Counted from the first letter of the stretch, positions 1 through 64,000 are shown. The stretch is DNA of 64,000 nucleotides from Arthrobacter sp. (GCA_026393275.1 JAPLAM010000017.1:20091-84090), one strand, 5' to 3'. Notes: generated by a model from the sequence alone, not told the origin. Program-made: numbers and translations.

Positions 1-1
1 G

Positions 2-115
2 CTGGACTGCACGGCCGACCCCCGCGACGCGGCCCGAAGCCGCCTCGGCTGCCAGGTCATCCTCGGCAACGGCCTCGAAGACCTCGAAGTCGATGTGCCC
101 GGCAGCCAGGTCTGA
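2..115 (+). CDS. 2Fe-2S ferredoxin, C-terminal part (truncated by window start)
   Basis: Frame starting at base 2 reads LDCTADPRDAARSRLGCQVILGNGLEDLEVDVPGSQV then TGA; GCQV with acidic C-terminus is typical of adrenodoxin-type ferredoxins; followed directly by a ferredoxin reductase. Confidence 0.6.
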   Translation: MDCTADPRDAARSRLGCQVILGNGLEDLEVDVPGSQV

Positions 116-119
116 AGCC

Positions 120-1345
120 ATGGACAACATCGTCGGCAACGGCCAGGCCGGCATCCAGCTGGTCGACTCCCTTCGCACCGAGGGCTACACCGGCCGGATC
201 ACCGTCATCGGCGAGGAAGCCCACTTCCCGTATCAGCGCCCGCCGCTGTCCAAGGACTACATGTCCGACGCCAAGACCCCGCTGCCGCTTCCGTTGCGGG
301 CGGAGCGGTTCTTCGCCGGGAACGACGTCGACTCCCGCCTGGGCGTTCGGGTCACCGCCGTCGACCGGGCACGCCGCACGGCAACGCTCGACGACGGCTC
401 CCGGCTGGTGTATTCCAAGCTGGTCCTCGCCACCGGGGCCGCCAACCGTGAACTCAGCGTTCCCGGCAGCGGCCTGGCCGGTATCCACGGGCTGCGGACG
501 CTCTCCGACGCCGAGGCTGTCCATGCCCGGCTGGCCGTAGCGCGCTCCGTCGTCGTGATCGGCGCCGGATTCATCGGCCTGGAATTCGCGGCGGCGGCCC
601 GGCAGCGCGGCCTCGACGTGACGGTGCTCGAGTTTGCGGACCGGCCCATGGGCCGTGCACTGTCCCCGGCCATGTCGGGCTATTTCGCCGGAGCCCACGA
701 GCGGATGGGCGTGCAGCTTCGGTTCGGTGAAGGCATTGCCTCCTTCGAGGGGCGGGACGGACACGTGTGTTCCGCCGTCAGCACCGCCGGGCACTCCTAC
801 CCCGCCGACCTGGTCCTGGTCGGCATCGGCGTCATCCCGAGGACGGAACGGCCGCGACAGCCGGGCTGCCGGTGGACAACGGGATCATCGTGGATGGCGC
901 CCTGCGCACCCCGGACCCGGACATCTTCGCCCTTGGGGACTGCGCCAGCTACCCCAGCCGCCATGCCGCCGCCCGCACCCGGCTGGAGTCAGTGCAGAAC
1001 GCCACGGATCAGGCCCGCCATCTGGCCCGGTCCATCCTGGGAAGCAGCGAGGGCTACGCCGAGTTGCCCTGGTTCTGGTCCCAGCAGGGCCCGCTGAAGC
1101 TGCAGATTGCCGGCCTGAGCCAGCACGCGGACCAGACGGTGCTCCGCGGGGATCCGGCCTCCGGCAAGTTCTCGATTTTCTGCTACCGGAACGGCGAGCT
1201 TGCCGCCGTCGAGTCCGTCAACCACCCGGCAGACCACATGGCCGCGCGGCGGCTGCTAAGCCAGGGCCGGTCGCTGACGCCGGCGGACGCGGCGGACCCC
1301 GGCTTCGACTTCAAGACCCATTCCCGGGAAGTCGCCGTGGCGTAG
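120..1345 (+). pseudogene. FAD-dependent ferredoxin reductase (rhodocoxin/putidaredoxin reductase type), split by a frameshift near 850
   Basis: N-terminal part in the frame of ORF 93..1097 (GNGQAGIQLVDSLR, VVVIGAGFIGLEFAAAARQRGLDVTVLE), C-terminal part in the frame of ORF 767..1345 (GLPVDNGIIVDGALRTPDPDIFALGDCASYPS). A single-base indel around 845-855 would join them. Confidence 0.75.
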
Positions 1346-1405
1346 GACCACGTGTTGGCCCGGATGCCCCGCACGCCCGGCCAGGGCTCGTCCGGGACAC
1401 CCGGG

Positions 1406-2182
1406 CTAGCGGTGGGTGAATTCGGGCTGCCGCTTCTCGCTGAAGGCGGCCATGCCTTCCTTCTGGTCCTCGGTGGCGAAGAGTGAGTGGAAGACGCGGC
1501 GTTCGAACAGCACGCCCTGCGCCAGCCCGGTTTCGAAGGCGGCATTAACCGCTTCTTTGGCCACCATGGCCACCGGCTTGGACTTGGCCGCAATCACTTC
1601 GGCGGCTTTCACGGCCTCGTCGACGACGTCGGCGGCCGGGACCACGCGGGACACCAAACCGGCCCGTTCGGCCTCCGCGGCGTCCATGAAGCGGCCGGTG
1701 AGGATCATGTCCATCGCCTTGGCCTTGCCCACCGCGCGGGTGAGGCGCTGCGAGCCGCCCATGCCCGGGAGGACGCCGAGGTTGATTTCGGGCTGGCCGA
1801 ACTTGGCGTTGTCGCCCGCGATGATGAAGTCGCACATCATGGCGAGCTCGCAGCCGCCGCCGAGGGCGAAGCCGGAAACCGCCGCGACCACCGGGATGCG
1901 CAGCCGGGTGAAGTCTTCCCAGCCGCGGAACCAGTCGGCCGCGTACATCTCCATGTAGCCCTTGGACTGCATCTCCTTGATGTCCGCGCCGGCGGCGAAG
2001 GCCTTGGCGGATCCGGTCACCACGACGGCGCCGACGTCGGGGTCCGTGTCCATGGCGGTCACGGCGGCCACGAGTTCGTCCATGGTCGCCTTGTTCAGGG
2101 CGTTCAGCGCCTGGGGCCGGTTGAGCGTCACGAGGCCCACGCGGCCGCGGCGCTCCACCAGAATGTTTGTGTACTCGGTCAT
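1406..2182 (-). CDS. Enoyl-CoA hydratase
   Basis: Crotonase signature [14 protein letters not shown]...[44 protein letters not shown]. Confidence 0.9.
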
Positions 2183-3123
2183 GCCTGTCCCTTCGGCTGA
2201 TGGTCGGATTTGTCCCGGATGTCGGTGATGATGCCGGAGAAGTCCCGGCCGGCACCGCCTTCCGCGGCAAAGCTATCGTAAATTTCGGAGGCGAGCGGAC
2301 CCAGCCGGGCGGCGACGCCGCTGCTTTCGAGGGCGTTGAGGGCCAGCTTCAGGTCCTTGGCCATCAGCGCCCCGGCGAAGCCCGGCTGGTAGTCGCGGTT
2401 GGCGGGGCTGGTGGGAACCGGCCCCGGCACGGGGCAGTTGGTGGTCAGCGCCCAGCACTGCCCGGACGCAGCGGAGGCGACGTCGAAGAGCGCCTGGTGC
2501 GTCAGGCCGAGCTTCTCGCCGAGCACGAAGGCCTCGCTGACGGCGATCATCGAGACACCCAGGATCATGTTGTTGCAGATCTTCGCGGCCTGCCCGGCAC
2601 CGTGCTCGCCGCAGTGGACCACGCGTTTGCCCATGACTTCCAGCATCGGATTGACCGCGTCGAAGTCCTCGGCCAGCGCGCCGACCATGAAGGTCAGGGT
2701 TCCCGCTTCGGCTCCGACCACGCCGCCGGAGACCGGCGCGTCGACGGCCCGGTGGCCGGCGGCGACCGCCAGTGCGGCGGCCTCACGGGCCTCGTCGACG
2801 TTGATGGTGGAGCAATCCAGGAACATGGTCCCCGGCGCCGCGGTGGCCAGCAGGCCCGGCTGGTCTGGAGTGCCACGGTACGCGTCCAGCAGGTGCTTGC
2901 CGCTGGGCAGCATGGTCAGCACGACGGCGGCGCCCGCGACGGCCTCGGCGGCCGTTTCCACGGTGTCGATCCCGTGGGCACGGGCGGCTTCCAGCGCCGC
3001 CGGTACCACGTCATAGCCCGTCACGGTGTAACCGGCCTTGACCAGGTTCACGGCCATCGGGCCGCCCATGTGGCCGAGCCCGAGGAACGCGATCCGGCCT
3101 TCCTGTCGTGTGGTCTCAGGCAT
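2179..3123 (-). CDS. mmsB: 3-hydroxyisobutyrate dehydrogenase
   Basis: [28 protein letters not shown] motif and HIBADH-type sequence; in valine operon. Confidence 0.9.
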
Positions 3124-4221
3124 TGTTCTTCTCCTTTGAAGAGAGCTTCAGTTCGCGGTCGCCCAGCGGCGCGAAGTAGGCCTCGACGTCGTCGTCGCTG
3201 ACCTGCGCGAGGGTGGCCGGTCGCCAGTGTGGCGTGCGGTCCTTGTCCACCACCTGGGCGCGGATGCCCTCGCGGAAGTCGGGGCCGGTGAGGAACCGCA
3301 GGCCCACCCGGTACTCCTGCTCCAGGGCTTCGGCCAGGCTGAGCCCGCGGACGCGGCGCAGTGAGGCCAGCGCCACCTTGACTGCGGTCGGCGACTTGGC
3401 CGCGATCGTACCGGCGGCGTCGGCTGCCTCGCCGACGGCATTTCCGCTGGTCTCTTGGTCAAAGGCCTGCAGCCGGCGCAGGATTTCCTCGGCGTCGTCG
3501 CTCGCGTAGCAGGCATCGATCCAGTCCTGCTGCGCGGCGAGGACCGACGACGGGGCCGGTTCCGCGAACCGTGCGACGGCGGCGTCCACCGGCTCGCTTT
3601 CCAGTGCCGCTGCCAGCTCCGGCAGGCAGTCGGCGGGCACGAACGTGTCGGCCAGGCCCAGGAAGAGCGCATCCGCGCCGGTCAGGTGGGCACCGGTCAG
3701 GGCCGCGTGGGTGCCCGTCTCCCCGGGCGAGCGGGAAAGCAGCAGCGTGCCGCCGACGTCGGGCACGAACCCGATGGTGGTTTCCGGCATGCCCATCCGG
3801 GTGCGTTCGGTGACGATCCGGACCGAGCCGTGCGCGGAGATTCCCACCCCGCCGCCGAGGACCAGCCCGTCCATGAACGCCACGTAGGGCTTGGGGTATT
3901 CCGAAATCAGCAGGTTCAGCCGGTACTCGACGGCCCAGAAGTCCGCTGTCGCGTCGCCGCCGCCGAGCATGTCCCGGTAGATGGCTACGATGTCGCCGCC
4001 GGCGCACAGCCCCCGGTCACCGGCGCCGCGGACCAGGACGGCGGCAACGGCGTCGTCCTGCGCCCACAGCGTGAGCTGGTCCAGCATCGCCGCGGCCATG
4101 CCCGCGGTCAGCGCATTGACGGCTTTGGGCCGGTTCAATGTGACGACGCCGAGCCGGCCGCAGCGCTCGAACAGGACTTCGGCGGCCTGCTCTGCGGTCG
4201 TTTCGGCGGCCAGGTCCGGCA

Positions 4222-4222
<1 letters not shown>
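3116..4222 (-). CDS. 3-hydroxyisobutyryl-CoA hydrolase / enoyl-CoA hydratase family
   Basis: LNRPKAVNALTAGM...AGGDIVAIYRDMLGGG...PETTIGFVPDVGGTLLLSR; HIBCH-type length and synteny. Confidence 0.85.
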
Positions 4223-5721
<1,499 letters not shown>

Positions 5722-6325
5722 GATGGAATGCTCCTTTGCATGTGACCCAGATCATCTCTGCACCCGAATATACTCGGACTTCCTACTAATTTCCAGAGTG
5801 GGCGGGGGGGCGGAATGCAACGTCCCGGCAAAGAGCGACAGCCCATGGCTCCACAATCTGCGCCAGCTTAGGCAAGATGAGCACTGCTGGTGTTCGGAAT
5901 ATTTTGGGGGCCACTGCTCACGGCCGGTGCAGTCTGGTCCAAAGAGGGCATAACCTCGGCCGAGGTGGTCCGCAACGGCTCGAAAGCCACTGGCAGAACA
6001 TACAAATTGAGTTCACCTACCTCCATACCGCTTTCTGCAGATCCGGGCAGCGGTGGCGTCCATGGCTGCCTCCGTCTCGAAAACGAGTATGCCTACTCGT
6101 GTTTGGCCTGTGGCACTCGCCATAAAATGATTATGGTCCTCATGCCGGTTGAGCCCCTATCCGGAGCCCGGAAGCACTGAGTTCGCTCCTAAATGGCATG
6201 GGTTTGCCTTCTCAACCGTTGCAGAAGACCGCCACGTTGTGAGGGGTCGCCATGCCTGCGTTAGCTGCCGTCAAGTTCGGGTTTCGGGATGCCCAAGGCC
6301 GCGTCGAAAGTCGCGGGGCCCGGCG

Positions 6326-7033
6326 ATGAACACAAAGGTCCTCGCACCAGTCCTGGCATTAATGTTGACTGTCATCGGTTTCGCCGCGGCGCCGGCCGCG
6401 ACGGCAGCATCACCGGCACCGTCTCCGGCGGCTCCGAATGCCGTCAAAGTCATCGACTCGACCAGCGTCATCAATGACCCGGTCTGGTTCACAAAGGCCT
6501 ACGCCGCCGGTTTCAGGCTGTACGTGCTGCATTCAACCGCCTGGGGCACCTGCACTCCTTGGTACAACACTGCTTCCCAGCTCGGGATGGCCATCGCTGC
6601 CGGCCTCAAGATCGCCGTCTACACCAGGGATCCGGGGTGTTGGCAGGGAGGAATCAGCGCGGCCGGTCCGTACCGGTCCCAACTGCAGTTCTTCGCCCTG
6701 GACGTGGAGCCAGGCGGGCCAGTGGTCACCCGGGCCATGATCGACGGCGTGACAGCAATGGGTGTCCGGCCGGTCATCTACACCGGATCCGCGATGTGGC
6801 CGCAGATGACCAACGGCAGCACAGCATTCGCCAACATACCGCTCTGGGACACCCACGCCGGAAATATCGACTACAACCAATGGACCGCCGACTACCTCTC
6901 TCCCGCCCCAGTGGAATACGGAGGCTGGAACACCCCCACCACCATGCGGGTGGGAGTCCAGCAAAAGCTAAACCACATTCTCGAAGGAGTCGCCGTCGAC
7001 CTGAGTTCCTTCGACGCTTCATTCCTCAAGTAG
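6326..7033 (+). CDS. Secreted DUF1906-like (glycoside hydrolase-like) protein
   Basis: Start MNTKVLAPVLALMLTVIGFAAAPA signal peptide; IDSTSVIND...FALDVEPGG...VRPVIYTGSAMW TIM-barrel type sequence. Confidence 0.55.
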   Translation: MNTKVLAPVLALMLTVIGFAAAPAATAASPAPSPAAPNAVKVIDSTSVINDPVWFTKAYAAGFRLYVLHSTAWGTCTPWYNTASQLGMAIAAGLKIAVYTRDPGCWQGGISAAGPYRSQLQFFALDVEPGGPVVTRAMIDGVTAMGVRPVIYTGSAMWPQMTNGSTAFANIPLWDTHAGNIDYNQWTADYLSPAPVEYGGWNTPTTMRVGVQQKLNHILEGVAVDLSSFDASFLK

Positions 7034-7112
7034 CCGAACAGGCGGATGCCGGGCAAGCCCTCGGGCAGCTCGGGCGGCTCCCCCACCGGGCCAAGTTCGG
7101 TAAGTTAGGACT

Positions 7113-7919
7113 GTGAAGATTGCTACCTGGAATGTGAACTCGCTCCGTGCCCGTGCCGACCGCGTTGAGGCCTGGCTCCAGCGCACCGACTGTGATGTCC
7201 TGGCCATCCAGGAAACCAAGTGCAAGGACGACAATTTCCCGTGGGAGCTGTTCGAGCGCATGGGCTACGAGGTCGCCCATTTCGGCCTGAGCCAGTGGAA
7301 CGGGGTGGCCATCGCCTCCCGCGTGGGGCTCGACGACGTCGAACGCACCTTCGTGGACCAGCCCGCCTTCGGCAAGGGCGGCAAGGACGAGGTCCAGGAG
7401 GCCCGCGCGATCGGCGCCAGCTGCGGCGGGATCCGGGTCTGGAGCCTGTACGTGCCCAACGGCAGGGCGCTCGATGACGAGCACATGCCCTACAAGATCA
7501 GCTGGCTGGACTCGCTCCGCGCCCACGCCGAGGGCTGGGTCCAGGCGGACCCGGACGCCCAGATCGCGCTGATGGGCGACTGGAATATCGCCCCGCGGGA
7601 CGAGGACGTGTGGGACATCGACTACTTCCGCACCGCGGGCCTGACCCACGTCAGCGAACCTGAACGCGCGGCCTTCCACGCCTTCGAAGACGCCGGCTTC
7701 ACCGACGTCGTCCGGCCGTACACACCCGGCCCCGGGGTGTATACCTACTGGGACTACACGCAGCTGCGTTTCCCGAAGAAGGAAGGGATGCGGATCGACT
7801 TCGCCCTCGCCTCCCCCGCGCTGGCAGCCCGGGTGACCGGGGCATCGATCGACCGCGAGGAACGCAAGGGCAAGGGCGCCTCGGACCACGCCCCGGTGAT
7901 CGTGGAGCTGGCCGACTGA
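7113..7919 (+). CDS. xthA: Exodeoxyribonuclease III / AP endonuclease family
   Basis: MKIATWNVNSLRAR...DVLAIQETKCKD...LMGDWNIAPRDEDVWD...MRIDFALAS...GASDHAPV. Confidence 0.92.
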   Translation: MKIATWNVNSLRARADRVEAWLQRTDCDVLAIQETKCKDDNFPWELFERMGYEVAHFGLSQWNGVAIASRVGLDDVERTFVDQPAFGKGGKDEVQEARAIGASCGGIRVWSLYVPNGRALDDEHMPYKISWLDSLRAHAEGWVQADPDAQIALMGDWNIAPRDEDVWDIDYFRTAGLTHVSEPERAAFHAFEDAGFTDVVRPYTPGPGVYTYWDYTQLRFPKKEGMRIDFALASPALAARVTGASIDREERKGKGASDHAPVIVELAD

Positions 7920-7950
7920 TGGACGGCCGCCGGGGAAGCGCAGGCCCGCG

Positions 7951-8808
7951 ATGACCGGGAACCTCTACCGCGGCCAGGCCGGACTGCCGTTTTCCTCGAC
8001 GCTGCGGGTCTACGAGCCCCTGGAAGCCTTCCCCGCCGACCAGCAGGAGAGCCTGCGGACCGCCGGCGCCCGTTCCGAGTCGCGGGCCGCCGTGGAAAAC
8101 GCCGAGCTGCTCGCCTCGCTGGGCCGCATCACCCGCCCCGGCGGGGATCCCTTCCCCACCGGGCATACCGACCTGGTCCGGGTGCTGGCCGTCAGCGGTT
8201 CCGGCGGCGAGACCAGGCTGCTGTACTGCCCCAGCCAGCTGGTGCTCCGGGCCGGGCTGGCCGCCAACGCTCTGATGGAGGGAATCCACGGCCCGCTGGC
8301 CCAGCTGCTGATCCCCGAGGAGCAACGCGACCGGCACCAGGAACGCATCGACCAGGTGAAAGCCCGCGAAGGGGTCCGCCGCGTCCACACCCGCGCGTCC
8401 ACCTGGGGAATCCCGTTCAGCTGGTTCTGCCTCTTCCAGGAATCTGATCCCACGGATGTGGTGGAGGCCGGCGGCCGGATCGTCACCGTGCGCATCCGGT
8501 CAACCATCCGCGCCGCCCTGAACCGGGTCAGGCACGCCGTCGCCCACCTGGCCCTCGCCGCCCCGGACCTTGACATGCTGGAGGACCTGACCCAGCTCAC
8601 CGAATGGCTGGAACTCTTCCACACCGACTCGTTCGTGGAACTGGACTACGGCGCGTTGGCGGACAAGGTCTACCCGGACGACTCACCGATGGACGTGCGG
8701 CTGGGAATTGAATGCCTCGCCGAAGGCGACATGACCGGCGCGGCCGCCGCCTACCGGCGGCTGGCCTCCCGCTGGATCCCGATCCGGCAACTGGCCCGCG
8801 CCTCCTGA
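7951..8808 (+). CDS. Conserved hypothetical protein
   Basis: 285-aa ORF with coding-like composition, directly downstream of xthA. Confidence 0.6.
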   Translation: MTGNLYRGQAGLPFSSTLRVYEPLEAFPADQQESLRTAGARSESRAAVENAELLASLGRITRPGGDPFPTGHTDLVRVLAVSGSGGETRLLYCPSQLVLRAGLAANALMEGIHGPLAQLLIPEEQRDRHQERIDQVKAREGVRRVHTRASTWGIPFSWFCLFQESDPTDVVEAGGRIVTVRIRSTIRAALNRVRHAVAHLALAAPDLDMLEDLTQLTEWLELFHTDSFVELDYGALADKVYPDDSPMDVRLGIECLAEGDMTGAAAAYRRLASRWIPIRQLARAS

Positions 8809-8809
8809 G

Positions 8810-8838
8810 CCCGCGACGCCGAGAACCGCGTCGCCGGG
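8810..8838. terminator. Possible hairpin between convergent genes
   Basis: GCGACGC (8813-8819) pairs with GCGTCGC (8828-8834); no strong U-tract. Confidence 0.35.
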
Positions 8839-8841
8839 ACC

Positions 8842-9939
8842 CTACGTCCGGCGCAGCCGCTGGCCGGACATCGGCGCGAGCGGCTCCGCAAGCCGCGGGG
8901 GCGCCGTCGTACCCCGTACGATCAGCCGGTGCGGGGCGACGACGGAACGCACCGCTCCGGTGACCCCGTCGAGTTCGTCCAGGAGCATCTTGGTAGCCAG
9001 CTCGGCCTGTTCGTCGGGGCGCTGGCCGACGGTGGTGAGCCCGACGGCGGCTGCGAATTCGTGGTCGTCGATCCCCACCACCGAGAGCTCCTCCGGAATC
9101 CGGACGCCCGCGCCACGGGCCTCAAACATGACCCCCATGGCCATCTCGTCCGAGGCGCAGAAGATCGCGGTGGGCTTCGGACCGGGCAGACCCCACAGCC
9201 GTTGGAACGCTTCCTGGCCGCTGCGGACGGTGAAGTCCCCCCACTGGTCCCACTCCGGCCGGACGTCCAGCGCCGCCCGGGCCATGACATCCTGGAACGC
9301 CTGGATCCGCACCCGCGGGACGTCGAAGTTCAGGTCCGTCTCGTCGTCGCCGTGCAGCAGCGCGATGTCCCGGTGGCCCAGGTCGATGAGGTGGCGCACC
9401 GCGGTGGAGGCGGCGTCGTAGTCGTCGATCCCGATGTAGGCGCAGCCCTCGACGTGGCCGCCGACGACGACCAGCGGGATGTCGATCTTGTGCAGGTGTT
9501 CCAGTTCCTCGCGGGTCAGGGCCATGCAGAGGACCAGGAGCGCGTCGATTTGCTTGTAGACCATGGTCTTGCTGAACAGCCGCTCGCGGTGGCTGCCGTG
9601 GCCGCCCAGATTGAACAGCGACAGGTTGTACTGGCGGCCGTGCAGTTCCCGGTCCGCGCCTTCGATGGCCTTGGAGAAAAACCAGCGGCTGACGAAGGGT
9701 GCCAGCACCCCGATGGTCCGGGTCCGGCCGGTGGCGAGGCCCGATGCCGAGGATGAGGCCACGTAGCCGAGGTCCTCGGCGATTTCGAGGATCTTCTCCC
9801 GGGTGGCCGGCGAAACCCGGGGCAGCCCCCGCACTGCTCTGGAAACGGTGGCGGTGGAGACGCCCGCGGCGGTCGCCACGTCCTCGATGCTGACGCCGGA
9901 ATGGCCGCCGCGCTGCGCCCTGTCAGTTGTCCGTGCCAC
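8842..9939 (-). CDS. LacI-family transcriptional regulator
   Basis: SIEDVATAAGVSTATVSRAVRGLPRVSPATREKILEIAEDLGY HTH plus periplasmic-binding-like domain. Confidence 0.92.
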   Translation of the reverse strand: MARTTDRAQRGGHSGVSIEDVATAAGVSTATVSRAVRGLPRVSPATREKILEIAEDLGYVASSSASGLATGRTRTIGVLAPFVSRWFFSKAIEGADRELHGRQYNLSLFNLGGHGSHRERLFSKTMVYKQIDALLVLCMALTREELEHLHKIDIPLVVVGGHVEGCAYIGIDDYDAASTAVRHLIDLGHRDIALLHGDDETDLNFDVPRVRIQAFQDVMARAALDVRPEWDQWGDFTVRSGQEAFQRLWGLPGPKPTAIFCASDEMAMGVMFEARGAGVRIPEELSVVGIDDHEFAAAVGLTTVGQRPDEQAELATKMLLDELDGVTGAVRSVVAPHRLIVRGTTAPPRLAEPLAPMSGQRLRRT

Positions 9940-10056
9940 CGTGTCCCCTTGTCGGCCGGCCGCAGAAGTTCGGCCGGCGTGCCGCCCCCGCGGCGCCGCT
10001 TCATCGTACTATCCGCCCGACCCGGCACCGCCCTTCGTGACGCGCCGGCGTCGCAC

Positions 10057-10314
10057 TCAGCGCCGCCGGGTGGCCGTCCGTCCGGGCAGCCGCCGCCGGA
10101 GCCGGAGCATTCCGTACAGGGCCAGCAGCGTGGCCAGCAGCCCGAGGGCCCAGCCGAGGGCCGGCTGGGCGGTCATCTCCATCCAGACGGTGACCGCCAG
10201 CAGGATCAGCGCCCAGAAGCCCAGGAACCCGATAATGATGTCGAAGTCCTCGCCCGAGCGCACCCGGCGGTGCGTGCTGCGGACTTCGCCCCGGTTCTGC
10301 CGGCCAGCCATCAC
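10057..10314 (-). CDS. Small membrane protein
   Basis: 85 aa with two hydrophobic segments, adjacent to the sugar ABC operon. Confidence 0.5.
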   Translation of the reverse strand: MMAGRQNRGEVRSTHRRVRSGEDFDIIIGFLGFWALILLAVTVWMEMTAQPALGWALGLLATLLALYGMLRLRRRLPGRTATRRR

Positions 10315-10321
10315 AAACCCG

Positions 10322-11212
10322 TCACTTCACGGCGCCGGCCGTCAGGCCGGCGACGATCTTGCGCTGGAAGACCAGCACCAGGATCACCAGGGGAATGGTC
10401 ACGATGGTCCCGGCCGCCATGATCGCCGTGTAGGGGATCTGGTTGGGCTGCGCGCCGGCGAAGCTCGCGATGGCGACGGTGACCGGCTGGGTCCTGTCGC
10501 TGGAGAGCTGGCTGGCGATCAGGAACTCATTCCACGAGGAGATGAACGCCAGGATGGCCGTGGTGAAGATGGCCGGAGCGGCGAGCGGCATGATCACCTT
10601 CCGGAAGGCCTGGCCCTGCGTGCAGCCGTCCACGCGGGCCGACTCCTCGAGCTCCCACGGCATCTCCCGGAAGAACGACGTCATGGTGTAGACGGTGAGC
10701 GGCAGCACGAACGAGATGTTCGGGATGATCAGGGCCTGGTACGTGCCCATCCAGCCGATGTTGGTGAACAGCTGGAACAGCGGGGTGATGAGGGCGACGC
10801 CGGGGAACATCGAGGCGCCCAGGATGAAGCCCAGCACGAGGTACTTGAACCGGAAGTTCAACCGGGCCAGGGCGTACGCGGCGAACACGCCGATCAGCAG
10901 CGAAACCACGGTGACCACGCCGCCGATGAACACGCTGTTCAGGAGCGCCTGGCCGAAGTGGTTGCCGAAGGAGGTATCGAACGCGGTCTGGAAGTTGTCC
11001 AGCGTGACGTGCGTCGGCAGGATCGAGGTGTCGTAGGTGAAGCCGACCTCGCGGAAGGCCGTCACCACCATCCAGTAGGCCGGCGCCAGGCACCAGATCA
11101 GGACGACCAGGGCGCTGATGTAGGTCCGGCCCTGGGCCAACTTCTCCCGGTTCTGGGCGGTCTTGCGCCCCTGGTCCTGCTGCGCGCGCAGCTCGGTAGC
11201 GGCGGCGGTCAT
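10322..11212 (-). CDS. Carbohydrate ABC transporter permease (MalG-like)
   Basis: EAA-type loop ELEESARVDGCTQGQAFRKVIMPLAAPAIFT. Confidence 0.9.
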   Translation of the reverse strand: MTAAATELRAQQDQGRKTAQNREKLAQGRTYISALVVLIWCLAPAYWMVVTAFREVGFTYDTSILPTHVTLDNFQTAFDTSFGNHFGQALLNSVFIGGVVTVVSLLIGVFAAYALARLNFRFKYLVLGFILGASMFPGVALITPLFQLFTNIGWMGTYQALIIPNISFVLPLTVYTMTSFFREMPWELEESARVDGCTQGQAFRKVIMPLAAPAIFTTAILAFISSWNEFLIASQLSSDRTQPVTVAIASFAGAQPNQIPYTAIMAAGTIVTIPLVILVLVFQRKIVAGLTAGAVK

Positions 11213-12246
11213 TTCTTCCCCTTACTAGCGCCGGTCTGCTGCTCCACAACATTCGCGCCCAGGAAGCGCACGAAGATGAAGGCGACAAGGAAAATGATGA
11301 TGAACGTGATGGTGGACAGCGCCGCCGCCACGTTAAAGCCCTGCCTGATCTGGCTGATCACCAGGATGGACAGGGTGGTGGTGTTGTTCGACCCGCCGGT
11401 CAGGATGTAGGGCAGGTCGAACATCCGCAGCGCGTCAAGGGTGCGGAACAGGATGGCCACCATGAGCGCCGGTTTGACCAGCGGCAGGGTGATCATCCGG
11501 AACCGCTGCCAGGCGGTGGCGCCGTCAACCTTGGCCGCCTCGTACACCTCAGCCGGAATCATCTGCAGGCCGGCCAGGATCAGCAGCGCCATGAACGGCG
11601 TGGTCTTCCAGACGTCGGCAATGATGACGGCCCACTTGGCCGGCCATTCGCTGCCGGTCCACAGAATGGAGGTGTTGAAGAGCTTGTTGGCGATGCCCTC
11701 GAAGGCGAAGATGAACAGCCACAGTTTGGCGGTGACGGCGGTGGGGATGGCCCACGGCACCAGCACGGCGGCGCGGACCAGGCTGCGGCCCTTGAAGGTG
11801 CGTGCCATGATGATGGCCATCCAGAAGCCGAGCACGGTCTCCAGCGCCACGGTCACAATCGTGAAGAAGAAGGTCGTGGCCGTCGCGGACCAAAACTGGG
11901 ACCCGAGGGTACCGGGCGGGCAGGCAACGGTGCCGCCGCCGGGGGACGCGCACTGTTGGGCGATCCAGTTAACGTAGTTTGTGATACCCGCCGGGCCGCC
12001 CTCGGCGAAGAGGCCGGTGGCAGGGTCCAGACCGGCGTCGGCCTGGAAGGACATCACGATGGCGCTGATGATCGGGTAAACGATAACGACGGCCAGCGCG
12101 ATGATGGCGGGAGCCAACAGCCACGACGCCCACTTGCCCTGGCTCGCTATGGCGTTGTCCTCCCCCACCCCCTTGGGTGCGTGGTGGAGCTCGGTCCCGC
12201 CCGACGCCGGCTTCTTTACCGGCGTCGGGCCCAATTCAGTTGCCAT
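11209..12246 (-). CDS. Carbohydrate ABC transporter permease (MalF-like)
   Basis: EAAKVDGATAWQRFRMITLPLVKPALM. Confidence 0.9.
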   Translation of the reverse strand: MATELGPTPVKKPASGGTELHHAPKGVGEDNAIASQGKWASWLLAPAIIALAVVIVYPIISAIVMSFQADAGLDPATGLFAEGGPAGITNYVNWIAQQCASPGGGTVACPPGTLGSQFWSATATTFFFTIVTVALETVLGFWMAIIMARTFKGRSLVRAAVLVPWAIPTAVTAKLWLFIFAFEGIANKLFNTSILWTGSEWPAKWAVIIADVWKTTPFMALLILAGLQMIPAEVYEAAKVDGATAWQRFRMITLPLVKPALMVAILFRTLDALRMFDLPYILTGGSNNTTTLSILVISQIRQGFNVAAALSTITFIIIFLVAFIFVRFLGANVVEQQTGASKGKK

Positions 12247-12252
12247 TTTGGA

Positions 12253-13533
12253 CTACTTTGACTGGGTTTCGATGGACTTCTGCATGTCGGACAGCGCTGC
12301 GTCCACTGCCTTCTCGCCCTTGATGGCCGAGTATGCGTTGTCCTGGATGGCCTTGGTAACGGCCGGATAGAACGGGGTCACCGGACGCGGGACGGCGTTC
12401 TCAATCGAGGTCTTCAGCACCGGCAGGTACGGCAGCTTGGCGACCAGTGCCTGATCGTCGTAGAGCTTGGTCAGCACCGGAGCGAGCGACCCCTGCGTGG
12501 CGAAGAACTTCTGCGTCTCCTCGGTGGTGAGGAACTTCAGGAAGTCCAAAGCGGTTGCCTTGTTCTTGGAGTAGACGCTCATGCCGGCGCTGTGGCCGCC
12601 GAGCGAGGAAGCGCCGGGGCCGGACTTGCCCGGGAGGGCCGTCATGCCGAGCACGTCCTTGACCTTGGAGGATCCTTCGGTGACGGCCAGGTTGTAGACG
12701 TAAGGCCAGTTGCGCAGGAAGAGGAGCTTGCCGTCCTGGAATGCCTGCCGGGATTCCTCTTCCTTGTAGGTGATGGCTTCCTTGGGGATGTTGCCGTCGG
12801 CATACGCCTTGGCAAGGTTGGCCAGGCCGGCCTTGGCTGCGTCGGTGTTCAGGCTCGGCTTGCCGTCCTTGTCCAGCACGGAACCGCCGGCGGAGTTGAT
12901 CGCCTCGGAGGCGTTGACCGTGAGACCTTCATACTTCGAGAACTGCCCCGAGTAGCAGCCAATGTTGTTGGTCTTGGCGATCGAGCACATGCTCATCATC
13001 TCGTCCCACGTTTTGGGCGGCGTGGGGACGAGGTCCTTGCGGTAGTACAGGATGCCGCCGTCGGATGACTCGGGCGCGGCGTAGAGGGTGCCCTTGTAGG
13101 AAGCGGCGTCCAGGGTCGGCTTCAGCATTCCGGCCGTGTCGAGCGCCATCTTGTCCTTGAGCGGCTGGAGCCAGCCCTTGGCGGCGAACTCCGCGGTCCA
13201 GACGACGTCTACGCTGACCACGTCGTAGTTGGTGTCCTTGGCCTGGAAGTGCTGCACGAGGTCGTCGTGCTGCTGGTCGGCCTGGTCGGTCTGCTCCTTG
13301 AACGTCACCTTTTCATTCGGGTGCGCGGCGTTCCACTTGTCGATCAGCGGCCGGACCACGTTGCTGTTGTCCTTGCCCTGGACGTAGGTGATGGGACCCC
13401 TGCCGTCCAGGTTGGCTGCCGCGTCGCCGCCACCCGTGCTGCTGCTGCCACCGCCGCCACCTCCACAGGCCGACAGGGAGAGGGCCAATACCCCGGCCGC
13501 GGCCACGGGAAGTAGATACTTACGGGTTTTCAT
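12253..13533 (-). CDS. Carbohydrate ABC transporter substrate-binding lipoprotein
   Basis: Lipobox LSLSACGGGGGG; family 1 extracellular solute-binding sequence. Confidence 0.9.
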   Translation of the reverse strand: MKTRKYLLPVAAAGVLALSLSACGGGGGGSSSTGGGDAAANLDGRGPITYVQGKDNSNVVRPLIDKWNAAHPNEKVTFKEQTDQADQQHDDLVQHFQAKDTNYDVVSVDVVWTAEFAAKGWLQPLKDKMALDTAGMLKPTLDAASYKGTLYAAPESSDGGILYYRKDLVPTPPKTWDEMMSMCSIAKTNNIGCYSGQFSKYEGLTVNASEAINSAGGSVLDKDGKPSLNTDAAKAGLANLAKAYADGNIPKEAITYKEEESRQAFQDGKLLFLRNWPYVYNLAVTEGSSKVKDVLGMTALPGKSGPGASSLGGHSAGMSVYSKNKATALDFLKFLTTEETQKFFATQGSLAPVLTKLYDDQALVAKLPYLPVLKTSIENAVPRPVTPFYPAVTKAIQDNAYSAIKGEKAVDAALSDMQKSIETQSK

Positions 13534-13618
13534 ACGGGTGCTCCTCGCTGAGTACCGGATGGGACCGGTGGTGCAGTTGGTGTGGTGGGCATCACACTAG
13601 CGAGCGGATGGCAGGTAA

Positions 13619-13632
13619 TGCAAGCGTTTACA
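13619..13632. promoter_or_regulatory. LacI-type operator upstream of the sugar ABC operon
   Basis: TGCAAGCGTTTACA, about 90 bp upstream of the substrate-binding protein start; second half-match TCAACGTTTCA follows. Confidence 0.5.
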
Positions 13633-13802
13633 TCAACGTTTCACAACGGTTACCTGTCGCAGGGGCGGCCGCTGCCCCCTATGCGCGCGGCCCGGCGCGG
13701 CACGAACACCTGTGGGGCTCCTGTTCCCGCTGGGGCGGATGTTCCAAAAAGGCGCACCTACCGGCGTGTCGCCGTCTGGCCTCGGTTGGGGCTGGGGTTG
13801 GG

Positions 13803-14414
13803 TCAGCGCACGCGTTCGGCGCGGCCGAACCTGGACCGGGCGCCGGAACCGATGTGGATCAGTACCGGGGTGCGTTTGCCGATGACGGCATCCAGTGCCT
13901 CCACCAGGGCAGAAACCTCCGCGGCCAGGATATGCGGGGCTACGCCCTGGCGCGGCTGCACCCGGATCCGCAGGGCCGGCTCGCCGCGAAACTCATAGGT
14001 GGCCACCATGGCGCCGGCAAGGTCAGGCCGGTCGGCCAGCGCCGCCTTGAGCGCCTGCTCGGCCACGCCGCCGCCGATCCGGACGCTGCCGGGCACCTCG
14101 CCGGCGTCGTCTTCGGCAACCAGCAGGTTGGCGCGGCCTTTGCCCTGTTGCGCCAGCCAGGCCACCATGAACCCGATGACCACCACCAGCAGGAGCACCA
14201 TGACAATCCACAGCCAGCTCTCCGGCCGTCCCGGGAAGCGGGTGCGTTCAAACAGTCCACGCACTCCTGCCCACACCTGACCGGACCACCCCTGCCACCA
14301 GCTCCCGGCCGCGGGCACCGTGGCGAGCAGGACCAGCAGGGCCCCGATGATCAGGAGCTTGGCGCCGAGGATGCCGATCAGGATCCGGTTGAGGAGCCGG
14401 GGGGTACCGTTCAC
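13803..14414 (-). CDS. Membrane protein of Asp23/Gls24 cluster (AmaP-like)
   Basis: Two N-terminal TM segments; overlaps the next gene of an Asp23-type cluster. Confidence 0.6.
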   Translation of the reverse strand: MNGTPRLLNRILIGILGAKLLIIGALLVLLATVPAAGSWWQGWSGQVWAGVRGLFERTRFPGRPESWLWIVMVLLLVVVIGFMVAWLAQQGKGRANLLVAEDDAGEVPGSVRIGGGVAEQALKAALADRPDLAGAMVATYEFRGEPALRIRVQPRQGVAPHILAAEVSALVEALDAVIGKRTPVLIHIGSGARSRFGRAERVR

Positions 14415-15112
14415 GCGCCGATCACCCCCGCGGAGGCCAGATTGACGCGGACGTCGGGCAGGGGCGACGGCGCCATTTCCCGAAGTTCGGCTTCGACGGC
14501 GGCCCGCACCTCCGCCTCGCGGAGCGGCACACCGGAGGTCGGCCGGATGTTGACCAGCACTTGGCGCCGGGAGACCACCACCATCACCTGCTCCCGTGTC
14601 ACGTTGGCAGCCAGCCGGGCACGCCGGGCCAGTGCCGAGGCGATCACTTCGTCGTCTACCACGACGGCGGCCCGCGGGTCTGCGAGCACGTGCCGGGCGC
14701 GCCGGCCGGGCAGTATTGCGTTGAGGAAGAAGAAGAGCCCGGCTGCCATCAGCACCGCGCCGATGACGCCGAGCAGCAGCGGGGTGATTCCGTCGGGGAG
14801 CGCGGTGATCCGGTCCGCGGCGGTTTGCGGATCAACCAGCCACGGCGGCTGCCCGACGGCCCGGACAGCGGTTTCAAGCAGTGCGTAGCCGCACAGCACA
14901 ATGACCAAGACTGCCGCGATGACGGAGGCCGTCGCCCGGGACGAGCTGGTCTCCCGGGCAAGGACTTTCTCCATGCCGGCCGCGCCGGTGGGCGCCCCTG
15001 GGCTGGTCCCGGCGTCCCGGTAGCCGCTGCCGGTGGTGCTGGGGCCATGGGCGTGGGGGCCGGGTTCGTGGAACCCGGCGTCTCGGTGGTGTCGTTCGGC
15101 GGCGTGGCTCAC
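14411..15112 (-). CDS. DUF6286-like membrane protein of Asp23/Gls24 cluster
   Basis: Two TM segments and conserved tail VTREQVMVVVSRRQVLVNIRPTSG; start approximate (GTG near 15112 or ATG at 14974). Confidence 0.55.
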   Translation of the reverse strand: MSHAAERHHRDAGFHEPGPHAHGPSTTGSGYRDAGTSPGAPTGAAGMEKVLARETSSSRATASVIAAVLVIVLCGYALLETAVRAVGQPPWLVDPQTAADRITALPDGITPLLLGVIGAVLMAAGLFFFLNAILPGRRARHVLADPRAAVVVDDEVIASALARRARLAANVTREQVMVVVSRRQVLVNIRPTSGVPLREAEVRAAVEAELREMAPSPLPDVRVNLASAGVIGA

Positions 15113-15477
15113 CTCACCCGCCCTCCGTCGCTGACGCTGGCACCGCTGATGCGGATGTCCACCCGGCTCAGTTGAGCACCGCTGAGTTCCGTCACGCGGT
15201 TCAGGATCTGGGCTTTCGCGGCCACCGCCCGGTCCCAGATGGGGCCGCCGAAGCCGGCTACGCGCGCCGGATCCCGGAGCACCGAGGTAAGCGACGGGAC
15301 AGCGATCGGCGTGACGAGCGACAGCGCCAGCAGGCCGTCGTCGTCGGTCCAGTCGGCCCGGACGTCCTGCGGCGGCACGCCGAGGGCCTCGGCCGCGGCG
15401 GCCCGGGCGACGCTGGTGAGGGCCTGGGTGCTGATCCGGTTGTGCCCGGCCAGCAGGCGCCCGGTGGCGACGCTCAT
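15109..15477 (-). CDS. Asp23/Gls24-like envelope stress protein
   Basis: 122 aa, within overlapping Asp23-type operon. Confidence 0.5.
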   Translation of the reverse strand: MSVATGRLLAGHNRISTQALTSVARAAAAEALGVPPQDVRADWTDDDGLLALSLVTPIAVPSLTSVLRDPARVAGFGGPIWDRAVAAKAQILNRVTELSGAQLSRVDIRISGASVSDGGRVR

Positions 15478-15665
15478 GAGGAGGATCGCCGGCCGGTAAT
15501 GGCGTCAAACACGCTGCGCAGGTCCAATTTCCCTTCCGCCGCGCGGCCCAGCAGGGCTCCGACGGCCATGAAGAGCAGGGACCCCAGGAAGCCCCAGACC
15601 CCGAACGCAAAGGACATGAAGGCCAGGAAGGCGCCGGCGGCGATGCCGACTACTGTCAGGTTCAC
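15474..15665 (-). CDS. Small DUF2273-like membrane protein
   Basis: 63 aa, MNLTVVGIAAGAFLAFMSFAFGVWGFLGSLLFMAVGALLGRAAEGKLDL. Confidence 0.6.
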   Translation of the reverse strand: MNLTVVGIAAGAFLAFMSFAFGVWGFLGSLLFMAVGALLGRAAEGKLDLRSVFDAITGRRSSS

Positions 15666-16123
15666 TGGAGCGCCTCCCGCACGGGCCGTGACTCAACGGT
15701 GGCCGGCAGCTTCGGCGGGCCGGGAACGAAGACGTCATGGATCTCGATGTTGACTTCGATGACCTGGAGCCCGACGAGCTCCTCGACGGCGGCGTAAACG
15801 GCGGCGCGGATCTGGTCCGCCAGGGGATGCAAGGGCGTGCCGTAAAGCGCCACGAGGTCAATGTCCACGGCCACCTGGGTTTCGCCGACCTCGGCGCGCA
15901 CCCCGGCCGCGTGGTCCGGACTGCCGACCGCGTCGCGGAAGGCACCCAGCGCCCTTGAGGGCCCCGTGCCCAGGGAGTACACCCCCGGGACGGCGCGGGC
16001 GGCGATGCCGGCAACCTTGGCGACGGCGGCCTCGGAAATGACGGTGCGGCCGGTCGCGGCGCGGAGCGTCCCCGGCAGGGCCGTCTCCAGGCCCGGTGCG
16101 GACTGAGGATTCTGGTACTCCAT
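15662..16123 (-). CDS. Asp23/Gls24 family envelope stress response protein
   Basis: Start MEYQNPQSAPGLET; GRTVISEAAVAKVAGIAARAVPGVYSLGTG motif; good Shine-Dalgarno GGGGAG. Confidence 0.8.
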   Translation of the reverse strand: MEYQNPQSAPGLETALPGTLRAATGRTVISEAAVAKVAGIAARAVPGVYSLGTGPSRALGAFRDAVGSPDHAAGVRAEVGETQVAVDIDLVALYGTPLHPLADQIRAAVYAAVEELVGLQVIEVNIEIHDVFVPGPPKLPATVESRPVREALQ

Positions 16124-16427
16124 AAGGCACTCCCCTTCTCTTTGAGACCACCCTAGCCCTTGGGGCCGACCGCGGGGCCAGATCGCCGCGATATCCGCCG
16201 GCAGCGAGGGCCTGACGCGGTGGTGAAGTTCGTCGGTTGCTCCAAAAGTGCCCTTTTCCATGCCTCAAGAGGGCGGCTGGGCCCACGCCAGCAGGGTTCC
16301 CTGGCCGAGCTTGCGAGGCGAGGGGACGGTGGGGAGCAGCCGTTGGGCGTTGAGCAGCACTTCCCTCCGGGAGTTCCGACCCGCGACCAGTCCTTCGAAC
16401 GCTGGGCTGCCCGGAGGGAGGCTGCGC

Positions 16428-16895
16428 CTACTTGCAGTTGGCGGCGAGCCAGCCCGTTACCGGTGCCATGGCGTCCTGGAATTTGCCGCTGGAGAAGACC
16501 GTCTGATCGCTCAGGCCAGCGACGGCAACCTGGTTAAGCTTGGCAAAGGCCGCCTTGAGGCTATCCGGGACGCGCTCTGCGGTGTTGCTCAACTCGGCTT
16601 TGTACTGCTCGAGTTCGGCGGTTTTGCCCTGCGCGGCCGAGAGCGGCAGCAGCGAGGCTCCGGTAGCTTGCTCCGAAATGGTCTTGCAGGCCTCGGCTGC
16701 CGTGGGGAAGTCGCCGTAGGGGCCGGAGGACTTGGTCGGGCTGGGGGTTGCGGACGCCGGCGCGGTGGTGGCGCTGGCGGACGACGGCGGGTTCGCGACC
16801 TCCGGAGCCGAACAGCCGGTCAGGGCCAGGGCCGCCAGGAGGGCGGTTACGGTCAGTGGGCGTGCCGTCTTGTTCAAAGTCACGTTCAAAATCAC
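16428..16895 (-). CDS. Putative lipoprotein
   Basis: Lipobox LTGCSAPE after hydrophobic N-terminus. Confidence 0.6.
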   Translation of the reverse strand: MILNVTLNKTARPLTVTALLAALALTGCSAPEVANPPSSASATTAPASATPSPTKSSGPYGDFPTAAEACKTISEQATGASLLPLSAAQGKTAELEQYKAELSNTAERVPDSLKAAFAKLNQVAVAGLSDQTVFSSGKFQDAMAPVTGWLAANCK

Positions 16896-17491
16896 TCTTC
16901 TGGTCGAGATTGCGCCGCGGACCCATCGAGCACTGGCCGCGGCATTGGCGTTCTTCCCCAGCGTGCGAGTCTAGCCGGGGCCCTTGGCGTGTCCCCAACC
17001 GCACCTGCCGCCGTCGTTCCGGCATCGTCGGTCCCGTGGACGTCGTCGGTTGCTCCAGAACGGCCCGGTTGGCGGCTGAAAAGTCCAGTGGTGGCTGCAC
17101 CCTTAGGCAGCTGCGGCGAGGAGTAATTCGCTGAACATCTGATTGGCTGTCGAAGCCGAGGGTGGGGCGGAGCCGGTTGCTGCGCCCAATCCTGCGCCGG
17201 TTTGCCTCAGGCGGCCGCTATGGATCCCCGATAGCGGCCATTATTGGCGAATGGGTGCCACTGAAACGCCCGGCGGCGTCGGGTGACTGCGACTGCGCCT
17301 ACTGACGGATCCCCTTCCGCTGCTCCATAAGGGCCGTTTTGACCTCGCAACAGGGTCGTTCCGGCGCAGTCAATCGGGGGTTGAGCAGTCGAAGCGCTTT
17401 AAAGAAGAAAAGCACCAGTTCGTTAGAACTGAGGGACTGCCCCGGGTTTGCTTGACTCCTGACTTGTGAGGATTCGGTCCTTGCAGCAAGG

Positions 17492-17803
17492 ATGTTCAAC
17501 ATGCCTAAGCCTTTCCCCGCTGAGTTCCGCCGTGACGTGGTCGCCGTGGCGCGGAAGCACGAAGCCCCGATCTCCCAGATCGCTAAAGACTTCGGGATTT
17601 CCGAAGCGACCCTGCACAACTGGCTGAAGAAGGCCGACATCGAGGAGGGCGCCCGTCCCGGTGTGACGGAGAAGGAAGCCGCCGAGCTCAGGGATGCCAG
17701 GAAGCGGATCCGGCTGCTCGAGCAGGAGAACGAAATCCTGCGCCGGGCAGCGGCGTTCTTCGCCCGGGAGCTGCCCCAAAATGAAGTTCCCGCTGGTCCT
17801 TGA
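17492..17803 (+). CDS. IS3-family transposase OrfA (HTH)
   Basis: FPAEFRRDVVAVARKHEAPISQIAKDFGISEATLHNWLKKADIEEG, leucine zipper region. Confidence 0.9.
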   Translation: MFNMPKPFPAEFRRDVVAVARKHEAPISQIAKDFGISEATLHNWLKKADIEEGARPGVTEKEAAELRDARKRIRLLEQENEILRRAAAFFARELPQNEVPAGP

Positions 17804-18648
17804 CCAAGACGTGCGACGGGATTCCCGTCGCGGTGGCCTGCCGGGTGCTGGGTTTCTCCAAACAGGCCTTCTACGCGTGGAAGGCCGCGCCGGTCACGGA
17901 GCGTGACTGGTCTGATGCGCACCTGATCAACGCGGCCCTGGATGTCCACCGGGACGATCCGGCGTTCGGGTACCGGTTCATCGCCGACGAGCTCGAAGAC
18001 CAGGGTTTCAGCGCCGGGGAGAACCGGGTCGCCCGGCTGTGCAGCAGCCAGCAGATCTGGTCCGTGTTCGCCAAAAAGCGCGGTCTGACCCGCAAAGCCG
18101 GCCCGCCGGTGCACGATGACCACGTCCGCCGGGACTTCACCGCGACGGCACCTGATCAGCTGTGGCTGACGGACATCACCGAGCACCGGACCGATGAGGG
18201 CAAGCTCTACCTGTGCGCCATCAAAGACGTCTACTCCAACCGGATCGTGGGCTACTCCATCGACTCCCGAATGCAGGCCTCGCTGGCCGTCTCGGCCCTC
18301 CACAACGCGATAGCACTCCGGGAGCCGGCGGGAACAACCGTGGTGCACAGTGACCGCGGTTCGCAATTCCGCTCCAACGCCTTCGTCAGGACGCTGAAGG
18401 GCAACGGGCTGAAAGGATCGATGGGGCGGGTCGGCGCGTGTGCCGACAACGCCGCCATGGAGTCGTTCTTCTCACTCCTGCAAAACAATGTGCTGGACAG
18501 CCAGCGATGGTCCACCAGGGCGCATCTGCGCCTGGCCATCGTGACGTGGATCGAGAAAACCTACCATCGGAAACGCCGTCAACGGCGGCTCGGTCGGCTA
18601 ACGCCGGTCGAGTTTGAGATACTCAATACCGGCCTCAAAGCCGCCTAG
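17800..18648 (+). CDS. IS3-family transposase OrfB (DDE integrase core)
   Basis: DQLWLTDITEH...LCAIKDVYSNRIVGYSID...VHSDRGSQFRSNAF...GRVGACADNAAMESFFSLL. Confidence 0.92.
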   Translation: MTKTCDGIPVAVACRVLGFSKQAFYAWKAAPVTERDWSDAHLINAALDVHRDDPAFGYRFIADELEDQGFSAGENRVARLCSSQQIWSVFAKKRGLTRKAGPPVHDDHVRRDFTATAPDQLWLTDITEHRTDEGKLYLCAIKDVYSNRIVGYSIDSRMQASLAVSALHNAIALREPAGTTVVHSDRGSQFRSNAFVRTLKGNGLKGSMGRVGACADNAAMESFFSLLQNNVLDSQRWSTRAHLRLAIVTWIEKTYHRKRRQRRLGRLTPVEFEILNTGLKAA

Positions 18649-18721
18649 AAACACTCAACCCCGAGAGTCAACGAAATCCAGGGCAGTCCCTAAGTCTCCC
18701 GCGCTGACATGACGTCTTCTA

Positions 18722-18905
18722 TGTGTTCTCGGCCCACCGTCCCAGTGCCGCCAACGGCTCGCGCAGTGTGCTGCCGAGGGCGGTCAACTCGTACTCCACG
18801 CGGGGAGGCATCTGGTCGTACGCGGTTCTGTCCACGATCCCGTCACGTTCCAAATCCCGGAGGGTATCGGCCAGGACCTTGCCGCTGATGCCGTCCACGG
18901 CCCGC
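18722..18905 (-). pseudogene. HxlR-family regulator fragment
   Basis: ISGKVLADTLRDLERDGIVDRTAYDQMPPRVEYELTALGSTLREPLAALGRWAENT, no N-terminal half. Confidence 0.6.
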
Positions 18906-19055
18906 TGGCGTCGGACAACCGCCCGCTGATTAGGCTGGCCACGATCCAGGAGACCGATGAGACCAATGTCGCGATGAAGATTTCGTCGGGAAGTTGATCT
19001 TCGGTGACACCGAGCTTTCCAAGCATGTAGAACGCCTGGTAGGTCAAAAGGAATG
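18900..19055 (-). pseudogene. MFS transporter fragment
   Basis: LLTYQAFYMLGKLGVTEDQLPDEIFIATLVSSVSWIVASLISGRLSD in a different frame, abutting the HxlR fragment. Confidence 0.5.
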
Positions 19056-19338
19056 ACTGACGCGGTGGACGTGGAACTGCTGGTGGAAAAAACCGAGGGC
19101 TTCTCCCCCGCAGACATCGAGTACGCCGCCCGCAGCGCCCTCCCAGCGCGCCCTTGAGAAGGCTGTGTACGACGACGGCGGGCTGGCCTCTGGAGGGCAG
19201 CTTTCCGTCCGCGAGGCGGCCCCGAACGGCCCCGCCACCCAGGACTACATCGACGCGATCGCCGAAACTCGCACCACCGTCAGCGAAGGAGTCCACCAGG
19301 ACTTCCTCGAAGACATCGACGCCCTGGGCCGCGTCTAG
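19054..19338 (+). pseudogene. AAA+ ATPase C-terminal fragment, frameshifted
   Basis: VDVELLVEKTEGFSPADIEYAARSA then, in another frame, RALEKAVYDDGGLA...ATQDYIDAIAETRTTVSEGVHQDFLEDIDALGRV*. Confidence 0.5.
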
Positions 19339-19438
19339 ACAGGATCGTCCAGCCATAAAAGCGCTGGGAAAGCTCGATATAGGAAGGGAAGCGCCTTTGG
19401 CACCTTGGCTTCGTCCAGTTGTAGCACACCCCAGCCTG

Positions 19439-19464
19439 TGTCGTTTTCAGAACTCGCATGCACC
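19439..19464. repeat. Left terminal inverted repeat of tni transposon
   Basis: TGTCGTTTTCAGAACTCGCATGCACC; resembles Tn402/Tn5053 ends (TGTC.TTTTCAGAAG.CG.CTGCAC). Confidence 0.9.
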
Positions 19465-19516
19465 ACTTCATGCGGAAGTATGGCCCGGGTGCACAGGACT
19501 GTTGACATCCGTTTGT

Positions 19517-19596
19517 CAGAAGTCACCTGCACTGTTGGCATTTCCATCAGAAGTCGCCTGCACTAGCCTGAATCATGGTCAACAGTCGTCTGCACC
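19517..19596. repeat. Internal left-end TniA-binding-type repeats
   Basis: CAGAAGTCACCTGCACT (19517-19533), CAGAAGTCGCCTGCACT (19548-19564), CAACAGTCGTCTGCACC (19580-19596). Confidence 0.85.
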
Positions 19597-19609
19597 GTCG
19601 GCGCCAGTC

Positions 19610-21283
19610 ATGACATCGGATGACCCCCAGATCTTGGAACGGGGTCTGGTGGGCATGTCGGATGAGGCGTGGGAGCGCCTGCGCCGGCAGGACGAGGTCA
19701 TTGCACCTTTGGCGGCCATGGTCACGGTCACCCACGGGGCGGCGGACAGCGCGGCCGAAGAGTTGGGATTGTCGAGACGGCAGGTCTACACCCTGATCGG
19801 CCGGCGCCGAAAGGGCACCGGTCTGCTGACGGACCTGGCCCCGGGCCGGTCCGCCGGCGGCCGGGGAGGCGGGCGCCTGCCGGAGCCTGTGGAGGCCGTA
19901 ATTCGTGAAGTCATCCGGAAGACTTACCTGACGAAGCAAAAGCCGTCCTTGGCGGTTGTGCATCGCCAAATTGTGCGCGAATGCAAGACGCTGGGGTTGG
20001 CCGCGCCGGCAAGGAATACTGTCGCCCACCGGATCGAGGCGCTGCATCCGGTGGAAGTCAGGCGCAGGCGTGAGGGCAGCGAGGCCGCCCGGGCCTTGCA
20101 GTCGGCCGGCGGAAAGGTTCCGGACATCGTGGCCCCGTTGGACCAGGTCCAGATCGACCACACCGTGATTGACCTGATCATCGTCGATGACCGGGACCGG
20201 CAGCCCATCGGCCGGCCCTACCTGACGGTTGCCATCGATGTTTATAGCCGGTGCCTGCTGGGAATGGTCGTGACCCTGGAGGCACCGTCTGCGGTGTCGG
20301 TGGGCCTGTGTATTGCGCACATGGCCTGCGACAAGCGGCCGTGGCTGGAAGCCCTGGGCGTGGACGCGGCGTGGCCGATGAGCGGCAAGCCCAAGGCGTT
20401 GTTCCTGGACAACGCTGCGGAGTTCAAGAGCGAGGCGTTGCGCCGCGGTTGCGAGCAGCACGGGATCAAACTCAGCTACCGGCCACTTGGGCGCCCGCAC
20501 TACGGCGGCATCGTGGAGCGGATCGTCGGCACGGTGATGCAGCGGGTCCATGAACTGCCCGGGACAACCTTCTCTAACCCGGGACAGCGGGGCGGTTACG
20601 ATGCCGACAGAATGGCCGCCCTGACGTTGACGGAGCTGGAACGCTGGCTGGCCTTAGCGGTCGCCGGCTACCACGGCAGTATTCACGGATCCCTGAACCA
20701 GACACCCGCCGGGCGCTGGGGAGAGGGCGTGAGAGAGTTCGGCGCGCAGCCTGTTGTTGCGCACCCCGCAGCGTTTCTCATCGATTTCCTGCCGGTCATC
20801 CGGCGCCGAATCACCCGCACCGGTTTCGTCATCGACCATGTCCATTACTTCGCGAACGTGCTCAAGCCATGGATCGCGCGGCGGGACGGGGAGGAAACGT
20901 TCATCATCCGGCGGGACCCGCGGGACATCAGCAGGGTCTGGGTGCTGGAACCGGAAGGGACGGCCTATGCGGAAGTCCCGTACCGCACGGTTTCTTACCC
21001 GGCGGTGACGTTGTGGGAACACCGGCAGGCGCTGGCGCGGCTCCGTCAGCAGGGACATGACCAGGTCAACGAGGAAGCATTGTTCCGCATGGTTGATCAG
21101 ATGCGTGAGATCACTTCAACGGCGCAACGGGCAACCCGCAGATCACGCCGGGAGCTGCAGCGGCGGCGCCACCTCCAGGCCTCCGGACCCGTGAAGAACC
21201 CGACGGCCCCACCTGATGAAATGCTCCCACCCACGAATGATGTGGCGCCAGCCCGTCCTTTTGACGAGGTCGAGCAGTGGTGA
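19610..21283 (+). CDS. tniA: TniA-type DDE transposase (Mu/TnsB superfamily)
   Basis: VAPLDQVQIDHTVIDLIIVDDRD...LTVAIDVYSRCLLGMVVTLE...ALFLDNAAEFKSEALRRGCEQHGIKLSYRPLGRPHYGGIVERIVGTV; ATG at 19610 lies inside the element after the end repeats. Confidence 0.93.
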   Translation: MTSDDPQILERGLVGMSDEAWERLRRQDEVIAPLAAMVTVTHGAADSAAEELGLSRRQVYTLIGRRRKGTGLLTDLAPGRSAGGRGGGRLPEPVEAVIREVIRKTYLTKQKPSLAVVHRQIVRECKTLGLAAPARNTVAHRIEALHPVEVRRRREGSEAARALQSAGGKVPDIVAPLDQVQIDHTVIDLIIVDDRDRQPIGRPYLTVAIDVYSRCLLGMVVTLEAPSAVSVGLCIAHMACDKRPWLEALGVDAAWPMSGKPKALFLDNAAEFKSEALRRGCEQHGIKLSYRPLGRPHYGGIVERIVGTVMQRVHELPGTTFSNPGQRGGYDADRMAALTLTELERWLALAVAGYHGSIHGSLNQTPAGRWGEGVREFGAQPVVAHPAAFLIDFLPVIRRRITRTGFVIDHVHYFANVLKPWIARRDGEETFIIRRDPRDISRVWVLEPEGTAYAEVPYRTVSYPAVTLWEHRQALARLRQQGHDQVNEEALFRMVDQMREITSTAQRATRRSRRELQRRRHLQASGPVKNPTAPPDEMLPPTNDVAPARPFDEVEQW

Positions 21284-22194
21284 ATATCGATGACTACCCG
21301 CCGCCGGATCTCTCCCATCTCCAGCCCTGGGCCCAAGCCATGGCTCGACTGCCGGCGGAGGAACGGATCCGGCGCATCCGGGCGGACCGCTGGATCGGCT
21401 ACCCCTTGGCGGTCCAGACGCTCACCAGGCTCGAAACACTCTATGACTGGCCCGGCAAACAGCGCATGCCCAACCTTCTGCTGATCGGACCGACCAACAA
21501 CGGCAAGTCCATGATCATCGAACGGTTCCGCCGGCAGCACCCGGCACACTCCACCGCGGATCAGGAACACATTCCCGTCCTGTGTGTCCAGATGCCCTCC
21601 GAACCGTCCATCCCGCGGTTCTACACGGCCGTCCTCGCCGCGCTCGGCGCGCCCACGGGACCGCGCCGGCGCGTAGCTGACCTGGAACAGCTCACCCTCG
21701 CCGTGCTGCGCCGCGTCGGTGTGCGGATCCTGGTGATTGACGAACTGCACAATGTGCTGGCCGGCCGCGCCGATGTCCGGCGCGAATTCCTGAACCTGCT
21801 GCGCTTCCTGGGAAACGAGCTGCGGATCCCGCTGGTGGGGGTCGGGACCCGGGAGGCCTATCTCGCCGTCCGCTCCGATGACCAGCTCGAAAACCGGTTT
21901 GAGCCCATGACCCTGCCCCTGTGGGAGGCCAACGCAGACCTGTCGTCCCTGCTGGCCAGCTTCGGCTCCTCCTTCCCGCTGCGCACTCGCTCGAATCTGG
22001 CGACCGATGACATGGCCCGCTACCTCCTGACCCGCAGCGAGGGCACCATCGGGGAGCTCACCTCGCTCCTGACCGAAGCCGCAGTAGCCGCCGTGGACAG
22101 CGGCGAAGAATCCATCAACCACCGGACGCTGACCCTGGCCGAATACGACGGTCCCAGCGTGCGGCGCCGGAAGTTCGAACGCGAACTCAGATGA
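21277..22194 (+). CDS. tniB: TniB AAA+ ATPase
   Basis: LLIGPTNNGKSMIIERF Walker A; VRILVIDELHNVLAG Walker B; overlaps tniA stop. Confidence 0.92.
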   Translation: MVNIDDYPPPDLSHLQPWAQAMARLPAEERIRRIRADRWIGYPLAVQTLTRLETLYDWPGKQRMPNLLLIGPTNNGKSMIIERFRRQHPAHSTADQEHIPVLCVQMPSEPSIPRFYTAVLAALGAPTGPRRRVADLEQLTLAVLRRVGVRILVIDELHNVLAGRADVRREFLNLLRFLGNELRIPLVGVGTREAYLAVRSDDQLENRFEPMTLPLWEANADLSSLLASFGSSFPLRTRSNLATDDMARYLLTRSEGTIGELTSLLTEAAVAAVDSGEESINHRTLTLAEYDGPSVRRRKFERELR

Positions 22195-23393
22195 GGCCGC
22201 CGGAACGCTGGCCTCTGCACCCGGCCCCTGCAGAAACGGAATCGTTGTCCTCCTGGCTCCGGCGGATCGCAGCCAGCTACGGGATGTACTCCTACGAGCT
22301 GCTCGAACACGGACTCGGCCACCGCGAACTCAGCGACCCCGAGCTGGATCTGAACCCTCCGATGCACCTGCTCGAAGAGCTCGCCAAGCGCACCGGTCTT
22401 GACCAACACCGCGTAAACGCCATGACCATGGCCGGCTGGGTGCCATGGCTCTTCGACGGACTCGCCCCTGCCCCCGACGCCTACGAAACCTATGCGCACC
22501 AGCTCTCGGTGCTCCTGCCGCCCAAGCGGCGCATTATCTATACTCCGCGGAAGTGGTTGCCATGGCTCCCGGACTCCGGGGCGCGGCGGGGATGCCCGGA
22601 CTGCCTGGAATCCGGCCCGACGCTACTGCTCTTCTGGCAATTGCCGCTCATGGCCAGCTGCCCGGTACATGGGCGCCGGCTTGAAACCTACGAAGGACAC
22701 CCTCCTGACTACGTTTTGTGGAAAACCCCAGCCCATGGCGAGCGGGGGCTTCCGGAGTCGTTGTCCCTCATGGACCGGCGGACCTGGCAGGCGATAACCA
22801 CCGGTTCCGTCAATCTGCCCCGGTATCCGGTTCACGCGGGCACCTGGTTCCGGCTGCTGCGGACCCTCCTGGACGAACTCACCACAGCCCAGGGACGATA
22901 TGGCCGACAACTGGACGACGTGCGTCGTGTCTGGGAACACTGCGGACACCCGTTCCGGGCCGGCCTGTATTCGTGGCAACCGTTCGAAACCCTCCATTGG
23001 CCGGTCCAGCAGCAGCTGCTCGAAGCAGCAGCCGCCGCAATGGAACTGATCGAAGCCGGCTCACTGGTTGCCTTGGGAACCTCCGCGCACCTCCTGCGCC
23101 CCGAACCGAACCCCCGGATCGGCGACGGAACCCGGCCCGGCCCACTGACAGCAACCGCCGCCGTTCAAGAGAAGCCCACTCTCGATGAGCTCTGGAAACA
23201 AGCAACGGACGCACTGGAAGTCTGCATCAAGGCAGCCAAAGAAGAGCCGGCCGTCGCGCAGCAGCTCTTCAACTTCGCACGCTACGGATGCCGGAGTGAA
23301 GAATCCGTGCGCGGTCTCCGGCAAACCTTCACCGAGCTTCAGATACCCCTCGACTTCCTGTCACACATTGATGAGCGGGGGCCCTTTGCCTGA
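22191..23393 (+). CDS. tniQ: TniQ family protein
   Basis: WPLHPAPAETESLSSWLRRIAASYGM...; RRGCPDCLESGP...LPLMASCPVHGRRL zinc-finger pattern; synteny. Confidence 0.9.
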   Translation: MRPPERWPLHPAPAETESLSSWLRRIAASYGMYSYELLEHGLGHRELSDPELDLNPPMHLLEELAKRTGLDQHRVNAMTMAGWVPWLFDGLAPAPDAYETYAHQLSVLLPPKRRIIYTPRKWLPWLPDSGARRGCPDCLESGPTLLLFWQLPLMASCPVHGRRLETYEGHPPDYVLWKTPAHGERGLPESLSLMDRRTWQAITTGSVNLPRYPVHAGTWFRLLRTLLDELTTAQGRYGRQLDDVRRVWEHCGHPFRAGLYSWQPFETLHWPVQQQLLEAAAAAMELIEAGSLVALGTSAHLLRPEPNPRIGDGTRPGPLTATAAVQEKPTLDELWKQATDALEVCIKAAKEEPAVAQQLFNFARYGCRSEESVRGLRQTFTELQIPLDFLSHIDERGPFA

Positions 23394-23413
23394 CATAGAA
23401 TAAATAACGGGTT

Positions 23414-23482
23414 TTGTGACATATTTCGATTCCGGTCGAATCCGGAATCACGTTGTCACTTAAACGAACGTATAAATGACAA
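23414..23482. promoter_or_regulatory. Putative res (resolution) site
   Basis: GTGACATATTTCGATTCCGG...CCGGAATCACGTTGTCAC...CGTATAAATGACAA: inverted GTGAC/GTCAC-type motifs between tniQ and tniR, the expected position of res in Tn402/Tn5053 elements. Confidence 0.65.
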
Positions 23483-23494
23483 GGGGTCTGGACC

Positions 23495-24106
23495 ATGCTG
23501 GTCGGATACATGCGGGTGTCCAAGGCGGACGGGTCGCAAAGCACTGATCTGCAGCGCGACGCGCTCCTGGTCGCGGGCGTCGACCCATTGAAACTTTACG
23601 AGGACCACTCCTCAGGCAAGAAGGACGACCGTCCTCAACTTGCAGCCTGCCTGAAGGGCATGAACGCCGGGGACACCCTTTTGGTGTGGAAGCTCGACCG
23701 GCTCGGCCGGGACCTGCGGCACCTGGTTAACATCGTCCATGACCTCACCGAACGCGGCATCGGGCTCAAGGTCCTCACCGGGCAGGGCGCTGCCATCGAC
23801 ACCACCACCGCCTCCGGAAAGCTCGTCTTCGGAATCTTCGCTGCCCTCGCCGAGTTCGAGCGCGAACTCATCTCCGAACGGACCATCGCAGGACTCGCCG
23901 CCGCCCGTGCCCGCGGCCGTAAGGGCGGCCGGCCCTACAAGATGACCCCCGCCAAACTCCGGCTCGCCATGGCCTCAATGGGAAAACTGGACACGAAAGT
24001 CAGCGAGCTCTGCACCGAACTCGGCATCACACGCCAAACCCTCTACCGACACGTCTCACCAACCGGCGAACTGCGCCCGGACGGGCAGAAGCTGCTGGCG
24101 CGCTAG
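23495..24106 (+). CDS. tniR: Serine recombinase (resolvase)
   Basis: MLVGYMRVSKADGSQSTDLQRDALLVAGVDP...DHSSGKKDDRPQL...LLVWKLDRLGRDLRHLV. Confidence 0.92.
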   Translation: MLVGYMRVSKADGSQSTDLQRDALLVAGVDPLKLYEDHSSGKKDDRPQLAACLKGMNAGDTLLVWKLDRLGRDLRHLVNIVHDLTERGIGLKVLTGQGAAIDTTTASGKLVFGIFAALAEFERELISERTIAGLAAARARGRKGGRPYKMTPAKLRLAMASMGKLDTKVSELCTELGITRQTLYRHVSPTGELRPDGQKLLAR

Positions 24107-24389
24107 CGCAGGTGGACGTCAACACTTTTCCCTGGCAGTCCACAATGCGATCGCGCCGAATAGAACGATTGGAGCCCTAATACCCACCAAGGCGACCCAG
24201 CCCTGGGGGCCGTAAATTGCTAGGCGGCTCCGCCGCAGAAACCGCTGATGATCAACGAACGCTCGAACGGTCTTATTGGATAAACCCTCCACAGTACGTC
24301 TGCGGTTCGGCCGGCAGGTCTCACCGTCACCCCCGGCGGCATCCTCAGATAGGGGCTCACAGGCTTGTGAAAAAGTGAAATATGCGACG

Positions 24390-24565
24390 CTAAGGTTTTG
24401 CCGGGCGTCGTAGTGGCCTGTATTTGGCGCGGGGCCAGATGTAGTCGCCGGTGAGGTTGATGTGTTCCCAGCCCAGCGGTGAAAGGAACCGCAGGAGGTC
24501 CGGGTCGATGTCACCGCTGTTGCTGGTCAGGGTGGCGACGGTGCGGTCGAGGTAGACCGATTGTG
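24390..24565 (-). pseudogene. Tn3-family TnpA C-terminal remnant
   Basis: SVYLDRTVATLTSNSGDIDPDLLRFLSPLGWEHINLTGDYIWPRAK, TnpA-like C-terminus; no N-terminal region. Confidence 0.75.
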
Positions 24566-24897
24566 TCAACTTGATTGGAGCCCACCGAGACGGCCCGACT
24601 GGTACCCAGGTGCGGCCTTGATGCGGTCCAGAAAGCAGGGCCAAGGACGTTGCGACAGTCTTCCGTCGGGTGGCAGCTGCTCGTGGCGCTCAGCGATTAA
24701 TTGGTAGGAGTTAGCGTGTAGCGAGAAAAGCGCTGGCGTAGACGGGCAGGAAGGCCGACCACAGCCCAGCCCCAGTCCTCGGAGGTTGGTTCAGTTTTTG
24801 CAGAAGCTGTGCCTGATGCCTCCGTGCTTAGCCGCGAGCGGTGTCCCGCCTTGGAACACCGCCCGCAGGCTTATCCGCTCAGTATGGTTCGCCCAGA

Positions 24898-25149
24898 CTA
24901 AGCCCTCGACTTAGCCGACGCTCGCCGTGAGGCGATGGACAGGCTGATTCCGGCGGCAGCGGCTATTACCGCGCCGACGAAGGACCAAACAATCACTTCC
25001 ATAGGCCAGGACGGCCCTTGCGATGGATCAAGTCGGGAGGTGTTTATCCCAAACACTTGCGAGCCGATCCAGATGTAGGCAACCACAAGGAGCATGATTG
25101 CGCCTAACACTCCGGCGACTATGAAAAGTACCTTCGCAGCCTTGGACAT
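24898..25149 (-). CDS. Small two-TM membrane protein (possible partner of the upstream secreted protein)
   Basis: MSKAAKVLFIVAGVLGAIMLLVVAYIWIG...VIVWSFVGAVIAAAAGISLSIA; 31 bp downstream of the secreted-protein gene. Confidence 0.6.
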   Translation of the reverse strand: MSKAAKVLFIVAGVLGAIMLLVVAYIWIGSQVFGINTSRLDPSQGPSWPMEVIVWSFVGAVIAAAAGISLSIASRRASAKSRA

Positions 25150-25180
25150 TTTCGCAACTCCTGCTTACTCTTGATCCTGC

Positions 25181-26122
25181 TTAGGGGTTACAACGGTACG
25201 TCAGGTTCAACTGGTCGCCCCAGTACATCCACGGTCGCCATGACTCGAGGTTGTAGGTGCCGGGTTCGAAGACATTGCCCACTACGTGACACAGGTATTG
25301 CTCCTGGATTGTACCCGTGAGGTTCCAACCAATTCGACCCAATTTGGTGCGCAACTCGTCCACGTGTGCGTTGTGGGTTGCGAATCCGTTGTAGAACCGC
25401 CCCCAGCCCGTTGGGTTGAGATTTACCACTCCTCCTTGTGAAGCGTAGGTGATCCACGGGAGTCCGTCGATCAGGTCCACGCCAGCCCAGGGGTCTGCCA
25501 CCACCGGATACTTGACGGTTGGGGAGGAATGGTCGACGACCTGTACGAGTTGCCGTCCCTGGACTTCGTAGTGAGTAGGCAGAGCGACGCCAGCCGCATC
25601 TTTTGCCCATGGCTTGGCAAAGCCACCGAAGAACGTACCATCCGCTCTCGAGATCGCAACGCTTCCATCCTCATTCGGCTTCATCGCGGCTCCCGCGGGT
25701 ATGTCGACTCGATACTGGTATCGGGAGGGCGCTGCCGACGATTCGATAATTGTGTGAATGGCGACGGAATTGTCGTCCTGTGGGATGGGGACCGTAGCTG
25801 AGCCGTTGCCATTGTCGTAGGACACTACCCCGTTTCCAATGGGTCGCGCTGTCGCCGACTTCTCTGCAAAGGGAAGCCCGATCGAAAGGGACTGGCCCTT
25901 CTGGCCAGTTATCTTCACAACACCCGACGAATCGGTCGGCACCTCCACCTTCTTATCGCGAATGCCCTGTTTGCCAAGGGACTGGACGTTTGGAGAAACA
26001 GCTGCAATAGCCCTAAGAGCGTTGTCGTCGGGAGCGGCGCCGGCCGGTCCGGCTTGCCCGAGCAACAGCGCGAAGCCTATGGCTCCAACGGTCAGTGACG
26101 TGATTTTCCTTCGTAATGTCAT
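25181..26122 (-). CDS. Secreted protein, DUF2599-like C-terminus
   Basis: Signal peptide MTLRRKITSLTVGAIGFALLLGQAGPAGA preceded by GGGGG; C-terminal VVNLNPTGWGRFYNG...DELRTKLGRIG...IQEQYLCHVVGNVFEPGTYNLESWRPWMYW. Confidence 0.6.
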   Translation of the reverse strand: MTLRRKITSLTVGAIGFALLLGQAGPAGAAPDDNALRAIAAVSPNVQSLGKQGIRDKKVEVPTDSSGVVKITGQKGQSLSIGLPFAEKSATARPIGNGVVSYDNGNGSATVPIPQDDNSVAIHTIIESSAAPSRYQYRVDIPAGAAMKPNEDGSVAISRADGTFFGGFAKPWAKDAAGVALPTHYEVQGRQLVQVVDHSSPTVKYPVVADPWAGVDLIDGLPWITYASQGGVVNLNPTGWGRFYNGFATHNAHVDELRTKLGRIGWNLTGTIQEQYLCHVVGNVFEPGTYNLESWRPWMYWGDQLNLTYRCNP

Positions 26123-26977
26123 AGTTCCCCCAATTGAACTCGGCACCCCCTGTGCCGAGTCGAGTCACCATAACATGTTTGTTTGACGAGGACTTGTCAC
26201 ACCGAATGGCCGTCTCAGATCTGCTGGATTTCCGGTTCAGACGAGTCATTTTTAGGACCGGAATTCCTTCGCCGGAACTTGCAGTCCGCCTATTCTGGTT
26301 CGTCCTCAGCAAGTTCGTGACTTATTAGCGGTCTATCAGTTCGATCTAAGGCTGTGTGCAAGTCGGTAGGAGTCTGTGCCGGTTTCGATGATAGTGCCGT
26401 TGAACGTGAGCAGGTCCACGCGCCCGTAGCGGAAGATAGTCTTAGGCAGCATCTTTTCGTCGGCGGCTTCGACGAGTTCGTTCACGGGAATCATTCTTTG
26501 GTGAAGTTCCGGGATCTCACCTGCCAAGCACAAACTGTCCAGATTGCAAGTCGGTGGATGCCCATTTTTGCGGAAAACCGCGCTAGCGTCGGAAATTTAA
26601 CTTTTTCACAAACCACCCCAGATAGCGGCCCTATCCGGAAAGCACTTCCGTTTGCAACTAGCACCACACTCCCTCCGGCAGGCTCTGGCCGGACTCGTGA
26701 CCGGCGGCTGACACTTCCCGGGGCCGGGGCATCTCAAGTGTCAATGCCGCTTCGAAAACACGGGAACCGTTCAGCCGGCCATCAACGGCGTCTTTACGCC
26801 CCCAACATGAGCGAGGGCCGTTAGCGCCGGATCCTGTTCCATTGTTCGTGACGGGCCGGATCCGAGAGAATCTTGGGCTGGGCCACGTGAAGCTGTAAAA
26901 GGCGTCAGCTTACTGCGCACGAGATGACACAGCAGGCGCCGCATCGCGCGTTTCAACTGCGCTTCCTCCTTAGTCAT

Positions 26978-27166
26978 CTACCCTTTTCGTAGGTAGCCCA
27001 GCACCATCGGCACTATGATGGCAACGCCCAGTATCACGGGAATTAGATGGATTACTGGCCCTGTCTGCGGAAGCATCATTCGCACTATGACGGCACAAAC
27101 GACGCTAGCCAGGAATATTAGGCCTGTTGCAGCAGCTAACTTGCGAAGTCCTTGGGCTCGGGGCAT
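26978..27166 (-). CDS. 62-aa two-TM protein, candidate immunity protein for the RHS toxin
   Basis: MPRAQGLRKLAAATGLIFLASVVCAVIVRMMLPQTGPVIHLIPVILGVAIIVPMVLGYLRKG; Shine-Dalgarno GAAAGG; 46 bp downstream of the RHS gene stop. Confidence 0.6.
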   Translation of the reverse strand: MPRAQGLRKLAAATGLIFLASVVCAVIVRMMLPQTGPVIHLIPVILGVAIIVPMVLGYLRKG

Positions 27167-27212
27167 CTCGTACCTTTCAGTGCAGCGGAATCGTTCACGG
27201 ATCAGCCTTGTT

Positions 27213-30200
27213 TCAGGTAATCGCGTTTCGAATGATCGGGCCCAACCCAGCGGTGAGACCGCCCAGGCAACTCGCGCCGATACTGGATGCAGAGGTGCTT
27301 GATCCGTCAAAGGCGTTCGCTGAACCAACGCCAACGGCAGCAGTTGTGCAACCTCCCACCGCCGTCCCTATTGCGATCCCACCCAAAGGTGAGGTGAACG
27401 GTGTGACGGCCACACCGACAATGATGCCAAAAGTAGCCCCCACGAGCGCACCGACCACTGCGCCGAATATGGTGCCGCCCTCGGACGCGAGTCCGGTGGA
27501 ATCTGTTGCGTTGATGGGGTTACAGCCTGCGTAAAGGTACCTGTTGGCTTCCTGTCCGGAGGGGTCGGGTTGCGTGAAGCGGCCGCGGTAGGGGTTGTAG
27601 TAGCGGGCGCCGAATTTGATGCGGTTGCTGGCGGTGTCGTTGTAGCCGCCGGCGTAGGTCCAGGGGTTGGTGGCTGCCTGGGCGCCGGTGCTGGTGGTTT
27701 GGCCCCAGGAGTCGTAGGCGTAGGTCGCAGCCGGGGCCTGTGCGCTGTCGGTGAGCAGGATGGTCGAGCCGAGCCCGTCCATCGTGTAGTAGTAGCTGGC
27801 CCCGGTGCTGGTGCGCATGCTGATGAGGGTACCGCCCGGGTCCCGGATAAACGAGGTGCTGGCGCCGGCCGTGGTTTGGCGGCTGATGCCGAGGGAGCCG
27901 TTGAGGAACGCGGTGGCTCCGGCGGTGAGGCGTTCATCGTTCCGCGGCCCGCTGTAGGTGTAGTTGGCCGTCACTCCGCCGCTGGTGTTGGAGGTGAACT
28001 GGTCGAAGACGTTGTAGGCCTGCGTGGTGGCCCCGGCGGCGGTGGTGTTGCCGTTGGAGTCGTAGGCGTACGTGGTCGCCCCGGACGGTGGTGCGGCGCA
28101 GGTGCCGGCGCTGGCTCCGGACCAGCAGAGCTGGTCGGCGGCGTTGTAGGCGTTGTAGACGTTGCCGGTGCCGGTCTTGGTGTCCAGGGTCCGGTTGCCG
28201 TTCTTGTCGTAGGCCCAGGTCTCGGTCGTGGCCCCGGTGATAGCGGAGGTGAGCCGGTTGACCGGGTCGTAGCCGTAGGTAGTGACAGCGCCTGCCTGGT
28301 CGGTGACGGTTTTGCGCAGTGCCCCGTCCTTGGTGCCGTTAGCGGTAAAGGTGTAGGCCCGTTTGGTCAGGACCGTGCCACCGGTGGTGGTCGCGGTGAT
28401 GGACGTAGTCCTGCCGGCCCCGTCGTAGACGGTGGTGTTCTTCACCCCGTTGGGGTAGCTGGTCGTGGCGCGGCGGTCAGCGTTGTCGTAGCCGAAACCG
28501 GTGCACCGGGTGCTGTTCGGAAACACGGGTGTGGCCGGGCAAGACCCGCCGGGTTCGGCCAGGGTGACGAGCCGGTTCGCTGCGTCATAGCCGTAGGTCA
28601 CGGTCCCGCCCGGGTCGGTGAAGCCGGTGACGTTCGACGCCGCATCATAGGTGACCGTGGTCGTGACCCCGCCGGTGGTTTTGGACTTGGGACGGTTCTG
28701 CGCGTCGTAGGTGAAGTCGGTGTTCCCGGTATCGTCCTGGCTCCGGGTCAGGTTCCCGCGGGTGTCGTAGGCGTAGGAGACGCACTTGCTGGCGCAGTTG
28801 ACGCCCTTGTCGATCTGGATGAGCCGGTCATTGTCGTCGTAGTCGTACTGGGTGACCTGGCCCTTGCCGTCGGTGGAGGTGATGAGCCGGGAGGCGTCGT
28901 CGTACACGTTCGTCACAGCCCCCAGCGGGGCCGGGTAGGTGATTTTGGTCGGCATGCCCAGGGCGCCGTAGGTGTAGCTGGTGACGTTGCCGTTGCCGTC
29001 GGTGGACTTACAGACCTGTCCCTTCTTCGCCCCGCAGCTGGACCCGGCTGCGTCGCCCTGGTAGTTCAGTTTCGGTGTCCCGCCGGCGCCTCCTCCTGCC
29101 CCGGGGGTGGTGGTCATCGACCGGTTGTTGGTGTTGGCGTCGTAGCTGTACCCGGTGGTCTGGTTCTCACTGTTCACCGAGGAGGTGGGCTGGTAGTTCG
29201 AGAGCGGGTTCCCGGTGTTGGACGGATACGCGAACGTCGTTTCGGCCCCGGCGGCCCCGCCGGCGGGGTTGGTGACCTTCGTCAGGGAGTTGTTCGCGTT
29301 GTACGCGTAGGTCGTGGAATTGCCCAGCCCGTTCAACGAGGTGAGCCGGTTGTCGTGGGCGTCGAAGGTCCCTTGGGTGGTGTGGCCGAGCGCGTCGCTG
29401 ATCTTCGTGACCTGGCCCGAAGAGTTGTACTCATAGCTCGTGGCGTGGTTCAGCGGATCCGTCCCCTTCGAGACGGTTGCGGACGGGTAGCTGTAGCCGT
29501 AGATGCTCTGGACCGGCTTGCCGGTGGCGTAGGTCGCCTGCGTGAGTTTTTTCGAGGTGCTGTCATAGCCCAGGGTGGTGACGGTACCGGCGTCGTCGGT
29601 GACGGTGGTGAGCCGGTTACTCGGGGCCCCGTAGCCGAAGGACATGACCTCCCCGGCGGCGTCGCTGATCTCGGACATCGCACCGCCCGGCCCGAAATAC
29701 TCGAAATAGATGTCCCGGGACAACGCATCATCGTGGATCTGCGAGGGCTGCTCCGGGTTGTTCGCATCGTTGTAGGAGAAGGTGACCGGCCGGCCGCCGA
29801 TGGTGTCGTTGATCGTGGTGAGCCGCCCGGCGGCGTTGTAGGTGTAGGTGATCCTGTTCGGCGCCGTCGGGTTCTGATCATTCTGGTATGCGAGCCGGAA
29901 CGTCGAGCCGGCGAGCTGGTATTCGTTGCTGAAGCCGGTGTCGTTGAAGCGGATCGTCACCGCCGTCGAGGAGAACGTGGTGATGGTCGCATTCAGGCCG
30001 CGGGGCATCGTCCACGCCCCGGCTCCTGCGGGAACGAACTTGTAAGCGCCGCCGTCCGGGGCGATGTAGGTGACCGAGTTATCGGTGCCGACCGTGACAG
30101 CAGATTCCGCGGTTCCCACCGACAGTGTGGGCCTGGCGTCGTTGAACGAGTTGTACCGCCAGCCGATGCCAAGGTCCACTCCGGCGCCTTTGACGTGCAG

Positions 30201-30542
30201 CAACTGACCGGCCAGAACCACGTTGCCGTTCGTCGGGTTCCACGAGACAGTCGTCCGGTCCGTGAGGTGCCGGGTAACCATCGATGCCGCGGACCGGTTA
30301 CCCGACTTACTCGCATCTGGCCCGGAGGCCGGTGGCAGCACCATCGGCGACATCCCCAGAGCGGGTAACGCGGCCGTCTGGCCCGTCCGGAAAGGGGCTC
30401 GATGCTCTAACGAGGACGGTGCGCGGCCCGGCGGCTTCACCGTCGCCGGTGCGGCAACGGCCGCGCCCGCCGGCACAGTCACACCGCTGAGAACCACGGC
30501 GGAAAGAACAAGACCTGACAGAAGAGACCGTAAAGCAGCCAT
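27213..30542 (-). CDS. Secreted RHS/YD-repeat protein with hydrophobic glycine-rich C-terminal tip (polymorphic toxin-like)
   Basis: Signal peptide, many YD repeats (YGYDAANRLVTLA, YDAQNRPKS), core end NRIKFGARYYNPYRGRFTQPDPSGQEANRYLYAGCNPINATDSTG, then GTIFGAVVGALVGATFGIIVGVAVTPF tail. Confidence 0.9.
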   Translation of the reverse strand: MAALRSLLSGLVLSAVVLSGVTVPAGAAVAAPATVKPPGRAPSSLEHRAPFRTGQTAALPALGMSPMVLPPASGPDASKSGNRSAASMVTRHLTDRTTVSWNPTNGNVVLAGQLLHVKGAGVDLGIGWRYNSFNDARPTLSVGTAESAVTVGTDNSVTYIAPDGGAYKFVPAGAGAWTMPRGLNATITTFSSTAVTIRFNDTGFSNEYQLAGSTFRLAYQNDQNPTAPNRITYTYNAAGRLTTINDTIGGRPVTFSYNDANNPEQPSQIHDDALSRDIYFEYFGPGGAMSEISDAAGEVMSFGYGAPSNRLTTVTDDAGTVTTLGYDSTSKKLTQATYATGKPVQSIYGYSYPSATVSKGTDPLNHATSYEYNSSGQVTKISDALGHTTQGTFDAHDNRLTSLNGLGNSTTYAYNANNSLTKVTNPAGGAAGAETTFAYPSNTGNPLSNYQPTSSVNSENQTTGYSYDANTNNRSMTTTPGAGGGAGGTPKLNYQGDAAGSSCGAKKGQVCKSTDGNGNVTSYTYGALGMPTKITYPAPLGAVTNVYDDASRLITSTDGKGQVTQYDYDDNDRLIQIDKGVNCASKCVSYAYDTRGNLTRSQDDTGNTDFTYDAQNRPKSKTTGGVTTTVTYDAASNVTGFTDPGGTVTYGYDAANRLVTLAEPGGSCPATPVFPNSTRCTGFGYDNADRRATTSYPNGVKNTTVYDGAGRTTSITATTTGGTVLTKRAYTFTANGTKDGALRKTVTDQAGAVTTYGYDPVNRLTSAITGATTETWAYDKNGNRTLDTKTGTGNVYNAYNAADQLCWSGASAGTCAAPPSGATTYAYDSNGNTTAAGATTQAYNVFDQFTSNTSGGVTANYTYSGPRNDERLTAGATAFLNGSLGISRQTTAGASTSFIRDPGGTLISMRTSTGASYYYTMDGLGSTILLTDSAQAPAATYAYDSWGQTTSTGAQAATNPWTYAGGYNDTASNRIKFGARYYNPYRGRFTQPDPSGQEANRYLYAGCNPINATDSTGLASEGGTIFGAVVGALVGATFGIIVGVAVTPFTSPLGGIAIGTAVGGCTTAAVGVGSANAFDGSSTSASSIGASCLGGLTAGLGPIIRNAIT

Positions 30543-30782
30543 GCTGCGCCCCCAATATGATGTGCTCCCCAGTGAGCATCCTTGCGCTCCCCAGTGAGCA
30601 CAGGATGATCATCAGCGACAACACTCTCAAATTGCAATACACGAACCCCAGAATTTTTCCAAACCAGTGAAAAACCCGGCCGTCCTGCTTCACCGGCGAC
30701 CCCGCCGTCTCCTGATCGGGGCAGTGCGCGGCTGCGCGGCGATTGACTCCTCCCGACACCCGGAAGGGCCTCTCAACCCCTA

Positions 30783-30830
30783 GCGCAGAACACTTCTGAC
30801 ATTCAGTGCAGACGACTGCTGAAAATGACA
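30783..30830. repeat. Right terminal inverted repeat plus one inner TniA-site-like repeat
   Basis: Reverse complement reads TGTCATTTTCAGCAGTCGTCTGCACTGAATGTCAGAAGTGTTCTGCGC. Confidence 0.9.
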
Positions 30831-31099
30831 GCCTGACGTCAGAAACGTCCTTGGAAGGTCGTCAGGTTAGGGTTCAGATCCGGTATTCATTGACACCCAT
30901 CGGCAGAAGTCCTAAATCCCAACCTGACACATCGAAGTGGAGGCTCCCATGGTTGGTCAGAGGATCGGGTAAGTGCGCGTCAGCGGCCTAGACTAGAACG
31001 AAAGACGCCAACTCTATAGCGCGGCTCTGGACCGTTTTCATCGGGAAGATCTCCGGCCGGGACGCGAACCGCCCCGAGTTGACCGAACTGCGCGGCGCA

Positions 31100-31131
31100 C
31101 ACATGGGTTCAAATCCCACCCTCACCGCGAT
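31100..31131 (+). other. tRNA-Ser 3'-end remnant (T-arm plus acceptor 3' strand)
   Basis: ATGGGTTCAAATCCCACCCTCACCGCG: T-loop GGTTCAAATCC and acceptor CCCTCACC with G discriminator; no upstream tRNA body. Confidence 0.5.
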
Positions 31132-31136
31132 TGAGA

Positions 31137-31180
31137 AAGGCCCTACTTCCCTTGTAAACAAAGGGAAGTAGGGCCTTTTG
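31137..31180. terminator. Strong hairpin terminator
   Basis: AAAGGCCCTACTTCCCTT-TGTAAAC-AAAGGGAAGTAGGGCCTTTT. Confidence 0.85.
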
Positions 31181-31458
31181 CTTTGCCACGAAAGGGTCCA
31201 GCGGTAACGCAGCAGTAACAAAGCTCTCGTGCACATACTTCCCTCAGCACCGATGGACGCAAAGCGCGGTTTGAACTCGGCACGCTCGCCGAGGTGGCTG
31301 AGCTCCTCCTTGGCCCGGCAGGTCGACAGCGAGCCACCCGCAGCGCGTGTTGCGGGCGCCCAGTGCGGCGTGCATACGGGACGCCTGTTAGGTCTCGAAC
31401 GTACACACCGCCAACCGATGCAATGGCACCTTTAGAATGGGGCGGCGCCTGAAAGGCG

Positions 31459-32349
31459 GTGCTGGTTTCTATCAAAGGGGGCGATGTGACCGAGACAAAC
31501 TGGATATCTGTGACGCAGCTGATGGTGAACATCGTCCTTGGCACCGTGACCATAGCGTTGTTCATCCAAGGTCAGCGGGACCGTCGGCGGGTGCAGGACG
31601 ACCGCAGGAGAGAACAAGCCTCGAAAATTAGCCTGCTCCGTCACGAAAAATCCGAACGGACTCGCACTGAAAGCCCAGCATTTGCAGAGTCCTGGACCAT
31701 CCTCGGGACGAATGTCACCGTTCACAATGACTCGGATCTTCCCATCACCCAAGTAATGGTTCGGCCGCTTCACCGTTCGCAATGGCTACAACACTCTGAT
31801 CCTTTTGCACGGCGAACAGATTACTTAAGCGAGCAAGTACGATTTCCCCAGTCAGTCCAACAACCATTCGGGTTGAGCATCCTTCCCGCGGAGGCTTTGG
31901 TCTATGACGGCGAATACTTACCCTCGTCAGATCTGGTCCTAAGTTTTACAGACGGGGCAGGCGTCACCTGGGTCAAAACAACTTTCGACGGGCAGCTTTG
32001 GCGAGCGATACCACGACCGGTTACTCTGCGATCCAAGTTGACCCAATGGATCCAGAGGACACGGTGGCTTGGATGGCTCGCATGGATCGTTCACACAGCT
32101 CCTTACAGACACGCCACCCTGCGTTTCAGACAGACCAAATCAGGCATCCCCTGGTCAGCACGCTGGGTGAGGTTTACCTGGGGTTCCTGCCCCATCGGAG
32201 AACCCGAGCCTTGGGACTTACCCATAGGTGCCCCCGCCAATGAGTGGCCGTATGACGCGTGGATCGATGTCGCCCGGAGAAGCGAGCAGCGCCGGCGTCG
32301 AGGTCCATGCGGTATTCGCAGAGCCACCGGAGGATGGACGTACGTCTGA
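31459..32349 (+). CDS. Hypothetical protein with N-terminal TM segment
   Basis: LMVNIVLGTVTIALFIQGQRDRRRVQDDRRREQ; 296-aa ORF; stop overlaps next start (TGATGA). Confidence 0.6.
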   Translation: MLVSIKGGDVTETNWISVTQLMVNIVLGTVTIALFIQGQRDRRRVQDDRRREQASKISLLRHEKSERTRTESPAFAESWTILGTNVTVHNDSDLPITQVMVRPLHRSQWLQHSDPFARRTDYLSEQVRFPQSVQQPFGLSILPAEALVYDGEYLPSSDLVLSFTDGAGVTWVKTTFDGQLWRAIPRPVTLRSKLTQWIQRTRWLGWLAWIVHTAPYRHATLRFRQTKSGIPWSARWVRFTWGSCPIGEPEPWDLPIGAPANEWPYDAWIDVARRSEQRRRRGPCGIRRATGGWTYV

Positions 32350-33271
32350 TGAACGACGAACATAAACCCAAAATTGTAGACCAACACTTTGTTTCGCGTG
32401 TCCTTCTCTCGCGCTTTTCAAAAGATCCAAGCCAAAAAAACGGGCTCGTAGGTCAGTTCGATGTCGTCAACGGGAAAGAACTCCCGGCACGTTCACCCAG
32501 GGCGATAGGCTTCGAGAATACTTCATCAAATATGACGGTGACCGGATGGAAGAGCTTTGGGGAAAATACGAAACCCCCATGAAGCCAGTATTCAATGCCC
32601 TGGATAACGGCATGCCCGATCTACTTCAGACAAAGAGAACCGAAATCACAAACTTCGTCGCCTTGCATTTCGCCAGAAGTATCGAAGTTCAGAGGATCCA
32701 CGTGGAGTCCCTTTCCAGAGTCGAACGACAAACGCGGGCGAACAGCGAGATGCAGACCCGGCTAGCAACCGCCAAATACGGACTCGACTTATCCAAGGCC
32801 CCGTCAATCCTGACTGAGATTGCCGAAGAGATACTTGCTCCCATCCGAACTATGGAGGAGCAAGGATTACTGTTTCAAGATTGGATCGAAGGCGTTTTCG
32901 AGCGGACACGCCAACACCTCTCCCAGTACAGCTTGTCCATTCGACCGGCAACCCCAAGCCGCGAGTTCCTTCTGGGAGATTGCCCCGCTGTGGGTGTAGC
33001 GCCGGGGATGGACCCAAGGAAACGTCCCCCACTGTTGGATGCGAGGATCCTTATCCTTCCGCTGAACCCCCGATTCGCGGCCATGCTATATCCACCGGGG
33101 CCAGGGGATCCCATGTTTTCCGTAGATCCAGCAGGAGATGACGTCGTCACTCCGATAAATCACGGTCAGATCGCCCAGGCTCACAGAAGGGTCTACTACC
33201 GCCCAGACAACGGTCACGCTTCGACGGTGCGCGGCTATCTCGGCTTTTCTGACCTGGAACCAATGCCTTGA
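32349..33271 (+). pseudogene. DUF4238-like protein, split by a frameshift near 32515
   Basis: MNDEHKPKIVDQHFVSRVLLSRFS (frame of ORF 32259) continues as YFIKYDGDRMEELWGKYETPMKPVFNAL (frame of ORF 32546). Confidence 0.6.
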
Positions 33272-33273
33272 AT

Positions 33274-33640
33274 GTCAGCTCCTTGGTACAGTGCCCGCGT
33301 CATGTACGTCTCCGGCATCTTCCTCCAGCCCGAACTCCGGGGTGCCAAGCCCGGCCGCACAGTGATTGATGCGATCCTGCGCACCATCGGCCGCGCCTGC
33401 CCACTCGTCATCCTGCAGGCCGTGCCGGTCTCAAAGAGGAAGATGCCGAAGGCACCCCTCAGTGCCTTGACGCGAAGGGCGGGCTGATCAGGTGCTGGCA
33501 GAGCTACGGTTTCATGCCGGCCGCAGGCGACTACTTAGCCTTCGGCGGATTCATCCTGTCGGAGCCGGCCGCAGGCGACTACTTAGCCTTCGGCGGATTC
33601 ATCCTGTCGGAGCCGGCCACGACGCTGCCGGCCGTTTGAT
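33274..33640 (+). pseudogene. GNAT acetyltransferase-like remnant
   Basis: YVSGIFLQPELRGAKPGRTVIDAILRTIGRACPLVILQAVP, frameshift, then CWQSYGFMPAAGDYLAFGGF. Confidence 0.5.
33516..33611. repeat. Perfect 48-bp tandem duplication (2 copies)
   Basis: GCCGGCCGCAGGCGACTACTTAGCCTTCGGCGGATTCATCCTGTCGGA twice in a row. Confidence 0.97.
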
Positions 33641-33702
33641 CGCTGCACCAGCCGTAACGCGGCTCTTCGAGGCTCGTGGGGAAAGTGATTCCCGGATGAG
33701 TG

Positions 33703-34912
33703 TCATGCCGCCGTCCGGGCGACACTTCTCATGAGGATAATCGATTTGTAGTTCCCGGCGTTCCGATAGCCGCGGGCGGTGCGTTTGATGTGCTTGATGC
33801 CGGTGTTGTTTGCCTCGACCTTGGCCGTCGTGGCGCCGGTGACGATGAGGACCTCGATCTCGTTCCACCACCGGCATATCGTGCGGTAGAGCTTGTTTGT
33901 TTCCGGCCCTCCGGCCGCTTCCACGAGCGCCTTGAGGTCCTCTTTCGCGGCTGCCGCGTCGGCCAAGGAGTCGGTGCGCAGCAGCGCCCTGAGCTGTTCT
34001 TTGACTTTCCACACGGCCCGCAGCTTGCCGGTCGCGTCGTCGGTGGCGAAGACCTCCTCCAGCCGGTGGGCTGCCTTGTCGGAGAGTGTGTTGCCGGCGC
34101 GCAGGAGCAGCATGCGGTGGGCCCAGGCCTTGTCCACGCCGCGGCCGCGGCGGCCCTTGACCTGCTGGGACAGGTTCTGGCGGGCCTCGGTCATGGCCTG
34201 GTTGCCGAGGGAGACAAGATGGAAGTGATCGACCGCGACAGCGGTGCGGGGCAGCCACATCCTCAACGCTTTCCGGAACGCCGCCGACGGGTCGATCGCG
34301 ACGACCTGCACTCCCAGCCGCCAGGCCAGCGGGCGGGCGAAGAGCCAGTCGCCGACGCCCTTGTGGTCCCGGCCGTCGACCACGCCTAGGACCTGGCCGG
34401 TGTCCAGATCAACGATGGTTGTCATCCACGGTTCATGCCGGATCCACGTGCTCGACTCAGGGTCCCGGAAGAATCGCACGGATCGGAACCGGTGTTCATC
34501 GATGCCCAGCATCCGCGGCCTGAGCTCATCCACATCGGGCAGGGTCAGTAGGCAGGCTTCGGTCAGCGCGGCGCGGACCATCCACCAGGACACCGCGAAT
34601 GCAGCGGCGGTCTCCGACACTGCACGGCCGGAGCTGATGACCGCATCAACGACGTGGTCCCGGAGCCGGCCCGTGGACCGGGCACGGCGCGGGACCTGGG
34701 CAGTGGATTCGAAGAACGACAGCCGGGAACAGTTCTGTCCTCGCAGTACCAGCGGTACTTGGACCAGAGGACCTCCACGGCGCCGGCGACGGGAATGTCC
34801 CAATCACCCGGTGCCTGCCGTCGTCCAAAACGGTCGCGGAGATGACACGGTAGTCAGGCAGATTGAAGATGCTGGTGGCAGCGTCCGACGCCACAACGAT
34901 AGGCTCAGTCAA
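33703..34912 (-). pseudogene. ISL3-family transposase, N-terminal part broken into three frames
   Basis: Intact core ORF 33703..34803 (FFESTAQVPRRARSTGRLRDHVVDAVISSGRAVSETAAAFAVSWW...GIKHIKRTARGYRNAGNYKSIILMRS); N-terminus NLPDYRVISATVLDDGRHRVI and VEVLWSKYRWYCEDRT lie in other frames. Confidence 0.8.
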
Positions 34913-35760
34913 GGCTCGTGGTCCTGTTCCTGGTTGAATGCTTAGACACGCTCATCCCAGCAGGGCCACGGGCCCCTCTTCTATCTACGACACGGAATCA
35001 ATTCCCCACGAACCACGAAGAGCCGGATTCAGCGATGGTTCCTGGTCGGTTTGGGTGGATGTCATGTCGAAGAGGTCTTTCTCGTCAAGCGGCAGGTGCG
35101 TCTGCTCCGGAACGCCGATGTCCGGACAGTCGGCGACTGCGGTGAAGGCATCATAAATTGCAGCTCGCAGAGCCCGGCCCCGGACGTTTCCTGCCGGATT
35201 CTGGCCGCACGGAGGCGCGGCGGGAGGCGGGAGGAGGATCGGTCCATGTCCCTGTCAGCGCAGGGGCCAGCGGGGAGGTCGCTGCGGCTACGTTGCTGTG
35301 GCGCCGGATTCGTGAAGCCCTTGGCTACGGCGCGTCCGGCGCCTCAGCTATCGGAGGGCTCCGCAGCCCGGCTAAGCGTCCAACCCTCCTCGAGGATCAG
35401 ACGGGCCAGTTCCGGCTAGTTTCACGCTTTGCCCTAGGGGTCAGGTCGGCATCGGCAACGTAGGACACGAGGGCCTCCTGGGCATCGAGACGAGCGCGGT
35501 AACCCGAATCGATACCAAGAGCCTTGCCCTTTCATCGCCCCAAACTGTTCACAAAGTCCGTGAACATTACATCTAGGTCGCTTCCAAGCAGCGGCCGTCA
35601 AGGACGGGTTTGGTCGCGGCAGTGGGCGCTTCTGCAGGGAGCCGACGCCCCATTCCCTAATCGTCGCACGCCGTGCGCATCCACCTCCGCCGCAATATGC
35701 GACAAATTTTCGCCGATGCCCCAGAAAACTGTTGACTTCCGTTTGTGACTCGTGCCACAG

Positions 35761-35774
35761 TGAGATCGTTCCCA
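35761..35774. promoter_or_regulatory. Palindromic operator (site A)
   Basis: TGAGATCGTTCCCA, one mismatch to TGGGATCGTTCCCA; upstream of ABC operon. Confidence 0.65.
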
Positions 35775-35830
35775 ACCTGACCGTTTACTGGGCGTTTCCG
35801 GGCAGGGCCCCTCCATGAAGGACCACACTA

Positions 35831-36658
35831 TTGGCTACTCTCATTGCAAGCTCGGTAGACCGTTTTCAGTCACGGATCAGAGCGAAACGGAAGCCCGAGC
35901 GGTTTCTGTCCGGCCCCCGCCGTCTTACGCTCGGCGTCATTGGTATTACGGCGTTACTTCTCCTTTGGGAGCTACTGACAGTCTCGAAAGTAGTCGATCC
36001 CTACCTCGCCAGTTCACCGACGCGGATCCTTTTGCGCTCCGTAGTTGTGGTCCAGGACGGGACTCTGGGCAAAGCCGCCCTCTCCAGCGCGATTCTCTTC
36101 CTCTCCGGGATGCTGATTTCAATTGGAACAGGCATTGTCATCGGAGTCTTCCTTGGCTGGTTTAAGAGTGCAATGGCGCTTTTCGACCCGCTAGTATCCC
36201 TGCTCTACGCCGCACCTCGAATTGCCTTCATCCCGCTCCTCATCGTCTGGATCGGAGCAGGTATCCAGACACAGATCGTAATGGTCGTTCTCAACGCGGT
36301 CTTCCCCATCATCGTCAGCACGATGGCGGGGGTCGCAAACTACGATCGGCAGCTAGCCTCGGTGTCGAGAAGCTTCGGCGCATCAAACTTCCAGCTCCTG
36401 CGCACGATCGCCTTGCCAGGTGCGGTGCCATTCCTACTCTCAGGGCTGCGACAGGGCATGATGGCGGGCCTGCTGGGCACTGTAGTCGCTGAATACTTCA
36501 TCGGAATTACCGGCATTGGCGGCATGATCTTCAACGCCGGACTCGTCCTGGACAGTACTACGGCATTCGTCGGGGCGCTTTCCTTCTCCCTTGCCGCGAT
36601 CGCCCTAAGCGGGGCCCTCAACCTAATCAATCGCCACATCGAAAGGTGGAAGGCATGA
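35831..36658 (+). CDS. ABC transporter permease (SsuC/TauC/ThiX-like)
   Basis: SVSRSFGASNFQLLRTIALPGAVPFLLSGLRQGMMAGLLGTVVAEYF. Confidence 0.9.
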   Translation: MATLIASSVDRFQSRIRAKRKPERFLSGPRRLTLGVIGITALLLLWELLTVSKVVDPYLASSPTRILLRSVVVVQDGTLGKAALSSAILFLSGMLISIGTGIVIGVFLGWFKSAMALFDPLVSLLYAAPRIAFIPLLIVWIGAGIQTQIVMVVLNAVFPIIVSTMAGVANYDRQLASVSRSFGASNFQLLRTIALPGAVPFLLSGLRQGMMAGLLGTVVAEYFIGITGIGGMIFNAGLVLDSTTAFVGALSFSLAAIALSGALNLINRHIERWKA

Positions 36659-37500
36659 TGATTCAAACATCTGAATCCGCTGCCGCAGTAGATGTCCCGT
36701 TGCTCTCAGTCCGCGTGTTGAGCAAGTCCTTCGGAACCAAGGACGCGCGGCGGACGGTCCTAGCCGGCATAAACCTGGACCTGGCACAAGGCGAGTTCGT
36801 CACCATCATCGGACCTTCCGGATGCGGGAAAAGCACCCTTCTATCCTGCCTAGCGGGGTTGGTCGACGTCGATGAAGGGACCATTACCTCTGGCGGGGAA
36901 CCGGTCCACGGGCCCGGACGCGACCGCGTCGTGGTATTCCAGCAGGCTTCCCTCCTTCCCTGGCGCACAGTCCGCCGGAACATCGCCTACGGGGCAGAAC
37001 TCGCCGGCTGGGACAAGAATGACATTAAGTCTCGCGTCGAGGACGGAATCCGGCTGGTCGGATTGTCAGGCCACGAAGAGGACTACCCCAGCCAGATTTC
37101 TGGCGGAATGCAGCAGCGGACCAACCTGGCCCGAGCACTCGTCATGGACGCCCCAATCATCCTCATGGACGAACCCTTCGGGGCGCTCGACGCAATCACC
37201 CGGCGCAACCTCCAGGACGAACTGACATCCTTGCACCGCACCCTTGGCCGCACCGTGGTCTTCATTACCCACGATATTGAAGAGGCCGTATACCTAGCTG
37301 ACCGGGTCGTCGTAATGGGCGTCCACCCCGGACGGATCATCCACGAAGAACACATCGCGTTCCCCCGGCCACGACACCGAGATCTGACGAACACCATCGA
37401 TTTCCGGCGGACGGTCGCACGCCTCGACGCCCTCCTTCATCCGGGAGAGCAGACCAACCGACCGTCCCAGGCAGGAATCCCTGCTGGATCCCAGAAATAG
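36655..37500 (+). CDS. ABC transporter ATP-binding protein (SsuB/TauB-like)
   Basis: GPSGCGKSTLLSCLAG; ISGGMQQRTNLARALVMDAPIILMDEPFGALD. Confidence 0.93.
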   Translation: MMIQTSESAAAVDVPLLSVRVLSKSFGTKDARRTVLAGINLDLAQGEFVTIIGPSGCGKSTLLSCLAGLVDVDEGTITSGGEPVHGPGRDRVVVFQQASLLPWRTVRRNIAYGAELAGWDKNDIKSRVEDGIRLVGLSGHEEDYPSQISGGMQQRTNLARALVMDAPIILMDEPFGALDAITRRNLQDELTSLHRTLGRTVVFITHDIEEAVYLADRVVVMGVHPGRIIHEEHIAFPRPRHRDLTNTIDFRRTVARLDALLHPGEQTNRPSQAGIPAGSQK

Positions 37501-37510
37501 AGGAAAAAAT

Positions 37511-38542
37511 TTGAAAAACAGGACACTCGCGTCAGCCGTTGGCCTCGCAGCCACCCTGGCCCTGCTCCTCGGGGGATGCGCCCCTACGCCGGCCCAGTCC
37601 ACGGAAGCCGGACCGAGCAAGGCCGCCGACCTGTCCGGAAAAATCCGGATCGGCCTCGCCGCCCCCGCTGCCAGCCTGCTCCTGCCACTCGTGGCTCAGG
37701 ACGAAGGCATCTTCAAGAAACACGGACTCAACGACGTAGAAATCACCTTCATGCCCGGCCCCCAACTGGTCCCCGCAGCCGCCGGCGGCGCCTTCGAAAT
37801 CGCAATGGTTGCCCCTCCCACCGGTGAACTCACCGCCCTCCAGGGCAACGGATCACTCCAAACCGTTGCGGCGTGGGGAAAGAATCCTGGGCAGTTTTTA
37901 GTCGTCACTGAGAATATCAAAACAGTCAAGGACCTGCGCGGGCGCAAGGTCGGGATCAACGGGTCCAAAGCGGGATCCTCGTCCCTCCTGATGAACCAAG
38001 CCCTCCGCCAGAACGGCATGACCTTCGATGACGTCCAGGTCGTCGTCACCCAGGACGCCGTCACCCAGGTCCAATCCTTTAGTGGCGGCCAGATCGACGC
38101 GATGGTGACAAGCGAGCCGCTGCTGACTCGCGCCATCGCCTCAAAACCCGGCAGCCATGTAATCGAAGACTACAGCGGTCTCGACTACTTCCCGAGCCCG
38201 GAAATACAAGCAAACAAGAAGTGGCTCGACAGCAAACCCGACCAGGCCGTGGCCGTCCTCCAAGCCCTCGACGAGGCCCTGCAACTGTGGAAATCAACCC
38301 CTGACGTTGCCAAGAAATCCATTGCCAAGAACCTGAAACTCGAATCAACCGACCCGTTAGTCGACAAGCTTTACACCGACACGACCAACACGCTCTTTAC
38401 GAAATCGATCCAACCGGTGACTGTCGCACAGATGAAGAACCTGTTCAAGATGCTGCGCGACAGCGGCTTCTCCGAAGCCAAAGACGAACTCGCGGATGGG
38501 ATCGTAAATTCCAGCGCCTTCGAAAAAGCATTCGGCAAATAA
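37511..38542 (+). CDS. ABC transporter substrate-binding lipoprotein (NMT1/THI5/SsuA-like)
   Basis: TTG start; lipobox LLLGGCAPT; periplasmic-binding sequence; paralog of 55634..56671. Confidence 0.9.
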   Translation: MKNRTLASAVGLAATLALLLGGCAPTPAQSTEAGPSKAADLSGKIRIGLAAPAASLLLPLVAQDEGIFKKHGLNDVEITFMPGPQLVPAAAGGAFEIAMVAPPTGELTALQGNGSLQTVAAWGKNPGQFLVVTENIKTVKDLRGRKVGINGSKAGSSSLLMNQALRQNGMTFDDVQVVVTQDAVTQVQSFSGGQIDAMVTSEPLLTRAIASKPGSHVIEDYSGLDYFPSPEIQANKKWLDSKPDQAVAVLQALDEALQLWKSTPDVAKKSIAKNLKLESTDPLVDKLYTDTTNTLFTKSIQPVTVAQMKNLFKMLRDSGFSEAKDELADGIVNSSAFEKAFGK

Positions 38543-38583
38543 CCATATTCGTTTTTCGACCGAGGCACAGTTAGGAAATATAG

Positions 38584-38940
38584 ATGCCATCGATACCTAA
38601 AGAACAGGGAAAATCCTTCGCATTCGAAGGCTACGCAAGTCTTGAAAGCGACTGGGAGGGGTTTACGATTACCCTCGAAACTATCCAGGAGGACATCGAC
38701 GTCGTGGAGCGCTTCCAGACGCTGCTCGACGGCGGCTGCAAATGCCCTCACTGGGGCTATCAAATTGCGGGTGAATCCACCTATGTCTTTGAGGAACATG
38801 TCGAGACGTTTAGGGGTGGAGAGTTCTTTTACATCGAACCTGGCCACTCGCCCCGGCACAAAGCAGGCAGTCAGTGGGTCACGTTCAGCCCGTCTCATGC
38901 CCATAGCGCGACCCAGCAGATCACCCGGACCAAGCTGTGA
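38584..38940 (+). CDS. Small cupin-like protein
   Basis: YVFEEHVETFRGGEFFYIEPGHSPRHKAGSQWVTFSPSH, cupin-like HGEFF...PGH. Confidence 0.5.
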   Translation: MPSIPKEQGKSFAFEGYASLESDWEGFTITLETIQEDIDVVERFQTLLDGGCKCPHWGYQIAGESTYVFEEHVETFRGGEFFYIEPGHSPRHKAGSQWVTFSPSHAHSATQQITRTKL

Positions 38941-39434
38941 AGGCAGCAGGGTTGCCGGGACTAGTTTCGGAGCGGCCGTCAACATTCCACACACCCGAGG
39001 AGCAGTCCCATATCGACACGGTGGTTGCATTCTTGGGGCTCCCAAATTCAGCTGACCGAAGTGCCTATGTCACGGACGATTACCGAAATAACCGTCCCGG
39101 CATGCAGAACCTGTGCGAGCTCGCCGGAATCCCAGACGCAGGTCCCGGTCCGCACGCCGGCTACAACGAGGGATCGTTTGTTGATCGACGCAACGAGATA
39201 GTTGACGTCATCGCCAGTGGCACCGTCGTTTGGGTCATGTTTCGACTGGTCGGAACTCATACGGGGCCGTTTTGGGGCATACCTGCAACAGGCAATCCCC
39301 TCGACCTCTACGAGCTTGGAGTGTTTCGCCTGAACGGAAGGCTGATTGCCGAAACGTGGTTCATGAATGACGAACTCGCTATCTGCCGCCAGCTTGGCAT
39401 CCCCGTTCCTGTTTCGGACGTTTCCAGCGAGTAA
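38937..39434 (+). CDS. SnoaL-like / ester cyclase family protein
   Basis: NEIVDVIASGTVVWVMFRLVGTHTGPFWGIPATGNPLDLYELGVFRLNGRLIAETW. Confidence 0.7.
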   Translation: MKAAGLPGLVSERPSTFHTPEEQSHIDTVVAFLGLPNSADRSAYVTDDYRNNRPGMQNLCELAGIPDAGPGPHAGYNEGSFVDRRNEIVDVIASGTVVWVMFRLVGTHTGPFWGIPATGNPLDLYELGVFRLNGRLIAETWFMNDELAICRQLGIPVPVSDVSSE

Positions 39435-39726
39435 CAGGAAGGGCTGACGGATGGCGTCGCCTGCCCTTGAAGGCGCGGACCGCTCGGTCTAATTCTGAGC
39501 GGTCAGCCCCAGTCACCGCACTGGGGCTGACCGCTACCCCCCGCCTAAAGCATAATCAGCCGACCAACAAGTAGGACATGTTTCCTCGACGAAGCAGACC
39601 GGGCCACCAGATGGGTTCCTCCGATGCGCTGCATCGGGAGAGCCTGCACTGTTAACAACCTGCATCGGTGTCCTTTGTCAGGCCAATAAAACCCGGACCC
39701 CGGTTCGCCACGAAGTGAGGCAATAA

Positions 39727-40929
39727 TTGACCTTGGTAGACGTGCGCCCGCATTCTCACCGAGTCCTCTGGCTGGCCAACGGTGCTCTTCTGATGGCCAC
39801 CCTGAATCTTCGGCCTGCCATCACGAGCATCTCCGCTGTGCTGGAGGATGTGAGCTCCCAGTACAGCCTGACAGCCACAGAAAGAATCGTCCTCGGTTCG
39901 ATTCCGGTTCTTGCCTTCGCAGTGGTGGCACCGTTCATTCCGCGGGTGAGCCGGAAGCTAGGAGGCGGAAGTGCCGTGGGAATTGCTCTTCTGACTCTGG
40001 CTGCCGGTCTGATCGTCCGTGCTTTCGTTCCAGGCGCGTTGCTTGCGGCGACTTTCTTGTGCGGGGCAAGCATCATGGTCATGAGTGTTCTCGTGCCGCA
40101 ACTCATCAAGGAATACGGCAGCTCAGGCTGGTGGGCCGGCGCGATCACTCTCGGGTTCGGCCTCGGTGCAGCCCTGGGCGCCGGGTATGTCCGGCCCCTC
40201 GTCACCAGCCTCGGTGGGGCATTGAATCTCGGACTCGCGGTATGGTGTGTCCCCGCGCTCCTGGCTGCATCACTGGTGTTTCTATCCAAATACAGCCAAC
40301 GCGGTAACCATGAGAGTCCTCCGATTGCAACAGACGTCGTGCGGATGAGGCTAAGCACCACCGCGGCGGCAGTGGCTGCGTACTTTGGGGTACAGGCATT
40401 CCTCTACTTTTCTCTGACAGCTTGGATGCCTGCATACCTTGTCAGCCGGGGCATGAGTCCTTCCGGAGCCGCCGACATGCTCGCATGGTTCAATATTGCA
40501 GGTTTTCTGCCCACACTGATGCTGCCCGTTCTGGCCTCCAAAAGCAGACACTGGAAGGCGTTTCCCGCCGGCATCGGCATAGCATTGGCGGCCGGTATCG
40601 CATGGCTTCTCGTGGCTCCGGAATCTCAACTTTTCTACTCGATCGGCTGGATAGGCGCAGCACAGAGTTCGGCATTCTGCATGGCGGTTCTACTCATTCT
40701 GAAACGAACCACAGAACCCGGTTTGGCGGGTTCGCTGTCGGCCCTTGCCCAGGGAAGCGGCTTCGCGTTGGCGGCGCTGGGGCCAGCAGCCATCGGGCTG
40801 ATTCATCAACTGTCCGGTTGGACACACGCCTTTCTGGCTATGCTGGCAATCTCCGTTGTCCTGGCGCTGGTTGGAGCCTGGTCCGTGACGGGCCCGAACA
40901 TCGCACGTCTTGTGAAGGCCCCGCGCTAG
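39727..40929 (+). CDS. MFS transporter (CynX/NimT-like)
   Basis: LNLRPAITSISAVLEDV opening typical of CynX/NimT family; 12-TM-like. Confidence 0.8.
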   Translation: MTLVDVRPHSHRVLWLANGALLMATLNLRPAITSISAVLEDVSSQYSLTATERIVLGSIPVLAFAVVAPFIPRVSRKLGGGSAVGIALLTLAAGLIVRAFVPGALLAATFLCGASIMVMSVLVPQLIKEYGSSGWWAGAITLGFGLGAALGAGYVRPLVTSLGGALNLGLAVWCVPALLAASLVFLSKYSQRGNHESPPIATDVVRMRLSTTAAAVAAYFGVQAFLYFSLTAWMPAYLVSRGMSPSGAADMLAWFNIAGFLPTLMLPVLASKSRHWKAFPAGIGIALAAGIAWLLVAPESQLFYSIGWIGAAQSSAFCMAVLLILKRTTEPGLAGSLSALAQGSGFALAALGPAAIGLIHQLSGWTHAFLAMLAISVVLALVGAWSVTGPNIARLVKAPR

Positions 40930-41371
40930 AAGCGATAACACCTTGTCGAAGGCAGTGTCCGGACCCTCAAAGGGGCCAAGGTGCCACTGCGTTGAATCGA
41001 CGGCACGGCACGCCGACTGTAGGGACACGATGCCTGGCGCCTTCGGTGTCGCGTGGCCGGACGCCAACTGCAGAAACGTTGAACTTCGGCCGGAGAATCT
41101 GCTGCTAGTGAAATGATGATCCTATGACGGACTGGTGGGACGGGTCCGGTCGCTAATTCCTGAAGCCGGACTCCATCGCCGCGGACCCGGTGAACCCTCG
41201 CCAACCGACATCGCCGAAAGCCCTCCGCATCAAGCCCCTTCAATCGCCGGTGCCAACAGTGTTCAAGGCTGCGGTTCTGGATCATCAGATTCAGGGTTTC
41301 GAGAAGTTGCTCCAACGGCCTGTCCGGTGATCCTCAGGGTAAGCATTCGCTTGCCCCTTTAGCGCCGTCAA

Positions 41372-42640
41372 TCAGGCTTCGACCACGTTTAATCGCAGCG
41401 CCAGTCTATTCATCTCCTCCACTCCGTGCTCTGTAAGAGCCACGGTTCCCCCCAAGCTGACTCGACGTCCATGCAAAAGTGCATTGGGCTGCACCGCAAA
41501 TGCCACACCTTCGGCGAGCTCGAAGTCGCCGTCCCTGGGAACCGTGGGCGGCATGGCAGGAAGCACAGATAATGCGCTGTCCACATGTGTGTTCTGGTGA
41601 GTGGCACTGTTGAACATGACCGGGCATACGGTCTGTATCTGGGGGCCAGTGTTCCAGAACCCACTTTCAAGGATCGGTTTCTCCATGGCCGAGGCAACCT
41701 CGCTGAACAAAACGCCGGGGCGGAGCATACTGATACCAATTTTGTAGGACTCGACGCACGCGTCTTCCAGATCGCGGATAAGCTGTATGGGCTTCCCGAT
41801 CGAAACATCGATCTGTTGTTGCGTCTGATAACCGCCGTAGTGTGCAAATAGCTCCGCGGAAATTGTGTCCCCCGGCTCTAACATGCGCGAGCCGCCCCCC
41901 ATCGTCAGCCACTCCGGCGGTGCCCACCCAAAACGGTCCGGGCCGCTACGTTCAATGATTCCAGGGGTATGGATCTCGCCTCCTCCGGAAACGATTGCAG
42001 CGTAGGCCGCGCCGACCACGGAACTCTCCCGCGCTCCAGCATGAGCAGCCCCCACGAAGGCCGCCGACGCAGCTTCGCCCAGAATGGCCGAGGCGCGCAC
42101 CATCTCAAGCTCTTCACGGCTCTTGACAAGCGAGAGCATCTCGACCGCCGCCGACATGTCAGAGAAACTGGCGGCAGGCATTGCACCGACTATGGCATGC
42201 CACAAGGGATAAGGGATGTATCCATCGCCCATCCCGATTGACCGGCTGGACAGTCCTACAACCCCGATACGGGGCGCTGAGTCCACACGTTCGGCAATAA
42301 GCTTCGGAAGCAGCTCTGCAGGTGAGCCAAGCCGCAAATCGTCTACCCATCGGGGAAAGGTGACGCCGACCGCGTCATACCGCTGAAGCGGGTGACGCCC
42401 GACCAGGTATACGGCGCCGTCAGTCTGCGTCAGGACAACGACGCCGTTGAGCACCTCGTTACTCAAGTAGCGCTCGAGGCGGTCCAGGCCGCCGGGAAAC
42501 ACTACGAGCGCCTGCACATCATGCACCTTCATTAATCTGCGGAGCGCAGCATATCTTCGGTCGCGTTCGCTCAAGGAGAGAGTCGGAAACGAAACAAGGG
42601 CGGTCGGAACAATATTTTCGGGTGCTCTCGTCGCGTTCAT
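41372..42640 (-). CDS. M24 family metallopeptidase / creatinase-like (Xaa-Pro peptidase family)
   Basis: LVKSREELEMVRASAILGEAASAAFVGA...LEPGDTISAELFAHYGGYQTQ. Confidence 0.8.
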   Translation of the reverse strand: MNATRAPENIVPTALVSFPTLSLSERDRRYAALRRLMKVHDVQALVVFPGGLDRLERYLSNEVLNGVVVLTQTDGAVYLVGRHPLQRYDAVGVTFPRWVDDLRLGSPAELLPKLIAERVDSAPRIGVVGLSSRSIGMGDGYIPYPLWHAIVGAMPAASFSDMSAAVEMLSLVKSREELEMVRASAILGEAASAAFVGAAHAGARESSVVGAAYAAIVSGGGEIHTPGIIERSGPDRFGWAPPEWLTMGGGSRMLEPGDTISAELFAHYGGYQTQQQIDVSIGKPIQLIRDLEDACVESYKIGISMLRPGVLFSEVASAMEKPILESGFWNTGPQIQTVCPVMFNSATHQNTHVDSALSVLPAMPPTVPRDGDFELAEGVAFAVQPNALLHGRRVSLGGTVALTEHGVEEMNRLALRLNVVEA

Positions 42641-43127
42641 GGGTTCTCCAAGCTGTTCGGCACAACGATTGACATTTGTCGTTCGAAGAATGTGGCAACT
42701 CGTGGCAAGGCGCGTGCCGGCATGCCTTACGGCGCTCCGACAGCGATGGCATTACGGGGCGGGCGCAGACTGGGTCCGTTTGCTGGCGCTTCCTCGTCTG
42801 CGGAATTTGAGGAGTCGTAGGCGTGACGCCCATCACGGCGCTGCTCCCAGCTAGAACACTAGAGTAGGCATCGCAGTAATAGAAACAAAGATTGGTGATG
42901 TATAACATTGATCTAATCAATACAAACACGGGGACCATAGTTGGCCCCGCGGTGCAGAACGCCTACATCCTGACGGGTTCCGCCGCGAAGTCCCGCTGCC
43001 TTCGCGATGGGTACTGAGGGTTTGGTGCTGCGATAGCCCTTCAGGCGTCCCGGTGGGCCGGCTGCATGCGTATCAGGACGTCGGGCGGTCTTTACAGGTA
43101 GCAACAACTCATGGATACTCTCATTAC

Positions 43128-43141
43128 TGGGATCGTTCCCA
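43128..43141. promoter_or_regulatory. Palindromic operator (site E)
   Basis: TGGGATCGTTCCCA, 51 bp upstream of ATG 43192. Confidence 0.75.
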
Positions 43142-43191
43142 AAAGTGATCCACACAACTTTACCTCTACGTCGGCAGGACAGGATGACCGC

Positions 43192-44328
43192 ATGATCGAG
43201 ACTACGACAGAACGCAGAGTTCCTTTTGGGTTCTTCGGAACGCACATCGACCGCTATACGACCATGTCCGTGGGGACCATGGACCGCGAATTCGCATTGA
43301 TGAGCGAATGCGGAGTTGAGCGGCTGCGCGTGACATTCCTCTGGAACCAGATACAGATGTGGTATCCGCCGCGCTACCACGGCGTAATTCATACTGTCAC
43401 GGACTTCCTGCGCTCTGACGCAATCGTCGGCGCGGCGGCCAGGGCGGGGCTGGAGATGGTTGGCACCGTCTGGGGCGCACCGCCCTGGGCAACGGGCGGT
43501 TTGAGGCCGGGAGAATCTTCCCGATTCGCTTTCACCGCCTTCGGCGGTGTTCCGGAGCATTCCGAAGACATCGGCAACTTCATGGGGGACCTCATCGAGC
43601 GGTATGGACCCAATGGAACTTTCTGGGCTGAAAACCCCGGAATCTCCGCCCGGCCAATTCGCATTTGGCAGCCCTGGCAGGAGCCCGATCGGCCCGCATT
43701 TATGCCGCAGCCGTTTGACGTTGGCTACTTTGTGGAGATGGCCCATGTCTGCTACAAAGCTGTCAAGTCTGCCGATCCTGGAGCAATGGTTCTTGGCACG
43801 GGCATCGGTCCCGCAGCTGCCGACTCCAAGGACTTGCTTGACTCGATTTATCGCGCCGGATACAAGGGCGCTGCTGATGCAATTGGTCTGCACGTTTTTC
43901 CGCGCAACGCCGAGGCGATGTTGGACGCTATCCGGATGAACCGGGAGGTCATGGCAGATCACGGTGACGGCAACCTGCCGATTGTTATGAGTCAGATCAG
44001 CTACTCGTCCGCTCTCGGAAAGAGCCGCATCGAGCCGCCGAACCCCAACATGTACGACGAAGCAGGACAGGCAGCGCAGATCCGGGAGACCCTGGCAGCG
44101 CTAGCCGAGCACCGCGAAGAGCTCAACATCTTCGGGGCCTACTACCACGGCTGGTCCGGCCTGGACGAGGAACCGCCGGCACCCCGGGCTCCTGACCCGT
44201 GGATCTTCACCGGCCTGCGCAAGGTAACAAAAGACGGAACGATGATCTCCAAGCCGGCGCTCGACGCCTACCGCGACGTTGTTCTCGCACTTGAAGGCAA
44301 AGACTCCAGAATACTGTCCGGGCGATAA
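43192..44328 (+). CDS. Glycoside-hydrolase-like TIM-barrel protein
   Basis: FGFFGTHIDRYTTMS...GVERLRVTFLWNQIQ...IWQPWQEPDRPAF; start chosen at MIETTTERRVPF because the upstream ORF extension covers the operator. Confidence 0.65.
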   Translation: MIETTTERRVPFGFFGTHIDRYTTMSVGTMDREFALMSECGVERLRVTFLWNQIQMWYPPRYHGVIHTVTDFLRSDAIVGAAARAGLEMVGTVWGAPPWATGGLRPGESSRFAFTAFGGVPEHSEDIGNFMGDLIERYGPNGTFWAENPGISARPIRIWQPWQEPDRPAFMPQPFDVGYFVEMAHVCYKAVKSADPGAMVLGTGIGPAAADSKDLLDSIYRAGYKGAADAIGLHVFPRNAEAMLDAIRMNREVMADHGDGNLPIVMSQISYSSALGKSRIEPPNPNMYDEAGQAAQIRETLAALAEHREELNIFGAYYHGWSGLDEEPPAPRAPDPWIFTGLRKVTKDGTMISKPALDAYRDVVLALEGKDSRILSGR

Positions 44329-44509
44329 GCCACGATCCCGGGATTTAGAGGTGGGGGCTTTGAATCGCGGGGCGGGGCTGTAAATGGGCCACGAGGTGCA
44401 GAATCCGGCCCCGGGAGGACATCCGCCCGGGGCCAGATCCTCCCTCCCGCATTAACCGCACTGCCGTCCTATCTGAATGTCCTTTCACATACCCTAAGGA
44501 ATAGTTGGC

Positions 44510-46063
44510 ATGAAACGAGTAACATCTCTGTGTCCCCCGCTTGCGGCCCTGGCCGCAGGAGCATTGGCCTTGACTGGGTGCGGTGGACCGGGCACTGCCG
44601 CCGGGGCCAATTCGGCTCCCACGACATTCGTCGCAGCATCGACCGTCAACACCCTGGATCCGCTTCTGGCCAACACCATTCAAAACGACATGGTGGATGA
44701 CCTGCTCTACGATCCCATCGTTGACTTCTCAAGTGACGGAACCCTCACGCCTCGCGTCGCAACCGCATGGAAAACTTCCGACGATGCGAAAAGCGTTAGC
44801 CTCACACTCCGCACTGACATCAAATTCACTGACGGGACGGCCCTGACAGCCAAAGACGTTGTTTACACCCTCGACCGGATCAAATCGGCCGGGAAGGGTG
44901 TTGGCGCGCTCGTGTCGGATTATGGTTCCGCGACAGCAAGTGATGACTCCCATGTGACCATCACGTTGAAGGCTCCCAATGCCGCATTTATCAGCGCCCT
45001 CGGCAAGGTCTACGTCCTGAACTCCGCTGTCGTCAAGCAGAAGGAGGGCGCCGACAGCGCCCAGAGTTGGCTCGCCGCGAATGCTGCCGGCAGCGGCGCC
45101 TACACGGTGGACTCCTACACCCAGGGTTCTGTTGTGAAGATGAAACTGAACCAAGGATACTGGAACGCCGCCCCTGGACGGCCCTCGACATTCGTCATCC
45201 AGTATTTCCCCGAATCAGCGGCGGCCAGCACCGGCCTCCGCGCAGGATCGGTGAACATTGCCACGCTTCCCCATAAAGACGTCAAGACCTTTGAGAATAA
45301 TCCGGGCTTCGGCACGACGGATATTAAGACCGGCGGAGCGTCTTACGTTTTCTTCAATACCCAAAAGGGCATCACTGCCAACCCGAAAGTTCGCGAGGCC
45401 ATCAGCCTGGCATACGACTACTCCGCACACATGGAGACGATTCTCGGCGGAGTCGGGGCCCAGGCGACGCAAATCGCGCCTCCTTCGCTCGGCTATTCGG
45501 CCGGGCTGCCGGCGGCCAAACAAGATCTGGAACGGGCGAAACAGCTGATTGCCGAAGCCGGAGTTTCCGGATCAACGCTGACCATGTTGTACCAGCCGAA
45601 CCTGCCCGATCAAACTGCGGCCGGAACTCTCCTTCAGTCAAACTTGAAAACGATCGGGCTCGACCTCAAGCTTCAGACAACCACTTTTCCGGCGTATGTT
45701 TCCCTGCTGTCCAGCGTCGACACCACTCCTGACCTGGCCATAGCGGCGGAGTTTCCCCGCTTCCCTGATCCTGATGCACTTATGGACGGGATGCTGAACT
45801 CCAAATTCGTTGGGAAGGGTTCCAACAAGAGTCAGTATGCGAACCCCGCGGTCGACGCGCTGCTGCAGCAGGCGAAGTCAACGACAGACAAGACTGTCCG
45901 CAATGACCTGTACGTCCGTGTTGAAAAAGCCGTCGCGGCAGATCACGCGATCATGCCGATTGCCAACCCCAAATGGGAATTCGTGACGACTGCAAACGTA
46001 AGCGGTGTGACAGAAAACCCTGCCCGGATCCTCTTCGATCCCATGGCAATTCGAGTTAAGTAG
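44510..46063 (+). CDS. ABC transporter substrate-binding protein family 5 (DppA/OppA-like)
   Basis: Lipobox LTGCGGPG; TLDPLLANTIQNDMVDDLLYDPIVDFSSDGTLTPRVATAWK. Confidence 0.92.
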   Translation: MKRVTSLCPPLAALAAGALALTGCGGPGTAAGANSAPTTFVAASTVNTLDPLLANTIQNDMVDDLLYDPIVDFSSDGTLTPRVATAWKTSDDAKSVSLTLRTDIKFTDGTALTAKDVVYTLDRIKSAGKGVGALVSDYGSATASDDSHVTITLKAPNAAFISALGKVYVLNSAVVKQKEGADSAQSWLAANAAGSGAYTVDSYTQGSVVKMKLNQGYWNAAPGRPSTFVIQYFPESAAASTGLRAGSVNIATLPHKDVKTFENNPGFGTTDIKTGGASYVFFNTQKGITANPKVREAISLAYDYSAHMETILGGVGAQATQIAPPSLGYSAGLPAAKQDLERAKQLIAEAGVSGSTLTMLYQPNLPDQTAAGTLLQSNLKTIGLDLKLQTTTFPAYVSLLSSVDTTPDLAIAAEFPRFPDPDALMDGMLNSKFVGKGSNKSQYANPAVDALLQQAKSTTDKTVRNDLYVRVEKAVAADHAIMPIANPKWEFVTTANVSGVTENPARILFDPMAIRVK

Positions 46064-46073
46064 GGAACGAGCG

Positions 46074-47093
46074 ATGCTGAGATTCGTGGGACGAAGAGCC
46101 CTGTTTACGTTGTTGAGTCTGTTCAGTCTGGTGACCATAGTCTTCATGCTGATCAAGATCATCCCGGGGGACGAGGCCAAAGTGGCGGCGGGAGACGCCG
46201 CCACACCTGAGATGGTCGAAGCGACCCGTGTCCGGCTGGGGCTCGACCAGCCTGTGCCGGTGCAGTTCCTCGCCTACATCTGGAGGCTTTTGCACGGTGA
46301 CCTGGGCACATCGACGACGACGTTCCAGCCTATCTCCACGAATCTCAGCGCCGTTCTTCCATTCACGCTGGAGCTCATCGCTCTGGCGATGATGACGACC
46401 GTCATAGTTGCAATACCCGTGGGTATGTTGATGGCCGCCAACCGGGGAGGGCCAGTTGATCTCTTTGGCCGCGTCCTAACCGTGGTCATGGCCGGAATGC
46501 CGGTCTTCTGGGTGGGATTCATGCTTCAACTCGCACTCTCTTCCACCCACACCCTCCCCATCTCCGGGAGTCTGTCGGTACAGTACTCCGTCCAGCAAGT
46601 CACGGGATTCGTCACACTCGACGCGCTGCTGACGGGAAATGACTCAGCGTTCCGGGATGCGCTCACACACTTGGTGCTTCCAGTTCTTGTGCTCGCGACA
46701 CCGCAGATCGCTGTGATCATCCGAACCATGCGCACGTCGCTCCTTGGCGAACTCGATGAAGACTACATTCTCATGGCTCAATCCAAGGGAGCCAGCAGAT
46801 CCAGAATCCTCATTCGGCATGGCTTCCGCAACGCGGCCGTGCCGACGGTGACGATGATCGGACTTCAGGTCGGCTACATGATCGGTGGTGCGGTCATCGT
46901 CGAGTCGGTGTTTGCAAGACCTGGAGTCGGCGCTTATCTGACAAGCTCGGTCGTCCAAAAGGACACCTTCGCGGTGCTCGGAGCTGTGCTGTTCATCGGC
47001 GCCGTCGTTCTGATCACCAGCTTTCTTGTCGACATGTTCCAAATCGTGATCGATCCCCGGGTCCGCCGAGGACAGCTGGAGGTCACCGCATGA
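46074..47093 (+). CDS. ABC transporter permease (DppB-like)
   Basis: DEDYILMAQSKGASRSRILIRHGFRNAAVPTVTMIG. Confidence 0.93.
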   Translation: MLRFVGRRALFTLLSLFSLVTIVFMLIKIIPGDEAKVAAGDAATPEMVEATRVRLGLDQPVPVQFLAYIWRLLHGDLGTSTTTFQPISTNLSAVLPFTLELIALAMMTTVIVAIPVGMLMAANRGGPVDLFGRVLTVVMAGMPVFWVGFMLQLALSSTHTLPISGSLSVQYSVQQVTGFVTLDALLTGNDSAFRDALTHLVLPVLVLATPQIAVIIRTMRTSLLGELDEDYILMAQSKGASRSRILIRHGFRNAAVPTVTMIGLQVGYMIGGAVIVESVFARPGVGAYLTSSVVQKDTFAVLGAVLFIGAVVLITSFLVDMFQIVIDPRVRRGQLEVTA

Positions 47094-47968
47094 ACACCTT
47101 GACTGCCGTTCCCCGAACACGCCTGTTCAGCCTGGCAAAAATGATTCCATCTGCAAGGGCGCCTTGGTTTGACCGATTAGTCATCGCCCTGGCTGTGATA
47201 CTCCTTTTGGTTGCCTGCCTCGGAGAATTCATGGCACCGTATGACCCCTATAGCGTCCAGCCAGCACTGGCGCTGAAGCCGCCAAGCCAGACGCATTGGC
47301 TGGGCACTGACGAAAACGGACGAGACATACTGTCGAGGATCCTCGCAGGTGCCAGAAGCACGGTTTTTTCGGCAGTATTCATTGGTGTAGCTGCTGCCGC
47401 CATTGGCGTTGCCCTTGCAGCGTTGGCATCCACCCTCGGACGATGGATCGATGAGCTGATAATGCGCATCTGCGACATCATGCTCGCGATTCCTCCCCTG
47501 GTCCTCGCCCTCGGCATCGCAATGGCTCTTGGCCCCAGCCTGCAATCGGCAACAATAGCCCTCATCGCCTCGTTGTGGCCCGGAACCGCACGCATCGTAC
47601 GCGGCGTTATGCGCAAGACGATGAGTGAATCATATGTGGAGGCCGCGCGCTCACTGGGGGCCTCGCGACTGCGGGTCATGGTCCGCCATGTCATCCCCAA
47701 CTCCATGGATGTGGCCATTGTTCACACCGCCTTTGAAATCGGCGGAATCACTCTCATTCTCGCGGGCCTGTCGTTCGTTGGGGTCGGGGCACAACCGCCC
47801 AGCGCTGAATGGGGCGCGATGGCAGCGGCTGGACGAAATTACGCCCTCACCGCCTGGTGGGTAACTGTCGCGCCAGGGCTCGCCATTACATTTGCAGTGG
47901 TCACACTCGGCTTGTTCGGTGAGGTACTTCAAGGCCGCCTGAGCCCATCTCGAAGGAAGAAGTCATGA
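47090..47968 (+). CDS. ABC transporter permease (DppC-like)
   Basis: HWLGTDENGRDILSRILAGAR; SYVEAARSLGASRLRVMVRHVIPN. Confidence 0.93.
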   Translation: MNTLTAVPRTRLFSLAKMIPSARAPWFDRLVIALAVILLLVACLGEFMAPYDPYSVQPALALKPPSQTHWLGTDENGRDILSRILAGARSTVFSAVFIGVAAAAIGVALAALASTLGRWIDELIMRICDIMLAIPPLVLALGIAMALGPSLQSATIALIASLWPGTARIVRGVMRKTMSESYVEAARSLGASRLRVMVRHVIPNSMDVAIVHTAFEIGGITLILAGLSFVGVGAQPPSAEWGAMAAAGRNYALTAWWVTVAPGLAITFAVVTLGLFGEVLQGRLSPSRRKKS

Positions 47969-48996
47969 TGACGGAAGCACGGACCGCCGCCCTGCCGTCC
48001 GGTGAGCGCAGCCCGGCTACTGAGGTTGCTCCCATCCTGGAAGTCCGGGACCTCGCGATCGATACCGGCACATCACGGGGGCCCATGCGGCTCGTCGAGA
48101 ACGTGAATCTTTCCATCCGTCCTGGGGAACGCCTAGCGCTGGTCGGCGAATCGGGTTCCGGCAAGAGCGTGACCGCCCGTGCAATCATGCAGTTGGACCC
48201 GAGCATGCGATTGACCGGGTCCGTTCGCTTTGCAGGGACAGAGCTTCTCGGCCTGCCGGAGCGGAGCCTCCGCTCATACCGTGGTTCGCGTCTTTCGATG
48301 GTGTTCCAGGACCCGCTTCGCAGCCTCAACCCGACGATGACGATTGGGGAGCAAGTAGCCGAGCCGCTGCGCATCCGTGGCGTGTCGCGCAGGGAAGCGT
48401 GGAGACGCGCACAAGCCACGCTTGATCAGCTGGGCGTCGCGAACGCGGGGCACCGAATGCGCTCATACCCCTTTGAATTTTCGGGAGGTATGCGTCAGCG
48501 TGTGGCCTTGGCGATTGCCTTGGTGGCCGAACCGGCGCTGCTCATCGCGGATGAGCCAACGACGGCGCTGGACACACGAGTACAGGACCGTGTGCTGAAG
48601 CTAATGGACACCATAGCACTGGAGCGAGGGCTTGCCGTGATACTCATCACACATGATCTGGGCGTAGTCGCGGGGTTTGCCGACCGCGTGGCGGTCATGT
48701 ACTCCGGGCGATTGATTGAAGAAGCTCCAGTCGATGATCTGTACCGGGCCCCGAAGCATCCGTACACTCGCGGTCTGCTGGACGCCGTCCCGCGTCTGGA
48801 TACCGATGCGCGCACGTTGGCCGCAATGCCTGGAACACCCGTGAGTCCGGATGCCCGGCCGCCGGGGTGTGCATTCGCCGACCGCTGTCCCGTCAGGGTT
48901 GATGATTGTCTGTCGGTGCGTCCGGTACTGCTTCCTATGGCGGATGCTGCGCACGCAGTTGCGTGCCACTTTCCAATCGAACGGGAGTCGAAATGA
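47965..48996 (+). CDS. ABC transporter ATP-binding protein (DppD-like)
   Basis: GESGSGKSVTARAIM; FSGGMRQRVALAIALVAEPALLIADEPTTALD; C-terminal oligopeptide-type cysteines. Confidence 0.93.
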   Translation: MMTEARTAALPSGERSPATEVAPILEVRDLAIDTGTSRGPMRLVENVNLSIRPGERLALVGESGSGKSVTARAIMQLDPSMRLTGSVRFAGTELLGLPERSLRSYRGSRLSMVFQDPLRSLNPTMTIGEQVAEPLRIRGVSRREAWRRAQATLDQLGVANAGHRMRSYPFEFSGGMRQRVALAIALVAEPALLIADEPTTALDTRVQDRVLKLMDTIALERGLAVILITHDLGVVAGFADRVAVMYSGRLIEEAPVDDLYRAPKHPYTRGLLDAVPRLDTDARTLAAMPGTPVSPDARPPGCAFADRCPVRVDDCLSVRPVLLPMADAAHAVACHFPIERESK

Positions 48997-49814
48997 ACAC
49001 CCCAGATATTCTTACGGTTCGGTCAATCACCAAAACCTTCGCTTCCCGTGGGCGGCCTGCCGCCAAGGCGCTTGATGCCGTCAATCTTAGCGTCAGTGAA
49101 GGTAGCATCGCCGGGCTGGTGGGAGAGTCCGGATCCGGCAAGTCCACACTCATCCGTTGCATTATGGGACTTGAGCGGCCGGACACGGGCACCATCATTT
49201 TCGACGGTACGGACATGTCTGTTGCCGGTCGTGAGGAATGGCGAAAATTCCGTCAGCAGGTACAGCTCGTTTTCCAGGACCCCTTCTCGAGCCTTGATCC
49301 CAGAATGACCGTGGAGAGCACCGTCGGTGAAGGTCTCGTCATTCATAAGAAGTCAATGGTCAAGAATCACCGCAGGGAACTGGTCGCGACGGCACTGGAG
49401 AGCGTTGGTCTGTCCGCAAGTGATATGAATCGGTATCCTCGGTCATTTTCCGGCGGTCAGCGGCAGCGCATCGCAATTGCACGAGCGATCGTAATGCGGC
49501 CCCGGCTACTCGTATGCGATGAGCCGGTTTCTGCACTCGATGTGTCGGTCCAGGCACAAGTCATCAACTTGCTCAAGTCAATGCAGGCGGAAAGTAATAT
49601 TTCCATTCTCTTCATTGCCCACGATCTCGCGGTTGTGAGGCACCTCTGTGACAGTGTCTCCGTCCTCGAACACGGAAAGATAGTGGAATCGGGAAGGAGT
49701 ACCGAGATCTTCGGCAATCCTCAAGCGGACTACACCAGGTCGTTGATTGCCGCGAGCCCGATTCCAGACCCCGCTGTACAGCGCGAAAAAAGTCGAAGCT
49801 CTCTGGCGCAGTAA
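48993..49814 (+). CDS. ABC transporter ATP-binding protein (DppF-like)
   Basis: GESGSGKSTLIRCIMG; FSGGQRQRIAIARAIVMRPRLLVCDEPVSALD; ATGA overlap with previous gene. Confidence 0.92.
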   Translation: MNTPDILTVRSITKTFASRGRPAAKALDAVNLSVSEGSIAGLVGESGSGKSTLIRCIMGLERPDTGTIIFDGTDMSVAGREEWRKFRQQVQLVFQDPFSSLDPRMTVESTVGEGLVIHKKSMVKNHRRELVATALESVGLSASDMNRYPRSFSGGQRQRIAIARAIVMRPRLLVCDEPVSALDVSVQAQVINLLKSMQAESNISILFIAHDLAVVRHLCDSVSVLEHGKIVESGRSTEIFGNPQADYTRSLIAASPIPDPAVQREKSRSSLAQ

Positions 49815-50469
49815 CCCAAACGGCCGACTCGGGCAGGCAGACGCCAATGACATGCACGCCCGGCACGGCATCAAACCCGAGAACGGCCGGCGCAGACAGC
49901 GCCGCCGGTGGCTCGGCTTTTGGCGCCTGCAGCCTCGACTTGCCCTCGGCAGCAAGGCTGCACGCCGCCGACGTCACCTTGTGACCTTCTGTCCCATCCC
50001 GGCCAGCGTCTTATGGAGTAGTCCAGGGCCGGCGCTCTGGCCCGGCCAAGTAGCGGACAGACTGGTGGCCAGCTATCCGGAATGGTCTGCGGCGCACAGG
50101 GAATCGGGTTCGCTTTGGCTCTCCTCTGCCTTCTGCAGAAACCACTTTCTTGACCCGGCCCGGCTGCGGCGGTCAGACCCGCAAAGCCGAGTCGGGAAAC
50201 TTTTGTGCCCTATCAATTCGGTTGGCGGCGCTGAACCAACCGCCGCTGTCCACGGCTCTGCCGACGCTCATCGGCCAACTCCACGGCGCAATGAAAAGAC
50301 GTGGGTTATCACTGCCCAAATCCCCCGCCTCTACTATCACAAATCGTCCAGCTCAAGGCCGGCTCAGTGACCCGATGGGACACAAGTGGTAGCTCCTGGC
50401 GCCCGTTGAGCCCTTGAGGGGCTTGAAGTGGGCGTTGGTCACTGACGCTTCACGGCGCGCACGTTGGCA

Positions 50470-50720
50470 TGCTGATCACGGTGCGGCTCAAGGATCCCGG
50501 ATGCGGTGGCCCGAGGGCGCTTTGCCAGGCGGTCCTCGCGGACGTTGATCCCGCACGGGAACGCGGAAAATACCTAGGAATGACGGGCGGCGCTTCGGCA
50601 TGGCTTCAGTTGCAGGACCGCTGCTGGGAGACGGGGTCGCTGCCGGACCTGGTTGGCCCTGAGCTTTCGCGATCAACAGTCCGTCGGGGCCACCCACGCG
50701 GGCCGGTTCAGTGTTCATCC
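50470..50720 (+). pseudogene. MFS (DHA2/EmrB-like) transporter fragment
   Basis: AVLADVDPARERGKYLGMTGGA then in another frame MASVAGPLLGDG...AFAINSPSGPP; matches motif region of DHA2 exporters. Confidence 0.45.
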
Positions 50721-51279
50721 CGGGAACGCCGAAACGCAGCACGAGTCGGGGTCGGATCTAGCCGGAATGCCCCGATGGCTGTTGAAGCGCCAAGCCACAA
50801 TGTGCGCCCCTATCCGCCGCAGCCGTGCCCAAGGGGGCCTCGAGAGTCTGGACGAGTCAGCTCACGCCGTTCCACGTCAGGGATGGTGATCCATTCTACG
50901 AACCAGTTTGCAGTGCCCTTGCCACTGGCTCTGACGCTGGCCCCGGGCACCGCGCTCACCCACACGAGCAGCGCGCGGCGTCCCCGGGGAACAGGCTCTA
51001 ACCGAATAACGCTGGGTGCCGAGGGAGCGCCACGGTTGCGCTGTGCCGTTGCCCGAGGGGGCCGAGCCACAGCAAAGCTTCTGCAGACGGGTCCGCGTGA
51101 CACCCTACCCGCCGGGCCGCCCGGAATAGATTCCGATCTCTGGATCGGGCCGCCCGGGCAAAGCTGATTGGCATTGAGCCAGTCAGGCTCCCGGACAGGT
51201 GCCTAAACCTCAGCCGGCCCCACAGATGAGAACCAGGCTGAGGATCCAGCGCGCAAGCCGCCGACAGGAGCGATTCATG

Positions 51280-51792
51280 TCATTCGTTGCCGCTGCGGCT
51301 CGATCCCGGCAGCCGGTCGCCGACGAATGCGAGCCCGTTGGCAGTGGCGACCCGCTGAACGCACTCCATGGGAATCGGTTCGAAAGTCGCAGGAGGCAAT
51401 GTCGCCGAAGTTGCGGGCTGGCCTATCGCTCGAAGGTAATCCACCCACGCCCGCCCGGGCGTGGTCATGATGAGTACCCTGGCTGGGATCGGCCCATTGA
51501 CCCTGTAGGTGTGACGGACTCCACGCGGTACAAACAGGGACCTTCCGGCGTGGAGCTCGATGATCTCGTCTTCAACGCTGAATGTCATGTGTCCCTCCAC
51601 CAGGACGTAGAGAAAGCCGAGCTGATGGTGCCGGAATTCCTTCGGTCCCTGCCCGACATTGAGCCACGATTCAGTGACTGAAGGTTCCGGGTCGTCCGTA
51701 CCCGGGGCATGGTGGATGACGACCAACCGTCCTCCCATCCAAAGCGCTTCAAGGTCGAGAATGTCGGGGATTGCCGGGACAGCGTGTGTCAC
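51280..51792 (-). CDS. Cupin-domain protein
   Basis: GTG start after GAAAGG; FRHHQLGFLYVLVEGHMTFSVEDEIIELHAGRSLFVPRGVRHTYRVNG. Confidence 0.75.
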   Translation of the reverse strand: MTHAVPAIPDILDLEALWMGGRLVVIHHAPGTDDPEPSVTESWLNVGQGPKEFRHHQLGFLYVLVEGHMTFSVEDEIIELHAGRSLFVPRGVRHTYRVNGPIPARVLIMTTPGRAWVDYLRAIGQPATSATLPPATFEPIPMECVQRVATANGLAFVGDRLPGSSRSGNE

Positions 51793-51823
51793 TTTTTTAC
51801 CTTTCGTTGTTGTGCAAATCTGC

Positions 51824-52840
51824 TCATAGCCACGTTCCTCGGGGCGCACCACTCTTGGCACGGTCGGCGGACACTTCCTGCGCCCCCGTGGATCCAAGCC
51901 CAGCAGCTGGTCCCTCGATTTCAGACAGCCACCATTGGGCAATATCCAGTCGACGGGCGAACCAGACGCCGTCATGCGAGAGGGCGTGTTCAAGGAATTC
52001 ACGCAAAGCCCACGCCCGGGCTGGCTGACCAATGATCCGGCCGTGCAGGCCTATGGTCATCATTTTCGGCGACGTTTCACCTTCGCGCCACAAACAGTCA
52101 AACGCACGCTTGCAGTCATCCAGAAAGGAACTGGCTGAGGAAAAGCTCTGGCCAGGCGCGAACTTGGAATCATTTGTGACAAATGAGTAGGGAATCACGA
52201 GTCTTGGCTTCCCAAGGACCTGGACCTTGTAAGGAACATCGTCGGCAAAGGAATCGGAGTCGTAAAGGAACCCGCCCTCCTCAGCAAGCAGTTCCCTGGT
52301 GTTGACGGAACGCGGGGCGCGGCAATACCAACCTCGGGGACGGTCACCGCAAGTTTTTTCGATTGACTCCACCGCCCAGGCAATATGTTCCCGCTCGATC
52401 TCTCGTGGCAGGTCTCTAACCTTCTCCCAACGCCATCCGTGGGCGCACACGTCGTGCCCCGCTTCTTTGATGTAAGCCCCTACTTCGGGATTTAGCTCGA
52501 ATGCACGGGCACAGCCGAAGAAGGTTGCAGGCAGATTGTATTCGTCGAGCATCCGCTGCAGCCGCCAAATACCGGCCCGGGCCCCATAGTCGAATATTGA
52601 CTCGGTGGCAAGATCGACCGCAGATCCCGTAGGATAGCTCAGCTCCGGCGGAGGCTCGAATTCGAGGTCTTCAGGGCTCGCGCCGTACTCCGCCCCTTCT
52701 TCATAGTTGATCACGAGGTTCACGGCAATCCGGGCGTTGCCCGGCCACCTAGCGCCCGGGCCGGGGCGGCCGTAACCTAAAAGGTCCCGCGTCTCGACTC
52801 GAGATCCTTCGGTGGATGGACGTTGATCCAGGGCAGTCAA
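51824..52840 (-). CDS. Polysaccharide deacetylase family protein, PuuE/allantoinase-like
   Basis: ARIAVNLVINYEEGAEYGASPEDLEFEPP...SIFDYGARAGIWRLQRMLDEYNLPATFFGCARAFE...AGHDVCAHGWRWE. Confidence 0.85.
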   Translation of the reverse strand: MTALDQRPSTEGSRVETRDLLGYGRPGPGARWPGNARIAVNLVINYEEGAEYGASPEDLEFEPPPELSYPTGSAVDLATESIFDYGARAGIWRLQRMLDEYNLPATFFGCARAFELNPEVGAYIKEAGHDVCAHGWRWEKVRDLPREIEREHIAWAVESIEKTCGDRPRGWYCRAPRSVNTRELLAEEGGFLYDSDSFADDVPYKVQVLGKPRLVIPYSFVTNDSKFAPGQSFSSASSFLDDCKRAFDCLWREGETSPKMMTIGLHGRIIGQPARAWALREFLEHALSHDGVWFARRLDIAQWWLSEIEGPAAGLGSTGAQEVSADRAKSGAPRGTWL

Positions 52841-52881
52841 TACTCCTCCTCTTGCTTCGGGCCTATCTAGACAAGCGTTCT

Positions 52882-52895
52882 TGGGAACGATCCCA
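52882..52895. promoter_or_regulatory. Palindromic operator (site B)
   Basis: TGGGAACGATCCCA, upstream of the deacetylase gene. Confidence 0.75.
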
Positions 52896-53014
52896 TAAAT
52901 CTCTGCCGGTGTCTAGGGACGGCTTTTTTTGGGCCCTCACACCTCTCCCGGGGTGGCCGGGTTGGCGCGCATTGGCGTTCAATCTGTTCCCCTGCTATTC
53001 TCCTGTCATCATCT

Positions 53015-53028
53015 TGGGATCGTTCCCA
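53015..53028. promoter_or_regulatory. Palindromic operator (site C)
   Basis: TGGGATCGTTCCCA, 22 bp upstream of the racemase ATG. Confidence 0.75.
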
Positions 53029-53050
53029 GAACGATGCAGATTGAGGTGAA

Positions 53051-53815
53051 ATGCACAAGCTCTCAGACAAAAACGAAGATCTGCTGGTTATCAACCCGAA
53101 CACCAGCCCGGCGGTGACGGCACTCATCGATGAACAGGTGCAGCTGGCGGTCCCCTCGGGGACTACAGCCCGAACGTGTCGGGTCGGTTGGGGCACTCCG
53201 TCGATTGAGACCCATATCGACGCTGCGGTAGCCGCCGTCGCACTCCTTGATACCTTGGCGGCAGGAGTCGGTGCTCGGGGTGTCCTGGTCGGGGCATTCG
53301 GTGACCCGGGGTTGCTCGCGGCCCGGGAACTCCTCGACATTCCTGTACTGGGAATCGGCGAGTCAGCACTGGCGGAGGCGGCCGAAAGGGGCGATTTCGC
53401 CATCCTTACGATCCAGCCGGCCTCCGTCCCGCTGGTCCGCGAACTCGTCCGAAACAACAACTACGAAGACGCATGCGTCACCATAGAGGCACTGCCGGTT
53501 TCAGTGCTCGAAGCTGCCTCCCCCGCCGCAATAAGAGGAAGGCTCCTGAGTGTGGGCCGGGAGTTAGGACGGGATCCGCGCGTCAAATCGATCGTGCTTG
53601 GTGGCGCTCCCCTTGGGGTGCATGCCGAGTACCTGTCAGACCAGGTTGGCGTGGAGTTCATCGATCCCGTAACGGCCGGAGTCAAACGCTTGGCCGGCCT
53701 CGCCGCTGCGGGATCCGCAAGGCACCGAGCCGACTCGTACGACCAGCTCAAGCGCAAGGAATTCGAAGGAAACCTGGAATTCCTCAAACACCTCAACCAG
53801 ACACTGTGGCGTTAG
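53051..53815 (+). CDS. Asp/Glu/hydantoin racemase family protein
   Basis: LLVINPNTSPAVTALIDEQ...GVLVGAFGDPGLLAARELLDIPVLGIGE; conserved NPNTS motif. Confidence 0.88.
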   Translation: MHKLSDKNEDLLVINPNTSPAVTALIDEQVQLAVPSGTTARTCRVGWGTPSIETHIDAAVAAVALLDTLAAGVGARGVLVGAFGDPGLLAARELLDIPVLGIGESALAEAAERGDFAILTIQPASVPLVRELVRNNNYEDACVTIEALPVSVLEAASPAAIRGRLLSVGRELGRDPRVKSIVLGGAPLGVHAEYLSDQVGVEFIDPVTAGVKRLAGLAAAGSARHRADSYDQLKRKEFEGNLEFLKHLNQTLWR

Positions 53816-53841
53816 GCGCCACCAAATCGATAGGAAATACT

Positions 53842-54129
53842 ATGTACGCCCACTTGGCCATCCACCATCCGGCACCCGACCGTTTCGCTCAGGCCTTGGC
53901 CGCAGCTCAAGTCATTCTCGACAGCATCGAAGGCGCCCAAGGCCTGCAGGAAGGCTACGTTGGCCACAATTCCTCACACTCGGAGGTCTTTGCCATGACC
54001 TTGTGGCAGGAGCCCGGACAATTCGCCGAGGTCTTCCCGGCTGTACAGGCTGCAGTTTCCCGTACGGGCATCCGCAGCTGGGAGGTGCAGTCACCGGACG
54101 TTTTGAAATTCGTCGAGGTCGAAGACTAG
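53842..54129 (+). CDS. Antibiotic biosynthesis monooxygenase (ABM)-like small protein
   Basis: 95 aa, GAQGLQEGYVGHNSSHSEVFAMTLWQEPGQFAEVFPAVQ. Confidence 0.6.
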   Translation: MYAHLAIHHPAPDRFAQALAAAQVILDSIEGAQGLQEGYVGHNSSHSEVFAMTLWQEPGQFAEVFPAVQAAVSRTGIRSWEVQSPDVLKFVEVED

Positions 54130-54193
54130 GGGCAATTCCCTGCCATCAAGGCGGGCGGGACAGTCGAGGTGTGCAGCAAAAGCGAACCGTCCC

Positions 54194-55246
54194 TCAGGCC
54201 TGCTGGATCATCGCTTTTGACCCCTGGTGAAGTTCAACATTCTGGACGGGGGCGCAAGAGCCCCGCACCTCAAGTTTTACCCCTGGACGCAAGATGGGGG
54301 CGTTTTCCGGAGATTCCTTCTGGATCTGATGGAGCAGCGTGTCGAAAGCCGCGATGGCGACCGCAGCCGGACTGATGTCAACGACAGTTATCGGCGGCCG
54401 CCAAGCGGTAAACCATGGTACGTCCTCAATGCCGACGAGGCTCAGTTCTTGCGGGAGATTGATCCCGGCGTCCACGAGCTGGGGCAACACGCCGAAGATG
54501 GCTTCGTGATTCGCCACCAGGAGTGCGGTGTAGGCAGTGCGCTTGCCAAGCAGTTGCGCCATTGCTTGTGAACCAAATTCGGGGTCAAAGGCGCCGCGGA
54601 GTACAAGCTCCTGGTGAACGGCAACCCCTGATTCGGCCAGGGCGGCCGCGAAGCCGGAATAGCGCTCGTTTCCCGACGCGACCTCCATCGGCCCTCCAAT
54701 ATAGGCGATGTCACGATGGCCGAGGCTCACCAAATAACGGGTCGCCTGATAGGTGCTTTCGTAGTTGTCTGGAAGGACGCTGGGCGCAAGGCTGCCCGCG
54801 GGACGGCGGATGAGGTTCACGACAGGAAGTCCCCCGCGGACGTATCCGTTTGTACGTTCGGTGTTGGCGTCGCTGCCCATCAGGATCAGGCCGTCGACGC
54901 GGTGATCGACCAGGGTTTCTACTATTCTGGCTTCGTTCTGGGCGTCTCCCTCGGTGACACCCAGAAGGACCTGGTAGCCATGCTTCTGCGCCTCTGCCTG
55001 AATGACTTGGGTGATGGTCTGGAGGGAGGCGTTAACGAGGTTCGTGATCACCAGGCCGATGAGGCGCGAGTGGCCACCTCTTAGCGCCGTAGCCATCAGG
55101 TTAACGCGATAGCCCATTGCCGCCGCTGCCTCGAGCACCTTCGTGCGCGTTTTGGGATTGACATGCGGATGCCCCGACAGGGCCCTGGACGCCGTGGATC
55201 TGGAAACGCCCGCGGCCTTAGCCACCTCGACAACATTGGGAATCAT
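54194..55246 (-). CDS. LacI-family transcriptional regulator
   Basis: MIPNVVEVAKAAGVSRSTASRALSGHPHVNPKTRTKVLEAAAAMGYRVN. Confidence 0.92.
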   Translation of the reverse strand: MIPNVVEVAKAAGVSRSTASRALSGHPHVNPKTRTKVLEAAAAMGYRVNLMATALRGGHSRLIGLVITNLVNASLQTITQVIQAEAQKHGYQVLLGVTEGDAQNEARIVETLVDHRVDGLILMGSDANTERTNGYVRGGLPVVNLIRRPAGSLAPSVLPDNYESTYQATRYLVSLGHRDIAYIGGPMEVASGNERYSGFAAALAESGVAVHQELVLRGAFDPEFGSQAMAQLLGKRTAYTALLVANHEAIFGVLPQLVDAGINLPQELSLVGIEDVPWFTAWRPPITVVDISPAAVAIAAFDTLLHQIQKESPENAPILRPGVKLEVRGSCAPVQNVELHQGSKAMIQQA

Positions 55247-55497
55247 GTTTCCTCCAAGTCGTGCTGAAAATTCTGCATCCCACGCTGACGTCCGACCGCA
55301 CGGCCCGGCCGGGCTCGTGCCGTGTGGATCATCAGGATACCCGCTCGATGGGCCCTCTAACCCGCCTCCACGCCGCAGCAACTGAGTCCTGACCATCGGC
55401 ACACACTCGCTGCTGCGATCCTAATAAATCCTTTTTGTAACACCCTCAAAGCGATGCCCACGAAAGTGTTGACACCAATGTGCGGCACCTGCGAAAG

Positions 55498-55511
55498 TGG
55501 GATCGTTCCCA
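55498..55511. promoter_or_regulatory. Palindromic operator (site D)
   Basis: TGGGATCGTTCCCA, upstream of the second NMT1-like binding protein; TTGACA at 55469. Confidence 0.75.
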
Positions 55512-55633
55512 TTATAACCGCCGGGTGCGATCAGGGAGGTCGCCGACCCGCTGCCATGGGGCTTCCGGCGCGGAGGAGAGCCGACCACAGCCCGGCAGGA
55601 ATCCCGGCCGGGACCCACTCGAAAAGGAGACAA

Positions 55634-56671
55634 GTGAAAATCAAGAAACTCGTGTCAGCGGTCGGGCTTGCAGCGACCCTGGCCCTGCTTCTCGGAGGAT
55701 GTGCCGCCACACCGGCGCAGTCCACTGATCCGGGACCGGGCAAGTCGACCGCCCTGTCCGGAAAAATCCGGATTGGCCTCGCCGCCCCAGCCGCCGCATT
55801 GCTTCTGCCACTGGTTGCTCAGGACGAAGGAATCTTCAAGAAGCACGGACTCAACGACGTTGAGGTCACCTTCATGCCGGGCCCCCAACTGATCCCCGCT
55901 GCTGCTGGCGGCGCCTTCGAAATCGCCGTTTCGGCGCCACCTGCCGCTCAACTTACAGCTCTCCAGGGGGGCGGATCACTTCAGACTTTGGCTGGGTGGG
56001 TAAAGAATCCAGGACAGGTCTTGGTCGTCACTGAGAACATCAAAACAGTCAAGGACCTGCGCGGGCGCAAGGTCGGGATTAACGGGTCCAAAGGACAGTC
56101 GTCGTCCCTCCTGATGAACCAGGCACTCCGCCAGAACGCCATGACCTTTGATGACGTCCAGGTTCTGGTTACCCAGGACGCTGTCACCCAGGTCCAATCA
56201 TTTGTCGGTGGTCAGATCGATGCGATGGTCACGGGTGAGCCCCTGCTCTCACGCGCCATCGCTTCAAAACCCGGCAGCCACGTTATCGAAGACTACAGCG
56301 GCCTCGATTACTTCCCCGGAACAGAGGTAAACGCCAACAAGAAGTGGCTCGACAGCAAACCCGACCAGGCCGTGGCCGTCCTGCAAGCCCTCGACGAGGC
56401 CTTGCAACTGTGGAAATCAGCGCCCGAGGTTGCCAAGAAATCCATCGGGAAGAACCTGAAGCTGGATTCAACGGATCCCCAGATCGATATGCTCTACACC
56501 CATACGATCGACAAGCTCTTCACTAAATCGCTCCAGCCAGTGTCAGTCGGTGATACCCAAAAACTACTGGCGATGCTCCGAGACAACGGTTTCCCGGAAG
56601 CCAAGGACGACATGGCTGGCACAATTGTCCGCACGGATGTGTTGGAAAAGGCGCTCGGCAAGAAACCTTAG
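55634..56671 (+). CDS. ABC transporter substrate-binding lipoprotein (NMT1/THI5-like), orphan paralog
   Basis: GTG start after AAGGAG; lipobox LLLGGCAAT; very similar to 37511..38542. Confidence 0.9.
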   Translation: MKIKKLVSAVGLAATLALLLGGCAATPAQSTDPGPGKSTALSGKIRIGLAAPAAALLLPLVAQDEGIFKKHGLNDVEVTFMPGPQLIPAAAGGAFEIAVSAPPAAQLTALQGGGSLQTLAGWVKNPGQVLVVTENIKTVKDLRGRKVGINGSKGQSSSLLMNQALRQNAMTFDDVQVLVTQDAVTQVQSFVGGQIDAMVTGEPLLSRAIASKPGSHVIEDYSGLDYFPGTEVNANKKWLDSKPDQAVAVLQALDEALQLWKSAPEVAKKSIGKNLKLDSTDPQIDMLYTHTIDKLFTKSLQPVSVGDTQKLLAMLRDNGFPEAKDDMAGTIVRTDVLEKALGKKP

Positions 56672-56959
56672 GCCCTACATTTCTCGTCCGAGGATGAGCC
56701 CGGGCCGGGGCCGATCCTACTAGGCCAATTCCGTGAATCGTCGAATGCAGTTGACGGCCGCAGCAGCCTAATTGGCGACGGTTGGACGGACCGGGCATAT
56801 GCCCTGTCTGCTTTTGCCACTATCTCTACCACCACCCACTGCGCGGCTGTCCCCGGCCGATGCTTCGTAGGTAAGCCCACGGATTCGGTGGGCCGGCGGC
56901 GATCAGCGGCGATGCCGGCGGTAGGACGTTCCGGCTTGGACTGCGGCACGGCGAGGACT

Positions 56960-57540
56960 GCAATCACTGAGGCGGCAGTGAGCGCCGGACGGAAAAGTTA
57001 GTGAATTTGCCCAAGGCTGCCGCCACCAAGATACCTCCGCCGGAGATGGCGAGAACGGCGCCGACCCGTTCTCCGCCCAAGGTGATTCCCACGTTGGGGA
57101 CCGGGTCGAATTGGGGTAGACCGCCGCTGGCGAGCATTCCTTGGAAACCGATCGATGGCAGGGGCGCCGGTGACAGCAGAGCAGCCAAGAGATGCCGCCG
57201 ACTGCGTAGCCTGACAACATCAGGCCGTTGCTGAATTTGCGGTGAGTCGTGGAGAACTCGACGGTCAGGGCGATCGCCGTCGGCATGGCGCCGTCAAGTC
57301 CCACTGCGGCCAGGAAGCGGAAGGAGCCGAAAAGTTCCGCTGAGGTGGCTGTGCGGTGGGCAGCATCAGCAGCGAGAAGAAAGCAAAGGACGCCATCAGA
57401 ACTTTCCGGCGGCCGAGAATATCCGTGAGGTAACCGATGAGAATAGCGCCGATGAACCTGCCGGCAAGGGCGTAGCTGCCGACCGAGGCGCTCTGGACGG
57501 GGAGTCAGGCGCCAAGCCTGGTGGGCAAGACACCTCGGGA
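56960..57540 (-). pseudogene. MFS transporter fragment with multiple frameshifts
   Basis: FRFLAAVGLDGAMPTAIALTVEFSTTHRKFSNGLMLSGYAVGGISWLL, AGRFIGAILIGYLTDILGRRKVLMASFAFFSLLM and GMLASGGLPQFDPVPNVGITLGGERVGAVLAI are in different minus-strand frames. Confidence 0.6.
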
Positions 57541-57655
57541 GGAAGGAGCGGGCACGCCAGTGGGTGCGGGGTAAGACCCACAAAAAATATATAACATAAC
57601 TTTGTTGTTCGTTTACAACGTTGTTACATTTTACCTCGACCTCCCAGGAGTCAAC

Positions 57656-58501
57656 ATGGCGGAGACACCCCGATCGCTCGTCCTGAATCTGTTCGGCGAT
57701 TACCTTCGCTATGCCGGCGGGGAGGTCAAGCTTGGCGAGCTGACCGAACTGATGGTGGCCTTCGGCGTCGAACCGGCCACCATCAGGGTCAGCATGTCCA
57801 GGCTCAAGAAGGACGGCTGGTTCACCACCCGCAGGGAGGGCCGGGAGACGGTCTACACCTTGAGTGAACGCATGCTGGACGTGCTCATCCAGGGCCGGGC
57901 GCGGATTTTCCGCCGCAGGGAGGAACCCTGGACCGGCCGGTGGACCATGGTCATTTACCAGGTGCCGGAATCCGAGCGGGCGATCCGGGAACAACTTCGC
58001 AAGCAGCTGGCATGGACGGGATTCGGCCAGCTTTCCCCTTCGACCTGGCTGGCCCCGCACGATCTCTCCCGGGAAGCCAGGGAGCTCGCCTCCCAGCTTG
58101 GGTCTGCGCGGGTGGATGTCCTTTGGTGCGGTTCTGATGACGCGGATTCGGCCCGCGACCTGGCCGCGCGATGCTGGGACCTGGAATCGCTGGGTCAGGA
58201 CTACCGGAATTTCCTGGGCACCTATGCGCACCTGGACAACGAACGCGGCAACGCCGGCAAGGACGGGAGGCAGGCCCTGATCGAACGCACCCGGATCATC
58301 GATGACTTCCGGCGCTTCCCCTTCCGCGACCCCGGACTGCCGCAGGAACTTCAACCGGAGAACTGGCCGGGCCCGGCGGCGTTCAGCCTGTTCAGCCGGG
58401 TACACGAACAGCTCGGGCCACGGGCGGCCGCCTACGTGGAGGGCGTCATCGGGCGGCCCGTCCCGGTGATACCCGAAAGCAAATGTGTAACAAAACCTTG
58501 A
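57656..58501 (+). CDS. PaaX-family transcriptional regulator
   Basis: PRSLVLNLFGDYLRYAGGEVKLGELTELMVAFGVEPATIRVSMSRLKKDGWF. Confidence 0.9.
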   Translation: MAETPRSLVLNLFGDYLRYAGGEVKLGELTELMVAFGVEPATIRVSMSRLKKDGWFTTRREGRETVYTLSERMLDVLIQGRARIFRRREEPWTGRWTMVIYQVPESERAIREQLRKQLAWTGFGQLSPSTWLAPHDLSREARELASQLGSARVDVLWCGSDDADSARDLAARCWDLESLGQDYRNFLGTYAHLDNERGNAGKDGRQALIERTRIIDDFRRFPFRDPGLPQELQPENWPGPAAFSLFSRVHEQLGPRAAAYVEGVIGRPVPVIPESKCVTKP

Positions 58502-58571
58502 CGTTCAACATATTTAAGTAACATAATTAACCTGTCTCACCCACTCCCCCAAACTTTAGAAGGTGGCATCG

Positions 58572-60146
58572 ATGGCACTTCGCGTAGCCTGCATTGGCGG
58601 CGGTCCCGGCGGACTGTTCTTCTCGACCCTGTTCAAACAGACCGTTCCCGAAGCCGAGGTGGTGCTCTTTGAACGGAACCAGGCCACGGATGCGTTCGGC
58701 TTCGGGGTGGTCTTCTCTGACGCAACGCTGACCAGGATCAACGACGCCGATCCCGTAGTCCACGACGGGCTGCGGGACTTCGGCACCCACTGGGATGACA
58801 TCGAGGTCTGGCTCAAAGGCGAGCGGAAGTCTTTCGCCGGCAACGGCATGGCTGCCATCTACCGCAAAACCCTCCTTCAGCTGATGCAGGACCGCGCGGC
58901 GGAAGCCGGCGTTGACATGCGCTTCGGCCAGCATGTGCCCGAACTGTCCGCGCTGGACGGATTCGATCTGATCGTGGGCGCCGACGGCGCGAACTCCTCA
59001 ACCCGGGAGCAACTGGGCGAGAGCCTAGGCCACACGGCTGAGACCGCCACGGCCAAATTCATCTGGTTTGGCACGAGCCACAAGTTCAAGGGCATGACCT
59101 TCCTGCACCGGAAGAGCGAATTCGGCAATTTCGCCGTGCACGGCTATCCGATCAGCGATGACCTGAGCACTTTCATCGTCGAAACGGATGAGGAGACGTG
59201 GCGCAGGGCCGGTCTCGACGAATTCGACGTCAGCCAGCCTCCGGGACTCTCGGACCTGAAGACGCAGCGGTTCCTGGAGAAGCTCTTCGCCGAGGATATT
59301 GCCGGCGAACCGCTGGTGGCCAACAGCTCCCGCTGGGCCAATTTCCGCACCCGACGAACCCGCACCTGGCACCAGGGCAACGTCGTCCTGCTCGGGGATG
59401 CCGTGCACACCGCGCACTTCTCCGTCGGCTCCGGCACCAAGATGGCCATGGAAGATGCGATCACTCTGGTCCGGGAAGTCGCGGCGCACCAGGACGACCT
59501 CGAGACGGCCTTCACCAATTATGAAACCGAACGCCAGCCGCAGGTCGCGAAGATCCAGAACCAGGCCCGCGGCGGCCTGAGCTGGTGGGAACACTTCGCC
59601 CGGTATTACGACTCCTTCGATCCGACCCAGTTCACCTTCCACTTCTTCTCCCGCAGCATCGACATCGACAAGATCCGCCAGCGTGACCCGCACCTGGTTG
59701 AGTCTGCGGAGCAAGACTGGCTGTCTAGGCACGGACACACGCCACTGGAAACCCCGCTCAGCGCCGGACCGGTCCGGTTCGGCGGGCGCCTGCTCGCCCT
59801 TACCGGTCAGGACGGCCACGCCGTCCTGACCGACGCCGGCGGCAGCATCGCGCTGGTCACGGACCCGGCCGACGCCGATGCCGACACCGGCCTGCTGCTC
59901 ACCGCACCGGACACCGAGGAGGGCCTCGCCGCGGCCTTCCGCCAGCTGCCCGCCCGGGCCGCAGCCATCGTGATCCAGGGTGGCAACCCCTTCACCCGTA
60001 CCCTGCTCTCCGAGGAGGTCCGGCTTGGCCGCGGCCTGACCAGCGTCGTCGTGGATGACCGTGGCCCCATTTCTGCCCTCACCCAGATCCTTTCCGGCCG
60101 GGCAGACGCCGTCGCCAGCGCAGCCACGGAGGCAACCGATGCATAG
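58572..60146 (+). CDS. FAD-dependent monooxygenase, salicylyl-CoA 5-hydroxylase / aminobenzoyl-CoA monooxygenase type
   Basis: LRVACIGGGPGGLFFSTLFKQT...LGDAVHTAHFSVGSGTKMAMEDAITL; operon context. Confidence 0.82.
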   Translation: MALRVACIGGGPGGLFFSTLFKQTVPEAEVVLFERNQATDAFGFGVVFSDATLTRINDADPVVHDGLRDFGTHWDDIEVWLKGERKSFAGNGMAAIYRKTLLQLMQDRAAEAGVDMRFGQHVPELSALDGFDLIVGADGANSSTREQLGESLGHTAETATAKFIWFGTSHKFKGMTFLHRKSEFGNFAVHGYPISDDLSTFIVETDEETWRRAGLDEFDVSQPPGLSDLKTQRFLEKLFAEDIAGEPLVANSSRWANFRTRRTRTWHQGNVVLLGDAVHTAHFSVGSGTKMAMEDAITLVREVAAHQDDLETAFTNYETERQPQVAKIQNQARGGLSWWEHFARYYDSFDPTQFTFHFFSRSIDIDKIRQRDPHLVESAEQDWLSRHGHTPLETPLSAGPVRFGGRLLALTGQDGHAVLTDAGGSIALVTDPADADADTGLLLTAPDTEEGLAAAFRQLPARAAAIVIQGGNPFTRTLLSEEVRLGRGLTSVVVDDRGPISALTQILSGRADAVASAATEATDA

Positions 60147-62175
60147 CCTGAGCCCGTTGTTCGCGCCCCGGGGCATCATCGTCGTCGGCGCCTCCTCCAG
60201 CCCGGAGAAGCTCGGCGCAGTCATGGCCCAGTCGCTGTCCGCCTACCCGGCCCCCGTGGAACTGGTGAACAGCCGCGGTGAGACCGGCATGCATACCAGC
60301 ATCGCCGGCGCCGCGGCCGCCATCCCCGGCGGCCCGGACATGGCCGTGCTCTGCGTGCCGGCCGCCGCCACCGCCCAGGCGCTTCGCGACAGCGCGGCCA
60401 CCGGCGCCAGGGCCGCCCTGGTCTGCGCCGGCGGATTCGCCGAAGCCGGCGGCCCCGGCATCGAATTCGCGCACCAGGTCGAGGCAGCCGTCCGGGACAC
60501 CGGAATCCGCCTGCTCGGCCCGAACACCTCAGGCTTCTTCGTCCCCCACCGCAACCTGCGCGCCAGCTTCGTCCCCGGGGTGGCGGAGCTGGAGCCCGGC
60601 TCCGTGGCCGTGGTCGCCGCCAGCGGCGGAGTCAATCACGTGCTGGCGTTCCACCTGCAGCGCGCCGGGGTGGGCGTCAGCCTCGCCGTCGGCATCGGCG
60701 CCGGAACCGACATCACCGCGCCCGATGTCCTGGACTACCTGATCTCCGATCCGCAAACCAAGGCGGTGGCCCTGCACCTGGAAACGGTCAGCGACGGCCC
60801 GGCCCTCGTCGACGCCGTCTCCCGCCTCAGTGCCGTCAAGCCGGTGGTCGCTCTGGTGGTCGGCCGGAACGACGTGTCCGAGTTTGCCCAGTCCCACACC
60901 GGGGCATTGGCCACGTCCTGGCGCACCACCCGCGCGGTCCTCAAGCAGGCCGGCGCGGTGCTCGTGGACGACGAGAACCAGCTGGTTGCCGCCGTCACCG
61001 CCCTGGCCGGACGCCGCCTGGCACCCGCCGCCGACCCCGGCGTCGGGCTCATCACCGGCCAGGCCGGCCCGGGCCTGCTGATCGCCGATGCCCTGCACGG
61101 CGCCGGGGTGGCGCTGCCACGCCTCTCCCAGGCGAGCCAGGACAGAATAGCTGCACTGCTGCCGCCGCTGACCTTCCAGGCCAACCCGGTGGACACCGGC
61201 CGCCCCGGGCCGGGCTACGAGAAGATCGTGGCGGCCGTCGCCGCCGACCCGGCCATCGACACCGTCGCGGTCTACGGACTGACAGAACCCGTGGCCGACC
61301 TTCCGCAGTCGGTCGCAGCTTCCGGCGCCGCCGGTTCCCTGCCGGTCCTGATCGGCGTGGACGGCCCCGACGGCGACCTTGAACGAGCGAAAAAATCCGC
61401 GCACCAGCAGGGCCTGCCCCTGATCTGCGGACCCACATCCCTCGCCCATGGCATTACCGCCCTGGTCAACGACGCCCGCGGGCAGTTCCAGCGCGGCCAG
61501 GCCCCCGCCAGCGCCTTCACCTGGCCGGATCTGCACGGGCCCTGGGACGAAAACCGTGCCAAGGAACTCCTCGGTGCCCTCGGCATCGCTACACCCGCCC
61601 GGCGCAGCTGCGGCACCCGCGCGGCCGCCCAGGAGGCTCTCGCCGAGCTGGGCGGGCCTGTCGCGGTCAAGCTGCTCGACGCCGCCGTCCTGCACAAGAC
61701 CGAGATCGGCGGTGTGCACCTCGGGGTGGACTCCCCCGCGGCCATGGACCGGGCCCTGGACGGCCTCGAAGCCGCCGGCGCCCGCGAATTCCTGATCGAA
61801 GCTATGGCCGCCCCCGGCGTCGACCTGGTCGTCGGGGCCCGCCGCGACCCCGTCTTCGGACCGATCATCGTCTTGGGCCTGGGTGGCACCACTGCGGAGG
61901 TCTTCGCCGATATTTCCATCCGCTCCGCACCGCTGACTGCGCGTGTGGCCGAAGGCATGCCCGGTGAACTCCAGGCGCGCGAGCTGCTGTACGGCTTCCG
62001 TTCCGGACCGGTGCTGGACCCCGCCCAGCTGGCCGGGCTGCTGGTCAGGCTCGGAGATGCCCTCGTGTCCAATGACGGAATCGCAGAGATCGAAATCAAC
62101 CCCCTGCGCCTGACCCACGACGGGCTCGTCGCGCTTGATGCCGTAGTGATCAATGTCAGGGAGGACATTCAATGA
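60139..62175 (+). CDS. Acyl-CoA synthetase, NDP-forming (acetate-CoA ligase family)
   Basis: LFAPRGIIVVGASSSPEKLGAVMAQSL CoA-binding domain; C-terminal ATP-grasp GPVAVKLLDAAVLHKTEIGGVHLGV. Confidence 0.88.
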   Translation: MHSLSPLFAPRGIIVVGASSSPEKLGAVMAQSLSAYPAPVELVNSRGETGMHTSIAGAAAAIPGGPDMAVLCVPAAATAQALRDSAATGARAALVCAGGFAEAGGPGIEFAHQVEAAVRDTGIRLLGPNTSGFFVPHRNLRASFVPGVAELEPGSVAVVAASGGVNHVLAFHLQRAGVGVSLAVGIGAGTDITAPDVLDYLISDPQTKAVALHLETVSDGPALVDAVSRLSAVKPVVALVVGRNDVSEFAQSHTGALATSWRTTRAVLKQAGAVLVDDENQLVAAVTALAGRRLAPAADPGVGLITGQAGPGLLIADALHGAGVALPRLSQASQDRIAALLPPLTFQANPVDTGRPGPGYEKIVAAVAADPAIDTVAVYGLTEPVADLPQSVAASGAAGSLPVLIGVDGPDGDLERAKKSAHQQGLPLICGPTSLAHGITALVNDARGQFQRGQAPASAFTWPDLHGPWDENRAKELLGALGIATPARRSCGTRAAAQEALAELGGPVAVKLLDAAVLHKTEIGGVHLGVDSPAAMDRALDGLEAAGAREFLIEAMAAPGVDLVVGARRDPVFGPIIVLGLGGTTAEVFADISIRSAPLTARVAEGMPGELQARELLYGFRSGPVLDPAQLAGLLVRLGDALVSNDGIAEIEINPLRLTHDGLVALDAVVINVREDIQ

Positions 62176-63845
62176 CCAGCCACACCAGTGAAGGCACCGT
62201 CCCCTGGCCCGCCGATCTCGCCGCCGAATTTCGCAGCAAGGGCTATTGGGAGGACCGCCCCCTGGGCGCCTACCTTCTCGACACGGCCGACCGGCTGCCG
62301 GACAAGATCGCGGTTGTGGACGGTGACGTCAGGCTGAGCTACGCGGAGCTGGCCGACAGGGTCGATGCCGCGGCCGAACGCCTGCTGCAGTTGGGCCTGA
62401 TAGCCGATGACCGGATCATGGTGCAGTTGCCCAACGGCTGGCAGTTCACGGTGCTGACGCTGGCCTGTTTCCGGGCCGGTATCATTCCTGTGATGGCGCT
62501 GCCGGCCCACAGGCAATACGAGCTGTCCTTCCTCACGGAGCTCTCCGAATCCCGGGCCATCGCCGTCCCGGACGTCATCAAGGACTTTGACCACCAGACC
62601 CTGGCCGAAGGCCTGGCGGCAACCATCCCGTCGCTGGAGTTCATTCTCGTTTCGGGAGCCGCGAACCCCGCCAACAGCTGCCTCGAGGACATCCTGGCCC
62701 CCGGAGCGGATGCCCCCGGCGCAAGAGCCAGACTGGACGACTCCGCACCGTGCCCCGATTCGCCTGCCCTGTTCCTCCTCTCCGGCGGCACCACCGGCCT
62801 GCCCAAGCTCATCACCAGGACCCATAACGACTACGCCTACAACATCAGGACCACCTCCATACCCACCGGAGTCACCGAGGACACCGTCTACCTCGGAACC
62901 CTGCCGGCGAGCCACAACTTCCCGTTGGCGTGCCCTGGCATTTTAGGGATCCTGTTCGCCGGCGGCCGGGCCGTCATGCTACCCAGCCCCGAACCGCGGA
63001 AGGCCTTTGCCACTATCGAACGGGAGAAGGTAACCCTTTCAACGGCGGTCCCGGCCGTGGCCCAGCGCTGGGTCGAGTATCAGCAAGAAACCGGCGGCGA
63101 CCAGCTGGCCAGCCTCGAAGTACTCCAGGTCGGTGGCTCCCGACTGCCGGATGAAATTGCCCGGAAAGTGAAACCGGTCCTGGGCGCGACCCTGCAGCAG
63201 GTCTTCGGCATGGCCGAGGGGCTCATCAACACCACACGGCTTGATGATCCTGAAGAGGTCATCTGCACCACGCAGGGCCGCCCCGTGTCCGAAGCCGACG
63301 AGGTCCGCATCGTCGACGAGGCCGGTGAGGACCTCCCGGACGGAGTCCCGGGATCCATCCTGACCCGCGGGCCCTACACGCCCAGGGGATACTACCGGGC
63401 CCCTGAAGCCAGCTCCCGCGCTTTCACCCCCGATGGCTGGTACGCCAGCGGGGACATCGTCGAGCGGCGCCCGGAGGGAAACCTGATCGTGAAGGGACGG
63501 GACAAGGACATGATCAACCGGGGCGGGGAGAAGATCTCGGCCGAGGAAATCGAGAGCCTGGTCTACCGCAACGAGGACGTGACCATGGCTGCCGCAGTTG
63601 CCATGCCGGACCCGCTGCTCGGTGAACGACTGTGCCTCTACATCACGGTCAAGCCCGGACGCGAGGTCACCCTCGAGCAGATCCAGGAGATGCTGCGCCA
63701 AACCGGTGTGGCGGCCTTCAAGATCCCGGAACGCTTAGTGGTTCTCGACGAGCTGCCCACCACGAAGGTGGGCAAGATCAACAAGAAGGACCTCCGCACC
63801 GACATCGCCCAACGCCTCGCAGCCGCAGGCGCTCAAGCAAAGTAA
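62172..63845 (+). CDS. AMP-dependent aryl-CoA ligase (salicylate/2,3-dihydroxybenzoate-AMP ligase type)
   Basis: LFLLSGGTTGLPKLITRTHNDY; GWYASGDIVERRPEGNLIVKGRDKDMINRGGEKISAEEIE. Confidence 0.88.
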   Translation: MTSHTSEGTVPWPADLAAEFRSKGYWEDRPLGAYLLDTADRLPDKIAVVDGDVRLSYAELADRVDAAAERLLQLGLIADDRIMVQLPNGWQFTVLTLACFRAGIIPVMALPAHRQYELSFLTELSESRAIAVPDVIKDFDHQTLAEGLAATIPSLEFILVSGAANPANSCLEDILAPGADAPGARARLDDSAPCPDSPALFLLSGGTTGLPKLITRTHNDYAYNIRTTSIPTGVTEDTVYLGTLPASHNFPLACPGILGILFAGGRAVMLPSPEPRKAFATIEREKVTLSTAVPAVAQRWVEYQQETGGDQLASLEVLQVGGSRLPDEIARKVKPVLGATLQQVFGMAEGLINTTRLDDPEEVICTTQGRPVSEADEVRIVDEAGEDLPDGVPGSILTRGPYTPRGYYRAPEASSRAFTPDGWYASGDIVERRPEGNLIVKGRDKDMINRGGEKISAEEIESLVYRNEDVTMAAAVAMPDPLLGERLCLYITVKPGREVTLEQIQEMLRQTGVAAFKIPERLVVLDELPTTKVGKINKKDLRTDIAQRLAAAGAQAK

Positions 63846-63855
63846 AGGGATGGCC

Positions 63856-64000
63856 ATGACCGAGAACACGACCCATGAATCAGTGGCTGCGGGGCACACC
63901 GCCCCCGAGCCGACGCCCGAAGAGGCTGCCCAGCTGAAGGAGCTCTACCGGGATTTTGACCGCGAAAACCTGATCCCGCTCTGGACCGAAATCGCGGACC
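63856..64000 (+). CDS. Probable gentisate 1,2-dioxygenase, N-terminal part (truncated by window end)
   Basis: MTENTTHESVAAGHTAPEPTPEEAAQLKELYRDFDRENLIPLWTEIAD. Confidence 0.65.
   Translation, partial: MTENTTHESVAAGHTAPEPTPEEAAQLKELYRDFDRENLIPLWTEIAD

What the first reader, a model, noticed from the sequence alone, without database searches (positions are those of the whole stretch)
27213..30542. RHS-repeat polymorphic-toxin-like protein as the cargo of a tni transposon
The 1,109-aa gene has a signal peptide, many YD repeats, the RHS core end motif and then a short variable tip (about 90 aa) rich in GxxxG glycine-zipper patterns (GAVVGALVGATFGIIVG). That tip suggests a membrane-active toxin (inference). 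A mobile element moving an interbacterial competition module would be an unusual cargo for this transposon family.
Basis: partly seen in the sequence, partly recalled or inferred. Interest (0 to 1): 0.82.

Follow-up and report, generated by a model that had tools for sequence, protein, structure and literature searches.

The report
Transposon-borne membrane-tipped RHS toxin and immunity
A jumping DNA element in a soil actinobacterium carries what looks like a bacterial weapon: a large secreted RHS protein ending in a short membrane-inserting tip, with a tiny membrane protein beside it that probably protects the owner; such tip and protector pairs turn out to be common in its relatives, but as cargo of this kind of transposon I found only this one.

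Summary
The 1,109-aa RHS gene (27213-30542, minus strand) lies inside a Tn5053/Tn402-like transposon whose ends I fixed: 19439-30830 (11,392 bp), 25-bp inverted tips found nowhere else in the 3.96-Mb genome, flanked by the 5-bp duplication GCCTG and a broken resolvase gene. In 80 RHS genes from 293 genomes of the family, 24 of 30 short tips (<=125 aa) have a <=100-aa, >=2-TM ORF next door, against 0 of 50 long tips; outside the family 6/17 against 0/41. Tip and neighbour similarity covary independently of the RHS core. An orphan copy of tip plus neighbour exists in the same genus. Best reading: a Sec-exported, WapA-like RHS toxin with a glycine-zipper membrane tip that depolarises target cells, countered by a 2-TM immunity protein (works like Tse5/Tsi5; toxicity untested). 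A nested Tn3-family element (24352-26619) adds a second secreted-protein/2-TM pair (DUF2599). None of 24 related TniA loci carries RHS. New variant of a known kind, with unusual cargo.

The parts
19439..30830 (.). Tn5053/Tn402-like (tni) transposon, 11,392 bp
   Evidence: Inverted tips TGTCGTTTTCAGAACTCGCATGCAC / TGTCATTTTCAGCAGTCGTCTGCAC; pattern occurs exactly twice in the genome, once per strand
19434..19438 (.). target-site duplication GCCTG, left
30831..30835 (.). target-site duplication GCCTG, right
19439..19463 (+). 25-bp left terminal inverted repeat; further 19-bp TniA-site-like repeats at 19516, 19547, 19579
30806..30830 (-). 25-bp right terminal inverted repeat; further repeat at 30781
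19610..21283 (+). tniA, DDE transposase (557 aa from ATG 19610)
   Evidence: PF09299 E 2e-9, rve; 57-82% identical homologues
21277..22194 (+). tniB, AAA ATPase
   Evidence: PF05621 E 4e-76
22191..23393 (+). tniQ
   Evidence: PF06527 E 3e-21
23495..24106 (+). tniR, serine resolvase
   Evidence: PF00239 E 5e-44
27213..30542 (-). RHS polymorphic toxin gene, 1,109 aa
   Evidence: PF05593, TIGR03696; Foldseek to Rhs shells incl. Tse5, Tse15, RhsA, RhsP
30459..30542 (-). predicted Sec signal peptide (about residues 1-28)
   Evidence: read by eye
27489..27716 (-). RHS-associated core (residues 943-1018) with Asp993/Asp1014 and expected autocleavage after Leu1018
   Evidence: TIGR03696; D993, D1014, G1017 invariant in 25 RHS proteins; inferred from Tse5 D1141/D1164 and L1168 (PMC10684867)
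27216..27488 (-). variable tip, 91 aa, glycine-zipper, two conserved Cys (class II tip)
   Evidence: low-confidence three-helix model, pLDDT 63
26978..27166 (-). 62-aa two-TM protein, candidate immunity; GAAAGG ribosome-binding site just before the ATG
   Evidence: homologue behind the same tip class in L075, z 7.8
24352..26619 (.). nested Tn3-family-like non-autonomous element, 5-bp TSD AGATA
   Evidence: inverted GGGG...TTGTGAAAAAGT ends, AGATA on both sides
24390..24644 (-). C-terminal remnant of a Tn3-family TnpA
   Evidence: PF01526 E 2.7e-8, profile end 347-389/389
25181..26146 (-). secreted DUF2599 protein, 'YPVVADPW' polymorphic family; candidate second toxin
   Evidence: PF10783 E 3e-6; swapped C-termini in relatives
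24898..25149 (-). 83-aa two-TM protein, candidate partner/immunity of the DUF2599 protein
   Evidence: homologue behind DUF2599 in L257, z 8.1
30949..31050 (+). start of a broken resolvase gene just outside the right end (res-site-hunter target; outside the element)
   Evidence: 70-72% identical to plasmid recombinase genes

Best explanation
The transposon carries an antibacterial toxin-immunity pair. The RHS protein is exported by its signal peptide (inferred), and its YD repeats fold into the hollow Rhs shell (homology shown). The Asp993/Asp1014 site in the core is expected to cut after Leu1018 and free the 91-aa tip inside the shell (inferred from Tse5 and relatives). On contact with a related cell the tip inserts into the cytoplasmic membrane as glycine-zipper-packed helices and probably dissipates the membrane potential (inferred). 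The 62-aa two-TM protein encoded directly downstream sits in the producer's own membrane and blocks its cognate tip (inferred from pairing and covariation). Tip plus immunity is a cassette that is exchanged between RHS backbones and here travels on a res-site-hunting tni transposon.
For: Conserved RHS body with tips that diverge abruptly after the core. Tandem displaced RHS-core/tip cassettes on pYA7-1b, with short 2-TM ORFs between them. 24/30 short tips against 0/50 long tips have a <=100-aa >=2-TM ORF next door, p 4e-15; with only the longest ORF taken, 20/30 against 0/50; control slots elsewhere 16/282. Replicate outside the family, 6/17 against 0/41, p 3e-4; all nine hydrophobic short tips have a TM neighbour, none of eight soluble ones. 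Tip similarity predicts neighbour similarity, Mantel r 0.53, 0.52 with core removed, p 2e-4; 0.28, p 3e-4 after dereplication. Orphan 59%-identical tip with a homologous 2-TM ORF in the same genus. RHS shell matches solved Rhs effectors including Tse5. Precedent: Tse5 forms pores and its immunity Tsi5 has two TM regions (PMC9637101); CDI ionophores have two-helix-hairpin immunity proteins and a putative glycine zipper (PMC11630599).
Against: No toxicity, pore activity or protection was tested. The tip model is low confidence (pLDDT 63) and no family matches it. Asp1014 is followed by S rather than the near-invariant P (DSTGL instead of DPxGL), so cleavage might be impaired. IMM62 is only weakly similar to most neighbours of related tips (z 3-4). 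TM counts rest on a hydropathy window. How a Gram-positive RHS tip reaches a target membrane through the cell wall is unknown.
Confidence: 0.68

Rival explanations
1. The tip is membrane-targeted but not a pore: like a class II bacteriocin or an inhibitor peptide it binds a membrane protein of the target (transporter, ATP synthase, cell-wall enzyme), and the 2-TM protein shields that target.
For: Class II tips are small, Gly-rich and keep two Cys that could form a disulfide after export; CDI ionophores need membrane receptors to enter (PMC11630599).
Against: No similarity to bacteriocin families in Pfam; nothing points to a particular target.
Confidence: 0.18
2. The tip is the remnant of a longer variable region: the hydrophobic stretch is only a translocation or linker segment and the catalytic toxin domain has been lost.
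For: Long tips in the same genomes (134-614 aa) often contain one or two hydrophobic segments; DSTGL departs from the core consensus.
Against: Homologous tips in at least six other loci end at about the same point (90-96 aa) and are followed by their own 2-TM gene; 30 of 80 RHS genes have tips of 47-123 aa.
Confidence: 0.06
3. The tip is an ordinary C-terminal anchor and the 2-TM protein helps to assemble or display the RHS protein, with no role in killing.
For: Both are membrane proteins next to a secreted protein; no enzymatic domain.
Against: An anchor should be conserved with its backbone; instead the tips switch while the RHS proteins stay at 52-59% identity, sit in displaced arrays, occur without any RHS backbone (L075), and covary with the neighbour rather than the core.
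Confidence: 0.06
4. The RHS gene is a chromosomal gene that merely lies near the tni genes.
For: On P. ureafaciens pA an RHS gene lies beside, not inside, a small tni element.
Against: Here the RHS gene lies between inverted 25-bp tips with an identical 5-bp duplication outside both; the tips occur nowhere else in the genome.
Confidence: 0.02

Closest known systems
Tse5/Tsi5 of Pseudomonas aeruginosa (Rhs pore-forming effector; PMC9637101, PMC10684867)
   Same: Rhs shell, Asp pair before the cleavage site, short membrane-active C-terminal fragment, two-TM immunity protein from the adjacent gene
   Different: Tse5 has a PAAR-like N-terminus and is delivered by a type VI system; this protein has a signal peptide and is from a Gram-positive. 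I did not compare the two tips directly; the window tip has no Pfam match
WapA-type RHS toxins of Gram-positive bacteria (B. subtilis, S. suis; PMC12704120)
   Same: Sec export, RHS repeats, variable C-terminal toxin, adjacent immunity gene
   Different: The cited B. subtilis WapA tips are tRNases; WapA carries wall-binding domains not seen here, and the protein here is about 110 kDa rather than over 300 kDa
CDI type 10 ionophores / CdiI (PMC11630599) and W-TIP pore tips (PMC3482391)
   Same: Polymorphic membrane-depolarising or pore-like tips; immunity as a two-helix hairpin (CdiI); putative glycine zipper in CDI group 1
   Different: Proteobacterial; CDI domains are five-helix bundles with a separate entry domain, W-TIP has RxxR and Wx[ST]IP motifs absent here
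Tn5053/Tn402 family, 'res site hunters' (PMC7765201)
   Same: tniABQ-tniR order, 25-bp inverted ends, 5-bp duplication, insertion next to a resolvase gene
   Different: Best-known members carry mer operons or integrons; here the cargo is toxin/immunity-like, plus a nested Tn3-family element

Membership tests
RHS polymorphic toxins | YD/RHS repeats forming a shell | tested here: met
   PF05593 E 6e-60; Foldseek E down to 9e-44 to Rhs shells (model pTM 0.63, shell well predicted, tip not)
RHS polymorphic toxins | RHS-associated core with Asp pair before the tip | tested here: met
   TIGR03696 full length; D993 and D1014 invariant; the P of DPxGL is S here
RHS polymorphic toxins | C-terminal tip that varies while the body is conserved | tested here: met
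RHS polymorphic toxins | adjacent immunity gene, cognate to the tip | tested here: met
   2-TM ORF adjacent, pairing and covariation; protection itself not tested
RHS polymorphic toxins | toxicity of the tip | not testable with these tools
   needs expression
Tse5/Tsi5-like pore-forming Rhs effectors | tip homologous to Tse5-CT | not tested
   No Pfam match for the tip; Tse5 shell entry 8cp6 matched in the body only
Tse5/Tsi5-like pore-forming Rhs effectors | two-TM immunity protein | tested here: met
   62 aa, two hydropathy peaks
Tse5/Tsi5-like pore-forming Rhs effectors | pore formation / depolarisation | not testable with these tools
   needs an assay
CDI type 10 ionophores | five-helix bundle with entry domain | tested here: inconclusive
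   three-helix model of pLDDT 63 from two sequences
Tn5053/Tn402 family | tniA-tniB-tniQ-tniR in this order | tested here: met
Tn5053/Tn402 family | 25-bp terminal inverted repeats and 5-bp target duplication | tested here: met
Tn5053/Tn402 family | insertion at a res site beside a resolvase gene | tested here: met
   broken resolvase start about 119 bp outside the right end, 70-72% identical to plasmid recombinase genes; the res site itself was not identified
Tn5053/Tn402 family | transposition activity | not testable with these tools
   needs a mating-out or similar assay

The most novel reading that the evidence does not exclude
Actinobacteria of this order possess a large, undescribed class of RHS toxins with tiny membrane tips and matched two-TM immunity proteins, and a second polymorphic secreted family (conserved ~180-aa part ending 'YPVVADPW', swapped C-termini such as DUF2599, often with 2-TM neighbours). 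Here two different transposon types, a tni element and a nested Tn3-family element, each brought one such pair, giving a transposon devoted to interbacterial competition.
Probability: 0.5. Interest if true: 0.75.

Novelty: new variant of a known kind. Interest (0 to 1): 0.62.

Why it matters
The best-known Rhs and CDI membrane toxins come from Gram-negative bacteria. If short hydrophobic RHS tips with two-TM immunity proteins are a common class in soil actinobacteria, then membrane depolarisation by Sec-exported RHS proteins becomes a testable mechanism in Gram-positives, with dozens of natural tip/immunity pairs ready for assay. A tni transposon that carries a weapon together with its antidote also shows how such pairs move between lineages, and the antidote would reward a new host for keeping the element.

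Tried and rejected
Pfam on tips and 2-TM ORFs: no convincing family. PADLOC: nothing for the RHS, the DUF2599 protein or two neighbouring genes. A genome-contig scan with the RHS alignment used generic YD patterns and returned mostly distant RHS genes; useful only for L091 and as alignment depth. Near-identical copies of the transposon on plasmids: none, best listed 24% coverage. RHS in other tni elements: none in 24 TniA loci; ten ORFs downstream of the tni genes in four of these loci matched mostly metabolic enzymes, one transporter and one cupin protein, and one had no hit. The pA plasmid RHS beside a mini-tni element was considered as a second case and rejected because the RHS gene lies outside its ends. 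Fold search with the tip model was not run because of its low confidence. An empty insertion site was not searched. The <=125-aa limit for short tips was set after seeing the first table, so the order-level set was run with the limit fixed.

Full report
What is there. The ORF 27213-30542 (-) encodes 1,109 aa with ten RHS repeat stretches, a full RHS-associated core at residues 943-1018 and a 91-aa tip. It is the only RHS gene in the 3.96-Mb genome. The host belongs to Micrococcaceae by inference: the nearest named relatives are Paenarthrobacter and Arthrobacter plasmid genes, and contig G027:C5 of the same family group has the length and the tip of the named Paenarthrobacter contig L091.

The transposon. 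tniA, tniB, tniQ and a resolvase gene lie at 19610-24106. The ends are TGTCGTTTTCAGAACTCGCATGCAC at 19439 and, inverted, TGTCATTTTCAGCAGTCGTCTGCAC at 30830; the 5 bp outside both are GCCTG. Their common pattern occurs exactly twice in the genome, once on each strand, at these two places; the reversed control pattern never occurs. Further 19-bp copies of the presumed transposase site follow inside both ends. Just outside the right end a resolvase gene begins (MVGQRIG*VRVSGLD*NERRQ, broken by stops), 70-72% identical to Arthrobacter plasmid recombinase genes. This is the target habit of Tn5053-type res site hunters (PMC7765201). The RHS start codon is 288 bp inside the right end, so the gene is cargo.

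A nested element. Inside the tni element, 24352-26619 is bounded by inverted GGGG...TTGTGAAAAAGT...CGACGCTA ends and flanked on both sides by AGATA; the ends differ by a few bases in spacing, so this boundary is a little less certain than that of the tni element. It holds the last part of a Tn3-family transposase (PF01526), a secreted DUF2599 protein and an 83-aa two-TM ORF. Two same-genus genomes hold a homologous pair in the same order (z 8.1).

The immunity candidate. A 62-aa ORF with two hydrophobic segments starts 46 bp after the RHS stop, behind a GAAAGG ribosome-binding site. In the same genus, L075 has a 59%-identical tip with no RHS backbone in front of it (a stop separates it), followed by a two-TM ORF homologous to the 62-aa protein (z 7.8). 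This is what a mobile tip/immunity cassette should look like. On Arthrobacter plasmid pYA7-1b the RHS gene is followed by a tandem array of displaced core-tip cassettes with small two-TM ORFs between them.

Survey. In 293 genomes of the family I took 80 RHS core ends, best core matches first and regardless of tip. Thirty tips are 47-123 aa, fifty are 134-614 aa. A <=100-aa ORF with at least two TM segments adjoins 24 of the 30 short tips and none of the 50 long ones (p 4e-15); with the longest adjacent ORF only, 20/30 against 0/50; in control positions nearby the rate is 16/282. The length limit was chosen after seeing these data, so I repeated the count, limit fixed, on 58 core ends from other families of the order: 6/17 against 0/41 (p 3e-4). 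There all nine hydrophobic short tips have a TM neighbour and none of the eight soluble short tips has; that refinement is post hoc. By inspection the short tips form three groups: 47-72 aa hydrophobic with Cys near both ends; 80-96 aa Gly-rich with two Cys (the window's group); and 100-123 aa Gly/Ser-rich with several Cys.

Covariation. Among 32 pairs, tip similarity correlates with neighbour similarity (Mantel r 0.53, p 2e-4) and the correlation is unchanged when core similarity is removed (0.52), while tip and core hardly correlate (0.17). After dropping near-duplicates r is 0.28, p 3e-4. So the neighbours are matched to tips, not merely to RHS backbones.

Mechanism. The shell is homologous to solved Rhs effectors, in which an Asp pair in the C-terminal plug cuts off the toxin (Tse5 D1141/D1164, cut after L1168; PMC10684867). 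Asp993 and Asp1014 are invariant in 25 aligned RHS proteins, so cleavage after Leu1018 is expected, with the caveat DSTGL for DPxGL. The tip has six glycines in one GxxxG register and models as three helices at low confidence. Tse5-CT depolarises cells and its immunity protein has two TM regions; CDI ionophores pair with two-helix-hairpin immunity proteins. By analogy the tip inserts in the target membrane and dissipates its potential. Insertion, killing and protection are inferred, none is shown.

Cargo in context. TniA relatives occur in 28 of 293 family genomes. None of 24 loci fetched around them has an RHS gene in up to 20 kb (several are cut short by contig ends), and in the listed matches no other genome has both on one contig within 20 kb. 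Other cargo-side ORFs sampled are mostly metabolic enzymes. A survey of 6,549 Tn7-like transposons, which includes the Tn5053 clade, does not use the words Rhs, polymorphic toxin or bacteriocin. No open-access paper in the library holds Rhs, Arthrobacter and polymorphic toxin together; most subscription papers were not searchable.

Verdict. The finding stands and is stronger than first stated: a precisely bounded tni transposon carries an RHS toxin with a membrane tip and its likely immunity gene, plus a nested element with a second pair of the same style. It is a new variant of known kinds; the delivery of membrane tips by Gram-positive RHS proteins is the open question it makes testable.

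Noticed in passing
25181-26146 and L260-L288: The DUF2599 protein belongs to a second polymorphic secreted family: a conserved part ending 'YPVVADPW' followed by different C-terminal domains (DUF2599-like about 100 aa, a 47-aa WLAPW type, 93-aa FGCGVPW type, others) and a small, often two-TM, next gene; 58 of 293 family genomes have a match.
   Followed up: partly
24352-26619: Nested non-autonomous Tn3-family-like element with AGATA duplication carrying the DUF2599/83-aa pair.
   Followed up: partly
L175, L197, L216-L218, L226: A third class of short RHS tips, 106-123 aa, Gly/Ser-rich with several Cys and little hydrophobicity, is also followed by two-TM ORFs; possibly beta-rich membrane toxins.
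   Followed up: no
L009:6925-11700: On P. ureafaciens plasmid pA a 4.8-kb tniABQ element with intact tips lies beside, not around, an RHS gene.
   Followed up: partly
L075:714-1265, L077:5546-6094, L088:13504-14064: Serine resolvase genes lie near several RHS or orphan-tip loci; whether res sites attract these cassettes was not tested.
   Followed up: no
33703-34803: ISL3-family transposase gene, with a short tandem duplication at about 33515-33620.
   Followed up: no
32259-33271: A DUF4238 gene appears split into two overlapping frames (32259-32582 and 32546-33271), possibly a frameshift.
   Followed up: no
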